A stretch of 64,000 nt of DNA from Thiohalophilus thiocyanatoxydans (lineage in GTDB: Bacteria > Pseudomonadota > Gammaproteobacteria > UBA6429 > Thiohalophilaceae): contig NZ_SOQX01000001.1 in NCBI RefSeq assembly GCF_004366735.1, forward strand, positions 248,001 through 312,000, in the 5' to 3' direction. Shown here in pieces: positions 1 to 64,000 of this stretch; within the stretch, counting starts at the first letter, position 1, and every line of letters starts with the position of its first letter. The notes under the pieces are model-generated. The model did not search any database, was not told where the DNA came from, and saw only the letters and a program-made list of their open reading frames with translations. The translations under genes and the position numbers were made by a program.

Positions 1-29
1 TGGGATAGTTGACCGTTCTCTTTGTCCAT
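1..29 (-). CDS. 5' end of a leftward gene, cut by the window edge
   Basis: On the minus strand an ATG at 29 is preceded by a strong ribosome binding site (AGGAGGGG, complement of 37-44) with a 7-base gap, and nine open codons (MDKENGQLS) run off the left edge. This looks like the start of a gene divergent from glyQ. Too little is visible to name it. Confidence 0.45.
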
Positions 30-159
30 CACAACGCCCCTCCTGATCGGATACCTCTTCAATTAAATCATCGACCCTTTTGCCGCCAACTTGAAGCTTT
101 TACCCGTCCAGCAGGCGAATCCTGAACTTGCCAAATACCAAAAACCGTATCTCATATGG

Positions 160-188
160 TTATCACGGGGCCGTGGCGCGGCTATAAT
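160..188 (+). promoter_or_regulatory. sigma-70 promoter of glyQS
   Basis: TTATCA at 160-165, a 17-base spacer and a perfect TATAAT at 183-188. Transcription would begin near 195, downstream of the in-frame ATG at 156. This is why the TTG at 231 is preferred as the glyQ start. Confidence 0.6.
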
Positions 189-230
189 GTGGCCTCTTTT
201 CCCCTGACCCATATATATAAAGGTATCAGC

Positions 231-1151
231 TTGAGTAAATCGCGCCAGATCGCCGAGGCCCGCACGTTTCAGGGGCTGATCTTCGCCCTGCAGCGCTACT
301 GGGCCGAGCAGGGCTGCATCGTCCTGCAGCCCTACGACATGGAGGTGGGCGCGGGAACGTTTCATACCGCCACCTTTATTCGCGCCATCGGCCCCGAACC
401 CTGGGCCGCCGCCTATGTGCAGCCCTCGCGCCGGCCCACTGACGGCCGTTATGGGGAGAATCCCAATCGCTTGCAGCACTATTACCAGTTCCAGGTGGTG
501 ATCAAACCGTCCCCACTCGATATTCAGGAGCTCTATCTGGGCTCGTTGAAAATGCTCGGCCTCGATCCGCTGGTCCACGATATCCGTTTTGTCGAGGACA
601 ACTGGGAATCCCCCACCCTCGGCGCCTGGGGGCTGGGCTGGGAGGTGTGGCTCAACGGTATGGAGGTCAGTCAGTTCACCTACTTCCAGCAGGTGGGCGG
701 CCTGGACTGCAAACCGGTCACCGGCGAGATCACCTACGGGCTGGAGCGCATCGCCATGTATCTGCAGGGCGTGGAAAGCGTCTTCGATCTGGTCTGGACC
801 GACGGCCCGCGCGGCAAGGTGACCTACGGCGATGTGTTTCATCAAAACGAGGTGGAGCAATCCACCTATAACTTCGACCATGCCGACGTGGACGATCTGT
901 TTCACCAGTTCGACCAAGCCGAAAAGATGAGTCAGCAACTGATCGAGGCACAGCTGCCGTTGCCGGCCTATGAACAGGTGCTCAGGGCCTCGCACAGTTT
1001 CAACCTGCTCGACGCCCGCCATGCTATCTCGGTCACCGAACGCCAGCGTTATATCCTGCGGGTGCGCAACCTCTCCCGCGCCGTGGCCGAGGCCTATTAT
1101 GCGGCGCGCGAGTCGCTCGGCTTTCCGATGTGCAAGGAGACCGATCAATGA
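231..1151 (+). CDS. glyQ: glycyl-tRNA synthetase alpha subunit
   Basis: Catalytic alpha subunit of the bacterial alpha2-beta2 glycyl-tRNA synthetase, which activates glycine and charges tRNA-Gly in the cytoplasm. The 306-residue protein matches the family over its length, with blocks such as [51 protein letters not shown] and [16 protein letters not shown]. The start is a TTG at 231 ([18 protein letters not shown]). An upstream in-frame ATG at 156 lies before the predicted transcription start and adds residues the family lacks. AAAGGT just upstream can serve as ribosome binding site. The stop overlaps the glyS start (ATGA), so the two subunits are translationally coupled. Confidence 0.96.
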
Positions 1152-3220
1152 GTCAGGCGGATCTGTTGATCGAAATCGGCACCGAGGAGTTGCCGCCCAG
1201 AGCACTGCAAACGCTTTGCAACGCGTTTGCAGAGGGCGTGCGTCACGGACTGCAGGAAAATCATCTGGGCAGTCCTGACATCCATCAGTATGCCACCCCT
1301 CGCAGGCTGGCCCTGTTGATCAAAGACCTGCCGACCGCCACGGCGGATCGCAGCATCGAGCAACACGGCCCGCCGCTGTCCGCCGCCTTCGATGAAGACG
1401 GCTGCCCGACCAAAGCTGCGGAAGGCTTTGCTCGCAAGTGCGGTATCAAGGTAGAAGAGCTGCAAAGCGAAGACACGGACAAGGGCAGCCGACTGGTTTA
1501 TCGGACCACGCGGCCCGGCGAACCCACCGCCCGCTTCATCCCGGAGATCGTCCGCCAGGCGCTGGATAAACTGCCGATCCCCAAACGCATGCGCTGGGGC
1601 GACCTCGACGCCTGGTTTGTGCGCCCGGTCCACTGGGTGGTGTTACTGTTCGGTAACGAGGTGATCGAGGCCGAAATCCTGAGTGTCTCAGCCGGTCGAC
1701 AAACCCGTGGCCATCGCTTTCATCATCCCGATACCATTTATATACCCGCGCCGGCCGAATACGAGGTCTTGCTGGAGAGTGAAGGCAAGGTCATCGCCGA
1801 CTTCGATCGCCGGCGCACCGCCGTGCGTGCTCAGATCGAACAGGCCGCCAGTCAGCACCAGGCCAGCGCCGTGATCGACGCGGCGTTGCTCGATGAGGTG
1901 ACCGCCATGGTCGAATGGCCGGTGGCCGTGACCGGCCGCTTTGATGAACGTTTTCTGGATGTGCCCCAGGAGGCGTTGATCTCCACCATGAAAACCAACC
2001 AGAAATATTTTCATCTGGTGGACAACGACCATCGCCTGCTGCCGCTGTTTATCACCATCAGTAACATTGAAAGCAAACAGCCCGAACAGGTTCAAAAAGG
2101 CAATGAACGGGTCATTCGCCCGCGCTTTACCGATGCCGAATTTTTCTGGCAACAGGACAGGCAAACTCCGCTGGCACAACGGCTCGAGTCGCTCAAAAGC
2201 GTCGTCTTCCAGCAAAAACTGGGGACGCTCTACGACAAGACGCAGCGGGTGGAAAAACTGGCCGGCGCCATTGCCCAACAACTGGGCGGCGACAAGCAAC
2301 TGGCCATCCGCGCCGCGCAGTTGTGCAAATGCGATCTGATGACCGAGATGGTCGGAGAATTCCCCGAACTGCAGGGAATCATGGGCCGTTACTATGCCGA
2401 ACTCGATGGCGAGCAGCCGCAGGTAGCACGGGCCCTGGATGATTATTACAAACCGCGCTTCGCCGGCGACGATCTGCCCGGTGAGGTAATCAGTCAGTCC
2501 CTGGCGCTGGCCGATCGACTCGATACCCTGGTCGGCATATTTGCCATCGGCCAGATCCCCACCGGTGACAAGGATCCCTTCGCCCTGCGTCGTGCCGCGC
2601 TCGGCACATTGCGGATTTTTATCGAGCAACAACTCGATCTCGATCTGCAAACATTGCTGGAACAGTCCGCCGCCGGCTTTGATAACGCCCTCAATGCCCC
2701 CGAGGCCGTGGAGCCGGTCATCGGTTTTATTCTCGATCGCCTCAAGGCCTATTACCGCGATCAGGGCATCCGCGCGGATGTGCTCGAAGCGGTCACCGCC
2801 AACCGCCCGACCCGACCGCTGGACATCGAACAACGGCTCAAGGCGGTGGATCATTTCCGCCAGCTTGATGCGGCCGAGAGCCTGGCCGCCGCCAACAAAC
2901 GCATCGGCAACATTCTCAAGAAAGTCGACAGTCCGTTACCGGAGCAGATCGACCCGACACGTTTTGAGGAAGATGCGGAAAACGCCCTGTACGACGCCCT
3001 GGCCGGCCTGCAGCAGCAGGTCCAGCAGCAGATCGATCAGGGCGATTACCAGCCGGCACTGGCGACTCTCGCCGGCCTGCGCGAACCGGTGGATCAGTTT
3101 TTCGATCAGGTGATGGTCATGGCCGACGATGACGCCCTGCGCAACAATCGCCTGGCATTGTTAAACCGGTTACATCAGCTATTTTTACAAATCGCCGATA
3201 TCGCCAAATTGCAAGGGTGA
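1148..3220 (+). CDS. glyS: glycyl-tRNA synthetase beta subunit
   Basis: Beta subunit of the heterotetrameric glycyl-tRNA synthetase; it carries the tRNA-recognition part, including an HD-like region and a C-terminal anticodon-binding domain. The 690-residue length is normal for the family. The N-terminus [20 protein letters not shown] is the family signature and fixes the start at 1148, overlapping the glyQ stop by four bases. An in-frame ATG at 1130 would add six unconserved residues. Other recognisable blocks are [23 protein letters not shown] and [13 protein letters not shown]. Cotranscribed with glyQ. Confidence 0.96.
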
Positions 3221-3224
3221 GCCC

Positions 3225-3557
3225 ATGAATTCCGACTCCTATCAGGACATGCTCAGGGCCGTACAGGCCTTTCATGACAAGCACGATTTCAAAGGGACCG
3301 GCGGTGAGGATATGCCGTATCGCATCGCCCTGATGGCCGAGGAGCTGGGTGAAATCTCAGCTTGTGTCACCAAGGGTAAGGACAAGGACGAACTCGCCGA
3401 AGAAGTCGCCGATCTGTTGATCCTGATCATGGGCACCGCCATCGCCGCCGACTTCAATCTGGACGAAGCGTTCTGGAAAAAAATGGACAAGATCATGCAG
3501 CGCGAATCGAAAATGGTAAACGGGCGAATACGTGTTTCTGAATTTAAAGATGATTGA
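3225..3557 (+). CDS. MazG-like nucleotide pyrophosphohydrolase
   Basis: A 110-residue all-helical protein of the MazG/dUTPase-like NTP-pyrophosphohydrolase superfamily. The metal-binding pattern is visible: EELGEI near residue 39 followed by EEVADLL near 60, that is the E-x2-E...E-x2-D arrangement that binds magnesium in this fold. Such proteins hydrolyse (d)NTPs to the monophosphate and pyrophosphate, often as house cleaning; the exact substrate cannot be read from sequence. It starts four bases after glyS and so is probably in the same transcript. A CGAAG-type hairpin element follows directly. Confidence 0.75.
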   Translation: MNSDSYQDMLRAVQAFHDKHDFKGTGGEDMPYRIALMAEELGEISACVTKGKDKDELAEEVADLLILIMGTAIAADFNLDEAFWKKMDKIMQRESKMVNGRIRVSEFKDD

Positions 3558-3559
3558 TC

Positions 3560-3624
3560 ACCACGAAGACTCGAAGACACGAAGATTTATTAAGATTGAC
3601 TTCGTGTCTTCGTGCCTTCGTGGT
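3560..3624. repeat. CGAAG-unit hairpin element, copy 1
   Basis: Inverted repeat between the MazG-like gene and gmhB. The left arm is three 8-base units (CCACGAAG, ACTCGAAG, ACACGAAG); the right arm is their near-complement (CTTCGTGT, CTTCGTGC, CTTCGTGG). Related copies lie at 30213, 30433, 41025, 49794, 49886 and 50047. Confidence 0.9.
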
Positions 3625-3638
3625 AAATTTTTCCTGCT

Positions 3639-4184
3639 ATGAAACTGATCATTCTCGATCGTGACGGGGTGATTAATTATGACTCCGACGATTATATAAA
3701 AAGCGTCGACGAGTTCGTGCCGATTCCCGGCAGCCTGGAGGCGATCGTGCGTCTGAACCGTGCCGGCTATCATGTCTACGTGGCGACCAACCAGTCGGGG
3801 ATTGCCCGCGGCTATTACGACGAAGCCACGCTTCAGCAGATGCACGATAAGCTGCGCGAACTGCTCGCCGCGCAGGGCGGCCGGGTCGATGGCATCGTCT
3901 ACTGCCCGCACGGGCCGGAGGATCAGTGTGACTGTCGCAAACCGCTGCCGGGCTTGCTGGAACGCATCGCCCATCTCAGCGATCACCCACTGGAGAATGT
4001 GCCAGTCGTCGGGGACTCCCTGCGGGATATCGAATCGGCCCGGGCCGTGGGCGCCACGCCTTATCTGGTCAGAACCGGCAAGGGCGAACGGACGCTGGCC
4101 AAAGGCGAGGGACTGGAAGGGGTTCCGGCGTATGCCGATCTGGCCCGGTTTGTTGATGATTTTCTTACCAATGAGGACGGTTAA
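3639..4184 (+). CDS. gmhB: D-glycero-beta-D-manno-heptose-1,7-bisphosphate 7-phosphatase
   Basis: HAD-superfamily phosphatase that removes the 7-phosphate from heptose bisphosphate in ADP-heptose synthesis for the lipopolysaccharide inner core. Visible motifs are the HAD motif I LDRDGVIN with the nucleophile and acid/base aspartates (D8 and D10), motif II ATNQSG, the zinc-binding loop CPHGPEDQCDC near residues 88-98 typical of GmhB, and the terminal GDSLRDIESA. Length 181 residues is normal. The gene lies in the conserved glyQS-gmhB-plsC order of gammaproteobacterial origins and is followed after four bases by plsC. Confidence 0.93.
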   Translation: MKLIILDRDGVINYDSDDYIKSVDEFVPIPGSLEAIVRLNRAGYHVYVATNQSGIARGYYDEATLQQMHDKLRELLAAQGGRVDGIVYCPHGPEDQCDCRKPLPGLLERIAHLSDHPLENVPVVGDSLRDIESARAVGATPYLVRTGKGERTLAKGEGLEGVPAYADLARFVDDFLTNEDG

Positions 4185-4188
4185 TTAA

Positions 4189-4902
4189 ATGGTTTTCCTG
4201 CGCTCCGCCCTGTTCAGCCTGTCGGTGATTATCACCAGCGTGGTGATTACCTGTACCGTGCTGCTCTTTTATTTTGCACCGTTTTCCTGGCGCTACGCCA
4301 TCATCAGCCAGTTCGCCCGCTATAATCTGTGGGTCTTGAAAACCGTCTGCAAAATCGATTATGTGGTTGAAGGGCGGGAAAATATCCCCGACAGCGCCGC
4401 CATCATCTTCAGCAAACACCAGTCCACCTGGGAGACCATCTCCCTGCAACAGGTTTTCCCGCCGCTGACGTTCGTTATTAAACGCGAGCTGCTGTGGTTA
4501 CCCTTTTTCGGCTGGGGCCTGTCGCGCATGGATCCGATCGCCATCAACCGTTCGGCCGGACGTAACGCCATTCGTCAGATTATCGAACAGGGGACCCGGC
4601 GCCTCAAACGCGGCCTGTGGGTGGTCATTTTTCCCGAGGGGACCCGGGTGCCTCCGGGCACCAAAGGGCGCTACAAGATCGGGGGTGCCGTGCTGGCCGC
4701 CGAGTCGGGTTATCCGGTCGTTCCGGTCGCCCACAACGCCGGATACTTCTGGGCCAAGGGACAGTTTCTCAAACATCCCGGCACCATCCGGATGGTCATC
4801 GGCCCACCGATCGACACGCAGGGAAAACCCGCCGAAGCCATCCTGGCCGAGGCGGAACAGTTCATTGAAGACGAAATGGCCAGATTCCGCCCTTCTGAAT
4901 AG
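4189..4902 (+). CDS. plsC: 1-acyl-sn-glycerol-3-phosphate acyltransferase
   Basis: Membrane acyltransferase that adds the second acyl chain to lysophosphatidic acid to form phosphatidic acid. The first about 30 residues form a hydrophobic membrane segment. The catalytic block is KHQSTWE (H77 to E82), an HX4E form of the usual HX4D; this form is known in the Pseudomonas LptA-like branch next to the origin. The glycerol-phosphate-binding block FPEGTR and a later PVVPVAHNAG are present. Length 237 residues. Four bases after gmhB and probably cotranscribed with it. Confidence 0.9.
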   Translation: MVFLRSALFSLSVIITSVVITCTVLLFYFAPFSWRYAIISQFARYNLWVLKTVCKIDYVVEGRENIPDSAAIIFSKHQSTWETISLQQVFPPLTFVIKRELLWLPFFGWGLSRMDPIAINRSAGRNAIRQIIEQGTRRLKRGLWVVIFPEGTRVPPGTKGRYKIGGAVLAAESGYPVVPVAHNAGYFWAKGQFLKHPGTIRMVIGPPIDTQGKPAEAILAEAEQFIEDEMARFRPSE

Positions 4903-5276
4903 TGGCGAAGATGACCGGGATTCGATCGCCCGCGTCGCCTATCAACGTCTCACTGCACGTCGCGAGCGAAACAAACGGTCCCCGTACCGATTACGCCACG
5001 TAATGTGAATCACGCACAGCGGATCCCCGCCCGAAACCGGCTGGTCCCTGTTGCCTCGCTGATCGGCCGGACCGGCTTTTTCAGGGCGATCGCCCGCATG
5101 GGTCACATCGCCGAACTGTTGCAATAACCCTATTAAAAAAGATGATACACAGGGCGATTCGCCAGTGTCCAGGTTCAGTATATCCGTGAATATTGATATA
5201 CTTATATGCTTTGCCCCGTCGGCTCTGCGCACGGGGCCAACGGCAAGAATTTAACCGAGAACAGACCGAGGCAACT
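4903..5276. other. intergenic region upstream of fbp
   Basis: 374 bases with no convincing gene. An AT-rich patch at 5174-5210 holds a possible weak promoter for fbp (TTCAGT at 5174-5179, 17-base spacer, TATACT at 5197-5202). Nothing else recognisable. Confidence 0.4.
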
Positions 5277-6311
5277 ATGCGAGACGGAAGAATTACTATC
5301 ACCCAGTTCATCATCGAAGAACAACGCCGCATCAAGGATGCCACGGGTGACTTTACCTCCCTACTGAACGACATCGTCACCGCCTGCAAGGAGATCTCCA
5401 ACCTGGTCAACCACGGCGATCTGATCGGTGTGCTGGGACAGGCCGGGACTGAAAATGTGCAGGGCGAGGATCAGAAAAAGCTGGATATCATCACCAATGA
5501 TGTGTTCCTGCGTTCCAACGAGTGGTCCGGCCATCTGGCGGCCATGGCCTCCGAAGAAATGGAGGAGATCTCTCATATTCCCAGCCAGTATCCGCGTGGT
5601 AAGTACTTACTTACTTTTGATCCGCTGGACGGCTCCTCGAATACCGACGTCAATGTCTCGGTCGGTACCATCTTCTCCATCCTGCGCTGCCAGGGCGACT
5701 GCCAGAACCCCGCCACCGGGGACTTCCTGCAGCCCGGCACCGAACAGGTCTGCGCCGGCTACGCCCTCTATGGCCCCTCCACCATGATGGTGCTGACCAC
5801 CGGTAACGGCGTGAACGGCTTTACCCTGGATCAGAACATCGGTGAGTTCATTCTGACCCACCCCAACCTGACCATTCCCGAATCCACGCAGGAATTCGCC
5901 ATCAACGCCTCCAAGATGCGTTTCTGGGAACCGCCGGTCAAACGCTACGTGGATGAGTGTCTCTCCGGCTCCGCCGGTGATCGCGATGAAGATTTCAATA
6001 TGCGCTGGATCGCCTCCATGGTGGCCGAAGTCCATCGTATCCTGATCCGCGGCGGTATTTTCCTGTACCCGCTGGATGAGAAAATGAAAGCCAACGGCGG
6101 GACCGGCAAGCTGCGCCTGATGTACGAGGCCAACCCGATGTCGTTTATCGTGGAACAGGCCGGCGGCATGAGTTCCACCGGACGCGAACGGATCATGACC
6201 ATCCAGCCGGATGGCCTGCATCAGCGCGTGCCGGTCATTCTCGGCTCCAAACAGGAAGTCGAGCGGGTGGTGGACTACCACAAACAGCACGACGCGGACG
6301 CCGCAGCCTGA
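5277..6311 (+). CDS. fbp: class I fructose-1,6-bisphosphatase
   Basis: Hydrolyses fructose-1,6-bisphosphate to fructose-6-phosphate in gluconeogenesis and in the Calvin cycle. The metal and substrate site is seen in [20 protein letters not shown], with the upstream acidic EEMEE around residue 84 and KYLLTFDP. The 344-residue length fits class I. The start at 5277 ([12 protein letters not shown]) has GAGG upstream; an in-frame ATG at 5193 would add an unconserved tail. It is monocistronic, ending at a strong bidirectional terminator. A PPi-type phosphofructokinase at 26475-27806 catalyses the opposing, reversible step. Confidence 0.95.
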
Positions 6312-6328
6312 TTCCTGTCCGTCAGGCG

Positions 6329-7012
6329 TTATAAAAAGACCCGTGGTGAGACGCCCTCGCCACGGGTCTTTTTTTCTACCTTGCCAATCGCCTCGGCAAA
6401 CATCCGATCCGTCTTTACCGGCCCCAGATATTCACAACTGCCCCGCCAGAGCTCGTGCACAATGTGACGCATCTGCTGCAGGGTCAACACCCCATCCAGC
6501 TCCGGTTTAATGCCCAGCAACCAGTTATTCAGTCGCTGAGTCTCCATGCTGAACGGCTCCTGCTGCAATATCTTCTCACGCAAAAATTTGCGCAGCGCCA
6601 GCGCACTCGGGTAACTCTCCGTTTCCAGTTTCTGCATCAACACCCGGTACAGCTGCTCGAATACCGGTTGCGCCTCTGATTGCTGGACCGCTTGCGTGTT
6701 GTCCCCAGGAACGATCTCCGCCGCAAACAACGTCGCGAACCGGGCTTCGATTTCCTGTCGTGGCAGGGTCATGGTCCGGGTGATATTCAGGAACATCTCC
6801 TTGCGATAGGGCCAGAGGGGACTGTCCGGCTGGATGAGCTCTTTAACATACGCCTGGAGCGCGAAGCGGGGTGCACGACTGAAGTGCTGTTCCCAATGAC
6901 GGACCGCCGTGAGGCATTCATCCGCCGACATGAAGTGACTCAATCCGATCATGATCGCCTGTTTACGCAATTCGAGATCATCCGATGCCGATAGTGCGGC
7001 ATTTTGTCTCAT
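6329..7012 (-). CDS. conserved-looking protein of unknown function, cotranscribed with amt
   Basis: A 227-residue soluble, mostly helical protein that I do not recognise. It has no signal peptide, membrane segment or obvious catalytic motif, and ends in a basic stretch (VEKKTRGEGVSPRVFL) encoded within the fbp terminator hairpin. It starts 17 bases after the amt stop on the same strand, so it is most likely the second gene of the sigma-54-driven amt operon, the place where glnK usually sits. It has no PII features (no T-loop tyrosine block). Function unknown. Confidence 0.7.
   Translation of the reverse strand: MRQNAALSASDDLELRKQAIMIGLSHFMSADECLTAVRHWEQHFSRAPRFALQAYVKELIQPDSPLWPYRKEMFLNITRTMTLPRQEIEARFATLFAAEIVPGDNTQAVQQSEAQPVFEQLYRVLMQKLETESYPSALALRKFLREKILQQEPFSMETQRLNNWLLGIKPELDGVLTLQQMRHIVHELWRGSCEYLGPVKTDRMFAEAIGKVEKKTRGEGVSPRVFL
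6333..6375. terminator. bidirectional rho-independent terminator after fbp
   Basis: Stem AAAAGACCCGTGG / CCACGGGTC plus T-run, with a 13-base loop, 22 bases after the fbp stop. It overlaps the last codons of the convergent gene ending at 6329, so the hairpin is also coding. Confidence 0.85.
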
Positions 7013-7029
7013 AGCTCTTTCCTTTGTAT

Positions 7030-8331
7030 TTAATGTTTTCCCTGATGCAACAGGGCGGACTGAAATTCGGGGTAGGCAACCTCGTAATGCTCACTGAAAT
7101 CGAGTCCCCGTTGTTCGTCGACCGTTCCCGCCCGCAGACCGACCGTCAAATGAATCAACCCGTACATGAGCAACGCCACCGGGAACGCCCAGGCAAAACC
7201 GGCAAGGATCCCCAGCACCTGCACCAGGATCTGGATCGGATTGAACATATCCCCGGTGACAAACAATCCCGCCGCCAACGTCCCCCAGGCACCCGCAAAG
7301 CCATGTACCGGCACCGCACCGACCACGTCATCCAGGCGCAGGCGATCCAGCAAGGCACTGCCAATGACCACCACCCAGCCGGCGACCAGCCCGGTGATGA
7401 CCGCATACAGTGGTTCCATACTGGCACAACCGGCCGTGATCGAGACCAGCCCCCCGATCCCGCCATTGATCGTGTGGGTCAACAGTATCGGCTTGCGCGA
7501 CAACAACATGGTGAGCAGGGCACCCACCGCACCCGCGGCCGCGGCAAGATGGGTATTCAGGGCAATCAGGCCGATGCTGACATCGGCGCTGGCGGTACTG
7601 CCGGCATTGAACCCGAACCAGCCGAGCCACAGAATCAATCCGCCCAGGGCGACACTGTTGAGGTTATGTCCTGCGATCAGTCGGCTTTTTCCTCCTTCAT
7701 CGTAGCGACCCAGGCGGGGACCCAGCACGATGATCCCGGCCAGAGCGATCCAGCCCCCTAAAGAATGCACCACAGTGGAACCGGCAAAATCGATAAATCC
7801 CAGCTCGGCCAGCCATCCACTACCTTTATAAAGGCTGCCCCATACCCAGCTGCCATACACCGGATAGATCATTCCGCAAACGATTACCGCGCCGATCAGA
7901 TAGGCTCCGTAACGGGTGCGTTCGGCCATGGCCCCGCTGGCGATGGTCGCCGCCGTTGCGGCGAACATGGTCTGGAAAAACAGCAGGCTGTAATCCATAT
8001 GGTCGGCGTTACCGAGCCAGAAGTGAGTCTGTCCCAGCAACCCTGTGGGATTGTCCCCGAACATCAGGCCATAGCCGATCAGCCAGAAAGCCAGACTGCC
8101 CAGACACAGGTCCATGTAGTTTTTCATCACCACATTAACCGAGTTCTTGGCGCGTGACATACCGCTCTCCAGCAAGGCGAATCCCGCCTGCATGAAAAAC
8201 ACCAGCGCCCCGGCGGTGATCAGCCATACCGTATCCATCGCCTGTTGCAACCCGACGCCATTGTCTGCTGTCGCAGGCGTAACCAGCGCCAACCCCGTCC
8301 CCAGCAAATACCATCCGCGATGTTTTTTCAT
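7030..8331 (-). CDS. amt: ammonium transporter (Amt/MEP/Rh family)
   Basis: Inner-membrane ammonium channel, 433 residues, with a cleavable N-terminal signal-like segment followed by about 11 membrane helices, as in AmtB. Key residues are present: D181 in DFAGSTVVH, the twin pore histidines H189 and H343 (VPVHGFAG), and the C-terminal cytoplasmic motif GLDFSEHYEVAYPEF that in AmtB couples to the PII protein GlnK. ATG start with AAGGTGGG upstream. A sigma-54 promoter and two NtrC-like sites lie upstream, so it should be induced by nitrogen limitation. No glnK is adjacent; an unknown gene follows instead. Confidence 0.95.
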   Translation of the reverse strand: MKKHRGWYLLGTGLALVTPATADNGVGLQQAMDTVWLITAGALVFFMQAGFALLESGMSRAKNSVNVVMKNYMDLCLGSLAFWLIGYGLMFGDNPTGLLGQTHFWLGNADHMDYSLLFFQTMFAATAATIASGAMAERTRYGAYLIGAVIVCGMIYPVYGSWVWGSLYKGSGWLAELGFIDFAGSTVVHSLGGWIALAGIIVLGPRLGRYDEGGKSRLIAGHNLNSVALGGLILWLGWFGFNAGSTASADVSIGLIALNTHLAAAAGAVGALLTMLLSRKPILLTHTINGGIGGLVSITAGCASMEPLYAVITGLVAGWVVVIGSALLDRLRLDDVVGAVPVHGFAGAWGTLAAGLFVTGDMFNPIQILVQVLGILAGFAWAFPVALLMYGLIHLTVGLRAGTVDEQRGLDFSEHYEVAYPEFQSALLHQGKH

Positions 8332-8381
8332 TACCCACCTTTGTGTTTTTGTCTATCGCATTATTTCGCAACACAAGATTG

Positions 8382-8397
8382 AGCAATTGCCGTGCCA
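8382..8397 (-). promoter_or_regulatory. sigma-54 (RpoN) promoter of amt
   Basis: On the minus strand TGGCACGGCAATTGCT matches the consensus TGGCACG-N4-TTGCW at every fixed position. It sits about 50 bases upstream of the amt ATG at 8331, with transcription expected near 8370. Confidence 0.88.
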
Positions 8398-8433
8398 GAA
8401 AATCCCGGGGATTTTCCTTATCAATGCGAACGG

Positions 8434-8484
8434 TTTGCCACATTGGTGCACAAACGTATGACACGCCTGCACCAGGATGTGGCC
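8434..8484. promoter_or_regulatory. two NtrC-like enhancer sites
   Basis: Site 1 at 8434-8450, TTTGCCACATTGGTGCA, has a perfect right half (TTGGTGCA). Site 2 at 8468-8484, TGCACCAGGATGTGGCC, has a perfect left half (TGCAC). Their centres are 34 bases apart, about three helical turns, and lie about 70 and 105 bases upstream of the predicted start, as expected for NtrC acting on a sigma-54 promoter. Confidence 0.55.
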
Positions 8485-8563
8485 TGGCCTGTCAGAGAGA
8501 CGTTGCCGTGGTCAAAACAGACAACAAAACGATGACGATCAACGAGGGGGCGTCGCGCCGGGA

Positions 8564-9181
8564 TCAGCCGGTAAAGCTGTAGTAATGATTAAAGCAGTCA
8601 GGACAAAGCGTCTGGGTGAGATTGTCCGGCGGAGTTGCTAACCAGGTCGGGATCCAGTCCCAGTGATTTTTTTGTTGATTGTGTCGATAGCAGCGGCAAT
8701 GGCTGCACTGAACCAGATAGCCCCGATCATCGACATACGAACGCGGATCGCCCTGCCGGGGAATACGCCGGTGTTGTGCCACCTGCCGCTCAAAATTGAT
8801 AATCAGCAGTCCCGCTCCGTAGCCGAGATTATGCAGTGTCATACTAAACCGCCGGTATTGCTCCGGTGAGGAACACTCATAAGCATGTTCCAGCGGTCTG
8901 TCGTCTTGCTGTTCCAGGCCACGCAGATACAACTCGACATAAAAGGGATGCAACACGTCCGGCAGGGCCTCGGTTACCGCGCGCCCCCGCTGCCACTGCC
9001 AGCTGATGGCCGGTTCGCCCTGATTATCGCGTGCAAAACGGAACCAGGCCGGATTCATATAGGCGAGGGTCAGATCCGGCCACAGGCCATACACCGTTCC
9101 CGGCTGCTGTTCCAGCGTGGCAAGCGAAAAGTGCTGGGCCAGCAGTTGCTCAAAGCCGGGATCGCAGTACAGATCAGTCAT
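8564..9181 (-). CDS. PAS-like sensor protein with C-terminal cysteine cluster
   Basis: A 205-residue soluble protein. Residues about 20-135 read like a PAS fold (GTVYGLWPDLTLAYMNPAWFRFA at the start, a late strand LLIINFERQVA). The C-terminus carries CSHC near 158-161 and CPDC near 192-195 within a pattern W-x-W-I-P...LCPDCF that resembles the cysteine motif found after PAS/receiver domains in some signalling proteins; it may bind zinc or sense redox state. There is no output domain, so it would act through a partner. It lies upstream of amt on the same strand, separated from it by the NtrC/sigma-54 region. Confidence 0.6.
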   Translation of the reverse strand: MTDLYCDPGFEQLLAQHFSLATLEQQPGTVYGLWPDLTLAYMNPAWFRFARDNQGEPAISWQWQRGRAVTEALPDVLHPFYVELYLRGLEQQDDRPLEHAYECSSPEQYRRFSMTLHNLGYGAGLLIINFERQVAQHRRIPRQGDPRSYVDDRGYLVQCSHCRCYRHNQQKNHWDWIPTWLATPPDNLTQTLCPDCFNHYYSFTG

Positions 9182-9326
9182 GATGGGTGGGTTGGCATAG
9201 CCGTTTCAGACACCGTTGTTAGCCGCCGTTGCGGCAGACTTCACTCAGTGAACGACTTTACGCCGACCCCCGGGTCACGACAATGAGACATGACCGGAGG
9301 TAAAACAGGTCTACTGGTCAGATATC

Positions 9327-11789
<2,463 letters not shown>

Positions 11790-11796
11790 TTAACTA

Positions 11797-12873
11797 TTAT
11801 ACCACTTCTTGCACCGCACCGTGTTCCACGTGGAACACTTTGACCGGTTCGCAACCTGTGGTGTCAATCAGTCCCGTTTCGGTGGCGGTAATGAACAGCT
11901 GGGCACCCGACTCCACCAGCAGGGAGAGCAGGCGGGCACGCCGATCGGGATCCAGCTCCGCGGGCAGGTCATCGACCAGCAGCACCGGGATCTGATCGCG
12001 CACGTCCCGAAACTGGGCGATTTGCGCCAGGCGCATGGCACTGGCCAGCAATTTCTGCTGACCACGGGAAAAGTGGTTTTGTACCGGCATCTTCTCCTGG
12101 CGCAAGACCAGATCGGCCCGGTGGGGCCCACTGTGGGTGAACCCCTGCTGGCGATCCCGTTCAAACCCCTTTTCCAGCGCCGCCTGAAAATCACGATCCT
12201 GGGCCCAGCCCGGCTGATAATGCACCTCGGGCGCACTGCCCAGCAGGGCCTGGCAATAGCGGGTCAGCCAGGGTGTTAATGCGGCGACATAGTTTTGCCG
12301 CAGGGCGGTCAACTGCTGACCGTGTTCAATCAACTGGGTGTCCCAGTAGCGAATTTCGGCGGGCGGCGACTGGGCCCGCAGCGCGGCATTTCGCTGTCGC
12401 AACGCCTTGTGATAGGCCTGCCACACCGGCAAAAAGGTATGTTCCACGTGGAACACGCCCCAGTCGAGAAACTGGCGACGATAGCGGGGTCCCTGCTCCA
12501 GGATGCGGTGGATATCGGGATTGATGATCTGAACCGGTAAAACCGCCGCCAGTGCCGAGCTTTTCTGGACTGTCTGGCCGTTAATCCGAATACGGGTTAG
12601 ATCCCGCCCCTTTTCAATGCCCACGGCGGTGGTTTGCCCGCCCCGCCCCTGAATCCGGCCGAAGACGGTCAGGCTGGCGTGATCCCGTTGAATGACGTGC
12701 TGGATCGGATGGGTGCGAAAAGAGCGGGCCAGGGAGAGCAGATGGATCGCCTCGAGCAGGCTGGTCTTGCCGCTGGCATTTTGGCCGTGGATGAGATTGA
12801 TCCGGTCACAGGGGACTATCCGTACCGAGCTCAAATTGCGAACCCGGGCGATCTCCAGATGGACCAGACTCAT
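11797..12873 (-). CDS. recF: DNA replication and repair protein RecF
   Basis: SMC-like ATPase that with RecO and RecR loads RecA at single-strand gaps. The Walker A motif GQNASGKTSLLEAIHLLS lies near residue 30, the ABC signature FSRGQQKLLASAMRLAQ near 270, and Walker B PVLLVDDLPAELD follows. Length 358 residues is normal. It lies between dnaN (10-base gap) and gyrB (28 bases), almost certainly one operon. Confidence 0.96.
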   Translation of the reverse strand: MSLVHLEIARVRNLSSVRIVPCDRINLIHGQNASGKTSLLEAIHLLSLARSFRTHPIQHVIQRDHASLTVFGRIQGRGGQTTAVGIEKGRDLTRIRINGQTVQKSSALAAVLPVQIINPDIHRILEQGPRYRRQFLDWGVFHVEHTFLPVWQAYHKALRQRNAALRAQSPPAEIRYWDTQLIEHGQQLTALRQNYVAALTPWLTRYCQALLGSAPEVHYQPGWAQDRDFQAALEKGFERDRQQGFTHSGPHRADLVLRQEKMPVQNHFSRGQQKLLASAMRLAQIAQFRDVRDQIPVLLVDDLPAELDPDRRARLLSLLVESGAQLFITATETGLIDTTGCEPVKVFHVEHGAVQEVV

Positions 12874-12883
12874 TCGGCTGACA

Positions 12884-13984
12884 TCAGAGCCGCATCGGCA
12901 TGATCACATAGCGGCTGTTGTGATCCTCGTTCCCTTGAATCAGGCAGCTGTGGTTGGCATCGATCATCCCGATGGTCACCTGATCCGATTTCAGCGCGGA
13001 GAGCGCATCGAGGAAATAGCTCACATTGAAACCGATTTCGAATTCGTCGCCGTCGTAACTGACTTCCAGTTCTTCCTCGGCCTCTTCCTGCTCGGGGTTA
13101 TGGACCGTCGCCTTGAGTTGATTGGCGGAGAGGGTCAGTCGCATTCCGCGGTATTTTTCATTGGACAGTACCGCAGCACGATGCAGCGCTTCATACAGCG
13201 GCTGGCGCTCGCAGGTAACAATACGAGCCGGATCTTTTGGTATAACTTGTTGATAATCCGGGAATTTTCCATCTATCAGCTTGGAAGTGAAACTGATATC
13301 CGGCAATTCGACCCGAATATGGTTCTCCCCCAGCTGAATGCGGGCCGTGGTCTCGCTCTCCTCCAGCAGGCGCATCAGCTCGGTCACCCCTTTGCGCGGC
13401 AGGATCACCTGGCGGGGTTCGGTGATCGGCAGCTCGGCATCCACTTCACAGACAGCAAGGCGGTGCCCGTCGGTGGCCACGGCGCGTAATACATTCTGAC
13501 TCAGCTCCAGCATTAACCCGTTGAGGTAGTAACGCACATCCTGCTGGGCCATGGAAAACTGGGTCTGTTCGATCAGTTTTTTCAGCTGCTGCTGGGAGAT
13601 GGAAAACTCCAGCGGTGACTCGATGGGATCGATATTGGGAAATTCGGCAGCCGGCATGGTGGCCAGGGTAAACCGGCTGCGTCCTGAACGAATGATCGCC
13701 TTGTCCTGCTCGAGCTTGAGATCGAGCCGGGCGTTTTCCGGCAGAGCACGACAGATGTCGATGAACTTCTTTGCCGGAAGGGTAATGTCCCCGCTGTCGG
13801 GCGTCTCTACCGGAAGTTGCGCCACCATTTCCACTTCCAGATCCGTACCGGTCAGGGTCAATTTCCCCCCATCGATGGAAAACAGGATATTGGAAAGGAT
13901 CGGCAATGTCTGACGTCGTTCGACAACACTGCCTACCGCCTGGAGTGGGCGCAACAGGGATTCACGTTCAAGAGTGATATTCAT
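12884..13984 (-). CDS. dnaN: DNA polymerase III beta sliding clamp
   Basis: Ring-shaped processivity clamp of the replicase; dimer of three-domain subunits. The 366-residue sequence begins MNITLERESLLRPLQAVGSV and ends in the canonical SCLIQ...SRYVIMPMRL block. Conserved pieces include LPILSNIL, VATDGHRLAV and PDYQQVIP. Second gene of the dnaA operon, separated from dnaA by 225 bases that probably contain oriC. Confidence 0.98.
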   Translation of the reverse strand: MNITLERESLLRPLQAVGSVVERRQTLPILSNILFSIDGGKLTLTGTDLEVEMVAQLPVETPDSGDITLPAKKFIDICRALPENARLDLKLEQDKAIIRSGRSRFTLATMPAAEFPNIDPIESPLEFSISQQQLKKLIEQTQFSMAQQDVRYYLNGLMLELSQNVLRAVATDGHRLAVCEVDAELPITEPRQVILPRKGVTELMRLLEESETTARIQLGENHIRVELPDISFTSKLIDGKFPDYQQVIPKDPARIVTCERQPLYEALHRAAVLSNEKYRGMRLTLSANQLKATVHNPEQEEAEEELEVSYDGDEFEIGFNVSYFLDALSALKSDQVTIGMIDANHSCLIQGNEDHNSRYVIMPMRL

Positions 13985-14209
13985 TATATTAAATACCTAA
14001 ATATATATCTTCTTATTGTTAGATCTATTAGTCCAGACAAAAATAGTTAATAAGTCGATTTTTTGTTTGTACATTATGGACTTATCTTGCCTAACAAGTG
14101 GCAGACAATCCCGGTATGAAGACGGTATGAGCTGTGGATAAACTGTGAGGATGCCGCATCCGATCGAGAAGGGTCAAGTTGAAAACAGCTTGTTCACAGC
14201 TTATACGCA
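13985..14209. other. oriC: probable origin of replication (oriC) between dnaN and dnaA
   Basis: 225 non-coding bases with origin features. An AT-rich stretch at 13985-14085 includes AGATCT at 14021-14026 within GATCTATTAGTCC, which resembles the E. coli 13-mer unwinding repeats. A perfect DnaA box TGTGGATAA lies at 14133-14141. One-mismatch boxes TTGTTCACA (14190-14198) and TTATACGCA (14201-14209) sit beside the dnaA stop. The alternative is the dnaA-rpmH gap at 15599-15841, which has one perfect box but no comparable AT-rich block. Confidence 0.55.
14133..14141 (-). promoter_or_regulatory. DnaA box, perfect consensus
   Basis: TGTGGATAA on the plus strand, complement of TTATCCACA, with no mismatch to the consensus TTATNCACA. 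It lies inside the probable oriC. Confidence 0.85.
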
Positions 14210-15598
14210 TCATGTGCTCAGGGTTCTTAACAGGTTGGAGACATCCTCGTTAATCCGTTGATCCCCTTCTTTGAGTTCTTCCACCTTGCGGCAGGCATGG
14301 AGCACGGTGGTGTGGTCGCGTCCCCCGAAGGCATCACCGATTTCCGGCAGACTGTGGCTGGTCAGCTCCTTGCACAGGGCCATGGCGATCTGGCGCGGCC
14401 GGGTGATGGAGCGGTTGCGCCGTTTGGAGTGGAGATCCGAGACCCGGATTTTGAAATATTCGGCCACGGTTTTCTGAATATTGTCGATGGTAACCAGCTT
14501 GTCCTGGATGGCCAGCAGATCCCGCAGTGCCTCCTTGGCGAAATCCATGGTGATCGGCCGGCCGGTAAAGTGGGCGTTGGCGATGACCCGGCGCAAGGCG
14601 CCTTCCAGTTCCCGCACGTTGGAGCGGATCCGCTTGGCGATGAAAAAGGCCACCTCGCTGGGCATCTCGATGCCGGAGAGCTGGGCCTTGCTCATCAAGA
14701 TCGCCACCCGGGTCTCCAGCTCGGGCGCCTCGATGGCCACCGGCAGTCCCCAGCCGAAGCGGGATTTGAGCCGCTCTTCCAGGCCGTCGACCTCCTTGGG
14801 ATAGCGATCGCAGGTCATTACCACCTGCTGGCCCCCTTCGAGCAGGGAGTTGAAAGTGTGGAAAAACTCCTCCTGGGAGCGCTCCTTGCCGGCGAAAAAC
14901 TGGATATCGTCGATCAGCAGGGCATCGACCGAGCGATAGAAACGTTTGAAGTTGTTAATGGTGTTGTGCTGCAGGGCCTTGACCATCTCGGCGACAAACC
15001 GCTCGGAGTGGAGATAAATTACCTTGGCATTGGGTTTTTGCTGCACGATCATGTTGCCGACCGCATGCATCAGGTGGGTTTTACCCAGGCCGACTCCGCC
15101 GTAAATCAGCAGCGGGTTGTAGGCCTTGCCCGGGTTCTCCCCCACCTGGAAGGAGGCGGCCTTGCCCAGCTGGTTGGATTTGCCCTCGACAAAATTGTCG
15201 AAGGTGAAGTTCGGGTTCAGGCTGGTATTGCGTGAACTGACCGGCTGGGCGGTGACGGTGGCACTGCGGGGCGTCGTCGCCGGCTCATCGCTGGCGGCCG
15301 GCGACGGATTCTCTGTTGCCGGGCTCGCCGCCGGCGTTGCTGGCGTGTCGCTCAGTGCCTGAGTACCGACCTCGGTGACGATAGGCACGGATAAACCGGC
15401 CAGATCGCAGGCGATCGCGGCAATTTGCGTCATAAAGTTGCTTTCTACCCGCTCTTTGACGAACGCGTTGGGCGCCAGCAGACGCAGGGTATGGGAGTCG
15501 TAAACCGCGTGCAGGGGTCGGATCCAGGTATTGAACTGCTGGGCTGTCAGCTCCCCCTGCAAGCGCTGCAAACACTGATCCCATAGCGAATCGGACAC
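14210..15598 (-). CDS. dnaA: chromosomal replication initiator protein DnaA
   Basis: AAA+ initiator that binds DnaA boxes and melts oriC. In the 462-residue protein, domain I (residues 1-85, [20 protein letters not shown]) is followed by an Ala/Pro/Thr-rich linker. The AAA+ core has Walker [11 protein letters not shown] and Walker [14 protein letters not shown]. The C-terminal DNA-binding domain has the signature [20 protein letters not shown] and [11 protein letters not shown]. The start is GTG at 15598 with AGGGGGAG upstream, as is common for dnaA. A perfect DnaA box lies about 90 bases upstream, consistent with autoregulation. Confidence 0.98.
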
Positions 15599-15685
15599 GT
15601 TTCTCCCCCTGAAACTTGTAAGTGAGATGGGTTGTTATTTTGATCCCCGGACAGGGGGCACCAAGTCTATACCCTTCACCGAAAG

Positions 15686-15694
15686 TTATCCACA
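15686..15694 (+). promoter_or_regulatory. DnaA box in the dnaA-rpmH intergenic region
   Basis: TTATCCACA, perfect consensus, between the divergent dnaA and rpmH genes. It probably serves DnaA autorepression; a role as a secondary origin box is possible. Confidence 0.85.
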
Positions 15695-15738
15695 GACCGG
15701 TGGGCCCTTTTTTCATGCGGGATTTGGCCGTCAAACAG

Positions 15739-15767
15739 TTGACAGACGGCGGCCGGCGCAGTATTGT
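15739..15767 (+). promoter_or_regulatory. sigma-70 promoter of rpmH
   Basis: Perfect TTGACA at 15739-15744, a 17-base spacer and TATTGT at 15762-15767, about 75 bases upstream of the rpmH ATG. It should drive rpmH-rnpA-yidD-yidC. Confidence 0.75.
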
Positions 15768-15841
15768 TGCCGACCTTTTTCGGGGCAAATCGGCCGGCCT
15801 GAATGGCCGATAAAATCGTTCGATTAACAATGGTTTAGGTC

Positions 15842-15976
15842 ATGAAACGTACTTTCCAGCCCAGCAATCTGAAACGCAAACGGACGCACGGTTTCCGCGC
15901 CCGCATGAAAACCCGCGGTGGTCGCAAGGTCCTCAACGCGCGTCGCGCCAAAGGCCGCCATCGTCTGGCCGTCTGA
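15842..15976 (+). CDS. rpmH: 50S ribosomal protein L34
   Basis: 44-residue, very basic ribosomal protein of the large subunit. It begins [18 protein letters not shown] and contains [10 protein letters not shown] and [10 protein letters not shown], essentially the family consensus from end to end. It is the first gene of the rpmH-rnpA-yidD-yidC-mnmE cluster that diverges from dnaA, and has a good promoter at 15739-15767. Confidence 0.98.
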
Positions 15977-15990
15977 TCCGGAGTCAGTGT

Positions 15991-16350
15991 ATGACTCCCG
16001 GGCGTTTTGCTCGGCAACAGCGGCTGCTGACCTCCTCCGACTTCCGGCACGTTTTTGCTCATCCCCGGCGCTTTAACCACCCCCATCTGACGATGCTGGT
16101 CAGATCCAATCAGCACGCCTATGCCCGTCTCGGTCTGGCGATTCCCAAGCGTCACATCAGACGCGCAGTGGATCGCAACCGTATCAAACGTCAGATTCGC
16201 GAATCTTTTCGCGCCTGGCAGACGAAACTGGTAGGATGGGATATTGTCATGCTGGCACGTGGCGGCGCGGACCGGTTGAGTAACCGGGAGTTACGCGACG
16301 TGCTGGAATCACACTGGCAAAAACTGGCAACGGTATGCGCAGACTCCTGA
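15991..16350 (+). CDS. rnpA: ribonuclease P protein component
   Basis: Protein subunit of RNase P, which helps the catalytic RNA process the 5' ends of tRNA precursors. 119 residues. The signature basic helix [13 protein letters not shown] lies near residues 62-74, preceded by [15 protein letters not shown]; the N-terminal [12 protein letters not shown] forms part of the leader-binding cleft. It starts 14 bases after rpmH and overlaps yidD by 16 bases. Confidence 0.95.
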
Positions 16351-16556
16351 TTCTGTTAATCGGTGGCTATCGCTATCTGATCAGTCCGGTGTTGGGCCCG
16401 CATTGCCGTTATTATCCCAGCTGTTCCGAATATGCCCAGACCGCCGTCAGCCGGTTCGGTGCTTTGCGGGGCGGCTGGATGGCCGTCAAACGCATCAGTC
16501 GATGCCATCCCTGGCATGAGGGAGGTATCGACCCGGTACCCGAGAAGAAGAAGTAA
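16335..16556 (+). CDS. yidD: membrane protein insertion efficiency factor YidD
   Basis: 73-residue inner-membrane-associated protein that assists YidC-dependent insertion. The family signature is complete: N-terminal amphipathic helix [19 protein letters not shown], then [11 protein letters not shown] and [12 protein letters not shown]. The start overlaps the 3' end of rnpA by 16 bases, and its stop abuts the yidC ATG directly, so translation is coupled. Confidence 0.95.
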
Positions 16557-18257
16557 ATGGAACAACAACGCCCGCTCTTATTCATTGCCCTTGCGATCGT
16601 CCTGTTTCTGTTATGGGACGCCTGGCAACGGGATTTTGGCCCCGAACCCACTTCCCAGTCGCGCGAACAAACGGAACAATCCGGTGACCGGGAACCGGAT
16701 CGCAGCGATGTGCCCATGGGCGCCGATTCGGCGTCCAGGTCGGACCAGAGCCCGGAAGCGTCGGATGTTCCCGCCAGCGGCAATGAGCGCGGAACCGTGC
16801 TGGAAAGCGAGCAACGCATCGAAGTCGTGACTGATGTGTTCCGTGCGGAGATTGATACCGTCGGCGGTGATCTGCGCAAGGTGGAGCTGCTCGAGTATCC
16901 GGTTGAAAGCGACAAGCCGGACGAGCCGGTGGTGTTGATGAATGACAAACTGCCCAACCTGTTTGTCAGCCAGTCCGGTTTTACCGCCAAGCGCGAGCGT
17001 GAGGGTGATGACAGTCTGCTGGAAGCCCCCAACCATTACAGTCGCTATCAGGCCGATGCGACGCGCTATCGGCTGCGCGAGGGTAACGACAGCCTGAGCG
17101 TGGATCTGGTCTGGGAAAGTTCCGAGGGCGTGGAGTTTATCAAGACCTACAGGTTCAGCCGCGGCGACTATCTGATCGATGTGGAACACACCGTCAACAA
17201 CCCGACGGATCGGCTGTGGCGGGGGAACCTCTATACCCAGTTGCAGCGTACCCAGGTCTCGGAAATCGACACGCCCCAGTTCGTCTACACCTATATGGGC
17301 GGGGTGATCTACTCGCCGGAAGAGAAGTACGAGAAGATCGACTTTTCCGACATGCAGGACGACGATCTGGAACGCAAGATCACCGGTGGCTGGGCGGCCA
17401 TGATCCAGCACTATTTTGTCGGTGCCTGGATTCCCCCCGCGGAAAAGCAACAAACCTTCTACAGCCGCTATATCGAGAACGACACCCGTTATGTGCTCGG
17501 CATGAAGTCGGCCGACGAGCTGCGGGTCGGTGGGGGTGAACAACAGACCCTCAGCAACCGCCTGTTTGTCGGGCCGAAATTGCAGGAACGTCTCGCGGAG
17601 GTGGCGCCGGGGCTGGATCTGACCGTTGATTACGGCCTGCTCCATTTCATCTCCAAGCCGCTGTTCTGGATTCTCGATTTCATTCACGATTTTGTCGGCA
17701 ACTGGGGCTGGTCCATTGTGCTGCTGACGATCCTGATCAAGCTGGTGTTCTACAAGCTCTCTGAAACAAGCTACAAATCCATGGCCAACATGCGCCGGGT
17801 GCAGCCGCGCATGAAGCAGCTCAAGGAGCGACATGCCGGCGATCGCCAGAAGATGAACCAGGCGCTGATGGATCTCTACAAGAAGGAGAAGATCAATCCA
17901 CTGGGCGGCTGCTTGCCGATCCTGGTGCAGATTCCGGTCTTTATCGCCCTCTACTGGGTGTTGCTGGAGAGCGTGGAAATGCGCCAGGCGCCGTGGATTC
18001 TCTGGATCCAGAATATGTCCGCCCCGGATCCCTACTTTATCCTGCCCTTGCTGATGGGGGTCACCATGTTCGTGCAGCAGAAACTCAATCCGGCGCCGCT
18101 GGATCCGATCCAGGCCAAGATCATGATGTTCCTGCCGTTTGTGTTTACCATCTTCTTCGCCTTCTTCCCGGCGGGGCTGGTGCTCTACTGGGTGGTCAAC
18201 AACCTTCTGTCGATTGCCCAGCAGTACTACATCACGCGCTATGTGGTGAAGGCGTGA
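16557..18257 (+). CDS. yidC: membrane protein insertase YidC
   Basis: Inserts and folds inner-membrane proteins alone or with SecYEG. The 566-residue protein has the proteobacterial layout: an N-terminal membrane helix (LLFIALAIVLFLLWDAW), an acidic low-complexity linker, a large periplasmic beta-sandwich domain from about 80 to 340, then five membrane helices carrying GWSIVLLTILIKLVFYKLS and LGGCLPILVQIPVFIALYW, with the conserved hydrophilic-groove region. It starts on the base after the yidD stop. Confidence 0.97.
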   Translation: MEQQRPLLFIALAIVLFLLWDAWQRDFGPEPTSQSREQTEQSGDREPDRSDVPMGADSASRSDQSPEASDVPASGNERGTVLESEQRIEVVTDVFRAEIDTVGGDLRKVELLEYPVESDKPDEPVVLMNDKLPNLFVSQSGFTAKREREGDDSLLEAPNHYSRYQADATRYRLREGNDSLSVDLVWESSEGVEFIKTYRFSRGDYLIDVEHTVNNPTDRLWRGNLYTQLQRTQVSEIDTPQFVYTYMGGVIYSPEEKYEKIDFSDMQDDDLERKITGGWAAMIQHYFVGAWIPPAEKQQTFYSRYIENDTRYVLGMKSADELRVGGGEQQTLSNRLFVGPKLQERLAEVAPGLDLTVDYGLLHFISKPLFWILDFIHDFVGNWGWSIVLLTILIKLVFYKLSETSYKSMANMRRVQPRMKQLKERHAGDRQKMNQALMDLYKKEKINPLGGCLPILVQIPVFIALYWVLLESVEMRQAPWILWIQNMSAPDPYFILPLLMGVTMFVQQKLNPAPLDPIQAKIMMFLPFVFTIFFAFFPAGLVLYWVVNNLLSIAQQYYITRYVVKA

Positions 18258-18269
18258 GGTGGCGAGGGC

Positions 18270-19676
18270 GTGAGTTCGCGAGATCGCGTTAATCCCGGTT
18301 CAACTGACGATTTAACGCGTTCCCGCGCTTACGCCCCCGACACCATCGCCGCCCTGGCTACCCCGCCGGGGCGCGGAGGCGTCGGGATCATTCGCGTCTC
18401 CGGCCCGGCCACCGCGGCGATCGCCGGGGCGGTGCTTGGCGAGCTGCCTCGCCCCCGCCATGCCGAATACCGCCCCTTTTATGATAATGCCGACCAGGCC
18501 ATCGATACCGGTCTGGCGCTCTGGTTTCCCGCTCCCCACTCGTTTACCGGCGAGGATGTGCTGGAATTGCAGGGCCACGGCGGTCCGGTGGTGATGGATA
18601 TGCTGCTGGCGCGGGTGATCGCGCTGGGGGCGCGGCTGGCCCGGCCGGGGGAATTTTCCGAACGGGCCTATCTCAATGACAAACTGGATCTGGCCCAGGC
18701 GGAAGCGGTCGCCGATCTGATCGAGGCTGGCTCGGAACAGGCGGCGCGTTCGGCGCAGCGCTCCCTGCAGGGGGTCTTCTCCGAGTGGATTCACAGTGTG
18801 GTCGAACAACTGACCGAACTGCGCATCTATGTGGAAGCGGCCATCGACTTTCCCGAGGAGGAGATCGACTTTCTCTCGGATCGACGGGTCACCGAGCAAC
18901 TGGCCTGGTTACAGCGCGAGCTGAACGAGGTGATCAAACAGGCCCACCAGGGACAACTGCTGCGCGAAGGGATGCGCATTGTGCTGGCCGGGCGACCCAA
19001 TACCGGTAAATCGAGTCTGCTCAATGCCCTGGCCGGCCGCGAATCGGCCATCGTGACCCACATTGCCGGGACCACCCGCGACGTGTTGCGCGAGGAGATC
19101 AGCATCGACGGCCTGCCGTTGCACATTATCGATACCGCCGGTCTGCGTGAGGGGGGTGATGAGGTGGAGCGACTGGGGATGGAACGCACCTGGCAGGCGA
19201 TCGAACAGGCCGATCGGGTTCTGCTGTTGATCGATGATCGCCAGGGGTTTGGCGAGCCCGAGCAACAGATTCTGCAACAACTGCCCGCCCACCTGCCGGT
19301 CACCCGGGTGTATAACAAGATCGATCTTACCGGGCAGGCAGCCCGTTTGGATGAAGATGAACAGAGTGTCCGGCTTTACCTGTCGGCGACCGGGCAACTC
19401 GGCATCGATCTGTTGCGCGATCACCTCAAGGCCTGCGTAGGCTATACTCCACAGGGTGAGGGCATGTTCATGGCGCGACGCCGCCATGTTGATGCGCTGC
19501 AACGGGCCGATGAGTTGATCGCCAATGGCACAGCCCAGTTAAGTGAACACGGGGCCGGCGAACTGCTGGCTGAAGATCTGCGCCAGGCGCAACAGGTACT
19601 GGGCGAGATTACCGGTGAAGTCAGCAGCGATGATCTGCTCGGGAAAATCTTTTCCAGTTTCTGTATCGGTAAATAG
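18270..19676 (+). CDS. mnmE: tRNA uridine-5-carboxymethylaminomethyl modification GTPase MnmE
   Basis: With MnmG it modifies the wobble uridine of several tRNAs. 468 residues: N-terminal tetrahydrofolate-binding domain ([22 protein letters not shown]), helical domain, and an inserted G domain with G1 [10 protein letters not shown]2 GTTRD, G3 DTAGLRE and G4 NKID. The C-terminal CIGK carries the conserved cysteine. The start is GTG at 18270, with a purine-rich GGCGAGGG upstream and a 12-base gap to yidC; the N-terminus up to residue 20 is longer than usual, so a later start near [10 protein letters not shown] is possible but would lack a good site. Confidence 0.95.
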
Positions 19677-19696
19677 CCGCACAAGGGAGCACGACG

Positions 19697-20512
19697 ATGA
19701 AAGGACGACACTACGGATTATTGCTGCTGAGCATCGCGCTGGTCAGCGCCTGCGCCACCAGTCCCACCGGACGCTCGCAACTGATGTTGGTTTCACCCGA
19801 GACCGCCATCGTCGAGTCGGAAAAAGCGTATGTCAACACGGTCAAGGCGCTGGGCGAGGAAAACAAGCTGCTCAACGATCCGGCGATCAATAAACGGATA
19901 CAGGCGATCACCGGCCGGGTGGTTTATGTGGCAGAGCAGCAGTATCCGCGCACCCGAAACTGGAAGTGGAGCGTGGCGGTCATCGACGATGCCGAAACCG
20001 TCAATGCCTGGGCGATGGCCGGGGGGCGCATGGCGGTCTATACCGGACTGCTTGAACAGTTAAAACTGACCGATGCCGAGCTGGCCCAGATCATGGGCCA
20101 CGAGATCGCCCATGCGCTGGCCAACCATACCGCCGAGCAGATGTCGGTGGCGATGATGACGCAGGTGGGTGTCACCGCGGTCGGCATCGCGACCGATGCC
20201 TCGGATACAAGCATGACCGCCGGAGCCATTGCGGCGCAACTGGCGGTACAGCTGCCCAACAGCCGGACGGCGGAATCCGAATCCGATCGCATCGGGATCG
20301 AGCTGGCAGCGCGGGCCGGCTACGATCCCGCGGCGGCGGTGACGCTCTGGCAGAAGATGGAGAAGGTCGGCGGCGGCGGCCCGCCGCAGTTTCTCAGCAC
20401 CCATCCCGCGCCGGGCGATCGTCAGGCAACGCTCGGCAAACTGGTGCCGAAGATGCGCAAGCTGCAGCCCGCGACACTTGGCCCCGTGGCCCCGGTGACC
20501 CTGGCGCGCTGA
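19697..20512 (+). CDS. M48 family zinc metalloprotease, lipoprotein
   Basis: 271-residue predicted outer-membrane-anchored metalloprotease of the LoiP/YcaL type. The lipobox LVSAC gives acylation at C19. The zinc site is HEIAH at 135-139, with a downstream ESESDRIG providing the third ligand, and the end block FLSTHPAPGDRQ is typical of the family. Such proteases help outer-membrane quality control. It begins 20 bases after mnmE with AGGGAG upstream, and may share its transcript. No tetratricopeptide extension, unlike BepA. Confidence 0.88.
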   Translation: MKGRHYGLLLLSIALVSACATSPTGRSQLMLVSPETAIVESEKAYVNTVKALGEENKLLNDPAINKRIQAITGRVVYVAEQQYPRTRNWKWSVAVIDDAETVNAWAMAGGRMAVYTGLLEQLKLTDAELAQIMGHEIAHALANHTAEQMSVAMMTQVGVTAVGIATDASDTSMTAGAIAAQLAVQLPNSRTAESESDRIGIELAARAGYDPAAAVTLWQKMEKVGGGGPPQFLSTHPAPGDRQATLGKLVPKMRKLQPATLGPVAPVTLAR

Positions 20513-20605
20513 ACAGGCGATCCGACTTCCCGAACAGGGTGCGCTTTGTACGCGGCGGGTGTGCGGAATGTCTGTAGTCAGAACGTTTATCGACACCGAC
20601 AAAGC

Positions 20606-21106
20606 TTATTCCGGCGTATGCGCGGACAAATGCTTCGCCTTGAGTTGTTCGACATGGGTAATCAGGCCATCCACGGTCTCTTTTAACAGATCGAGCTCAT
20701 CCAGACTCAGTGCATCGAGCTGTTCAAGGTTATATTCAATGGTGTCGATGATCTTCTTGTGCGGACGCTGCATGGGCCGCATGAAATAGGTGGTCACGGT
20801 AGCGACAATCGTGCCAAAAAACAGCAAAGATCCGATAACGATCCACACCCCGCCGATCAATCTGGCCAGCCCCGAGACCGGTGTATCGGCAATGCCCGCA
20901 GTCGAAAAGGCGGCAACCCCCCAGTACAGCGCCTCGGAATAGCTCTGGATGGACGATCCCGCAATTCCCCGCTCGACCAGATAGAGTCCCAGGGAGAAAA
21001 CCAGCCACAGGATGATTAACAGCAACACCATTTTGGTTAGCGGGGTATGGGTATAAACATCGCTGATAAAACGCTTGAGTCGGGTGTGAGGTGTATGACG
21101 GCGCAT
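20606..21106 (-). CDS. two-helix ion-channel protein with degenerate selectivity filter
   Basis: 166 residues with two membrane helices (about 25-47 and 80-108) flanking a re-entrant segment, the layout of the ion-channel 2 (KcsA-like) family. The pore block reads ALYWGVAAFSTAGIAD where a potassium channel has T-x-G-Y-G-D; the glycine-tyrosine-glycine core is replaced by AGIAD, so potassium selectivity is doubtful. The C-terminal about 50 residues form a charged helix likely to coil and assemble the tetramer. No RCK/TrkA-N domain is attached. A single gene facing the M48 gene. Confidence 0.7.
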   Translation of the reverse strand: MRRHTPHTRLKRFISDVYTHTPLTKMVLLLIILWLVFSLGLYLVERGIAGSSIQSYSEALYWGVAAFSTAGIADTPVSGLARLIGGVWIVIGSLLFFGTIVATVTTYFMRPMQRPHKKIIDTIEYNLEQLDALSLDELDLLKETVDGLITHVEQLKAKHLSAHTPE

Positions 21107-21285
21107 GGGTCATTCCGGATGGGGGTTATGAAAGTCCATTGAGTGTAGATGATGGATCACGGCGGGCACAGCAAGCCACAGACTTTGTTGCCGGAAAAAG
21201 GAAGGCGTGAATCGCGCTGTTCTCCAGGTATGCGATCCGATTAGGTTAAAGCGATGGCGCACTTGTCACGCCGGGTTGGCGGCGG

Positions 21286-23280
21286 TCAGAGTGAAAAGCG
21301 GCGTACGGCACGGCGCAGGCTTTTCAGATGCCGGCGGTATTGATCCCCGTTCAGCGGCGCATAGCGTAACTGCAGGTAGTGACGGGTAATATGTGTAACC
21401 GCGTCGGCCACGCCCGGTTGTTGATAAGCGACGCGTCGGCAAAACCGCGCCGGCGTTTCGCCGGGCGCTTTTTGCCAGCCACGTCGCGCCAGTTTACGCA
21501 AAAACCGCCGGTAGAGGCGCGCCGCGCGATTGCCCGGCGCCGAGCGTGGCGTCGGACGGAACAGCACGGCGGCAATGACCAGCAGAGCGACGCCGATGCC
21601 GATAAACAGCAGCATGATCAGAGTGCGCCAGTTGATGTCGTCGAGCCCCAGTGCCTTGAGCAGGGCATTTTGTTGCGAGCGGTTATAGCCGATCACCCAC
21701 TGCTGCCAGCGGTTGTCGAGCGCGTCCCAGACAAACCCGGCCTGGCGCAGCGATTTTTGCAGCCAGGAGCGTTGCGCATCGAGCTGGCTGCGCACCTCGG
21801 GCTGGCGCGAAGCCAGATCGGCATCCAGCTCCACGCGCGAGGGGGGAATGACACTGGTGGGATCGATCCGCACCCAGCCGCGTCCCTCCAGCCAGACTTC
21901 GCTCCAGGCATGGGCGTTGGACTGGCGCACGATCATGTAATCGGCCAGCGGGTTCATTTCACCGCCGTAATAGCCGGTCACGACCCGCGCCGGAATCTCC
22001 GCCTGACGCATCATCACGGTGAAGGCGGAAGCGTAGTGCTCGCAATAGCCGCGCCGGGTTTCGAAGACAAACTCGTCCACCGGATCATCGAACAGCAGTG
22101 GTGGTTCGCGGGTATAGTAAAACGGCTGATCGGCGAAATAATCCAGCACCGCCTCCACCAGTTCGCTCGCCGAGTCGGTCTTCGCCGCCAGTTCCGCCAC
22201 CAGTTCGCGGCTGCGTGGGGAGGTGTTTGCGGGCAGGCTCAGGTAACGCGCCCGCTCCGCCAGTACCTGCGGATCCAGTTGATAATCCGGGTAGGAGCGC
22301 ATGGGGTAGCGATAGGCTTCATCAATACGCCGACGGGCCAGCAGCTGGTATTCGCTGTTGACCTGCGCGTTGTCCGGCAGCGTGGCGGGCATATCCAGCG
22401 CGAACAGCCACTGGCGGTTATGCGGCTCGAGCGTCACCTGATAGTCCACCGGCTGCCCCTGAAATCTCAGATCAAACTGCTGGAGCAGGCGGATCTGATG
22501 CGGCCGGGTTTGCCATTTGTTGTCGTTGTATTGCCAGAGTATGGGGCCGCGCCAGTAACGTTGTTCCGGGGCCGGCACCGGGCCATCGAACTGGACTCGA
22601 AACGCCACGGCATTCGAATCGGCCAGCCGGCTGATGCGCCCCGGCGCCATTTCATCACTCAAACCGGTCCGTCCAGTGGTAGCGTCTTCCGGCAGCCCCC
22701 ACAGGGGACCGGGAATGCGCGGGAAGAGGAGAAACAGGATCAACGCCACCGGCAGTGCCTGGAGCAGCAGCCGCGAGCCCAGGCGCAGGTCACGCAGCAA
22801 GGGTTGTCGCGCAAAAGGCTGTGCCGGGAGTTGAAAGCTGATCATGCTGGCAACCAGCAAGGTCACGACCCCCAGCGTGTAGATCCCCATCAACAGGGAC
22901 TGGCTGAACAAAAAGGCGGTCACCATGACAAAGAAGCCGAGAAAGACCACGACCGTGACATCCCGCCAGCTGCGCATCTCGAACAGCTTGAGCGTCAGCA
23001 TCAACAGTAACAGGGCGCTGCCGGCTTCGCGGCCGACCAGGGTGCGATAGGTTGCCAGTAGCGCCAGAATCGCCAGCACCACCAGGCCAGTACGCACCAG
23101 GCGACCGGGAAGCGGGACCCGCCCTGTATCGTGTAACAGGCGCCAGCCGATTGCCAGCAGCCCCGCCAAGGCGAGCCAGATCGGCAAATGGGGCAGATGC
23201 GGCAGGATCACCAGCAGTATCGCGAGCAGTAACAGGCCGTTGGCCAGTGGTGGGCGGGAGAGGGATCGAAAACCTAACAT
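21286..23280 (-). CDS. tgpA: TgpA-type membrane transglutaminase (DUF3488 plus transglutaminase core)
   Basis: 664-residue inner-membrane protein: about six N-terminal membrane helices, then a periplasmic transglutaminase-like domain with the catalytic triad visible as RRGYCEHYASAF (Cys), SNAHAWSEVW (His) and RIDPTSV (Asp), and a final membrane helix (TLIMLLFIGIGVALLVIAAVLF) before a basic cytoplasmic tail. The start at 23280 (MLGFRSLSRPP) is five bases after the upstream gene's stop; an earlier start would overlap it. Third gene of the MoxR-DUF58-TgpA operon. The physiological substrate of TgpA is not known to me. Confidence 0.9.
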   Translation of the reverse strand: MLGFRSLSRPPLANGLLLLAILLVILPHLPHLPIWLALAGLLAIGWRLLHDTGRVPLPGRLVRTGLVVLAILALLATYRTLVGREAGSALLLLMLTLKLFEMRSWRDVTVVVFLGFFVMVTAFLFSQSLLMGIYTLGVVTLLVASMISFQLPAQPFARQPLLRDLRLGSRLLLQALPVALILFLLFPRIPGPLWGLPEDATTGRTGLSDEMAPGRISRLADSNAVAFRVQFDGPVPAPEQRYWRGPILWQYNDNKWQTRPHQIRLLQQFDLRFQGQPVDYQVTLEPHNRQWLFALDMPATLPDNAQVNSEYQLLARRRIDEAYRYPMRSYPDYQLDPQVLAERARYLSLPANTSPRSRELVAELAAKTDSASELVEAVLDYFADQPFYYTREPPLLFDDPVDEFVFETRRGYCEHYASAFTVMMRQAEIPARVVTGYYGGEMNPLADYMIVRQSNAHAWSEVWLEGRGWVRIDPTSVIPPSRVELDADLASRQPEVRSQLDAQRSWLQKSLRQAGFVWDALDNRWQQWVIGYNRSQQNALLKALGLDDINWRTLIMLLFIGIGVALLVIAAVLFRPTPRSAPGNRAARLYRRFLRKLARRGWQKAPGETPARFCRRVAYQQPGVADAVTHITRHYLQLRYAPLNGDQYRRHLKSLRRAVRRFSL

Positions 23281-23285
23281 CGACT

Positions 23286-24239
23286 TCAGCCGAACAGGGC
23301 CAGCGCCCGGAGGCACTGTTGCCGGTGTTGCGGGCCGTGGCCCGGTTCAAGGATTTGATCGGGCAGCCACAGGCCGTATTCCAGACCCTGTTGTTCGGCC
23401 TCCAGCACCCAGCGGCACAGCCGGGAGAGCCGGCTCTCCGGATCCATTCCCGCCAGCATGCGCCAGTCCAGCCAGAGACGTTCGCTGCGATCGCCGCCGA
23501 ACTGTTTGGTCAGCAGGCCCTGTTCCCGGGCCAGGGCTTTCCAGTGGATGTGTTTGAGCGAGTCGCCCCCGCGATAGCCGCGCAGCCCGGCAAAGTCGTC
23601 ACTGCCAACGCCCTGATCCCCCAGCAGACTGGCCATGTAGCGAGAGGCTTGCGGCAGCCCGGCGCCGGTCGCCGGCGCCGGGTAGACCAGGTACTGTTCG
23701 TCCGGCACCACGTGACTCCAGGCGCGGAACAGCCCGAGGGGAAAGGTGGAGCCCAGGGTAAAGCGACCAACCGGCTGCCAGCCGCGCATTCCGGCCGGTT
23801 TGTGTAATGTGACCGTCGTGTGGCGACCGGGCGGGAGCTCGCAGATCACGGGCGGCTGGTCGGCGAACGCGATCGCGAGGCGATAGCGGGGGGTCGGGCC
23901 GGGATTTTCGAGTACCACCGGCACGCTGACCTCGCCCCCGGCAAAGGCCGGATTGATGGTTGCCACCCGCAGTTGCAGTTGCAGCAGATTACGGTAGGTG
24001 TGCAGGAGACCGACCAGGGCGATGCTGCCCAGCAGGAAGGTGAGAAAATAACCGAGGCTGTTGCTGTAGTTGATCGCGCCGAGGAGGATCACCGCCAGGG
24101 TCACGCCGAAAAAGATCCCCTGCCGGGTCGGCAGAATATAGACGTTGCGGCGGTTGAGCCGCCAGGGCGCGGGGCTGGGCGCGTCACCCTGGAAAAAGCG
24201 CGCCAGGTTGAAACGCCGGATCAGTGAAGTGGTACGCAT
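23286..24239 (-). CDS. DUF58 domain protein of a MoxR operon
   Basis: 317-residue membrane protein: two adjacent helices near the N-terminus (GIFFGVTLAVILLGAINYSN, FLTFLLGSIALVGLLHTY), a beta-rich middle, and the DUF58 signature GGDSLKHIHWKALAREQG near residue 215 before a vWA-like C-terminal part. DUF58 proteins accompany MoxR ATPases and are thought to be clients or adaptors. The start at 24239 (MRTTSLIRRFNL) lies seven bases after the moxR stop; a farther ATG at 24296 would overlap the ATPase. Confidence 0.88.
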   Translation of the reverse strand: MRTTSLIRRFNLARFFQGDAPSPAPWRLNRRNVYILPTRQGIFFGVTLAVILLGAINYSNSLGYFLTFLLGSIALVGLLHTYRNLLQLQLRVATINPAFAGGEVSVPVVLENPGPTPRYRLAIAFADQPPVICELPPGRHTTVTLHKPAGMRGWQPVGRFTLGSTFPLGLFRAWSHVVPDEQYLVYPAPATGAGLPQASRYMASLLGDQGVGSDDFAGLRGYRGGDSLKHIHWKALAREQGLLTKQFGGDRSERLWLDWRMLAGMDPESRLSRLCRWVLEAEQQGLEYGLWLPDQILEPGHGPQHRQQCLRALALFG

Positions 24240-24246
24240 ACCCGGC

Positions 24247-25182
24247 TCAGGGGATCGGGACATCCAGCAGCTGTTGCACCAGCCGCTCGACAACATGGCC
24301 GCTCTCGCCGGTCGCCGGGCGCAGCCGGTGGGTTACCACCCCGGGCAGGACCGCCTGCAGATCGTCGGGCAGGACATGATCCCGATCGGCCAGCAGCGCC
24401 CGGGCCCGGGCCGCGCGCAATAGTGCCAGCCCGGCGCGCGGGGACAGGCCGCTGGCGATCTCCGGCAGTTCGCGACTCAGCGCGATGATCGCCTGCAGAT
24501 AATCGAGCAAGCCGTCACTGACATGGATGCGGCTGACCGCCTGCTGGTAAACCAGCAGATCGTCGGGAGTGAGGACCGGGCTCAGATGCTCCAGCATGTC
24601 GCGGCGATCCACGCCGCTCAATAGCGCGCGCTCGGCATCGGCGTCGGGATAGCCGAGTTCCAGGCGAATCAAAAAGCGATCCAGTTGTGATTCCGGCAGG
24701 GAAAAGGTGCCGATCTGATAGGTGGGATTCTGGGTCGCGATGACGAAAAAGGGTTCGGGCAGAGGCCGGGTCTGCCCCTCCATGGTGACCTGACGTTCTT
24801 CCATCGCCTCGAGCAGGGCGCTCTGGGTCTTGGGGGTGGCGCGGTTGACCTCGTCGGCCAGGATCAGCTGGGCAAAGATCGGCCCCGGATGAAAGGTGAA
24901 CCGGCTGGTCGCCTGTTCGAAGATCGAGACCCCGAGAATATCGGCCGGCAGCAGGTCGCTGGTAAACTGGATACGCTGATACTGCAGCCCCATCACCGCG
25001 GCGACGGCATGGGCCAGGGTGGTTTTACCCACCCCCGGCTGATCCTCGATCAGCAAATGGCCGCGGGCCAGCAGGCAGGTGACCGCCAGCTGAATGGCCT
25101 CTTGCTTGCCGACGATGATCTCGCCGAGACGGGCGATGGCCTGGTGCAGGGGGCGGGTGTCGGGTTTGACCGGAGTGTCCAT
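24247..25182 (-). CDS. MoxR-family AAA+ ATPase
   Basis: 311-residue AAA+ ATPase of the MoxR class, chaperone-like proteins acting on envelope or metalloprotein partners. Walker A EDQPGVGKTTLA lies near residue 46, Walker B LILADEVNRATPK near 105, sensor 1 FVIATQNP near 145, and the C-terminal lid contains SPRAGLALLRAARA. First gene of the operon with DUF58 and TgpA. A TATAAT-bearing promoter lies at 25221-25249. Confidence 0.93.
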   Translation of the reverse strand: MDTPVKPDTRPLHQAIARLGEIIVGKQEAIQLAVTCLLARGHLLIEDQPGVGKTTLAHAVAAVMGLQYQRIQFTSDLLPADILGVSIFEQATSRFTFHPGPIFAQLILADEVNRATPKTQSALLEAMEERQVTMEGQTRPLPEPFFVIATQNPTYQIGTFSLPESQLDRFLIRLELGYPDADAERALLSGVDRRDMLEHLSPVLTPDDLLVYQQAVSRIHVSDGLLDYLQAIIALSRELPEIASGLSPRAGLALLRAARARALLADRDHVLPDDLQAVLPGVVTHRLRPATGESGHVVERLVQQLLDVPIP

Positions 25183-25220
25183 AATGACTCGCTCGAAAGG
25201 TGTGGAAAATCTGACACACT

Positions 25221-25249
25221 ATTATATAGAGTAGATGCGGTCCTGTATC
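25221..25249 (-). promoter_or_regulatory. possible sigma-70 promoter of the moxR operon
   Basis: On the minus strand a perfect TATAAT (complement of 25221-25226) stands 17 bases after GATACA (complement of 25244-25249, three of six matching). It is about 40 bases from the moxR ATG. Confidence 0.4.
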
Positions 25250-25287
25250 GGCGCCGCCCGTCGACAATTTACCGAAAAGGCGACCCT

Positions 25288-26328
25288 GTGCGTACCCTCC
25301 TGCTGTTGTTTGTGATCGTCATCACCCTGCCGGGTTGCAGCACTCTTTCCTATTATCTCGGCGCGGTCAACGGCCATGCCGAGATACTCAACCGCCAGCG
25401 GCCGGTCGGGGAGGTCGTCAAGGATCCCGCGACCAGTGAAACGGTGCGCGACGCCCTGCTGCAGATCCAGCAGGCGCGCCGCTTTGCCGTCGAGGCGCTG
25501 TTGTTGCCGGATAATGACAGTTATCGTTACTACGCCGATATTGATCGCCCGTATGCGGTATGGAATGTGATCGCCACGCCCGAGCTGTCGGTCGAGCCCC
25601 GGCAGTGGTGTTTCCTGCTTGTCGGATGTTTTAGCTATCGCGGTTATTTTTCCGAACACAAGGCAGACGCGTATGCCAGGCAGCTGCAAGAGCAAGGCGA
25701 TGATACCCATGTGGCAGGTGCCCGCGCCTATTCCACCCTGGGCTGGTTTGATGATCCGCTGCTCAACACCATGCTGTTACACGATGAGGCGCACCGTCTC
25801 GGTGTGTTGTTCCATGAGCTGGCGCATCAGAAGATCTATATCGACGACGATCCGGCGTTTAACGAAGGGTTTGCCGTGTTTGTTCAGCAAGTGGGTGTCC
25901 GGCGCTGGTTCGAGGCACAGGGCATGGACGAAGCAGCCGATCGCTATCAACAAACCGTGCAACGTCGTGCCCGGTTCCATGGGCTGCTGCTGGAGACCCG
26001 GGAAAAACTGGCGAAACTGTATGCCAGCGAGCAACCGGACAGGATCAAGCGCGAGCAAAAGCGGCAGCACTTTGCCGATCTCAAGCAGGCGTATCGACAG
26101 CTAAAACGGCAGTGGAACGGGTACGGCGGTTATGATGAATGGATGCAACAACCGCTGAACAACGCCCATCTGGCACTGGTTGCCACCTATCGCGAGCATG
26201 TGGCTCGCTTTGAAAGGTTGCTCGAGCAGCATAACGGCGATCTGGCGGCCTTCTATACGGCAGTAGAGCGGCTCGCAAAACTTCCCCCCGGGCAGCGAAA
26301 AGCCGCATTGCTCAATAACGTTGAATAA
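25288..26328 (+). CDS. predicted aminopeptidase lipoprotein (COG4324-like)
   Basis: 346-residue lipoprotein with lipobox LPGC (C17) and a zinc-protease motif HELAH at 176-180, followed about 14 residues later by NEGFAVFVQ, whose glutamate is the probable third ligand. The arrangement fits the putative aminopeptidase family (DUF2265). The start is GTG at 25288 with AAAAGG upstream; frames farther upstream are antisense to moxR and lack a signal. The C-terminal half is helical and highly charged. Divergent from moxR. Substrate unknown. Confidence 0.82.
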   Translation: MRTLLLLFVIVITLPGCSTLSYYLGAVNGHAEILNRQRPVGEVVKDPATSETVRDALLQIQQARRFAVEALLLPDNDSYRYYADIDRPYAVWNVIATPELSVEPRQWCFLLVGCFSYRGYFSEHKADAYARQLQEQGDDTHVAGARAYSTLGWFDDPLLNTMLLHDEAHRLGVLFHELAHQKIYIDDDPAFNEGFAVFVQQVGVRRWFEAQGMDEAADRYQQTVQRRARFHGLLLETREKLAKLYASEQPDRIKREQKRQHFADLKQAYRQLKRQWNGYGGYDEWMQQPLNNAHLALVATYREHVARFERLLEQHNGDLAAFYTAVERLAKLPPGQRKAALLNNVE

Positions 26329-26351
26329 ATGGAAAATCAGCTTACCCTCAA

Positions 26352-26386
26352 TACTAAGTACTAAGTACTAAGTACTAAGTACTCAG
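26352..26386. repeat. TACTAAG tandem repeat
   Basis: Four perfect 7-base units TACTAAG at 26352-26379, then a degenerate fifth TACTCAG at 26380-26386, between the convergent aminopeptidase and pfp genes. The unit contains the palindrome AGTACT across junctions. Confidence 0.95.
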
Positions 26387-26410
26387 AACTCAACATTATT
26401 GCTTTTGTAA

Positions 26411-26437
26411 ATAAAACGGGGCGGTAAAAACCGCCCC
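26411..26437 (-). terminator. rho-independent terminator of pfp
   Basis: Stem GGGGCGGT / ACCGCCCC with a 4-base loop. On the minus strand it is followed by GTTTTATTT, 38 bases after the pfp stop. It may also stop the opposing aminopeptidase transcript. Confidence 0.82.
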
Positions 26438-26474
26438 AACTTCTTACTGCTTTATGGTTGTTTTTGTTAACCGG

Positions 26475-27806
26475 TCATACGCTGAACTTTTTCAGCTTCT
26501 TCGGAACAGCCACGTTCTTCAGCCGCACGTACTTGGGCAGGCCGTCCTTGTAGGGCGGATAGTCCTCGCCCTTGATCAACGGCAGCATGTAGTCGCGGCA
26601 TTTTTTGGTGATCCCGAAGCCGTCGGTGGTGATGAAGTTTTTCGGCATCATCTTCTCGACATTGGCGACCTTGGAGAGCGGGGCCATGCCGACTTTCCAT
26701 TTGAACGGTTTGTTGGAGATGCGGTCCACCGTGGGCATCACCGCATTGTGACCCTTGATGGCGAGCTGCACGGACGCCTTGCCCATGGCATAGGCCATAT
26801 CCACATCGGTCTTGGAGGCGATATGACGCGCGGCACGTTGCAGGTAATCGGCGACGGCCCAGTGGTTCTTGTGACCGAGCTCGTTACCCACCATTTCGGC
26901 GATCACCGTGGCGGCACCGCCCAGCTGGGCGTGGCCGAAGGCGTCCTTGCGATCGGATTCGGCCAGAAAACGACCGTCGGGCCACTGTACCCCTTCGGAG
27001 ACCACAACCGAGCAGTAACCGTGTTTTTTGACCATGTTGTCGACTTTGGCCAGGAATTTTTTCTGATCGAATTTGACTTCCGGGAAGAGGATGACGATCG
27101 GGATCTCGGTATCTTCACTGGAGGCCAGGCCACCGGCGGCGGCAATCCAGCCGGCATGGCGACCCATGACTTCTAGGACGAAAACCTTGGTTGAGGTCTT
27201 GGCCATGGATTGCACGTCGAAGCTCGCCTCGCGGGTGGAGACGGCGATGTACTTGGCCACCGAACCGAAGCCGGGGCAATTGTCGGTAATGGGCAGATCG
27301 TTGTCCACGGTCTTGGGTACATGAATCGCCTGTACCGGGTAGCCCATCTTCTCCGAGAGCATGGAGACCTTGTGACAGGTGTCGGCCGAGTCGCCGCCAC
27401 CGTTATAGAAGAAGTAACCGATGTTGTGCGCTTCGAACACCTCGATCAGCCGTTCATATTCGCGGCGGTTGGCTTCCAGGCTCTTTAATTTATAACGGCA
27501 GGAACCAAAAGCGCCGGCGGGGGTGTGGCGCAGTGCCTTGATCGCGGAGGCAGACTCCTTGCTGGTATCGATCAGATCCTCGGTCAGCGCGCCGATAATG
27601 CCGTTGCGGCCGGCATAGACCTTGCCGATCTTGTTTTTGTTGTTGCGCGCGGTTTCGATCACGCCCGCGGCACTGGCGTTGATTACCGAAGTGACACCGC
27701 CGGATTGGGCGTAAAAGGCGTTTTTGGGCGCCTCTTTTTTCGTGCGCCGGGTACTGGTGGTCTTTTTCTTTGCAACTTTCTTTTTGGCCTTTTTCTTGGC
27801 AGCCAT
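26475..27806 (-). CDS. pfp: PPi-type 6-phosphofructokinase with lysine-rich N-terminal tail
   Basis: 443-residue phosphofructokinase. The nucleotide/PPi site reads NGGGDS (residues 135-140) with PKTVDND at 164-170. Aspartate at the position of E. coli G104 and lysine at that of G124 mark pyrophosphate-dependent enzymes, which run reversibly. MGRHAGW (214-220) is the fructose-6-phosphate block. The first 28 residues are an unusual tail with a dozen or more lysines (AAKKKAKKKVAKKK), like the tails of histone-H1-like bacterial proteins. The start is supported by AAGGGG eight bases upstream. Its terminator is at 26411-26437. Confidence 0.9.
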   Translation of the reverse strand: MAAKKKAKKKVAKKKTTSTRRTKKEAPKNAFYAQSGGVTSVINASAAGVIETARNNKNKIGKVYAGRNGIIGALTEDLIDTSKESASAIKALRHTPAGAFGSCRYKLKSLEANRREYERLIEVFEAHNIGYFFYNGGGDSADTCHKVSMLSEKMGYPVQAIHVPKTVDNDLPITDNCPGFGSVAKYIAVSTREASFDVQSMAKTSTKVFVLEVMGRHAGWIAAAGGLASSEDTEIPIVILFPEVKFDQKKFLAKVDNMVKKHGYCSVVVSEGVQWPDGRFLAESDRKDAFGHAQLGGAATVIAEMVGNELGHKNHWAVADYLQRAARHIASKTDVDMAYAMGKASVQLAIKGHNAVMPTVDRISNKPFKWKVGMAPLSKVANVEKMMPKNFITTDGFGITKKCRDYMLPLIKGEDYPPYKDGLPKYVRLKNVAVPKKLKKFSV

Positions 27807-27896
27807 GTTCGGTTCCCCTTGTTAACTGGATATGGTGGTACGGGTTTTTGTCATAATCAAAACAACAATGCCTGCACGGAGCAGGCATTGTAAAAA

Positions 27897-28076
27897 TTAC
27901 GGATTGAACGCCCTGACCGGCTTATTCTGCAACGCAAGGCCGGTCTCCCCCCGCAGAGAGGCGATCAGACGATCGGCCGGCTTTGTACCGGCACCGAGCG
28001 GCTGTCTATACCGTTTTTGCAGGGTATTGTCGACGGCGCGGCGCTTCGCACTGTTGAAGCCCGGGGGCTGAGTCAT
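27897..28076 (-). CDS. small basic protein of unknown function
   Basis: 59-residue ORF (starts MTQPPGFNSAKRRAVDNTL) with an excellent ribosome binding site, AAGGAG eight bases before the ATG at 28076. It is hydrophilic with about ten Arg/Lys residues and no membrane segment. It lies between ubiJ and pfp on the same strand, 129 bases after ubiJ. I do not recognise the family. The strong initiation site is the main support for it being real. Confidence 0.5.
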   Translation of the reverse strand: MTQPPGFNSAKRRAVDNTLQKRYRQPLGAGTKPADRLIASLRGETGLALQNKPVRAFNP

Positions 28077-28205
28077 GATTCCTGCTCCTTCAAGCAGATG
28101 GAAAGGCAAAGCATACCGCAATACCTCCAAAATTGCATGACGCCCTATTCTGAGCGCCTGAGATACGGGTGCAAGTGAACTTTTATATGGCCGGCAAAGC
28201 GAGCT

Positions 28206-28844
28206 TTATGATCTTTTGTCGCTATTTTGCAGATGTTGCTGGAGCAGGGCAAGACGTGCCTGCAGGCGTTCGCTGTCATCGCGCAACTGGTCAACCTCGC
28301 GCACGAACGCGTTGACCGCCTCGCGCGTGGCCAGCTGGCGGCTCTCCTGCTGCAGGTATTCGGCCAGGTTGCGGCCGAGAACCTGTCGGGCCTGCCGGCC
28401 CCATTGCTGCAGGCCGCGGAACACGTCCCCGATGTGGTGCGCTACCACGTCACCACTGAGGCGGCTGAGGTGTTCTTCCCAGTCGATCGCCAGGTTATCG
28501 AGCAGACGCTTGAAGGCTTGCCCGGTCTCCACGTCGCCACGGATAGTCACCTCGCCGGCGAACAGCACACGTCGGGCGTCACCGAAGCTCAGTTCGGCCA
28601 GGGCCAGTGGCGTGCCGCTGATCACCGTGTCCGCCTCTTCCACCGAGGTGCTCATGACCTGAATGCCGTCCCGACCCGGCCACAGCATCAGGGTGAGACC
28701 GGTACCCTGCAATTCGAGCGCGATGGTCTTGCCTTCGAACTGTTCCAGCCGGGCAAACGCCACCGGATCCAGGCGCAGGGCCTGGTTGAGCGCGGTTTCC
28801 ACCGCCGCTTCGACGTAGACCAACCCTTCGGCCGCCAGGCTCAT
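28206..28844 (-). CDS. ubiJ: ubiquinone biosynthesis accessory factor UbiJ
   Basis: 212-residue SCP2-domain lipid-binding protein that organises the ubiquinone-synthesis complex with UbiK. The N-terminal SCP2-like region (residues 10-110) contains FEGKTIALELQGTGLTLML and VTIRGDVETGQAFKRLLDNL; the C-terminal third is a coiled helix (REAVNAFVREVDQLRDDSERLQ), as in the family. The start at 28844 overlaps the stop of the RDD gene (ATGA). Normally ubiE-ubiJ-ubiB are adjacent; here an RDD gene is inserted and no ubiB follows. Confidence 0.88.
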   Translation of the reverse strand: MSLAAEGLVYVEAAVETALNQALRLDPVAFARLEQFEGKTIALELQGTGLTLMLWPGRDGIQVMSTSVEEADTVISGTPLALAELSFGDARRVLFAGEVTIRGDVETGQAFKRLLDNLAIDWEEHLSRLSGDVVAHHIGDVFRGLQQWGRQARQVLGRNLAEYLQQESRQLATREAVNAFVREVDQLRDDSERLQARLALLQQHLQNSDKRS

Positions 28845-29344
28845 ACTTTCACCCGCTCTTGCCACTGTTGCACGGTGAGATGACTGTCGTCGTCGATCAC
28901 CTGAATCACCACACTGCCGGCCAGTTTGTCATGCAGCGCCTGTTTGCGTTTGTCGAAGGCGGCCCAGACAAAGCCGAGGTACAACGGCAGGGCCGAGAGG
29001 ATATAAGCCAGGGCTCGAATGATCGCCTGGCGCAGGCCCAGCGGTTGCAAGGTGCGGGCGTCCACTACCCGGCAGTTGAGTAGCAGCTTGCCGGGTGTCG
29101 CCTGCCAGGTGCGCCAGAAGGCGACCACCGCGATAAACGGCAATACATAGGTCAAAAACAAATCGAGGAAGCCGTAACTGGCCAGCTCGCTACTGTCACC
29201 CAGCCACCAGCGCAGATAGCCGGGTCCGTAGGTCATCACCAGCAGGGGCAGGATCAGGGCGGTGTACAGAACGCTGTCGAGTACCAGTGCCAGAAGACGG
29301 CGCCAGAACCCGGCATACTGCGTTCTGGTCGCCGTGGCGCTCAT
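28841..29344 (-). CDS. RDD family membrane protein
   Basis: 167-residue integral membrane protein with the RDD-family pattern: [22 protein letters not shown] at the start (the R and D of the name), a second and third helix, and [22 protein letters not shown] before the last helix, then [17 protein letters not shown]. The start at 29344 overlaps the ubiE stop (ATGA), so it is translationally coupled between ubiE and ubiJ. RDD proteins are of uncertain function; some are linked to ion exchange. A link with ubiquinone is suggested only by position. Confidence 0.85.
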
Positions 29345-30084
29345 AGTTTGTAGCCGCGATGCAGGGCGACGATCCCGCCGCTCAGGTTGTAATAGGCGCA
29401 CTGCTCGAAGCCGGCCTCCTCCATCATCGCCTTGAGCGTCTCCTGATCCGGATGCTTGCGAATCGACTCGGCCAGATAGCGGTAACTGTCCGGATCATCG
29501 GCGAACAGCTTGCCGAGCAGGGGCAGGACCTTGAAGGAATAGGCGTCATAGATCGGATTGAGCGGCTTGATCACCGGCCTGGAGAACTCCAGCACCAGCA
29601 GCGGCTTGCCCGGCTTGAGGACCCGCAACATGGAGCGCAACGCGGCCTCCTTGTCGGTGACGTTGCGCAGGCCGAAGGCGATGGTGATCGCATCGAAATG
29701 GTTATCGGGAAACGGCAGACACTCGGCATTGGCCTGCACATACTGGAGATTGCCGACGATCCCGTCATTGACCAGCCGCTCGCGGCCCATTTTCAGCATG
29801 GAGTCGTTGATGTCGGCCAGGGTCACCGACCCCTGCGGCCCCACCATGCGCGAGAATTTTTCCGCCAGATCGCCGGTCCCGCCGGCCAGATCCAGCACAT
29901 GATCCCCGCGCCGCACCCCGCTCATATCCAGGGTGTAACGCTTCCACAGCCGATGGACGCCCATCGACATCAGGTCATTCATCAGATCGTACTTGCCCGC
30001 GACCGAATGAAACACCCCCGCGACCTTGCGCACCTTCTCCTCGTAGGGAACTTCCTCAAAACCGAAATGGGTGGTCTTTTTCAT
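29341..30084 (-). CDS. ubiE: ubiquinone/menaquinone biosynthesis C-methyltransferase
   Basis: SAM-dependent methyltransferase for the C-methylation step of ubiquinone (and menaquinone). 247 residues. UbiE signatures: [20 protein letters not shown] at the N-terminus, [20 protein letters not shown] motif [30 protein letters not shown], and LVLEFSRP. First gene of a coupled ubiE-RDD-ubiJ operon. Upstream is a 220-base tandem duplication carrying two hairpin elements. Confidence 0.96.
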
Positions 30085-30212
30085 AGTGGCGGGTTCACAT
30101 CATCATGGACTGCTATAAATTCTACCCTATTCACCGTAAATTGCGACCTGGTGCCAACCGGGAGGTTATGCAAACTTTGCAAAACGTCGTCATACCGGGA
30201 GGGACGTTTTTC

Positions 30213-30274
30213 ACCACGAAGTCACGAAGACTCGAAGTGTTATATTTTTCTTCGTGTCTTCGAGCCTTCGTGGT
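30213..30274. repeat. CGAAG-unit hairpin element, copy 2
   Basis: Left arm units CCACGAAG, TCACGAAG, ACTCGAAG; right arm CTTCGTGT, CTTCGAGC, CTTCGTGG. It lies inside the first copy of the 220-base duplication. Confidence 0.92.
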
Positions 30275-30432
30275 TAAGCTCTTCCTCGTCCCCAGGCCCT
30301 GTTTTAGGGCGTGTTCACATCCTCATGGACCGCTATAAATTCTACCCTATTCACCGTAAATTGCGACCTGGTGCTCCCCGGGAGGGCTTACAAACTTCGC
30401 AAAGCGTCAGCATATCGAGAGGTAGATTTTTC

Positions 30433-30494
30433 ACCACGAAGTCACGAAGACTCGAAGTGTTATATTTTTCTTCGTGTCTTCGAGCCTTCGTGGT
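30433..30494. repeat. CGAAG-unit hairpin element, copy 3
   Basis: Same sequence as copy 2 and inside the second copy of the 220-base duplication. The hairpin is conserved between the two copies while the flanks differ at several sites. Confidence 0.92.
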
Positions 30495-30518
30495 TAAGCT
30501 TTTCCTCGTAACTCGTCC

Positions 30519-30902
30519 CTAGGCCCTGTTTTTAAGGTGTTCGGGCTCGGGCCGCTCCTTGCCCGCTTCCTTGAGCCGATCCAGGTATTTCTGCCACAGC
30601 TCGTCGTAGTTCTTGCCCAGATTATAGAGCGTGTCCCAGGAGTAGATGCCGGTGTCGTGGTTGTCGTCGAAGAACAGCTGGATGGCGTAGTGGCCAACCT
30701 GTTCGATGCGCTCGATGTTCACGTCCTGCTTGCCGATCTGCAGTTTGTCCTGTCCCGGCCCATGGCCCTGGACCTCGGCGGAGGGGGAATAGACCCGCAG
30801 ATATTCGGTGGGCAATTCGAAACGGCTGCCGTCGTCGAAGGCGATCTCCAGCACATGGGATGCCTGGTGCAAATTGATTTCGGTCGGTTTGATGTTGCTC
30901 AT
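30519..30902 (-). CDS. DUF971 family protein
   Basis: 127-residue protein of the DUF971 (gamma-butyrobetaine hydroxylase-like N-terminal) family. Recognisable by VLEIAFDDGSRFELPTEYLRVYSPSAEVQGHG and IERIEQVGHYAIQLFFDDNHDTGIYSW near the end. The family is linked to iron-sulfur handling in other organisms (the domain occurs in Mrp/ApbC proteins); its role here is not known. It follows hslU by 46 bases on the same strand, a neighbourhood conserved in gammaproteobacteria. Confidence 0.88.
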   Translation of the reverse strand: MSNIKPTEINLHQASHVLEIAFDDGSRFELPTEYLRVYSPSAEVQGHGPGQDKLQIGKQDVNIERIEQVGHYAIQLFFDDNHDTGIYSWDTLYNLGKNYDELWQKYLDRLKEAGKERPEPEHLKNRA

Positions 30903-30948
30903 GCTTGATAACCTCTATAGTACGGTGAGTCTGTCCGGCGCGGCGCGC

Positions 30949-32298
30949 TTACAGAATATAACGACTCAGATCCTCATCTTGCGCCAGCTCGGCAAGATTT
31001 TCATCCACATAGTCGGCGCTGATTTTGACCTGCTCGCCGCCTCGCTCCGAGGCATCGAACGAAATCTGTTCCAGCAGGCGCTCCAGCATGGTGTGCAGAC
31101 GCCGGGCGCCGATGTTCTCGGTGCGTTCGTTCACCTGCCAGGCGATCTCCGCCAGGCGGTGAATGCCTTCGTCGGTGAATTCGAGGCTGACATCCTCGGT
31201 ATACAACAGCGCGCGATACTGTTCGGTCAGCGAGGCATCGGGCTCGGTGAGGATGCGCACGAAATCTTCGGTCGTCAGTGGTTCCAGTTCCACCCGGATC
31301 GGAAAGCGGCCCTGCAGTTCGGGGATCATGTCCGAGGGCTTGGACAGATGGAACGCGCCCGAGGCGATAAACAAGATGTGGTCGGTGCGCACCATGCCGT
31401 ACTTGGTGCTGATGGTGGAGCCTTCCACCAGCGGCAACAGATCCCGCTGTACCCCTTCGCGGGAGACATCGGTGCCGGAGCTCTCGCTGCGCTTGGCGAT
31501 CTTGTCCATCTCGTCGAGGAAGACGATGCCGTGTTGTTCCACATTGTCCACCGCCTTGACCTTGATCTCCTCTTCGTTGACCAGCCGGGCGGCCTCCTCG
31601 TCGGTCAGCGCCTTGAGCGCCTGATGGATCGGCATCTTGCGGGTCTTGGTGCGCTGGCCGGACATGTTCTGGAACATGCCCTGTAACTGATTGGTCATCT
31701 CTTCCATGCCGGGCGGGGCCATGATCTCCACGCCCATGGGTGCCGCGCTGACCTCGATCTCGATCTCCTTGTCGTCCAGCTCCCCCTCGCGCAGCTTTTT
31801 GCGGAATTTCTGGCGGGTGGCGTTTTCCTGCTCCGGTCCGCCGCTTGGCTCCGGCTCGCCACCGAACCCCACGCTGCTGCGCGCCGGCGGCAGCAGGATG
31901 TCCAGTACCCGCTCCTCGGCGGCATCGGCGGCCCGGTGACGGACCTTGTCCATCTCCTGTTCGCGGGTGATCTTGATGGCGATCTCGACCAGATCGCGGA
32001 TAATCGACTCCACATCACGCCCGACATAGCCGACTTCAGTGAACTTGGTCGCTTCGATCTTGATAAACGGGGCATTGGCCAGGCGTGCCAGGCGGCGGGC
32101 GATCTCGGTCTTGCCCACCCCGGTGGGGCCGATCATCAGGATATTCTTGGGCGTGATCTCGTTGCGCAGTTCGGGATCCACACAACTGCGCCGCCAGCGG
32201 TTACGCAGAGCAATGGCCACCGCCCGTTTGGCGGCGGACTGACCGATAATGTGTTTGTCCAGCTCCTGGACAATTTCGCGGGGCGTCATCTGGGACAT
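30949..32298 (-). CDS. hslU: HslU ATPase/unfoldase of the HslUV protease
   Basis: AAA+ (Clp/Hsp100) unfoldase that feeds substrates to HslV. 449 residues. Walker [16 protein letters not shown] lies near residue 58, the pore-loop block [15 protein letters not shown] near 85, an intermediate I-domain from about 110 to 240, Walker [13 protein letters not shown] near 255, and the C-terminal end [12 protein letters not shown], whose last residues dock into HslV. It follows hslV by 26 bases. Confidence 0.97.
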
Positions 32299-32324
32299 GC
32301 AGGGGCCTTGATTAGAGTCGGGTT

Positions 32325-32864
32325 TCAGGTGTCGAGTTCTTCGATGACCAGATTATGGTTGGTATAGATGCAGGTGTCGGCGGCGATATTCAAGGCCTTC
32401 TCGGTAATTACGCGGGCATCGAGTTCGGTATTCTCCAGCAAGGCCCGGGCCGCCGCCTGGGCGTAGGGGCCGCCGGAGCCGATCGCTACCAGCGCATGTT
32501 CCGGCTCGACCACATCGCCGTTGCCGGAGATGACCAGCATGGCGTCCTTGTTGGCCACGGTGAGCAGGGCCTCGAGCCGGCGCAGGGCGCGGTCGGTGCG
32601 CCAGTCCTTGGCCATCTCCACGGCGGCGCGCACCAGGTTGCCGGAGTGTTTCTCCAGCTTGCCCTCGAAGTATTCAAACAGGGTAAAGGCGTCGGCGGTG
32701 CCGCCGGCAAAGCCGGCCAGCACCTTGCCGTGGTAAAGCCGGCGCACCTTGCTGGCGTTGCCCTTCATCACCGTGTCGCCAAAACTGACCTGGCCATCGG
32801 CGCCCAGCACCACCTTGTTGTCGCGCCGCACGCAGAGCACTGTCGTACCGTCGAACTGTTTCAC
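32325..32864 (-). CDS. hslV: HslV peptidase subunit
   Basis: Proteasome-like threonine peptidase, dodecameric, working with HslU on damaged or regulatory proteins. 179 residues. The mature N-terminal catalytic threonine is expected after a short propeptide: MKQFDG is followed by [19 protein letters not shown]. Other blocks: [25 protein letters not shown] and [13 protein letters not shown]. The start is GTG at 32864 with AGGAG upstream. Heads the hslV-hslU-DUF971 operon. Confidence 0.97.
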
Positions 32865-32933
32865 CGCCTGCTCCTGTCGCTGTCACGGGGGCGGGCATTG
32901 TACACCAGGGAGAGTGACAAAAAACCCTGCGGC

Positions 32934-33890
32934 TCAGGCGGGACTATCCGCAGCCGGAGTCACCCCGTGTCGTCGGAACCAGTGGGTGGCCCCGGCGGCG
33001 GTGACGATGCACCACACGGCAAATACCGCCCCGGGCAGCGCGGTCTGGGGCTGATCGGCGAAATGGGCCAGCGCCAGAACGACCCCCAGTCCGGCGTTCT
33101 GCATGCCGATCTCGATCGCCAGGGTCAGACGCCGGCGCCGATCGAAGCCGTACAGTCGTGCCAGGGCCCAGCCCCCGGCATAGCCCAGGGCGTTGAGCAG
33201 GATGACCAGCCCCAGCACCGACAGACCGTAATCCTGCATGGCCAGGGCGTTGTGGCTGACCGCGTTGGCCATGGCGTAGGCGCAGATGATAATAATCGCG
33301 CCGGCCGCGATCCCCGGCGCCACGTCGCGGGCGGTCGCCAGATGGCGACCCAGGTAAGGTTGCAGCCATAAACCCAGCCCGATGGGCAGCACCACGGTGA
33401 TCACGATGGTGCGCATCATCGCCGCGAAGGGGATCGGAAGAAATTGTCCCCCCAGCCACTCCACCAGTGCCGGGGTCAGCATTGGCGAGAGCAGGGTGGA
33501 GACCGTGGTCATGGCGATCGACAGGGCCACCGCCCCGCCGGCCAGATAGACCATCACATTGCTGGCCATCGCACCCGGCGCAGAGCCGACAATAATAAAG
33601 CCCAGCGCCAGCGCCGGCGGCAGATCTGCCAGGGTGACGATTCCGAACGCCAGCAACGGCATTAGCACATATTGTGTCGCCACGCCCTGGGCGATCTGCA
33701 ACGGCTGTTTGAGCGTCGTTACCAGCTCGTCGCGATCCAGGGTCACGCCCACCGCCAGCATGGTCGCCGCGAAGAGCCAGATGAAGATCGGCTTGAAGAT
33801 CAAAAACAGCGGCGGATACCACCAGGCCATTGCCGCCGCGATCAAAGTCAGTGGTGCGAGGGCGTTGGCGATGAAACGGAAAATAAACAT
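32934..33890 (-). CDS. bile acid:sodium symporter family (BASS) transporter
   Basis: 318-residue membrane protein with about ten helices. BASS-family signatures are FIIVGSAPGAMASNVMVYLAGG near residue 98 (the sodium-site crossover region) and EIGMQNAGLGVVLA near 258. Bacterial members carry organic acids such as pantoate or other anions; substrate cannot be read here. It lies upstream of hslV on the same strand with a 69-base gap. Confidence 0.85.
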   Translation of the reverse strand: MFIFRFIANALAPLTLIAAAMAWWYPPLFLIFKPIFIWLFAATMLAVGVTLDRDELVTTLKQPLQIAQGVATQYVLMPLLAFGIVTLADLPPALALGFIIVGSAPGAMASNVMVYLAGGAVALSIAMTTVSTLLSPMLTPALVEWLGGQFLPIPFAAMMRTIVITVVLPIGLGLWLQPYLGRHLATARDVAPGIAAGAIIIICAYAMANAVSHNALAMQDYGLSVLGLVILLNALGYAGGWALARLYGFDRRRRLTLAIEIGMQNAGLGVVLALAHFADQPQTALPGAVFAVWCIVTAAGATHWFRRHGVTPAADSPA

Positions 33891-34199
33891 GCGGGCAGTT
33901 TACTGATAAGTCGGTGAGAACTCAGCACAACAATGTATGTTTTGCGGCAGATTATTTTCTGCGGCCACTGGCCTGTTCGATTAAGACGTTGGCGATTTTG
34001 AAAGTCGCAGGCTTTCAGCTGACAGTTAGCAGAAAAAGGCTATGCGGGTTGTGTTTTGTCATGTTTTAAAAGGATGATCGGAAAGCTGATACCGTATGGC
34101 TGAAAGTATCCTTGATACAGGCCGGGAAGTTGGTACAGGCTGTACCAACTTCCTGATTGTTTAAGTCACCCGGTCAAGTGGTCGCAATCGCTTCTGTTC
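33891..34199. other. intergenic region between the BASS gene and the mlaC-like gene
   Basis: 309 bases with no credible ORF. It contains the long perfect inverted repeat at 34125-34153 and a short one, GTATC-CTT-GATAC near 34107. Nothing else recognised. Confidence 0.5.
34125..34153. repeat. perfect 13-base inverted repeat
   Basis: GGAAGTTGGTACA, spacer GGC, TGTACCAACTTCC. It lies 47 bases downstream of the mlaC-like stop. Neither side has a convincing T-run, so it could be an RNA hairpin stabilising the 3' end or a protein-binding site rather than a classic terminator. Confidence 0.85.
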
Positions 34200-36054
<1,855 letters not shown>

Positions 36055-36164
36055 GATCCGGATAATCTCCTTAAGATCCAGTTACTTGCAGCTCACTCGC
36101 AGACGGGCGCTATGTGGACACCGCGAACAGGCCGGTTGCCAGTTAAATCGATGCTCACAGACTG

Positions 36165-36192
36165 TTGATATTCCGGAATAGGCCGTTATACT
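36165..36192 (+). promoter_or_regulatory. sigma-70 promoter of the DUF47-pit operon
   Basis: TTGATA at 36165-36170 (five of six), 16-base spacer, TATACT at 36187-36192 (five of six), about 75 bases upstream of the DUF47 gene. No Pho box was evident. Confidence 0.6.
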
Positions 36193-36265
36193 TCGCGCGT
36201 TCATGCCGGCTTTCGTTGGCCCGCATGCGCAACTGACCGCAAGCCCATAACGCAAGGTAGTTAGC

Positions 36266-36943
36266 ATGCCCCGAAGTTATATCTCTGGCCTGTTCGGCAC
36301 CTCCCCCATTTCCCCATTACAGCAGCACATGGCCAAGGTACAGGCCACGGTGGAGGAGTTGTTGCCCTTTTTCCAGGCGGCGCTGGTTGAGGACTGGGAA
36401 AAAGCCGAATCCATGCAGCAACTGATCGCCGTTCGCGAGGACGAGGCCGATGCGCTCAAGCGCGAATTACGACTCAAGCTGCCCCACGGACTGTTCATGC
36501 CGGTCTCACGCCGCGATTTGCTGGAAGTGCTGACCATGCAGGATCGCATCGCCAACAAGGCCAAGGACATCGCCGGGCTGATGCTGGGGCGCAAGATGCG
36601 CTTCCCCGACACCATGCATGCACCCCTGCTGGATTTTGTCGATCGTTGTTCCGATGCGACCGCCCAGGCCCAGACCGCCATCAATGAGCTGGACGAGCTG
36701 GTCGCTACCGGTTTCGGCGGGAATGAAATCGATCTGGTGGAGTCGATGATCGACAAGCTCGATACCATCGAAAGCGATACCGACGATATTCAGGTCGCGG
36801 TGCGCGCCATACTGTTCAAAATGGAAAAGGATCTTCCCCCTGTCGACGTGATGTTCATGTACCGGGTTCTTGACTGGATCGGGGATCTGGCGGATCTGGC
36901 GCAGCGCGTCGGCAGCCGGCTTGAGTTGATGCTGGCCCGATAA
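36266..36943 (+). CDS. DUF47 / PhoU-like regulator of phosphate transport
   Basis: 225-residue all-helical protein of the TIGR00153/DUF47 family, relatives of PhoU that sit upstream of Pit transporters and are thought to modulate them. It opens with the family block SYISGLFGTSPISPLQQHMAK and contains EADALKRELRLKLPHGLFMPVSRRDLLEVL and a late VDVMFMYRVLDWIGDLADLAQRVG region. It is followed after 19 bases by pit, the standard two-gene arrangement. Confidence 0.92.
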   Translation: MPRSYISGLFGTSPISPLQQHMAKVQATVEELLPFFQAALVEDWEKAESMQQLIAVREDEADALKRELRLKLPHGLFMPVSRRDLLEVLTMQDRIANKAKDIAGLMLGRKMRFPDTMHAPLLDFVDRCSDATAQAQTAINELDELVATGFGGNEIDLVESMIDKLDTIESDTDDIQVAVRAILFKMEKDLPPVDVMFMYRVLDWIGDLADLAQRVGSRLELMLAR

Positions 36944-36962
36944 AAATAACAACAAGGGGAAG

Positions 36963-38222
36963 ATGATGGAATTCGGTATTACCTTCATTATTCTGGCGTG
37001 TGTCTTCGGTCTGTTCATGGCCTGGGGTGTGGGCGCCAACGACGTGGCCAATGCCATGGCTACCTCGGTCGGCTCCAAGGCGCTGACCATCAAGCAGGCG
37101 ATCATCATCGCTGCGGTGTTTGAATTTCTCGGCGCCTTTCTGGCCGGCGGCCAGGTCACTGCGACGATTCGCAAGGGCATGATCGATGCGGAAATGATGG
37201 CCGGCTCACCGGAGTTACTGGTCTATGGCATGCTGGCCGCCCTGCTGGCTGCCGGTATCTGGCTGCTGATTGCCAGCCGCGCCGGCTGGCCGGTCTCCAC
37301 CACCCACTCCATTGTTGGCGCCATTGTCGGTTTTGCCGCGGTCGGGCTGGGGATCGAGGCGGTTCACTGGGCCAAGGTCGGCACCATCGTTATGAGCTGG
37401 GTGATCTCGCCGGTGACCTCGGGCGCCATCGCCTTTCTCCTGTTCCTCAGTGTACAAAAGCTGATCTTCAATACCAGCGATCCTCTGGCCAACGCCCGGC
37501 GTTATGTCCCGTTGTATATTTTTCTGGTCGGCTTCATCGTCACCCTGGTCACCATGTTCAAGGGACTCAAGCACGTCGGCCTGGAACTGAGCATGCTTCA
37601 GAATTACATGGTTGCCATTGTGGTGGGTCTCATTATCATGGGGATCGGGATTTATTTTATCCGCCGGCTGAAGTTCGATCCCGATGCGGACCGCGAGTAC
37701 CACTTCACCAATGTGGAGAAGGTCTTCGGCATCCTGATGATGGTCACCGCCTGCGCCATGGCTTTTGCGCACGGCTCCAACGATGTGGCCAATGCCGTCG
37801 GTCCGCTGGCAGCGGTAGTCAGCATTGTGCAAAACGATGGCGAGGTGACCCAGCGCTCGTTGATGGCGCCGTGGATCCTGCTGCTCGGTGGGATCGGGAT
37901 CGTGGCCGGGCTGATGATGTACGGCCACAAGGTGATCGCCACCGTCGGCCAGGGCATCACCGAACTGACCCCGAGCCGCGGTTTTGCCGCCACCCTGGCT
38001 GCGGCGACTACCGTGGTCGTTGCCTCCGGCACCGGCCTGCCCATCTCCACCACCCATACCCTGGTGGGTGCCGTACTTGGTGTCGGCATGGCGCGCGGGA
38101 TCGCGGCGGTCAACATGGGCGTGGTGCGTACCATTTTCATGTCCTGGATCGTCACCCTGCCTGCCGGTGCGATTCTGGCCATTTTCTTCTTCTTTATGTT
38201 CAAGGGCATCTTCGGCGGCTAG
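36963..38222 (+). CDS. pit: low-affinity inorganic phosphate transporter (PiT family)
   Basis: 419-residue membrane phosphate:cation symporter with about ten helices in two repeats. Both PiT signature copies are visible: GANDVANAMATSVGSKALT near residue 21 and HGSNDVANAVGPLAAV near 270. So are the twin GWPVSTTHSIVGAIVG and GLPISTTHTLVGAVLG motifs. Either the ATG at 36963 or the one at 36966 could be used. Second gene of the DUF47-pit operon. Metal-phosphate complexes are the usual substrate in Gram-negative PiT systems. Confidence 0.94.
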   Translation: MMEFGITFIILACVFGLFMAWGVGANDVANAMATSVGSKALTIKQAIIIAAVFEFLGAFLAGGQVTATIRKGMIDAEMMAGSPELLVYGMLAALLAAGIWLLIASRAGWPVSTTHSIVGAIVGFAAVGLGIEAVHWAKVGTIVMSWVISPVTSGAIAFLLFLSVQKLIFNTSDPLANARRYVPLYIFLVGFIVTLVTMFKGLKHVGLELSMLQNYMVAIVVGLIIMGIGIYFIRRLKFDPDADREYHFTNVEKVFGILMMVTACAMAFAHGSNDVANAVGPLAAVVSIVQNDGEVTQRSLMAPWILLLGGIGIVAGLMMYGHKVIATVGQGITELTPSRGFAATLAAATTVVVASGTGLPISTTHTLVGAVLGVGMARGIAAVNMGVVRTIFMSWIVTLPAGAILAIFFFFMFKGIFGG

Positions 38223-38249
38223 TCGGTTGATGGGAATAGATATGCCGAC

Positions 38250-39098
38250 ATGAGCGATCTGTTTGATTTCAGCCGCCGCCACGACGACTATGCCGTTATG
38301 GGCAATCCGGTGGCACACAGCAAGTCACCGCGCATTCATGCCCTGTTTGCCGAGCAGACCGGCGAGCCGGTGCATTACGAAGCCATTCAGGTGGATCCCG
38401 GTGGTCTGCCCCAGGCGGTGGGGAATTTCGACGCCAACGGCGGCAAGGGGCTGAACATCACGGTTCCCTTCAAACAGGAGGCCTGGGAGCTGGTCAATGA
38501 GCGCAGCGAACGGGCCGAGCGTGCCGGCGCGGTCAATACCATCAAATTCGATAACGGTACGCTGTACGGCGACAACACCGACGGTATCGGTCTGGTTAAC
38601 GATCTGCTCAACCATCGGATCCCGATCAGGGATAAAAAGGTATTGCTAATGGGTGCCGGCGGTGCCGCGCGCGGAGTACTCGCCCCGCTGCTGGCCGAAC
38701 AGCCGGCGCAACTGGTGATCGCCAACCGCACCGCCGAAAAGGCCCGGGAGCTGGCCGGGGCCTTCAACGATCTGGGCAGCATTGAAGGCAGTGGCTACGA
38801 GGCGCTGGAAGACAAACAGTTCGATTTGGTGATCAACGCCACCGCCGCCAGTTTACAGGGCGAACTGCCGCCACTGCCCGACAACCTGCTCGCCGATGGC
38901 GCGGCCTGTTACGACATGATGTACGGCACCGCGCCGACCCCCTTCATGCAGTGGGCCAGCGCGCATGGCGCCGCCACCGTACTGGACGGTCTGGGCATGC
39001 TGGTGGAACAGGCCGCCGAGTCCTTCTATATCTGGCGCGGGGTGCGCCCCGAGACCCAACCCGTCATCGAACAACTGCGCCGGGAGCTGGCCTCTTAG
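38250..39098 (+). CDS. aroE: shikimate dehydrogenase
   Basis: NADPH-dependent reduction of 3-dehydroshikimate to shikimate in aromatic amino acid synthesis. 282 residues. The substrate-binding N-domain has GNPVAHSKSPRIHALFA and the catalytic lysine in LNITVPFKQEAWEL; the catalytic aspartate lies in YGDNTDGIGLVND. The Rossmann domain has LLMGAGGAARGV followed by ANRTAEKA (NADP-type Arg), and the C-terminal GLGMLVEQAAESFYIWRG. About 27 bases after pit; possibly cotranscribed. Confidence 0.95.
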   Translation: MSDLFDFSRRHDDYAVMGNPVAHSKSPRIHALFAEQTGEPVHYEAIQVDPGGLPQAVGNFDANGGKGLNITVPFKQEAWELVNERSERAERAGAVNTIKFDNGTLYGDNTDGIGLVNDLLNHRIPIRDKKVLLMGAGGAARGVLAPLLAEQPAQLVIANRTAEKARELAGAFNDLGSIEGSGYEALEDKQFDLVINATAASLQGELPPLPDNLLADGAACYDMMYGTAPTPFMQWASAHGAATVLDGLGMLVEQAAESFYIWRGVRPETQPVIEQLRRELAS

Positions 39099-39112
39099 GT
39101 AGTTTGGTGGAA

Positions 39113-39405
39113 GAAACGCGGAGGCGCAGAGTCGCGGAGAACAATTTGAATGAAGGGTCACCCGGGCAACATGGCGAACAGGATATTGATAACAGCCTTA
39201 TTGCCATCATTACTATAATTGTCTCGTTGCTTGTTCTGGATTGCGTAACAAACAACGATTTCCCGGATGTGCGTATAAAATTATTGTTAGGACTGTCGAT
39301 ATAACCATCATGGCAGTGGATTGGTATCTGTTTAAACTTCGCGATAAGTCCAAAAAATAATCATTTTCTTTCTCTGCGCCTCCGCGACTCCGCGTCCTCT
39401 GCGTT
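39113..39405. repeat. 293-base element bounded by GCGGAG/GCAGAG inverted repeats
   Basis: Left arm at 39113-39140 has 8-base units ACGCGGAG, GCGCAGAG, TCGCGGAG. Right arm at 39371-39405 has the complementary CTCTGCGC, CTCCGCGA, CTCCGCGT. The interior is AT-rich compared with its neighbours and encodes at most a short hydrophobic peptide (39145-39304, frame with SLIAIITIIVSLLVLDCV). This fills the aroE-DUF2784 gap (39099-39418). Confidence 0.8.
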
Positions 39406-39418
39406 ATTTCCAGTAACC

Positions 39419-39802
39419 TCAGCGACTACTCGCGCGCCGTTGACGAAAGACAAACAGGCTATAGATCAGTACGTTTAATATGATCAGCCCGATACCGATC
39501 AGGATCTGCATTTCGTAGGTCAATCCGGGCGGGTAGATGATCGGGATGAGGTAGTGGTTGATGAAGCCGCCCTCATACAACCGCAGCCCGGCCAGTTGGC
39601 GAAAGGTTTTTTCCAGCGGGGTAAGCGGACAGTAACCACCGCTGAACTGGATGTAGATCCCCCAGAACAACGCAGGAAGGTGCAGCCAGATCAGTTTCGG
39701 CCAGCGCAGCAGTAACAGCGCACCGACAGCCACAAAGACCACGAACAGAAAATGCAGCAGAACCGTGAGCTCAGCCAGTAGCAGATAGAGGGTGGAGGAC
39801 AT
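39419..39802 (-). CDS. DUF2784 family membrane protein
   Basis: 127-residue integral membrane protein with three to four helices. The DUF2784 pattern is clear: LLAELTVLLHFLFVVFVAVGALL at the start, then WLHLPALFWGIYIQFSGGYCPLTPLEKTFR, and GGFINHYLIPIIYPPGLT. The start lies within the end of the upstream glycosylase gene (32-base overlap). Function of the family is unknown to me. Confidence 0.85.
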   Translation of the reverse strand: MSSTLYLLLAELTVLLHFLFVVFVAVGALLLLRWPKLIWLHLPALFWGIYIQFSGGYCPLTPLEKTFRQLAGLRLYEGGFINHYLIPIIYPPGLTYEMQILIGIGLIILNVLIYSLFVFRQRRASSR

Positions 39803-40463
39803 AGTCCCGATCTTCCTGCTGGTTGCGTTTGCGCAGCGGATTGCTGGTGCATTGCGCTGCGTGGGCGTAATCGATATAGCGGTACATCAGGTGTTCGTCG
39901 CGCCCGGCGGGTATGCCGAGGCGGGTGGTCTGAATGATCGTCCCGGGCCGGTAACCGACATCGTCGAGATAGAAGTGTTGCGTATCGAACTGCTGCTGAT
40001 CCCAGCGGTCGACCTTGAGCCCCAGTGCCGCACATAACAGTGTTTGACCGCTGCACAGTTTCGCCTCGAGCCGTAATTTGCCGGAGCTCTTGACGGGATT
40101 GAGGCGTTGCATGAGCTTGAGATTGTCGCGGGGTGAGGTGCGGTCGAAATGGACGACAGCGGACTTGATCAGCACCGCATTGCCCTTGCCACGGGCACTG
40201 ATGTTCAGCGAATCGCCGCCGCGTGCGTAGTACATGTAAATGGTGCCCGGCGGCATGAACATCGCGGCCCGTTTGGGGGTATAGCCCTGCGAGGAGTGGC
40301 TGCCACGCTCGGCAAGATAATAGGCCTCGGTTTCGATGATGCGGCAGGCGAGCCAGTGGTCCCGCCCCTGATCATGATAGCGATGGCGGATGACCTTGCC
40401 GAGCAGTGCCCGGGCCAGCTCGCAGGGCGCTTGATCGAAAAAGGCCGGCGTCAGTCGTGCCAT
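39771..40463 (-). CDS. 3-methyladenine DNA glycosylase, AAG/MPG type
   Basis: 230-residue monofunctional glycosylase that removes alkylated and deaminated purines. Family blocks: ARALLGKVI, then IIETEAYYLAERGSHSSQG, whose glutamate activates water, TPKRAAMFMPPGTIYMYYARGGDSLNIS with the intercalating-tyrosine region, and LEAKLCSGQTLLCAALG near the end. Length is typical of bacterial MPG. It sits between the YrdA-like gene (six-base gap) and DUF2784 on the same strand. Confidence 0.9.
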   Translation of the reverse strand: MARLTPAFFDQAPCELARALLGKVIRHRYHDQGRDHWLACRIIETEAYYLAERGSHSSQGYTPKRAAMFMPPGTIYMYYARGGDSLNISARGKGNAVLIKSAVVHFDRTSPRDNLKLMQRLNPVKSSGKLRLEAKLCSGQTLLCAALGLKVDRWDQQQFDTQHFYLDDVGYRPGTIIQTTRLGIPAGRDEHLMYRYIDYAHAAQCTSNPLRKRNQQEDRDYVLHPLSATG

Positions 40464-40469
40464 GGTCTG

Positions 40470-40997
40470 TCAGGATTGCTGGTGTCGGTTTTTCAGTCGA
40501 ACATAGTGCCGGGCGGAATAGACAATCAGGTCCCGCTCCTCGTCGCTCAGCTCCCGTACCCTGCGCGCCGGGCTGCCCAGCCACAGACCGCTCTCCAGTT
40601 CCTTACCGGGCGTCACCAGCGAGCCGGCACCGATGATGGTGTGCTCAGGAATGACCGCTCCGTCCATGATGGTTGCGCCCATGCCGATCAGACAATTGTC
40701 CGCAATGCTGCAGCCGTGCAGGATGACGCGATGGCCGACCGTGACGTTGTCGCCCACATTCAGCGCGTAACCGCCGGGGTTGTGTGGTCCGTCGTGGGTC
40801 ACATGCAGCACCGAATTGTCCTGGATGTTCGTACTGGCGCCGATGCGAATGATATTCACATCACCGCGAATCACTGCAAACGGCCAGACGGAGCTATCCT
40901 TGCCGATCACCACATCCCCGATCACCAGCGCCGACTCATCGACATAGACGTCCGGATGCAGATCCGGCATAACCTCTTCAAAGTCCCTGATTGCCAT
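40470..40997 (-). CDS. gamma-carbonic-anhydrase-family hexapeptide protein (YrdA-like)
   Basis: 175-residue left-handed beta-helix protein with hexapeptide repeats (ALVIGDVVIGKDSSVWPFAV...). The three zinc histidines of the gamma-class are visible in VLHVTHDG and GHRVILHGC. Such proteins bind metal, but many YrdA-type members show little anhydrase activity. RBS GAGGAG with ATG at 40997. Its first seven codons and leader are duplicated at about 49839-49886. Downstream partner of gorA with a hairpin element between. Confidence 0.88.
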   Translation of the reverse strand: MAIRDFEEVMPDLHPDVYVDESALVIGDVVIGKDSSVWPFAVIRGDVNIIRIGASTNIQDNSVLHVTHDGPHNPGGYALNVGDNVTVGHRVILHGCSIADNCLIGMGATIMDGAVIPEHTIIGAGSLVTPGKELESGLWLGSPARRVRELSDEERDLIVYSARHYVRLKNRHQQS

Positions 40998-41024
40998 ATT
41001 CCCTTACTCCTCTCAATCCGTTCT

Positions 41025-41092
41025 CACCACGAAGGCGCGAAGACTCGAAGGAAATAAATATGTAAATCTTCGGGACTTCGTGTCTTCGTGGT
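41025..41092. repeat. CGAAG-unit hairpin element, copy 4
   Basis: Left arm CCACGAAG, GCGCGAAG, ACTCGAAG; right arm CTTCGGGA, CTTCGTGT, CTTCGTGG. It lies between gorA and yrdA and is the parental locus of the segment duplicated at 49839-50034. Confidence 0.92.
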
Positions 41093-41113
41093 GAATGTTT
41101 TCATCACGACTTC

Positions 41114-42463
41114 CTATCTCAAAGTCACCAGTTCCTCGGAACTGGTGGGATGAAGCGCGACGCAGTTGTCGAAGTCTTTCTTGGTCGCGCCCATTTTGAT
41201 CGCTACGCCGAAGCCCTGCAGCATTTCGTCGGCGCCCATGCCGATGATATGACAACCGACCACTTTTTCCTCGGCGCCGACGCAGACCAGTTTCATGGCG
41301 GTGCGCTGCGGATGGGGACTGAAGGCGTGGTACATGGCGGTGAAGCCGGTCTGGTAGATCTTGACCGCGTCGCCGTGGACTTCACGGGCCTCGTCCTCGG
41401 TCAGGCCGATGGTGCCGATAGGCGGATGGGTAAACATCACCGTCGGGATGTTTTCGTAGTCGAGCCGGCGTTCGGGCATGTTGTTGAACAGCCGATCCGA
41501 GAGGCGGCGTGATGCGGCGATCGCCACCGGGGTGAGCTGGGCCTTGCCGATGACATCGCCGACGGCATAGACGCCCTCGACATTGGTCTGCTGGTACGCA
41601 TCGGCCGGGATGGTGCCATCGTTGTTGTACTGTACGCCGGCGGCATCCAGGTCGAGATCAGCGGTATTGGGCGCGCGGCCGATGGCCCAGATCAGGCAAT
41701 CATAATCTTCCAGGGTAACCCCGCTCTGGCAGTGAATGGTCAGCGTGCCGTCGTTCTGCTTCTCCACCCGTTCCACGTTAACCCGCGACATGATGTTGAC
41801 CCCGGCGTTCATCATCTCTTCCATCAGGGTCTCGCGCAGCATGGCGTCGAAGTCGGAGAGAAAATGGTCCCGGCGCAACAGCATGCTGACCTCGCTGCCG
41901 AGGCTGTTAAGCACGCCGGCCAGCTCCACTGCGATATAACCGGCACCGACTACTGCCACCCGTTTGGGTTGCTCCTTCAGGGCAAAAAAGCCGTCGGAGG
42001 TGATGCCGTGCTCGGCGCCGGGCACGTCCGGCACCACGGGATAGCCGCCGGGGGAAATGACGATATGATCGGCGGTGTATCGCTCGCCGTCCACGTCCAG
42101 GGTGTGGGGATCGGTAAAACGGGCCGTCCCCTGGATGTGCTCGATGTTGGAATCCTTCAGGTAGTTGCCGTACCAATCAGTAATACCGTTGATATAGCCC
42201 TCGCGCGCCTCGACCAGTTTGCCCCAGTCGAACTGGTTGAGGCTGACGTCAAAACCGTAACCGCTGGCATCCTGGAGGGTCTCGGCAACGCCGGCGGCAA
42301 ACCACATGACTTTTTTGGGCACGCAGCCGACATTGACGCAGGTGCCGCCCAGTTTGTTGTTTTCGATGACGGCGGTTGTTTTGCCGTATTCGGCGGCGCG
42401 TTCGGCGGCGGAAAGCCCGCCGCTGCCCGCACCGATGGAGATCAGATCAAAGTGTTTACTCAT
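41114..42463 (-). CDS. gorA: glutathione-disulfide reductase
   Basis: NADPH-dependent FAD disulfide reductase that regenerates glutathione. 449 residues. FAD motif [17 protein letters not shown]; redox disulfide [13 protein letters not shown] (C42 and C47); NADPH-binding [17 protein letters not shown]; second FAD motif GVYAVGDV; and the C-terminal catalytic block [12 protein letters not shown] with the active-site His-Glu pair. The glutathione-reductase branch is indicated by the [10 protein letters not shown] spacing and HPTSSEE ending. A relic of a related gene's 3' end occurs at 49969-50034. Confidence 0.93.
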
Positions 42464-42594
42464 AGCAAGGAACTCACTGCTGCGATTGGGGTGAATTTGC
42501 CTGAAAAATGACAGGGTCTTACGGGTAGAGACAACATTATATATTGATTGTAAAATCCTGCATCCATTTATGAAGCGAAAGCGGGAAGTAGAGA

Positions 42595-42915
42595 ATGAGT
42601 GATTCCATCACCCTGTCCGATGACCTGATCCATGGCGTTTACAATGTCATCGCGCAACACGACGCCGATGTGGAAAAGAACATGATGCTGGCGCTGCAAT
42701 ACCTGTCCGCAATCTCCGGCTATCTGGCCGCCGGTCACCCCGGTGGCGCAAACGAACGCGATGAGGTGATCGATCAGCTGGCCGCCTTTGCCAAGCACGT
42801 GGCCGCCCAGGAGGCGGAGGATTCGGCGGGACAGCAGCAATCGGCGCCGGCCGCACCCAAAGGACAGAGCGTGCAAACAGATGATCCTGCTGTGGGGATC
42901 TGGAAACCGGAATAA
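42595..42915 (+). CDS. small helical protein of unknown function
   Basis: 106-residue acidic protein that I do not recognise. Residues 5-75 are predicted amphipathic helices ([40 protein letters not shown]); the tail from about 78 is low-complexity, rich in Gln, Ala and Pro. No signal or membrane segment. ATG at 42595 with GGGAAG upstream; divergent from gorA. Base and codon use match the neighbours, which supports it being a gene. Confidence 0.6.
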
Positions 42916-43072
42916 GTCTGACGCCGCGGCAAGCCGGCCATTGCGGCTTGCCAATCCAGGATCCTGCCTGCCGTTATGCGATATGGCCCGATGTTCATCG
43001 CGCGTGTCGCAAGCGGGAAATAGAAAACGGGGGTACAAGCGCCCTGACGGGTTAGTACCTTCATTATTCCTG

Positions 43073-43231
43073 TCAAACGACGTTGATTTGGGTCCGGGCG
43101 GTGCCCGGCGCGTCGCCGCTGATCCCGTCTTTGATGTCGACCCCGTTCGCTTCCACCCGGGCCCGGCTGATGATCCGGTTGCCGCGCCCGGCGGAGACGG
43201 CCTCCGGTCGGATGGGGACCGGGATCGGCAT
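43073..43231 (-). CDS. possible small ORF in the gap before srkA
   Basis: A 52-codon ORF (starts MPIPVPIRPEAVSAGRG, ends GTARTQINVV) with GC-rich third positions and a plausible protein composition. The ribosome binding site is weak (GGGA), and a hairpin GCCGGGCT-C-AGCCCGGC (near 43255) stands upstream. It could be a real small gene or a relic. The rest of the 42916-43308 gap holds nothing I recognise. Confidence 0.25.
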   Translation of the reverse strand: MPIPVPIRPEAVSAGRGNRIISRARVEANGVDIKDGISGDAPGTARTQINVV

Positions 43232-43308
43232 GTCGATTCCCGGGCCATAAACGTGCCGGGCTCAGCCCGGCTATACGGATGGGCGAGTTCATTTTATTCC
43301 CGGATTTT

Positions 43309-44316
43309 TCAGGGTTCCAGCGGCGGCTGCTCCAGTCGTTCGAGCTGCTCGCGCAGGGTATTGAGCTGTTCTTCCCAGTAGCGGGGGGTATTGAACCAGG
43401 GAAAGTGCATGGGAAAGGCGGGATCGTGCCAGCGCCGGGCCAGCCAGCCGCTGTAGTGAATCAGTCGCAGGCCGCGCAACGCCTCGATCAGGCGTAATTC
43501 CAGGGCGTTGAAGTCGTAAAACTGGCTGTAGCCCTCCAGCAGCAGGCCCAGCTGACGGGTCATATCGCTCCGATCGCCGCTGAGCAGCATCCACAGATCC
43601 TGCACTGCCGGTCCGATCATGCAGTCATCGAGATCGACAAAATGGGGTCCCTGTTCGGTCCAGAGGATGTTGCCGGGATGGCAGTCGCCGTGCAGGCGAA
43701 TCGGTTCCACCCAGTCGGCAACTTCCCGCCAGATGCTTTCGATCTCCCCGAGTAACTGCTCGGCGGCCTGGCGATAATTATGTTCCAGCTCGGGCGGGAT
43801 GAAGCCGTGCTCGATCAAATAGTGATAGGGGCCGGTGCCGAGCAGCTCGATGTTCAGTCGGGCTCGGTGGCGGAACAGGCGCTGGCTGCCGCAGGCGTGG
43901 ATGCGGCCCAGCATGCGGCCCAGCCAGCGCAGGTGCTCGGGATCTTCCAGTTCGGGCGGGCGGCCGCCGCGCCGCGGATAGAGGGCCAGCCGGTAATCGG
44001 CGTAATGCAACAGGGTCCCGCCCGCGGCCAGTGGCAGCGGGGCGACCACCGGGATTTCCAGCTCCGCCAGCTCCCGGGCAAAGGCGTGCTCTTCGAGGAT
44101 CGCCGCGTCGCTCCAGCGGCCGGGGCGATAGATCTTGGTGACCAGGAAACTGCCGTCATCCAGGCCGACCTGGTAGACGCGGTTTTCATAACTGTTGAGG
44201 GCCAGCAGGGCACCGCTGGCTTGAAATCCGCAGGCCTCGACAGCATCCAGTATGAGGCTCGGTGTCAGGTTGGCGTACGGCAGGGCGGTGTCAGGCAATT
44301 CTGTCTCCAACCCCAC
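43309..44316 (-). CDS. srkA: stress response kinase A (SrkA/YihE) family serine/threonine kinase
   Basis: 335-residue kinase of the aminoglycoside-phosphotransferase fold; SrkA counters stress-induced death in E. coli. Blocks: ALNSYENRVYQVGLDDGSFLV, the nucleotide lysine in VTKIYRPGRW, the catalytic loop RLHGDCHPGNILW, and the metal-binding HFVDLDDCMIGPAVQDLWML. The start is uncertain: GTG at 44316 is used here, and lies 84 bases from the divergent prlC start. Confidence 0.9.
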   Translation of the reverse strand: MGLETELPDTALPYANLTPSLILDAVEACGFQASGALLALNSYENRVYQVGLDDGSFLVTKIYRPGRWSDAAILEEHAFARELAELEIPVVAPLPLAAGGTLLHYADYRLALYPRRGGRPPELEDPEHLRWLGRMLGRIHACGSQRLFRHRARLNIELLGTGPYHYLIEHGFIPPELEHNYRQAAEQLLGEIESIWREVADWVEPIRLHGDCHPGNILWTEQGPHFVDLDDCMIGPAVQDLWMLLSGDRSDMTRQLGLLLEGYSQFYDFNALELRLIEALRGLRLIHYSGWLARRWHDPAFPMHFPWFNTPRYWEEQLNTLREQLERLEQPPLEP

Positions 44317-44399
44317 AGGCGGTTACGGTTCATGCTAAATTATGGCGCGTCACGTCGCGCCCCGGCTCACCCACACAGTATCAGACAGGTAACCTATTG

Positions 44400-46442
44400 A
44401 TGTCCAATCCGCTTCTTGAAATGCCCGCCCTCCCCGCCTTCGGCCGGATCGCCCCGGAACATGTTGAACCGGCGATCGATACCCTGTTACAGCAAAACCG
44501 GGAACAGCTGGCGCAGTTGCTGGCGCAGAACGAAGTTTATACCTGGAAGAACCTGATCCAGCCCCTGGAAGAGATGGACGATCGGCTGGATCGGGCCTGG
44601 TCGCCAGTCAGTCATATGAACTCGGTGGTCAACAGCGACGCGTTGCGCGAGGCGTACAACGCCTGCCTGTCGAAACTCAGTGACTACGCCACGGAACTGG
44701 GGCAGAACGAACAGCTCTATGCCGCCTACAAGGCGATTGCCGATTCGCCCGGGTATGAACAGCTGGAGGCAGCGCAAAAAAAGATTATCGACAACGCCCT
44801 GCGCGATTTTCATCTCTCTGGCGTGGATCTGCCCCCCGACAAGAAACAACGTTACAAGGAAATCCAGCAACGGCTCTCCAGCCTGACTACCAAATTCGAG
44901 GAGAACCTGCTGGATGCGACGCACGCCTGGTACAAACCGATCACCGACGAGGCCCAACTGGCCGGTCTGCCCGACTCGGCCCGGGCCATGGCCAAACAGG
45001 CCGCCGAAGAGAAAGGGCTGGACGGCTGGGTGTTTACCCTGGACTTTCCGTCCTATTACGCAGTGATGACCCATGCCGCCGATCGCGCCCTGCGCAGCGA
45101 GATGCACGAAGCCTATGTGACCCGGGCCTCGGATCAGGGGCCCAACGCGGGCCAGTGGGACAACTCCGCGGTGATGGACGAGATCCTCGCCCTGCGCCAT
45201 GAACTGGCGCAGTTGCTCGGTTTTGCCAATTATGCCGAACGTTCTCTGGCGACCAAGATGGCCGAGTCGCCGCAACAGGTATTGTCCTTTTTGCACGATC
45301 TGGCCCGGCGGGCCAAACCGGTGGCGGAACAGGATCTGGCCGAACTGGGCGAATTTGCCCGCCAGCAGCACGGCCTGGACAAGCTCGAACCCTGGGACAT
45401 CGCCTACTATTCGGAAAAACTGCGCCAGCACAAGTACGCCATCTCCCAGGAAGATCTCAAACCCTATTTTCCCGAAACCCGGGTGATCCCCGGCATGTTC
45501 GAGGTGGTCAAACGGCTCTACGGTATTGCGATCAACGAGGTCGAGGGCGTCGAGACCTGGCACCCGGATGTCCGTTTCTACGAGATCCGCGACGCCGGGG
45601 GTGAGTTGCGTGGTCAGTTCTATCTGGATCTCTATACCCGGGCGAAAAAACGCGGCGGCGCCTGGATGGACGATTGTCGCGGCCGGCTGCGCCACACCGG
45701 CGGCGAGCTGCAGACGCCGGTGGCCTATCTGACCTGCAACCTGACACCGCCGGTCGGCGACCAGCCTGCACTCTTTACCCACGATGAGGTGATCACCCTG
45801 TTCCATGAATTCGGTCACGGCCTGCACCACATGTTGACCCGGGTCGATCATATCGGTGTGTCGGGCATCAACGGGGTGGCCTGGGACGCGGTGGAGCTGC
45901 CCAGCCAGTTCATGGAGAACTGGTGCTGGGAGCGCGAGGCACTGGATTTGATCGCTGCCCATTATCAAACCGGTGAACCAATACCGGATGAGCTGTACCG
46001 CAAGATGTATGCTGCGAAGAATTTCCAGGCCGGCATGTTGATGGTGCGCCAGCTGGAGTTCTCGCTGTTCGACTTTCGTCTGCATCTGGAGTACGACCCG
46101 CAACAGGGCGGGCGGATTCAGACGATTCTCGATCAGGTGCGCGAGGAGGTGTCCGTGGTCAGGCCGGCACCGTATAATCGCTTCCAGCACGGTTTCGCGC
46201 ACATTTTTGCCGGCGGTTATGCGGCAGGTTACTACAGCTACATGTGGGCCGAGGTATTATCGGCGGATGCCTTCTCCCTGTTCGAGGAGAACGGGATTTT
46301 TGATCGTCCAACCGGCGAGCATTTCCTGAACTCAATACTGGAGCAAGGCGGCACTCGGGAGCCAATGGATCTGTTTGTCAATTTCCGCGGTCGCGAGCCG
46401 CAGATCGAAGCCCTGTTGCGACATACCGGAATTGCCGCCTGA
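44400..46442 (+). CDS. prlC: oligopeptidase A (M3 family metallopeptidase)
   Basis: Cytoplasmic zinc metallopeptidase that degrades signal peptides and other oligopeptides. 680 residues. The zinc motif is LFHEFGHGLHHML near residue 465 (HEFGH), with the third ligand in the following helix (NGVAWDAVELPSQFMENW). The N-terminus MSNPLLEMPALPAFGRI and the block YAERSLATKMAESPQQVLSFL are those of OpdA. Frames upstream of 44400 are antisense to srkA. It carries no export signal. Confidence 0.95.
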   Translation: MSNPLLEMPALPAFGRIAPEHVEPAIDTLLQQNREQLAQLLAQNEVYTWKNLIQPLEEMDDRLDRAWSPVSHMNSVVNSDALREAYNACLSKLSDYATELGQNEQLYAAYKAIADSPGYEQLEAAQKKIIDNALRDFHLSGVDLPPDKKQRYKEIQQRLSSLTTKFEENLLDATHAWYKPITDEAQLAGLPDSARAMAKQAAEEKGLDGWVFTLDFPSYYAVMTHAADRALRSEMHEAYVTRASDQGPNAGQWDNSAVMDEILALRHELAQLLGFANYAERSLATKMAESPQQVLSFLHDLARRAKPVAEQDLAELGEFARQQHGLDKLEPWDIAYYSEKLRQHKYAISQEDLKPYFPETRVIPGMFEVVKRLYGIAINEVEGVETWHPDVRFYEIRDAGGELRGQFYLDLYTRAKKRGGAWMDDCRGRLRHTGGELQTPVAYLTCNLTPPVGDQPALFTHDEVITLFHEFGHGLHHMLTRVDHIGVSGINGVAWDAVELPSQFMENWCWEREALDLIAAHYQTGEPIPDELYRKMYAAKNFQAGMLMVRQLEFSLFDFRLHLEYDPQQGGRIQTILDQVREEVSVVRPAPYNRFQHGFAHIFAGGYAAGYYSYMWAEVLSADAFSLFEENGIFDRPTGEHFLNSILEQGGTREPMDLFVNFRGREPQIEALLRHTGIAA

Positions 46443-46513
46443 GCGAACGTTGCTCATCCCCGGGCAGAGAGAAGTGTGACGTACCCCTAACGAATAATCC
46501 GGAATCCGACAGA

Positions 46514-47350
46514 ATGAAAAAATGCCTTCAGTTGTTCTCGCTCATCCTGCTGGTCGCGATGGTTTCACCGGCCCTGGCGAAAACCGAGTATGTCTCCGAC
46601 CAGCTCGAAATCGATCTGTATCAACAACCCAGTATTAACAGCACCGTTACCGGCAAACTGTCCATCGGTGACAGTGTGGAAGTGTTGCAGGAGCAGGGTG
46701 AATTTAAACGGATCACTCTGGACAACGGTGATCAGGGCTGGGTTCGGGCACAGTACCTGGGCGAAGAGCCACCGCAAACGGCACAAGACGATCAGCTGGC
46801 CAGCAAGAACGAACAGTTGAGCAGGCAGCTTGAAGAGAGAAATCAGCAACTGAAAAAAGTTCAGAGTGATCTGCAAGCCCGTCGGGACGAGCTGTCCAAT
46901 GCCAGGACCACCATCGACAAGCTGGAAAAACAGATCGAGGCCGGAGCCGAGGGTAAAGTGAGCCGTGAGGCGCAACAGCAGAAACTGGCGGAAAAAGATC
47001 GTCGGATCGAGCAATTGCAGAGTGAGATCGACAATCTGAAAGAGAAGTTAGCGACAAAGCAGGTAGCATCGCAAGAGCCCGGAATGGAACTGTCCGAAGT
47101 GGAACAGTATCGGGAGCAACTGGAACGGCAGTCAAAACGCAACGAGGATCTGCAGGCACGTATCGACCTCGCCCGGGAGTTTCTGACCCGTGAAGAGCTG
47201 CCCAGTGCCGAAGAGATAGAAAAGTGGCGGCCTTCTCTGCCCGGCTGGTACTGGGGGACGTTATTGATGGTACTGATTATCGGTATTGTCGGAGGAATTG
47301 GCTGGATGGATTATCGCCTGCGCCGACGTCACGGTGGTTTCCGCGTCTAG
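46514..47350 (+). CDS. TIGR04211-type SH3 domain membrane protein
   Basis: 278 residues: signal peptide (1-22, ending SPALA), a bacterial SH3 domain at about 25-85 (YVSDQLEIDLYQQPSINS, GDQGWVRAQYLGE), a long coiled coil at about 90-230 rich in Gln, Glu and Lys, and a C-terminal membrane helix (YWGTLLMVLIIGIVGGIGW) with a short basic cytoplasmic tail. This matches the TIGR04211 / YgiM-like architecture, probably a periplasmic envelope protein. Function not established. Xth starts 12 bases after it. Confidence 0.85.
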   Translation: MKKCLQLFSLILLVAMVSPALAKTEYVSDQLEIDLYQQPSINSTVTGKLSIGDSVEVLQEQGEFKRITLDNGDQGWVRAQYLGEEPPQTAQDDQLASKNEQLSRQLEERNQQLKKVQSDLQARRDELSNARTTIDKLEKQIEAGAEGKVSREAQQQKLAEKDRRIEQLQSEIDNLKEKLATKQVASQEPGMELSEVEQYREQLERQSKRNEDLQARIDLAREFLTREELPSAEEIEKWRPSLPGWYWGTLLMVLIIGIVGGIGWMDYRLRRRHGGFRV

Positions 47351-47362
47351 CGATTCAGTCCG

Positions 47363-48139
47363 ATGCTGACGGTCGCCAGCTGGAACGTCAATTCCCTGCG
47401 GGTGCGCCTGCCCCAGGTACTCGACTGGCTGGCCACCAACCGGCCGGATCTGCTCGCCCTGCAGGAGACCAAATTGCAGGATGCGCACTTTCCGGTGGCC
47501 GAACTCAACGCGGCCGGCTACAACGTGGTCGCCAATGGTCAGAAAACCTATAACGGTGTCGCACTGCTCTCTCGCCAACCCTTGCAGGCGGAAGAGGTGG
47601 CGCGTGAGTTGCCTGACTTCGACGACCCGCAGCGCCGGGTGCTGGCGGCAACCTGTGGCGATCTGCGCGTGATCAATCTGTATGTGCCCAATGGCGCCGA
47701 GGTCGGCTCGGACAAGTTCCGTTACAAGCTCGATTGGCTCGATGCATTGACTGCCTATCTGCAACAACAACGAGAGCGTTATCCAAATCTGGTAGTCGTC
47801 GGTGACTTTAATATCGCCCCGGAAGATCGCGATGTCCATGATCCGCAGGCCTGGCAAGGCTCGGTCCTGGTCAGCGAACCGGAGCGGGAAAAGTTTCGTC
47901 AATTACTGGCACTGGGGTTCAAGGACAGTTTTCGGCTGTGCGATCAATCCGAAGGCGCCTATAGCTGGTGGGACTATCGCGCCGCCGCCTTTCGTCGCAA
48001 CCTCGGCCTGCGTATCGATCATATTCTGGTCAGCGACAATCTGGCCGACAGGGTGATGGGCTCCACGATCGACACCGCCCCGCGCAAACTCGAACGCCCC
48101 TCCGATCACGCCCCGGTGGTGGCAACGGTTCAACTTTGA
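47363..48139 (+). CDS. xth: exodeoxyribonuclease III
   Basis: AP endonuclease and 3'-5' exonuclease of base excision repair. 258 residues of the EEP fold. Metal and catalytic motifs: ASWNVNSLRVRLPQVL, LALQETKL (Glu), VINLYVPNG, VVVGDFNIAPEDRDVHDP (Asp/Asn), and the terminal RPSDHAPVVA with the catalytic Asp-His pair. LGLRIDHIL precedes it. Length is typical of the XthA branch. Together with the nearby AAG glycosylase it forms the base-excision set in this window. Confidence 0.94.
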   Translation: MLTVASWNVNSLRVRLPQVLDWLATNRPDLLALQETKLQDAHFPVAELNAAGYNVVANGQKTYNGVALLSRQPLQAEEVARELPDFDDPQRRVLAATCGDLRVINLYVPNGAEVGSDKFRYKLDWLDALTAYLQQQRERYPNLVVVGDFNIAPEDRDVHDPQAWQGSVLVSEPEREKFRQLLALGFKDSFRLCDQSEGAYSWWDYRAAAFRRNLGLRIDHILVSDNLADRVMGSTIDTAPRKLERPSDHAPVVATVQL

Positions 48140-48160
48140 ACTTTTTAATCTTGATAAATA

Positions 48161-48238
48161 ACTCTCGCCAAGGCGCAAAGTACGCAAAGTTTGAAACAAA
48201 TTAATTCTTACTCTGCGCCGCCGCGTCTTTGCGAGAGT
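48161..48238. repeat. hairpin element, GCAAAG variant
   Basis: ACTCTCGC at 48161-48168 pairs with GCGAGAGT at 48231-48238. Between them are GGCGCAAAG and TACGCAAAG on the left and CTCTGCGCC, CCGCGTCTT on the right. The architecture is the same as the CGAAG elements but with a different unit. It lies between xth and ubiD. Confidence 0.82.
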
Positions 48239-48315
48239 CATATTCAAACCACTATATGGATGACATGTTATCCGGCTGTCGTTATGATGCAGTGAAACCC
48301 ATCAGGCTCTTTAGT

Positions 48316-49785
48316 ATGAAATACCGCGATTTACGTGATTTTATCGCCCAGCTGGAACAGCGCGGCGAGCTCAAACGGATTCAGACCGAGGTCGATCCCC
48401 ATCTGGAGATGACCGAGATCTGCGATCGCACCCTGCGCGCAGGCGGCCCGGCGCTGTTGTTTGAAAATCCCAAAGGCTCAACGATTCCGGTGCTGGCTAA
48501 CCTGTTCGGCACCCCGCAGCGGGTGGCGCTGGGTATGGGGGAAGAGTCGGTCGAAGCATTGCGCGAAGTTGGTAAATTACTGGCGTTTCTCAAGGAGCCG
48601 GATCCGCCCAGAGGGATGAAGGATGCCTGGAGCAAGCTGCCGATCTTCAAACAGGTGCTGAACATGGCGCCGAAGGTGATCAAGGGCGCCGCCTGCCAGA
48701 AGCAGGTGATCGAGGACGTGGATCTGGGTCAGTTGCCTGTCCAGACCTGCTGGCCGGGGGATGCCGGCCCGTTGATCACCTGGGCGCTGGTCATCACCAG
48801 AGGACCCAGTAAAGAACGTCAGAATCTGGGCATCTACCGCCAGCAGGTGATCGGCCGCAACAAGGTGATCATGCGCTGGCTGGCGCACCGCGGCGGGGCG
48901 CTCGATTTTCGTGACTGGCAGCAGGCGCATCCCGGCGAGCCGTTTCCGGTCGCGGTGGCGCTGGGCGCCGATCCCGCCACCATTCTCGGCGCGGTCACGC
49001 CGGTACCCGATACGCTCTCCGAATACGGCTTCGCCGGTCTGTTGCGCGGTGACAAGACCGAGGTTACAACCTGCCTCGGCTCCGATCTGCAGGTGCCCGC
49101 CTCGGCCGAGTTTGTGCTCGAAGGGTTTATCTATCCCGACGAGATGGCCGAAGAGGGGCCTTTTGGCGATCACACCGGCTACTACAACGAGGTGGAGCAG
49201 TTTCCGGTATTCACCGTCGAGCGTATCACGCATCGCCCCGATCCGATCTACCACAGTACCTATACCGGCCGTCCGCCCGATGAACCGGCGGTGCTGGGTG
49301 TAGCACTGAACGAGGTGTTCGTCCCGCTGTTACAAAAGCAGTTCCCGGAAATCGTCGACTTTTACCTGCCGCCGGAAGGCTGCTCCTATCGCATGGCGGT
49401 GGTGAGTATGAAAAAGCAGTATCCCGGCCATGCCAAGCGGGTGATGCTGGGTGTCTGGTCGTTCCTGCGCCAGTTTATGTATACCAAGTTTGTGATCGTC
49501 ACCGACGAGGATGTGGATGTGCGTAACTGGCAGGATGTGATCTGGGCTATGACCACGCGCATGGATCCGATTCGCGATACCACCCTGATCGACAACACAC
49601 CCATCGATTATCTCGATTTTGCCTCCCCGGTCTCCGGCCTGGGCAGCAAGATCGGCTTCGACGCCACCAACAAATGGCCGGGCGAGACCCAGCGTGAATG
49701 GGGGCGGCCGATCAGCATGGACGAGAACGTCAAGCAACGCATTGACGCCATCTGGGACGAGCTGGGCATATTCGATAACGGTTAA
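48316..49785 (+). CDS. ubiD: 4-hydroxy-3-polyprenylbenzoate decarboxylase
   Basis: Prenyl-FMN-dependent decarboxylase of ubiquinone synthesis. 489 residues, normal for UbiD. It starts [20 protein letters not shown] at 48316; the extra upstream frame overlaps a repeat element. Blocks: [17 protein letters not shown] region, [19 protein letters not shown], the catalytic-loop [10 protein letters not shown], and [18 protein letters not shown]. The prenyl-FMN maker UbiX is not in the window. Other ubiquinone genes here are ubiE and ubiJ at 28.2-30.1 kb. Confidence 0.95.
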
Positions 49786-49793
49786 AAAACATA

Positions 49794-49831
49794 ACCACGA
49801 AGACACGAAGCAAACACAAAACTTTTCGTGG
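49794..49831. repeat. short degenerate CGAAG hairpin element, copy 5
   Basis: ACCACGAAG, ACACGAAG and a truncated complementary arm (TTTTCGTGG) directly after the ubiD stop. Confidence 0.65.
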
Positions 49832-49885
49832 CTACCTATCAAAGTCCCTGATTGCTATATTCCCTTACTCCTCTCAATCCGTTCT

Positions 49886-49946
49886 CACCACGAAGACGCG
49901 AAGTCTCGAAGATTTGTATGTTCATTACCTTCGCGTCATCGTGGTG
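49886..49946. repeat. CGAAG-unit hairpin element, copy 6
   Basis: CCACGAAG, ACGCGAAG, TCTCGAAG on the left; CTTCGCGT, CATCGTGG on the right with the loop partly degenerate. It is part of the duplicated yrdA-gorA junction. Confidence 0.85.
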
Positions 49947-49968
49947 AATATTTTTCATCACTACTTTA

Positions 49969-50034
49969 CTATTTCAAAGTCATCAGTTCTTCGGTACTGA
50001 TGGGATGGATTGCGGCACCATTGTCGAATTTTTT
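49969..50034 (-). pseudogene. relic of a glutathione reductase gene, 3' end only
   Basis: Twenty-two codons including the stop that encode FDNGAAIHPISTEELMTLK, aligning with [19 protein letters not shown] at the end of gorA (41114-42463). In-frame sequence immediately upstream is a stop, so nothing more remains. Most changes at the amino-acid level are conservative, suggesting the source was a functional gor paralogue rather than a decayed exact copy. Confidence 0.8.
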
Positions 50035-50046
50035 CAATTAGCTCTC

Positions 50047-50114
50047 TCCATGAAGACACGAAGCCTCGAAGATTTGCATAGTGATTACCTTCGAGTCTTC
50101 GCGCCTTCGTGGTG
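50047..50114. repeat. CGAAG-unit hairpin element, copy 7
   Basis: Left units CCATGAAG, ACACGAAG, CCTCGAAG; right CTTCGAGT, CTTCGCGC, CTTCGTGG. The flank after it (to about 50145) again resembles the sequence beside gorA. Confidence 0.85.
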
Positions 50115-50317
50115 AATAGTTTTCATCACGACTACCTATCTCTTTGTGTCTCAGCAAGCCACGGATCGCGAAGATCTCGTCCTCCATAGATTCCCCGACA
50201 CAGCAATCTGCACTATACTTGAAGCATGAATTTATCCCCGGTAACGCTTGGCTATCCGGCCTCGTTACTCGTCCCTCGTACCTCGTACCTTGGAAAGAGA
50301 GAAGGAGGTCGTATCGG

Positions 50318-50962
50318 ATGCGCAAGATCATGGTCCTGAATGCCAAGGGCGGTTGTGGCAAAAGCACGATTGCGACAAACCTCGCCAGTTATTACGCGTA
50401 CGAGCGGGAAAAACAGGTCACCCTGGCCGACTTCGATCCCCAGGGATCCAGCATGGCCTGGCTCAGGGTACGCCCCGAAGACTACCCGCAAATTCACGGG
50501 ATTGACGCCACCCGGGAAAATGTCCGCATTCCCGGGACGAGTGAGGTTGTGATTATGGATGCCCCGGCGCGTGTGCAGGGCCCGGAGCTGACCCGGCTGG
50601 TACGCCGGGCGGAGACGATTATCGTTCCGGTATTGCCCTCCCCCATCGATATTCGGGCCGCGGCCGACTTCATGAAGGAACTTCTCACCACCGGGAAGGT
50701 CTCTCGAAAAGAGACCCGGGTCGCGGTTGTCGCCAATCGGGTGAGGGAAAATACATTGATCTATCAGTCGTTACAGGCGTTTCTCAAGAGTTTGCGAATA
50801 CCGTTTGTCACCTCTTTACGGGATACCCAGAATTACATCCGTGCCGAAGAACGGGGCGTGGGTATTTTTGAAATGGCCCCGTCGCAGGTGTGGTGGGATC
50901 GGGAGCAGTGGGAACCGCTGGTGCGCTGGTTGAGAAGCAAACGCAGTCGGGCGGATTCGTAA
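50318..50962 (+). CDS. orphan ParA/MinD-like ATPase
   Basis: 214-residue deviant Walker ATPase. KGGCGKST near residue 10 carries the signature lysine and a second lysine; DFDPQGSSMAWL is Walker A', and VVIMDAPARVQGPELT is Walker B. The C-terminal part (SLRDTQNYIRAEERGVGIFEM) follows the ParA pattern. No parB, minE or partner gene is adjacent, so it is an orphan whose cargo is unknown. AAGGAGG ten bases before the ATG at 50318 fixes the start; upstream in-frame codons run through repeat sequence. Confidence 0.85.
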   Translation: MRKIMVLNAKGGCGKSTIATNLASYYAYEREKQVTLADFDPQGSSMAWLRVRPEDYPQIHGIDATRENVRIPGTSEVVIMDAPARVQGPELTRLVRRAETIIVPVLPSPIDIRAAADFMKELLTTGKVSRKETRVAVVANRVRENTLIYQSLQAFLKSLRIPFVTSLRDTQNYIRAEERGVGIFEMAPSQVWWDREQWEPLVRWLRSKRSRADS

Positions 50963-51019
50963 ATGATTAAGGCGCAATCAGGACAGACCTGGCTGATCGC
51001 ACGGCCGGGAGCACATAGT

Positions 51020-51574
51020 ATGCATTGCAGGCGGTATTTTGCCTTGTTATTAACGGCGTTGCTGCTCGGTGGCTGCAGCTCCACCGTGAATGTGGATTAC
51101 GAGCAGAGCTACAATTTCGCGGCACTTAAAACGTATGTCCTGCAGGAGGCGCCGGAGCGGATCGACGACGATCCCCGGTTGGATACGCCGATGATGCAAC
51201 AACGTCTGATCCGGGCTATACGTGCCGAGCTGCAGCAGGCCGGATTGCGTGAGGCGAAGCCGGGCGAAGTCCGGGTCAGCTATCGGCTTGATATAAAACA
51301 GGAGATCGAAAGCGATTCATCCGGCGTCTCGGTGGGCCTTGGCACCTTCAGCCGGAATGTCGGTATCGGTTTCGGCTACGGTTTTCCGACCTCCGGGGTG
51401 GAATCCTATGATCGTCTGGTGTTGACGATTGATCTGGACAATCGTGAAACCGGCGACTTGCTCTGGCGCGGTTCTGACAGTCGTCGCCTGTATGCCGGCA
51501 GCACCCCGAAAAGCAACACCGAGCTGGTCAATGAGCTGGTCGAGGCCATTTTGAAAAAATTTCCGCCACGTTGA
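51020..51574 (+). CDS. DUF4136 lipoprotein
   Basis: 184-residue lipoprotein: signal peptide with lipobox LLGGC and the DUF4136 pattern (VDYEQSYNFAALKTYVLQ at the start of the mature part; then YRLDIKQEIES, VGIGFGYG, LTIDLDNRETGDLLWRGSDSRR). The start at 51020 places the signal peptide correctly; an in-frame ATG at 50963 would precede it by 19 residues. It follows the ParA-like gene by 57 bases. Function unknown. Confidence 0.8.
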   Translation: MHCRRYFALLLTALLLGGCSSTVNVDYEQSYNFAALKTYVLQEAPERIDDDPRLDTPMMQQRLIRAIRAELQQAGLREAKPGEVRVSYRLDIKQEIESDSSGVSVGLGTFSRNVGIGFGYGFPTSGVESYDRLVLTIDLDNRETGDLLWRGSDSRRLYAGSTPKSNTELVNELVEAILKKFPPR

Positions 51575-51625
51575 GCGTGGCGCGATCCCTGCCGATCCAT
51601 TGTTGTATACAGAGGTAACGTGTCT

Positions 51626-52312
51626 TCAGGGCGCAGAGGGTTCTGCCCCGAGATCCAGTTGCTGGCGTAACCAGGTCGCGATATCGGCAATCTCCGCCGG
51701 GTGGACCTGGTGCTGCATGGGGTAGACCTTCCAGGTCACGCTGTAATCGGCCTGTTGCAGAACATGGCAGGCGTGTTCGGCCAGCGATAAGGGTACGACG
51801 GGATCGTCACTGCCGTGGGCCATAAAGATCGGCGTCACCTGACTGGCGGGGTGTCGCTCATTGTCGAGCTCCGAAACCAGTGGCAGATAGGCCGAAAGCG
51901 CGAGTATGCCCCCCAGGGGTTCCGCCTGGCGCAGGCCGGTATGCAGCGCTATCGCCCCGCCCTGGGAGAAGCCGGCCAGAATGATCCGATGGGAGGGAAT
52001 ACCTCGTTGGTGTTGCTGCTGAATCAGCGCTTCGACCATCGCCTGTGAAGCCCGGATTCCTCCGGTATCTTCATTCTCCTGAATCCGGGGCGAACGGATA
52101 TCGTACCAGGCACGCATGGCCATGCCACCGTTGAGCGTGACCGGCTGGACCGGCGCGTGGGGAAAAACAAACCGGACGGACCGATCCACCAGCCCCAGTT
52201 CGGGGACCAGCGGTTCGAAATCATGACCGTCGGCACCCAGGCCGTGTAGCCAGATGACGCAGTGTTGTGCCTCGGCGGGGCCGACTTCCACACATTCGGG
52301 TAATTGGGACAT
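51626..52312 (-). CDS. carboxylesterase / lysophospholipase-like alpha/beta hydrolase
   Basis: 228-residue alpha/beta hydrolase of the EstB/phospholipase-carboxylesterase family. The triad is visible as GFSQGG (Ser), HGSDDPVV (Asp) and YPMQHQVHPAE (His); VIWLHGLGADGHDFEPLV is the oxyanion loop. No signal peptide, so cytoplasmic. Convergent with the DUF4136 gene. Substrate is likely a short-chain ester or acyl-thioester; not determinable here. Confidence 0.9.
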   Translation of the reverse strand: MSQLPECVEVGPAEAQHCVIWLHGLGADGHDFEPLVPELGLVDRSVRFVFPHAPVQPVTLNGGMAMRAWYDIRSPRIQENEDTGGIRASQAMVEALIQQQHQRGIPSHRIILAGFSQGGAIALHTGLRQAEPLGGILALSAYLPLVSELDNERHPASQVTPIFMAHGSDDPVVPLSLAEHACHVLQQADYSVTWKVYPMQHQVHPAEIADIATWLRQQLDLGAEPSAP

Positions 52313-52580
52313 AAGTTTTCAGGGGATTGTGATTGTGTTGCGATTGTACACATGACGGTACTGATGTATCTACAACTTGTGACAGTGCCCAATTCATCGC
52401 GTTTCCTATGAAAGGAATGTCGAGCAGGCTCACGTCCCTTACTTTTCTGAAGATCCAATAAAATAATGAAGATATCGAAAGGACAGCGTCACTGAAAATA
52501 TTATTCAGTGTTATCGGTATGTTCGGTGGTATGTTGAATGGGTTAGCGGTTTTGCACCAAGGCCGCAGGAACACAAGATG

Positions 52581-52824
52581 TAGGTCAGGTTATGCACAGC
52601 ATTACCTGACATTCTCCGTATTGGCCAGAGTGTCACCCAGGCTAACGCCAGCGTGACCTGCAGGACTAGCCAGGGTATAAAGTATGCATAAATTTGGAAA
52701 AGTGGCGTAGGTCAGGTTGCGCGCAGCGCTACCTGACATTCTCCGTATCGGCAGGGTGTCACGCAGGTTAACGCCAGCGTGACCTGCAGGATTAGCCAGG
52801 GTATAAAGTGTGCATAAGTTCGGA
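52581..52824. repeat. 127-base tandem repeat with internal inverted repeats
   Basis: Copy A at 52581-52699 and copy B at 52708-52824, period 127. Each holds two small palindromes: TCAGGT...ACCTGA around GCGCGCAGCGC, and GTCACGC...GCGTGAC (perfect in copy B). Both end GGGTATAAAGTRTGCATAA. It has the look of a REP/ERIC-like non-coding element in tandem. Confidence 0.88.
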
Positions 52825-52876
52825 CAGTTGTTTAGCCGGTTTTATGTCACAGCAATATGAACAGGTGCGCCAATAA

Positions 52877-52906
52877 AAAAGGCGAAGGGAGAACCCTTCG
52901 CCTTTT
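52877..52906 (-). terminator. rho-independent terminator of soxYZ
   Basis: Stem AAAAGGCGAAGGG / CCCTTCGCCTTTT with a 4-base loop, followed on the minus strand by a T-run. It stands 26 bases after the soxZ stop. Confidence 0.9.
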
Positions 52907-52931
52907 GTACAAGTGAACCTGAGAAAAAAGG

Positions 52932-53246
52932 TTACTTGACCTGGACCGTCAGGGAGTCTTTCTCTCCCTTGTTGTCGACCCAGCTGATGGACACGTCATC
53001 GCCGGATTTGCCGCCGGTGAACTCGTAAGAGAGATACGGGTTCTTGGAGACGGCCGGTCCCCACTGCGCCAGCACAACTTCCTTGCCGTTGTGTTCGCAG
53101 GTCACTTCCTGGATGTAGTGTGCCGGGATCTTGTCGCCGGTTTTCTCGTCCTTGCGCAGACCGGTTTCCATAACGTGCGTAATCAACGACTTGACTGTAA
53201 CGGTGTCCCCCTTGAGGGTCGCCCGGGCTCGGATACTCTTAGCCAT
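52932..53246 (-). CDS. soxZ: sulfur-oxidation carrier subunit SoxZ
   Basis: 104-residue partner of SoxY, forming the SoxYZ heterodimer that carries sulfur intermediates in the periplasmic Sox pathway. Family blocks: SIRARATLKGDTVTVKSLITHVMETGLRK, HYIQEVTCEHNGKEVVLAQWG, and VSKNPYLSYEFTGGKSGD. It has no own signal and is exported with SoxY. GAGG upstream of the ATG at 53246. Last gene before a terminator. No soxXA, soxB or soxCD is in the window. Confidence 0.95.
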   Translation of the reverse strand: MAKSIRARATLKGDTVTVKSLITHVMETGLRKDEKTGDKIPAHYIQEVTCEHNGKEVVLAQWGPAVSKNPYLSYEFTGGKSGDDVSISWVDNKGEKDSLTVQVK

Positions 53247-53288
53247 AATAGTGTTCCTCTTGATCGATTCGTTTCGATGACGACGGGC

Positions 53289-53753
53289 TTAGCCGCCACA
53301 ACCGCCGATAGTGACTTTGACCTCTTTGCGGGCCGAGTAGGCCTTGCCGCCGGCCTTGACCACGGCAACCACATTGGAGGTTTTGGCCATCTTGATGCGG
53401 GTTGAGACAAAGCCTTTGGCGTTGTCGGCCAGCTTGAAGTTGGCCGCCAGGGGCGTGCCGTTCTTCTCGGCGATGATAGCGATTTCCTCGATGCCGGCGA
53501 TGCCGGAGGTGATGGAAACCGGGACCACGGCGCCGTTTTCGGCGATGTCCGGGGCCTTGATGCTGATGTCATCGGTCGGCTCGGTCTGGGCGGTGCCAAA
53601 CAGGTCCTTCATGGCCGTTTGCATATCTTCGGTTTCGAATGCCCGCTTGGGCCAGGCGGCCATGACCGCACCGGGGGTGAGCAGGCCGGCGCCGACGGCG
53701 ACCGCGACGGTGCTACCGGCCAGGCTGCCCTTGAGAAAAGTTCTACGTTGCAT
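53289..53753 (-). CDS. soxY: sulfur-oxidation carrier protein SoxY
   Basis: 154-residue carrier whose C-terminal cysteine holds thiosulfate-derived sulfur; the tail reads VTIGGCGG, the hallmark GGCGG. A twin-arginine signal, QRRTFLKGSLAGS, exports the SoxYZ complex. Other blocks: DISIKAPDIAENGAVVPVSI. GGAGGAG upstream of the ATG at 53753. Followed by soxZ after 42 bases. A standalone soxYZ pair often occurs in organisms with the Dsr pathway. Confidence 0.96.
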   Translation of the reverse strand: MQRRTFLKGSLAGSTVAVAVGAGLLTPGAVMAAWPKRAFETEDMQTAMKDLFGTAQTEPTDDISIKAPDIAENGAVVPVSITSGIAGIEEIAIIAEKNGTPLAANFKLADNAKGFVSTRIKMAKTSNVVAVVKAGGKAYSARKEVKVTIGGCGG

Positions 53754-53928
53754 AAGCTTCTCCTCCTATATAGGTGATTATTCTCTCGCAATATTCGGGC
53801 CAGAAATGAAACCATCCATAAAACAACAGGATAGGTGAGTTTGCCGGGTAGCAGGGGGCGCGGGGTCATGCAATTTGCACGACCGGATTGCAGAATCGAC
53901 GCAGCGGGCAGTTGTCGGGCCCGCCCGG

Positions 53929-54216
53929 CTAGTCGTGAGCGATCGGTTTGTCGGTAAACAGGTAGTCTTTCAGCTCGTCATTGAGTTTGTCGTCGTGGCG
54001 ACGGATCCATTCCAGGACCATGGCGGCATGCTCCTTCTCTTCATCGCGATTGTGTTTGAGAATCGCACGCAGCGCATCGTCCTTGCAGGCATCCATGCGC
54101 TGGTTGTACCAGTCGACTGCCTCCAGCTCTTCCATCAGCGAGACAATGGCGCGATGCATGTCCCGGGTTTCGTCAGAAAGCTCGTCAATCGCTTCGTGAA
54201 AACCTTCATTTGCCAT
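53929..54216 (-). CDS. encapsulated-ferritin-type (EncFtn) ferroxidase, without an encapsulin partner
   Basis: 95-residue two-helix ferritin-like protein closely resembling the Rhodospirillum EncFtn: HRAIVSLMEELEAVDWYNQR and HNRDEEKEHAAMVLEWIRR. Ferroxidase ligands E29, E32, E59, E62 and H63 and the conserved W36 are all present. Such proteins form annular decamers that oxidise Fe(II) but need a capsid to store it. It ends at YLFTDKPIAHD, with no encapsulation peptide, and no encapsulin shell gene is nearby. A Fur-like box lies just upstream. Confidence 0.88.
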   Translation of the reverse strand: MANEGFHEAIDELSDETRDMHRAIVSLMEELEAVDWYNQRMDACKDDALRAILKHNRDEEKEHAAMVLEWIRRHDDKLNDELKDYLFTDKPIAHD

Positions 54217-54243
54217 TTATGGAATTCCTCGTATCCGGTTTGA

Positions 54244-54262
54244 AATCATGATTATCACATTA
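54244..54262. promoter_or_regulatory. possible Fur box upstream of the EncFtn gene
   Basis: AATCATGATTATCACATTA on the plus strand matches 13 of 19 positions of the Fur consensus, including an intact GATAATCAT core on the minus strand. It overlaps a candidate -10 (GATAAT), 28-46 bases before the ATG. It supports iron control but is not decisive. Confidence 0.35.
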
Positions 54263-54319
54263 GCGTAAATACTATTGAGCGTCACGCCCGAAGGCGTTGA
54301 CTTTTATCAATGAAAATAC

Positions 54320-54469
54320 CTAACGGGATAACAACAGCAATACGCCGGCAGCAATAGCGCCAAGGTCCAGTAGTTTGCGCAGATCGCCCAGATTCACAAA
54401 AGCCGACAGGCCGGTCAGGATCAGCCAGGCCGCCAGTACGATCGTTCCTACATGTCGTGGTAATAACAC
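54320..54469 (-). CDS. 49-residue two-helix membrane protein
   Basis: Small ORF starting GTG at 54469, with AAGGAG eight bases upstream. The protein starts MLLPRHVGTIVLAAWLIL and has two hydrophobic helices (residues 7-25 and 36-48) joined by a polar turn NLGDLRK. It resembles small unnamed membrane proteins I associate with many Gammaproteobacteria. It lies between the DsrE gene and the EncFtn gene on the same strand, 73 bases after the former. The remainder of the 54217-54542 gap holds the Fur-like site. Confidence 0.65.
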   Translation of the reverse strand: MLLPRHVGTIVLAAWLILTGLSAFVNLGDLRKLLDLGAIAAGVLLLLSR

Positions 54470-54542
54470 AGATTTTCTCCTTGTTTTTGTCGGTCGATGA
54501 CTCTTCCGCGTGGCGAAGCCCGACGCGAAGAGAAGGGCCGGG

Positions 54543-54881
54543 TTACAGCGTGATTACCTGATCCGGCATATTGCCGGCCAGTGCGGCATACAGATCAGGA
54601 AAACAGCCAATACCGGCACCGTTGACCAGTTTGTCGTCGATCTGGCGCTCGTAGCAGCATTTGTCACAACCCATCAACAGGATGCCCTGCTCCTCGGCCA
54701 CTTTGGCCAGACGTTCGCCAATCGCATCACCCTTGACGAGTACATAGTTATTGTCCTCAAAAAAGAACATACCGACAACCTCGACACCATGGCCTTGTTG
54801 TTCCAGTTGCGGAAGGATCATCTGGGCGAGTTTGTAGGAGACAGTATGTCCCTGCGAGGAAAAGATATAAGCGACTTTCAT
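54543..54881 (-). CDS. DsrE-family sulfur-relay-like protein
   Basis: 112-residue protein of the DsrE/DsrF fold: MKVAYIFSSQGHTVSYKLAQ at the start, then VEVVGMFFFEDNNYVLVKGD. Cysteines at 72, 75, 76 and 93 (GCDKCCYER and GIGCFPD) may carry sulfane sulfur. Related DsrE-like proteins accompany sulfur-oxidation genes. The start at 54881 has GGGAG upstream. It stands upstream of the small membrane protein, EncFtn and soxYZ on one strand. Confidence 0.8.
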   Translation of the reverse strand: MKVAYIFSSQGHTVSYKLAQMILPQLEQQGHGVEVVGMFFFEDNNYVLVKGDAIGERLAKVAEEQGILLMGCDKCCYERQIDDKLVNGAGIGCFPDLYAALAGNMPDQVITL

Positions 54882-55155
54882 TTTAGTCTCCCTGGCTTGT
54901 GTTGTCTGTCTTAATGCGGCAGGCGGATGCGGAAGCCGGGTCGCGATAAACTCGAGGGAACCGACGAAGTAACATGCCATGCATTCTTGCGCGAAGCTGC
55001 GGTTTAGTGCGCTTCGCCCTGATGGTAAGGCCTCGGCGGATGGCTAACAACGTATAGCCTATAAGGGAATACAGTGCAGGGGTCTTTGCATTGCGTGACA
55101 GGGTTATCGGCAGGTCAGCGGCCTGGACAACCCGGCTTTTTGACGGACAGGCCTG
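54882..55155. other. gap between the DUF192 and DsrE genes
   Basis: About 270 bases. No credible gene, hairpin terminator or strong promoter was recognised. Confidence 0.4.
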
Positions 55156-55605
55156 TTAGCGAAATATAAATTTGTCGCCGGCCAGAAGGTTGAGCTGCGC
55201 GTGGGTACCGGCCGGCAATTCAAGCACGTATTTCACCGCTTGCCCGGTTCGATAGATGGGACAGTCCGAATAGGGACAGGGAAGGACGTGGGTGTCGGCG
55301 CCCAGGTAAGCCCGGTTGCTGTCGAAATAAAGAATGTCGATGGGAAAGTGGACATTCTTGTTCCAGAAACGGGTTGGCCGGGGCGGATCGAGAATGAACA
55401 ACATGCCGGTTCCGGCGGGCAGGCGATCCCGGTGCATCAGACCCTGCTGTTGTTCGCTTCGGGTGACCGCCAGCTCCACCCGGAACGGTTTACCGCCAAG
55501 GAGCAGATCGGTTTTTTCAAGGCTGTGTCCGGGCAGGGGCACAAGCAGCAAGCTGACGGCGATACCTGCCAGTAGAGCGCGGCGTGTTGTGCCCCGATTA
55601 TCCAC
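55156..55605 (-). CDS. DUF192 family exported protein
   Basis: 149-residue protein with an N-terminal signal (RRALLAGIAVSLLLVPLPGHS). DUF192 blocks: ELAVTRSEQQQGLMHRDRLPAGTGMLF, FWNKNVHFPIDILYFDSN, and a conserved cysteine pair in CPYSDCPIYRTG. The usual family M-W-M-x-N-T is here FWNKN. It is a small beta-barrel-like domain of unknown function. On the same strand as the beta-propeller gene, 45 bases downstream of it. Confidence 0.85.
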   Translation of the reverse strand: MDNRGTTRRALLAGIAVSLLLVPLPGHSLEKTDLLLGGKPFRVELAVTRSEQQQGLMHRDRLPAGTGMLFILDPPRPTRFWNKNVHFPIDILYFDSNRAYLGADTHVLPCPYSDCPIYRTGQAVKYVLELPAGTHAQLNLLAGDKFIFR

Positions 55606-55650
55606 GATAGCCTGTCAGTGTCACTGGCGGACTCGAAGAAATCTCAAAAT

Positions 55651-56898
55651 CTACCGGGTGGCGTCGGACGTACGTTCGCCGAACAGGTAACGCAGACGGG
55701 TCGCCCCGCCCGTCTTTTGCCGCTCCACCCAGGCCAGGTGCAGATTGCCGTCGGCGTCCAGCACAATCGACGGGTGGTTCTGTTCCGGGGCGCCGCTGGC
55801 GCCGGGGACCGGCAGATCATCACTCCACTGCCCCGCTTCATGCCAGCTGAGCAGAATGTTGGTCTGATCGTCGCGATCATCGTCCCAGGCTGTTACCCGC
55901 TGGCCGTCGGGATGCCCGGTAACGGCGGGATGCCACTGCTGGGCCACGCCGCCGAACGGGTCCTGTACTTTTTCGTTGGGACCGAACAGCGCGTCGTCCT
56001 CGCCCGGATAATGGCTGGCGTAAATGTCATAGCCTTCGCGAAAGTCACGTTTGTCGGCCCAGGCGGCGAGGATGCGTTGTTGACCGTAAGCCGCCAGGGC
56101 AACCCGCGTCACGCCGTGACCCTTGCCATAGGGAGGCCGCGGGCCGGGCGGCGGTTCACTGATGCGCTGCGGTTTAGCAAAACGGCAGCTGCCGGGTTCC
56201 CGGTTTTCGGCTGCCATGATGATGGTGTGTCCATGCCGCCGATCTTCCCAGGCCGCCACGCTGCGATCGGGCAATTTGACGACAGTGGGGTAAAGCTGGG
56301 CCTGTTCCAGAGGTTCGGGATCCACCGCGCAGGCTTCGCCGGCGGCCGGCTCACCCTTGTCGAGCCGGATCCGGCGCAGGTAGACGCGCCGGTGGCGGGT
56401 GCCGTTGTCCGCCGCGGTATAGATGAGCCATACCGCGTCGCCGTCCCCTGCCGCGAGGCTGGCCTGGCCGGCCTGTCGATCGGGCAGCGACAGGACGGGA
56501 CCGGGTTTTCCCTGGTCAACCAGTCGCAGACGCACCCGGCCGGCTTCTTCCCAGGCGACGGCAAAGCGATCCGGGCCGACGGCCGCCAGTGACGGCTCAT
56601 AAGCTTCGTCGGTCTCACTGAGGCGGACGGCCGATCCGAAGCTGTCGGCATCGAGCCGCTTGCGGCTCAGGTAAATAGCGGGCCCGTCCTGGCGATTGTC
56701 CTCCCAGCTTATGGCAACCGTTTCGCCGGCCACCGCAATGTTGCGCCGGCCCGCCGATTCCAGATGATGAAAGATCCCCTCGCCGTGTACGCTCGTCACC
56801 TCGATCGGCGCGTTGAACTCCCAGGGCTGGGCGCCGGCGGGCGCGATCATGCCGTAACCGGCGAGCAGCAGCGCGAGGTCGCGAAGCCGCACTATCAT
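55651..56898 (-). CDS. exported beta-propeller protein of unknown function
   Basis: 415-residue protein with a signal peptide (1-23) and at least five repeats of a W-x-D-x-R type blade motif: ISWEDNRQDGPAIY, VAWEDRRHGHTII, AAWADKRDFREGYDIYASH, TAWDDDRDDQTNILLSW, LAWVERQKTG. This resembles BNR/Asp-box sialidase-like propellers. No catalytic residues could be assigned. Its ATG overlaps the stop of the thioredoxin gene (ATGA), so the two are translationally coupled and probably act together in the periplasm. Confidence 0.75.
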   Translation of the reverse strand: MIVRLRDLALLLAGYGMIAPAGAQPWEFNAPIEVTSVHGEGIFHHLESAGRRNIAVAGETVAISWEDNRQDGPAIYLSRKRLDADSFGSAVRLSETDEAYEPSLAAVGPDRFAVAWEEAGRVRLRLVDQGKPGPVLSLPDRQAGQASLAAGDGDAVWLIYTAADNGTRHRRVYLRRIRLDKGEPAAGEACAVDPEPLEQAQLYPTVVKLPDRSVAAWEDRRHGHTIIMAAENREPGSCRFAKPQRISEPPPGPRPPYGKGHGVTRVALAAYGQQRILAAWADKRDFREGYDIYASHYPGEDDALFGPNEKVQDPFGGVAQQWHPAVTGHPDGQRVTAWDDDRDDQTNILLSWHEAGQWSDDLPVPGASGAPEQNHPSIVLDADGNLHLAWVERQKTGGATRLRYLFGERTSDATR

Positions 56899-57353
56899 GA
56901 CTGACCACCGATTTGGGACTGGACTTTCTCGTCGGCGTCGAGCAGATCCTCGATTCGCTGTACGCCTACCAGCCGTTTCAACGGCTCACCTTCCGGTGTC
57001 ATGAAGGTGAAAACCGGCGTGACAAAGGCGTCGTAACGCGTGCCGACTTCCTGTTCGGTGATCCGCTCCCCGCTGGGCAGTTGCAGGCGCTTGCCGCTTT
57101 CCGAGTCCACATAGGCCAGTACATAGTTGTCGGTGTAAACCTGGCGAACCGTCTCATCGGAGAACGCTTCCTTGTTGGTCTTCTCGCAGTAACCGCAGCC
57201 GTAGCGGCCGAAATAAACAAACAGGGTCTTGTCCTGTTCGCGAGCCTGTTGCATGGCTTCATCAAACGAGAGGAAAGGATAGCCTTCAGGGGCATCGGCC
57301 TGGGCGGGCTGAAACACCAGTGCCATTGATAGCACTAACAGATAACGCAACAT
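56895..57353 (-). CDS. periplasmic thioredoxin-fold protein
   Basis: 152-residue exported thioredoxin-like protein. Signal peptide at 1-19, active site YGCGYCEK (CGYC at 53-56), and TPVFTFMTPEG as the cis-proline region. It resembles SoxW / thioredoxin-7-type oxidoreductases. The start at 57353 (MLRYLLVLSMALVF) places the signal properly; an ATG at 57368 would add five residues. Coupled to the beta-propeller gene downstream by an ATGA overlap. Possibly keeps a cysteine protein reduced, such as SoxY, but this is speculation. Confidence 0.85.
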   Translation of the reverse strand: MLRYLLVLSMALVFQPAQADAPEGYPFLSFDEAMQQAREQDKTLFVYFGRYGCGYCEKTNKEAFSDETVRQVYTDNYVLAYVDSESGKRLQLPSGERITEQEVGTRYDAFVTPVFTFMTPEGEPLKRLVGVQRIEDLLDADEKVQSQIGGQS

Positions 57354-57373
57354 CTCTGGTCTCCACAACGAAT

Positions 57374-57556
57374 TCAGTTGCTATTGAATGAAATTCGGGT
57401 TGGCTTGTCCAGCCCGGCCTGACAATGGATCGGTTCCGGATCACTGTAACAGTAAAGACGCCTTGTTTGCTGCAGAGTTCCCCGGGTGGATGAATCAGCT
57501 TCGTCGAAATAAGGTCGGTTGCCGCATTGCGGGTAAAGACCGAGCAGGAGACTCAT
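57374..57556 (-). CDS. doubtful 60-residue ORF downstream of lpdA
   Basis: Open frame starting ATG at 57556 (MSLLLGLYPQCGNRPYFDE) and ending at 57374, in the gap between lpdA and the thioredoxin gene. No ribosome binding site and no family I know. The frame extends antisense-like into lpdA out of frame, so it may be chance. Confidence 0.15.
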   Translation of the reverse strand: MSLLLGLYPQCGNRPYFDEADSSTRGTLQQTRRLYCYSDPEPIHCQAGLDKPTRISFNSN

Positions 57557-57588
57557 GTTTATGCGCACGCCGGCATCACGCACGCGGG

Positions 57589-59028
57589 TTACGGGCGTTT
57601 TTTGCGCGAAGGCGCGCGATGGATGGCTCGCCCGGCCACGTCGAGCATCGCCTCGTGCAGCGTTTCGGAGAGCGTGGGATGGGCAAACATGGTCAATGCC
57701 AGATCCTCGCTGCTGGCGCCAAAGGCCCGGGCGATGACTGCCTGGCCAATCAGTTCGGAGCAGCCTGGTCCGATCATGTGCACGCCCAGCACGCGATCGG
57801 TGTGCGCATCGGCCAGTACCTTGATTAAACCATCGGTCTCGCCGGCGGCACGGGCCCGGCCGTTGGCACTGAAGGGAAACTGGCCGCTGGTGTAATCGAT
57901 ACCCGCCTCCTTGAGTTGTTGTTCCGAGCGTCCGGTCCAGGCGATCTCCGGATGGGTGTAGATCACCAGCGGGATGTTGTCGTAATCCACCTCGGCAAAC
58001 TGCCCGGCAATCTGTTCGGCCACGGCCATGCCCTCTTCCATCCCCTTGTGCGCCAGCATGGGCCCGGGGATCAGATCGCCGACGGCATAGACCCTGTCCA
58101 GGTTGGTCCGATAGTGATCGTCCACTTGCACAAAGCCGCGTTGGTCGGTAGTCAGGGCCAGATCGCCGGCGCACAACGCTTCGCTGTTGGGCCGTCGGCC
58201 CACCGCGACGATCAGCTTGTCGAATTCCAGATGCTGGCTGCCCTGGCCGTCGGTATACGCCACCTGGACGGTTTTATCGGTGTTGACCGATTCGACGTTG
58301 CTGCCCAGGCGAATGTCGAGTCCTTGCTGGCCAAGCAGTTTGCTCGCCTGTTTGGCGATCGCCGGATCGGCATCGGGCAGGAAGCGCTCCTGGGCCTCGA
58401 GCACGATGACCTCGGCACCCAGCCGTTGCCAGACGCTGCCCAGCTCCAGGCCGATCACGCCAGCGCCGATGATGCCGAGGCGTTGTGGCACGCTGTCGAA
58501 AGCCAGGCCGCCGGTGGAGTCAACCACCTGTTTACCATCGAACGGGGCAAAGGGCAGTTCAGCCGGGCGCGAACCACTGGCCAGAATGACGTGCTCAGCA
58601 TTTAGCGTGGTGGAATTGTTGTCATGATCGATGACCTCTACCCGGTTATTCTGTTTGAGCGTGCCGCGTCCGGCATAGAAAGCGATCTGGTTGGCTTTGA
58701 ACAGGGACTGAATGCCGCCGGTCAGATCCCGAACCACCTTCTGTTTGCGATTTTGCATCGTCGCCAGATCCAGTACCAGTTGACCGATACGGATACCGTG
58801 TTCGGCAAACTGTTTCTCGGCCTGTTGATAATGGTGAGACGATTCCAGTAATGCCTTGGAAGGGATACAGCCGATATTCAGGCAGGTGCCGCCGGGCGAG
58901 GGTTGGCCCTGCTCATCGAGATAATCATCGATGCAGGCGACGTTGAAACCCAGCTGGGCACAACGAATCGCGGCCACATACCCGGCCGGGCCGGCGCCGA
59001 TGACGATGACATCATACTGTTCACTCAT
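57589..59028 (-). CDS. lpdA: dihydrolipoamide dehydrogenase
   Basis: E3 of 2-oxo-acid dehydrogenases; reoxidises lipoamide with NAD+. 479 residues. FAD motif VIVIGAGPAGYVAAIR, redox disulfide GGTCLNIGCIPSKALL, NAD motif LGIIGAGVIGLELGSVW, second FAD motif VYAVGDL, and the C-terminal FAHPTLSETLHEA with the active-site His-Glu. It follows sucB by 26 bases as third gene of the sucA-sucB-lpd operon, so it serves 2-oxoglutarate dehydrogenase here. Confidence 0.96.
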   Translation of the reverse strand: MSEQYDVIVIGAGPAGYVAAIRCAQLGFNVACIDDYLDEQGQPSPGGTCLNIGCIPSKALLESSHHYQQAEKQFAEHGIRIGQLVLDLATMQNRKQKVVRDLTGGIQSLFKANQIAFYAGRGTLKQNNRVEVIDHDNNSTTLNAEHVILASGSRPAELPFAPFDGKQVVDSTGGLAFDSVPQRLGIIGAGVIGLELGSVWQRLGAEVIVLEAQERFLPDADPAIAKQASKLLGQQGLDIRLGSNVESVNTDKTVQVAYTDGQGSQHLEFDKLIVAVGRRPNSEALCAGDLALTTDQRGFVQVDDHYRTNLDRVYAVGDLIPGPMLAHKGMEEGMAVAEQIAGQFAEVDYDNIPLVIYTHPEIAWTGRSEQQLKEAGIDYTSGQFPFSANGRARAAGETDGLIKVLADAHTDRVLGVHMIGPGCSELIGQAVIARAFGASSEDLALTMFAHPTLSETLHEAMLDVAGRAIHRAPSRKKRP

Positions 59029-59054
59029 AAAACGGTTCCTGAAACGGGTATCGG

Positions 59055-60281
59055 TTACACATTCAGCAACATGCGGGCCGGATCTTCCACGCCCTCCTTG
59101 ATGGTCATCAGGAATTGCACCGCCTCGCGGCCGTCCACCAGGCGGTGATCGTAAGAGAGCGCTACATACATCATCGGCCGGATGACAATCTCATCATCGA
59201 TCACGACCGGCCGCTTTTCGATCTTGTGCATGCCGAGAATGGCGCTTTGCGGCGGATTGAGGATAGGCGTGGAGAGCAAGGATCCAAAGATGCCGCCATT
59301 GGTGATCGAAAACGTTCCGCCGGTGATCTCGTCCAGCGACAGCTTGCCGGTCTGGGCGCGCTCGGCATAATCGGCGATCTGTTTTTCAATCGCCGCCATG
59401 CTCAGCGTGTCGGCATCGCGCAGGATCGGCACCACCAGCCCCCGCGGCGAACCCACCGCGATGCCGATGTCGTAAAAGCCGTGATAGATGATCTCCTCGC
59501 CGTCGATAGAGGCGTTGATCTCGGGAAAGCGTTGCAGCGCCTCCAGGCAGGCCTTGATGAAAAACGACATGAAACCGAGTTTGACCCCGTGCTGTTTTTC
59601 AAACTTTTCCTTGTAGCGTGCACGCAGATCCATTACCGGCTGCATATCGATCTCGTTGAAGGTGGTGAGGATCGCCGCGGTTTGCTGGGCTTCGACCAGC
59701 CGCTCGGCGATCCGCGCCCGCAGGCGGCTCATGGGTACCCGTTTTTGCGGCCGTTCGCCTTGCGTTTCATCTTCGCCCGTTGAGGGCGGCGCAGAAGCGG
59801 ATCCGGGTTGTCGGGATGGCTCTGTCGTGCCGGGCTTGTCGGCCTGATCGAGATAGGCCTGCACGTCTTCCTTGAGAATCCGCCCATCCTTGCCCGTACC
59901 TTTGATAAGGTTGGCATCGAGGTCGTGTTCGGCGATCAGCTTTTTCGCGGCCGGCGCCAGCCTGGGCGTGTCATCGCTGGTCGCGGTGGTTTCGGTATCG
60001 GTTGGGGTTGCGGCCGGCTCCCGGGTGGCGGACGCCGGTACGTCACCGGGTTGCATGCGGGCGATTACCTGTTCCGAGCTGACCGTGTCGCCCTGCTGGA
60101 CGAGCAAGTCGTCCAGCACGCCGTCTTCGGGGGCATTGACCTCGAAGACCACTTTGTCGGTTTCGATCTCGGCCAGCAGTTCATCCTGGCGAACCGTCTC
60201 ACCCGGTTGTTTGTGCCACTCGATCAACGTGCCTTCGCTGACCGATTCGGGAAACTGTGCGACCTTGATATCAATGGCCAT
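59055..60281 (-). CDS. sucB: 2-oxoglutarate dehydrogenase E2, dihydrolipoyl succinyltransferase
   Basis: Core acyltransferase of the 2-oxoglutarate dehydrogenase complex. 408 residues: N-terminal lipoyl domain with [11 protein letters not shown] (lipoyl lysine near 43), a Pro/Ala/Thr-rich linker, the E1/E3-binding domain ([21 protein letters not shown]...), a second linker, and the catalytic domain ending [13 protein letters not shown] with the active-site His-x3-Asp. ATG at 60281 with AAGGA upstream, overlapping the last base of the sucA stop. Confidence 0.96.
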
Positions 60282-60283
60282 GG

Positions 60284-63124
60284 TCAATTCCTTTGGTTTT
60301 TATTGTCAGGCGGAGTACCCAGTGCATCGGCAACGAGTTTTTCCTGTTGTTGTTTGTGCAGGGACGGATAGCCGACCGCCGGGGCGGCCATCAGCGGACG
60401 ACCGGCATACTGCAGGCCGTACTGCTCACCGATCGCATGACGCATATGATGTTGACTGGAGTACCAGGCCCCCTGGTTCATGGGCTCTTCCTGGCACCAG
60501 ATGTATTCCTGGACATTCGGATAGCGTTTGAGCGCGGCCTTCAAGGCTTTTTCGGGGAACGGGTATAATTGTTCGATACGAACGATCGCCACATCCTCCC
60601 GTTGATCCTGCCGGCGGCGGTGATCGAGATCATAGTAGACCTTGCCGCTGCAGAGAATCAGTCGTTTGACCTTGTCGTATTGATTGACCTGTTCATCGTC
60701 GATGACCCGGTAAAACTTGCCCTGACTCAGATCACTGAAGGGGCGCGAGGCTTCGGGCAGACGCAGCAGACTCTTGGGCGTCATGACGATCAACGGCCGG
60801 CGACACTGACGCAGCATCTGGCGGCGTAGCAGATGAAAGATCTGCGCCGCGTGGGTGGGAATACATATCTGCATGTTGTGCTGGGCGCAGAGTTGTAAAA
60901 ACCGTTCCAGGCGTGCCGAGGAGTGTTCCGGTCCCTGACCTTCATAACCGTGGGGTAAAAACAGGGTAATGCCGCTGAGGCGATCCCATTTTTGCTCGGC
61001 GGCGCTGATGAACTGATCGATCACCACCTGGGCGCCGTTGGCAAAATCGCCGAACTGGGCCTCCCAGATTACCAGGCTGCGCGGATCGGTCGTGGAATAA
61101 CCGTACTCGAAAGCCAGTACCGCTTCTTCCGAGAGCAGGGAGTTGATCACCAGGAAGTTGGGCTGATCATCAGAGAGATTGCGCAAGGGCACATAGGCCT
61201 CGCCATCGTCCTGGTTGTAGAGTACGGCCTGGCGATGAAAAAACGTGCCGCGGCCGCTGTCCTCGCCGGAGATCCGGATTGGATAGCCATCATGCAGTAA
61301 GCTGGCATAGGCCAGAGTTTCCGCAAAGCCCCAGTCCATCTCCAGCTCACCGGACGCCATGCGTCGCCGGTTGTCCATGATTTTCTCGACCGTCCGATGC
61401 AGTTTGAAGCCTTCGGGTAAGTGATCGAGTTTATCGTGTAGCGCCAGTAACGTCTCGCTGTCCACCGCAGTGTCGATATCGTTAACACAGTCGCGATTAT
61501 GGTAAGCGCTCCAGTCGGCACTATAGGGATAGTCGGCCTCTTCGGGTGGAATCATTTCGCGAACCACCGGATTGTTATGTTCCAGTGCGCTGCGATAATC
61601 CTGGACCACTTGTGTCGCTGCGGTGCTGTCGATCACCCCTTCCGACTCGAGTCGTTGTTGATACAGCTCGCGGCTGCTATGCAGCTTGCTGATATGTTGA
61701 TACATCAGCGGCTGGGTCGCCATGGGCTCGTCCGCCTCACTGTGACCGTGACGGCGGTAACAGACCAGATCGATGATCACGTCCTTGTAAAAGCGCATGC
61801 GATAATCGATCGCCAGCTGCGTGATAAACAGCACAGCTTCAGGGTCGTCGGCATTGACATGGAAAATCGGTGCACTGACCATTTTGCCCACGTCCGTGCA
61901 GTAGAGGGTGGAGCGGGCCTCGTCCTGATTGCTGGTGGTAAAGCCGATCTGGTTGTTGATCACGATGTGCACGGTACCCTTGGTGGAGAAGCCGCGTGAC
62001 TGGGACATGTTGAGGGTCTCCATCACCACCCCCTGTCCGGAAAAGGAGGCGTCGCCGTGGATCAGCACCGGTACCACCTGGCTGCCTTCCTGGTCCTGAC
62101 GCCGATCCTGGCGGGCCCGCACCGAGCCCTCGACCACCGGATCGACAATCTCCAGGTGGGACGGATTGAAGGCCAGGGCCACATGCAACAGGCCGCCGGG
62201 GGTGTTGAGATTGGAGGAGAAGCCGAGATGGTATTTCACATCGCCGGTACCGTTGCCGTTTTCGGGATGCACACCCTCGAATTCGCGGAACAGCTCCTCG
62301 GGCGTTTTGCCCAGCACGTTGACCAGGAGATTGAGCCTGCCGCGATGGGCCATGCCGATCGCCATTTCTTTGACCCCGGTCTCGCCGCCGCGCTGAATCA
62401 GCCGGTGCAGCATGGGAATCAGGCTTTCGGCCCCTTCCAGGGAAAAGCGTTTTTGACCCACATACTTGTTGTGCAGGTATTTTTCCAGGGTTTCGGCCGC
62501 GGCCAGGCGATCAAACAGATCGCGTTTTTGCGCCTCCGACAAATCGGCGTGACCCCGGGCCGACTCCAGGTAGTGCTGAATCCAGCGTTTTTCGGTGGTG
62601 TCGACCAGATGCATGTACTCGGAGCCGACCGAACCGCAGTAGGTGTTGACCAGGATGTTGAGGATTTCGGCCAGCCGCGCCCGATCCGGCCCCACCAGTG
62701 ATCCGGTTTCAAACTCGGTATCCAGATCCGCGTCGCTGAGCTCGTGATGCGCCAGTGTCAGCTCGGGAATTTCGGGTGTCTCGCGCAGGCCCAGCGGATC
62801 CAGATCGGCCAGCTGATGACCGCGAAAACGGTAGGCATTGATCAGCTGCAGGACCCTGACCTGCTTGTGGATCAGGCTGACATCGACATCACTGCGCCGG
62901 TGAGACGGGGTCAGATGGCGGAACTGGGCGCGGATCGCCGCGTGGGAGATGTCCTTGTCGATGCCATCGACCCTGGGCAGCTCCCGGAACAGGGTCCGCC
63001 ACTGGGGATCCACCGACTCGGGATCCTGAAGATACTCTTCGTACAGTTGTTCGAGATAACCCGCATTGGGGCCGGCAAAAGCGGAACTTTTCCAGCGGGC
63101 TTTCAGGCCTTTCTCATCGGACAT
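60284..63124 (-). CDS. sucA: 2-oxoglutarate dehydrogenase E1 component
   Basis: Thiamine-diphosphate-dependent decarboxylase of the TCA cycle. 946 residues. Blocks: [20 protein letters not shown] at the N-terminus, [24 protein letters not shown], the TPP site [13 protein letters not shown]...[20 protein letters not shown], and the C-terminal [11 protein letters not shown]. First gene of sucA-sucB-lpd. A complete 2-oxoglutarate dehydrogenase indicates an oxidative TCA cycle, so the organism is probably not an obligate autotroph with an open cycle. Confidence 0.97.
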
Positions 63125-63193
63125 TAACCGACATCCTTGTTGTGGAGTATTGCCGGGTTGGACACGCTGTCACCCGTCATGTTCATACTCTTT

Positions 63194-63215
63194 ATTTCGG
63201 CATATATACCGAAAT
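63194..63215. promoter_or_regulatory. 22-base operator-like palindrome upstream of sucA
   Basis: ATTTCGG at 63194-63200 and CCGAAAT at 63209-63215 flank CATATATA. Only one position breaks the symmetry. It lies 70-91 bases upstream of the sucA ATG, a natural place for a regulator of the sucAB-lpd operon. Its regulator is unknown. Confidence 0.5.
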
Positions 63216-63297
63216 TTTCAAGCACAAAAGCGTCCGGTTCGGTATTAAAGCGGAATGGATGGTGCGTCATTGTCCTCGAGTGGTGGATAAAAGGCTA

Positions 63298-64000
63298 TTA
63301 TCGGTATTCCGGCAACACCTCGGGTCGGGGATAGAGGGTACTCATCAGCGCCGACTTGCCGTCCGGCTGGACAAGTCGGCAATGGGACCGGGTCAGGGCG
63401 CGCTGATGGGGCACGCCACAGGAGTGGGCAATCAGCGCCGTGCCGTAATGAATCTTGTCGACAAAATTCTTCACTTTGACGGCCTTTTCTTCCGGGTTCA
63501 GGCCTTTTTGAAGGCGCCGATCATGGGTGGTGACCCCGGTCGGACAGGTATTGCGGTTGCACTTGAGCGCCTGGATGCAGCCCAGAGCAAACATGAAGCC
63601 GCGTGCGGAGTTAACGTAATCGGCGCCGCTGCACAGTGCCCAGGCGACCCCGGAGGGGGTAATCAGTTTGCCGGAGGCGATAAGGCGTATTCGATCGCGC
63701 AGGCCATAGCGGGTGAGAATATCCACCACGGTTGGCAGTGACTCCTTGATGGGGAGTCCGACATCGTCCATTAATGGCATGGGCGCGGCGCCGGTTCCGC
63801 CGTCACAACTGTCCACGGTAATAAAGTCCGGCGCATGCTCGATGCCGCGTTTGTGGATTGCCATACAAAGTTGGGTGAGCCACTCGTCTTCGCCCAGCAC
63901 GAGCTTGAAGCCGGTCGGCTTGCCTGTTGCCTCACGCACTACATCGATAAAATCGAGCAATTCACCGGTATCGCCTATCTCGATATGCCGGTTGGGCGAG
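63298..64000 (-). CDS. FMN-binding glutamate-synthase-domain protein, 5' part missing
   Basis: C-terminal 234 codons visible; the gene continues past the right edge. Sequence matches the FMN/(beta/alpha)8 domain of glutamate synthase: SPNRHIEIGDTGELLDF, GKPTGFKLVLGEDEWL, ITVDSCDGGTGAAP, GADYVNSARGFMFALGC, and a cluster of cysteines C-x5-C-x4-C (CIQALKCNRNTCPTG) that binds a 3Fe-4S centre. It is a single-domain relative of GltB (the glutamate synthase-related protein family). Reading starts beyond the window; the in-frame TTG at 63960 is internal. Confidence 0.88.
   Translation of the reverse strand, partial: SPNRHIEIGDTGELLDFIDVVREATGKPTGFKLVLGEDEWLTQLCMAIHKRGIEHAPDFITVDSCDGGTGAAPMPLMDDVGLPIKESLPTVVDILTRYGLRDRIRLIASGKLITPSGVAWALCSGADYVNSARGFMFALGCIQALKCNRNTCPTGVTTHDRRLQKGLNPEEKAVKVKNFVDKIHYGTALIAHSCGVPHQRALTRSHCRLVQPDGKSALMSTLYPRPEVLPEYR

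Follow-up and report, generated by a model that had tools for sequence, protein, structure and literature searches.

Among described relatives of the protein reported here, EncFtn of R. rubrum (Rru_A0973, PDB 5DA5) acts on its own as a ferroxidase without mineralizing iron, in agreement with the first-pass annotation of the DNA studied here, and in vitro the isolated protein aggregated while iron precipitated (PMC5012862). He et al. 2016 set apart a "Non-EncFtn" group (PMC5012862). A 2024 review terms this type "s-FLP", leaves its encapsulation open, and lists NE0167 of Nitrosomonas europaea (PDB 3K6C) as a short FLP that has no targeting peptide and forms decamers; the 3K6C structure comprises 10 chains. 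Neither a biological role for NE0167 nor an activity for any shell-free EncFtn member was found in the literature searched. Archaeal Flp-encapsulin fusions often share operons with rubrerythrins (PMC8346489), and a 2021 survey assigned all EncFtn-encapsulin fusions to Archaea. The aerobic-type rubrerythrin system RBR-RFO-DUF3501 was described by Cardenas et al. 2016 (PMC5114695); their text on rbr-RFO-DUF3501 contains no encapsulin-related word, and a figure legend lists "hypothetical" neighbours.

We analysed a stretch of 64,000 nucleotides (the window) from Thiohalophilus thiocyanatoxydans, in which an EncFtn gene is flanked by a SaoD/DsrE-family gene and soxYZ (Table 1). The gene begins with ATG, and its product matches both PF22277 (EncFtn-like; E 4e-42, 142.3 bits, curated cut-off 27) and TIGR04535 (encapsulin-associated ferritin-like; 129.4 bits, cut-off 125). 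NE0167 is the best PDB match. It is also 95 aa long, ~75% identical over its full length, and its tail (YLFTNKPIAHE) is of the same kind and likewise devoid of a targeting peptide.

Table 1. The EncFtn gene and its neighbours in the window.
Feature	Position	Strand	Basis and remarks
EncFtn-like protein, 95 aa, no targeting peptide, ends YLFTDKPIAHD	53929..54216	-	PF22277, TIGR04535, likeness to 3K6C, dN/dS
SoxY, thiosulfate carrier	53289..53753	-	Downstream of EncFtn, 175-nt gap; TIGR04488, 176 bits
SoxZ, downstream of SoxY	52932..53246	-	TIGR04490, 135.6 bits; synteny in same genus only
SaoD/DsrE-family protein, upstream of EncFtn	54543..54881	-	NF040913, 174 bits; residues 34-145 of a longer ORF

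Comparison with the orthologue from the same genus, again of 95 aa, gave dN 0.036 and dS 0.749 (dN/dS ~0.05); the gene is intact and under purifying selection. Truncation of a longer cargo protein was considered and rejected, given the equal length of the orthologue and the low dN relative to dS. The protein ends in PIAHD, and no targeting motif is visible 3' of the stop codon in any of the three frames, which bears out the earlier claim that a targeting peptide is absent. No signal peptide is evident. With an EncFtn core, ~95 residues and a short C terminus free of a targeting peptide, the protein falls into the Non-EncFtn / s-FLP type and is closest to 3K6C.

Iron sites were mapped using a two-residue offset to R. 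rubrum EncFtn and the site assignments of PMC5012862. The ferroxidase centre consists of E30, Y37, E60 and H63 (aligned to E32, Y39, E62 and H65 of R. rubrum); also present are E29/E32 at the entry and H55/E59/E62 at the putative exit. The first-pass annotation had given E29, E32, E59, E62, H63 and W36 as the full ligand set. Its reading of fold and ligands was upheld, as the PF22277 match is strong and all iron sites are kept; the list itself mixed residues of different sites, omitted E30, E60 and Y37, and included W36, which lies outside the listed ligands and is Leu in NE0167. The core and the ferroxidase, entry and exit residues match those of R. rubrum EncFtn and other encapsulin cargo ferritins, whereas the long tail and targeting peptide of those proteins are both missing here. 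Across 164 shell-free and 16 shell-linked copies, the residues of all three sites are nearly invariant.

The genome, 2.9 Mb on 15 contigs and with a completeness of 100, holds one EncFtn gene. A profile search for family-1 encapsulin (PF04454) returned no match in this genome, with controls positive, nor in the 40 family genomes screened; this absence refers to family 1, the family-2 profile (PF19307) being silent in all control genomes. The phage capsid profile PF05065 also found nothing in the organism's own genome. A search of the rest of the genome for an encapsulin had been suggested as a check, and with completeness rated at 100% it yielded no PF04454 match. Because the protein lacks a targeting peptide and no family-1 encapsulin is encoded elsewhere, its role probably lies outside a shell, as first claimed.

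The frequency of this arrangement was assessed in a sample of 369 genomes of the same class, taken to be Gammaproteobacteria; the EncFtn of one of them (G286) is identical to that of Methylotuvimicrobium buryatense 5G. EncFtn occurred in 100 (a count that leaves out a weak 27-bit PF22277 match in G126, removed by hand), and 81 of these had no encapsulin. Encapsulin was found in 19/369 genomes, every one of which (19/19) also encoded EncFtn; four of these shell genomes (G053, G234, G274 and G284) carried a second, shell-free copy. Since most EncFtn genomes lack encapsulin, the shell-free protein is the commoner form in the class as sampled. It is an ordinary and previously described state, and to that extent the first-pass interpretation was overstated.

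The two forms differ at the C terminus. Among the copies read, a targeting-type motif was present in 15/16 shell-linked and 0/164 shell-free proteins. Conversely, a His within the last eight residues was seen in 157/164 shell-free and 0/16 shell-linked copies, and in 70/76 when only the class sample, assembled without regard to similarity to the window protein, was counted. Shell-linked tails are long and unlike the shell-free ones. In a tree of 91 columns with few supported forks, shell-free and shell-linked labels were strongly grouped; a tree holding all shell-free rows together was not rejected (p-AU 0.588), which with so few columns is no proof of a separate clade. Two individual loci are recorded here. 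One encodes an EncFtn with a Lys/Ala/Pro-rich tail in a genome without encapsulin (L122 7899-8267, G113:C20). At the other, a single open frame joins EncFtn and an encapsulin domain, in this class (L100 5483-6958, G234:C227).

The genes surrounding EncFtn were compared among relatives. DUF3501 was found <1 kb from shell-free EncFtn in 21 genomes, which belong to 17 families, where ~0.1 would be expected for random placement, and 20 of the 21 copies were within 300 bp. The usual order is ispA'-rbr-rfo-EncFtn-DUF3501 with mostly short gaps, so that in many relatives the genes of the RBR-RFO-DUF3501 system (Pfam domains Rubrerythrin, CCG-domain Fe-S protein and DUF3501) enclose EncFtn. EncFtn and DUF3501 also tend to occur in the same genomes (odds ratio 4.0, p 2e-7, uncorrected for relatedness), and the rbr-linked copies do not form one clade in the tree (18 changes). 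Among the open-access papers searched, none mentions DUF3501 along with either EncFtn or "encapsulated ferritin"; the linkage to the rubrerythrin cluster was not found described earlier, and it is this aspect that merits follow-up.

Other peroxide-defence genes also occur beside shell-free copies. EncFtn is flanked by peroxiredoxin and thioredoxin reductase at two loci (L070, L079), precedes peroxiredoxin and glutathione reductase at three (L092, L185, L227), and follows catalase at three more (L119, L124, L161), with glutathione reductase nearby in two of the latter. At L119 (7986-10712), next to the shell-free EncFtn, a divergent OxyR-like gene scoring below the OxyR cut-off comes after the catalase. 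The copy of Methylotuvimicrobium buryatense 5G adjoins peroxiredoxin and glutathione reductase genes. Altogether, recognised peroxide-defence neighbours were found at ~33/164 shell-free loci and none at ~130/164. These neighbourhoods suggest peroxide-defence proteins (rubrerythrin, peroxiredoxin, catalase) as candidate partners, not a hidden shell.

Removal of Fe2+ under oxidative stress is the most likely function, because the iron sites are conserved, a shell is lacking, storage could be provided by other proteins and relatives carry peroxide-defence neighbours. The window EncFtn is thus probably a soluble, shell-free ferroxidase of the iron/peroxide stress response and not an iron store. 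In this species it would assemble into a ring-shaped cytosolic decamer with ferroxidase centres at the subunit interfaces. Fe2+ would be oxidized with O2 or H2O2, leaving less of it for Fenton chemistry, while rubrerythrin, peroxiredoxin and catalase would remove peroxide. Storage would fall to other proteins, here bacterioferritin. Iron precipitation and aggregation of the kind seen with R. rubrum EncFtn alone would be harmful if they occurred in the cytosol. We infer the same role in this species, where the gene lies beside soxYZ; points against a detoxifier are that this EncFtn adjoins sox and DsrE-type genes, not rubrerythrin genes or a peroxidase, and that recognised peroxide-defence neighbours are missing at most shell-free loci.

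A more specific proposal, which we advance tentatively and hold at somewhat below even chances, adds shell-free EncFtn to the aerobic-type rubrerythrin system as a fourth, so far undescribed member (ispA'-rbr-rfo-encFtn-DUF3501). It would be a ferroxidase of the cytosol that joins rubrerythrin in defence against peroxide, and in some lineages, this one included, it would have left the cluster and act in trans. The genome does contain all three RBR-RFO-DUF3501 genes, but its EncFtn, unlike that of relatives, is neither in nor beside their cluster. The ispA'-rbr-rfo-DUF3501 cluster is on another contig, and the 159 bp from rfo to DUF3501 hold no EncFtn. This cluster (L239 931-4980, contig C3) can be set beside those of the same-family loci L058 and L061, which have EncFtn between rfo and DUF3501.

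The setting of the gene itself raises the alternative of an iron or redox accessory of the Sox/DsrE locus that serves sulfur oxidation. EncFtn shares a strand with the flanking SaoD/DsrE-family gene and soxYZ, the gap to soxY has no reported terminator-like site on that strand, and the sox link is kept in the one same-genus genome compared. By tblastn, however, SoxY was beside EncFtn solely at L054 and L055, so that the link is conserved within the genus only; no SoxY, SoxZ or DsrE homologue was found beside EncFtn at other loci, nor a SaoD/DsrE-family gene beside the same-genus orthologue (L055). The N terminus of SoxY is of the exported-protein type and its site of action is the periplasm, whereas EncFtn has no evident signal peptide. 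We consider this accessory role unlikely, and a Sox-linked function was rejected as a trait of the EncFtn family, the link being restricted to the genus. A Fur-box-like site (13/19) was noted at 54244-54262, 27 nt upstream of the EncFtn start codon. It is absent from the same-genus orthologue, and enrichment in the family was unclear (mean best score 10.4 vs 10.0 for shuffles and control genes). Fur control is not claimed, the site being neither conserved in the genus nor enriched in the family.

Equally doubtful is a function as iron donor or carrier, in which EncFtn would oxidize iron and hand it on, either to bacterioferritin or to a di-iron enzyme (rubrerythrin, for example), and would not be a detoxifier. 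Linkage to rubrerythrin, itself a di-iron enzyme, is consistent with such a role, and the conserved His close to the C terminus is a potential metal ligand. The genome gave three ferritin-family matches, and the one read resembles bacterioferritin and is directly preceded by a ferredoxin-like ORF (both named by eye from sequence). EncFtn is, however, also linked to catalase and thiol peroxidases, none of them di-iron enzymes, and a transfer partner is not known. That the protein is instead cargo of an unrecognised shell, bound via an undefined signal in its last 10 residues, appears very improbable: the tail is conserved and the 2024 review leaves an undefined binding sequence in a short tail possible, but neither the 81 class EncFtn genomes nor the organism's own has a PF04454 match, PF05065 is missing from the latter, and the tails of shell-linked copies are long and dissimilar, 15/16 bearing a targeting motif. 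Family 2 falls outside this argument, as PF19307 matched no control genome.

Studies of EncFtn have dealt with it as the cargo that encapsulin iron stores enclose, and most EncFtn genomes in the class sampled contain no encapsulin. Its association with peroxidases and with the rubrerythrin cluster offers a direct, testable function for EncFtn and could help to explain DUF3501.
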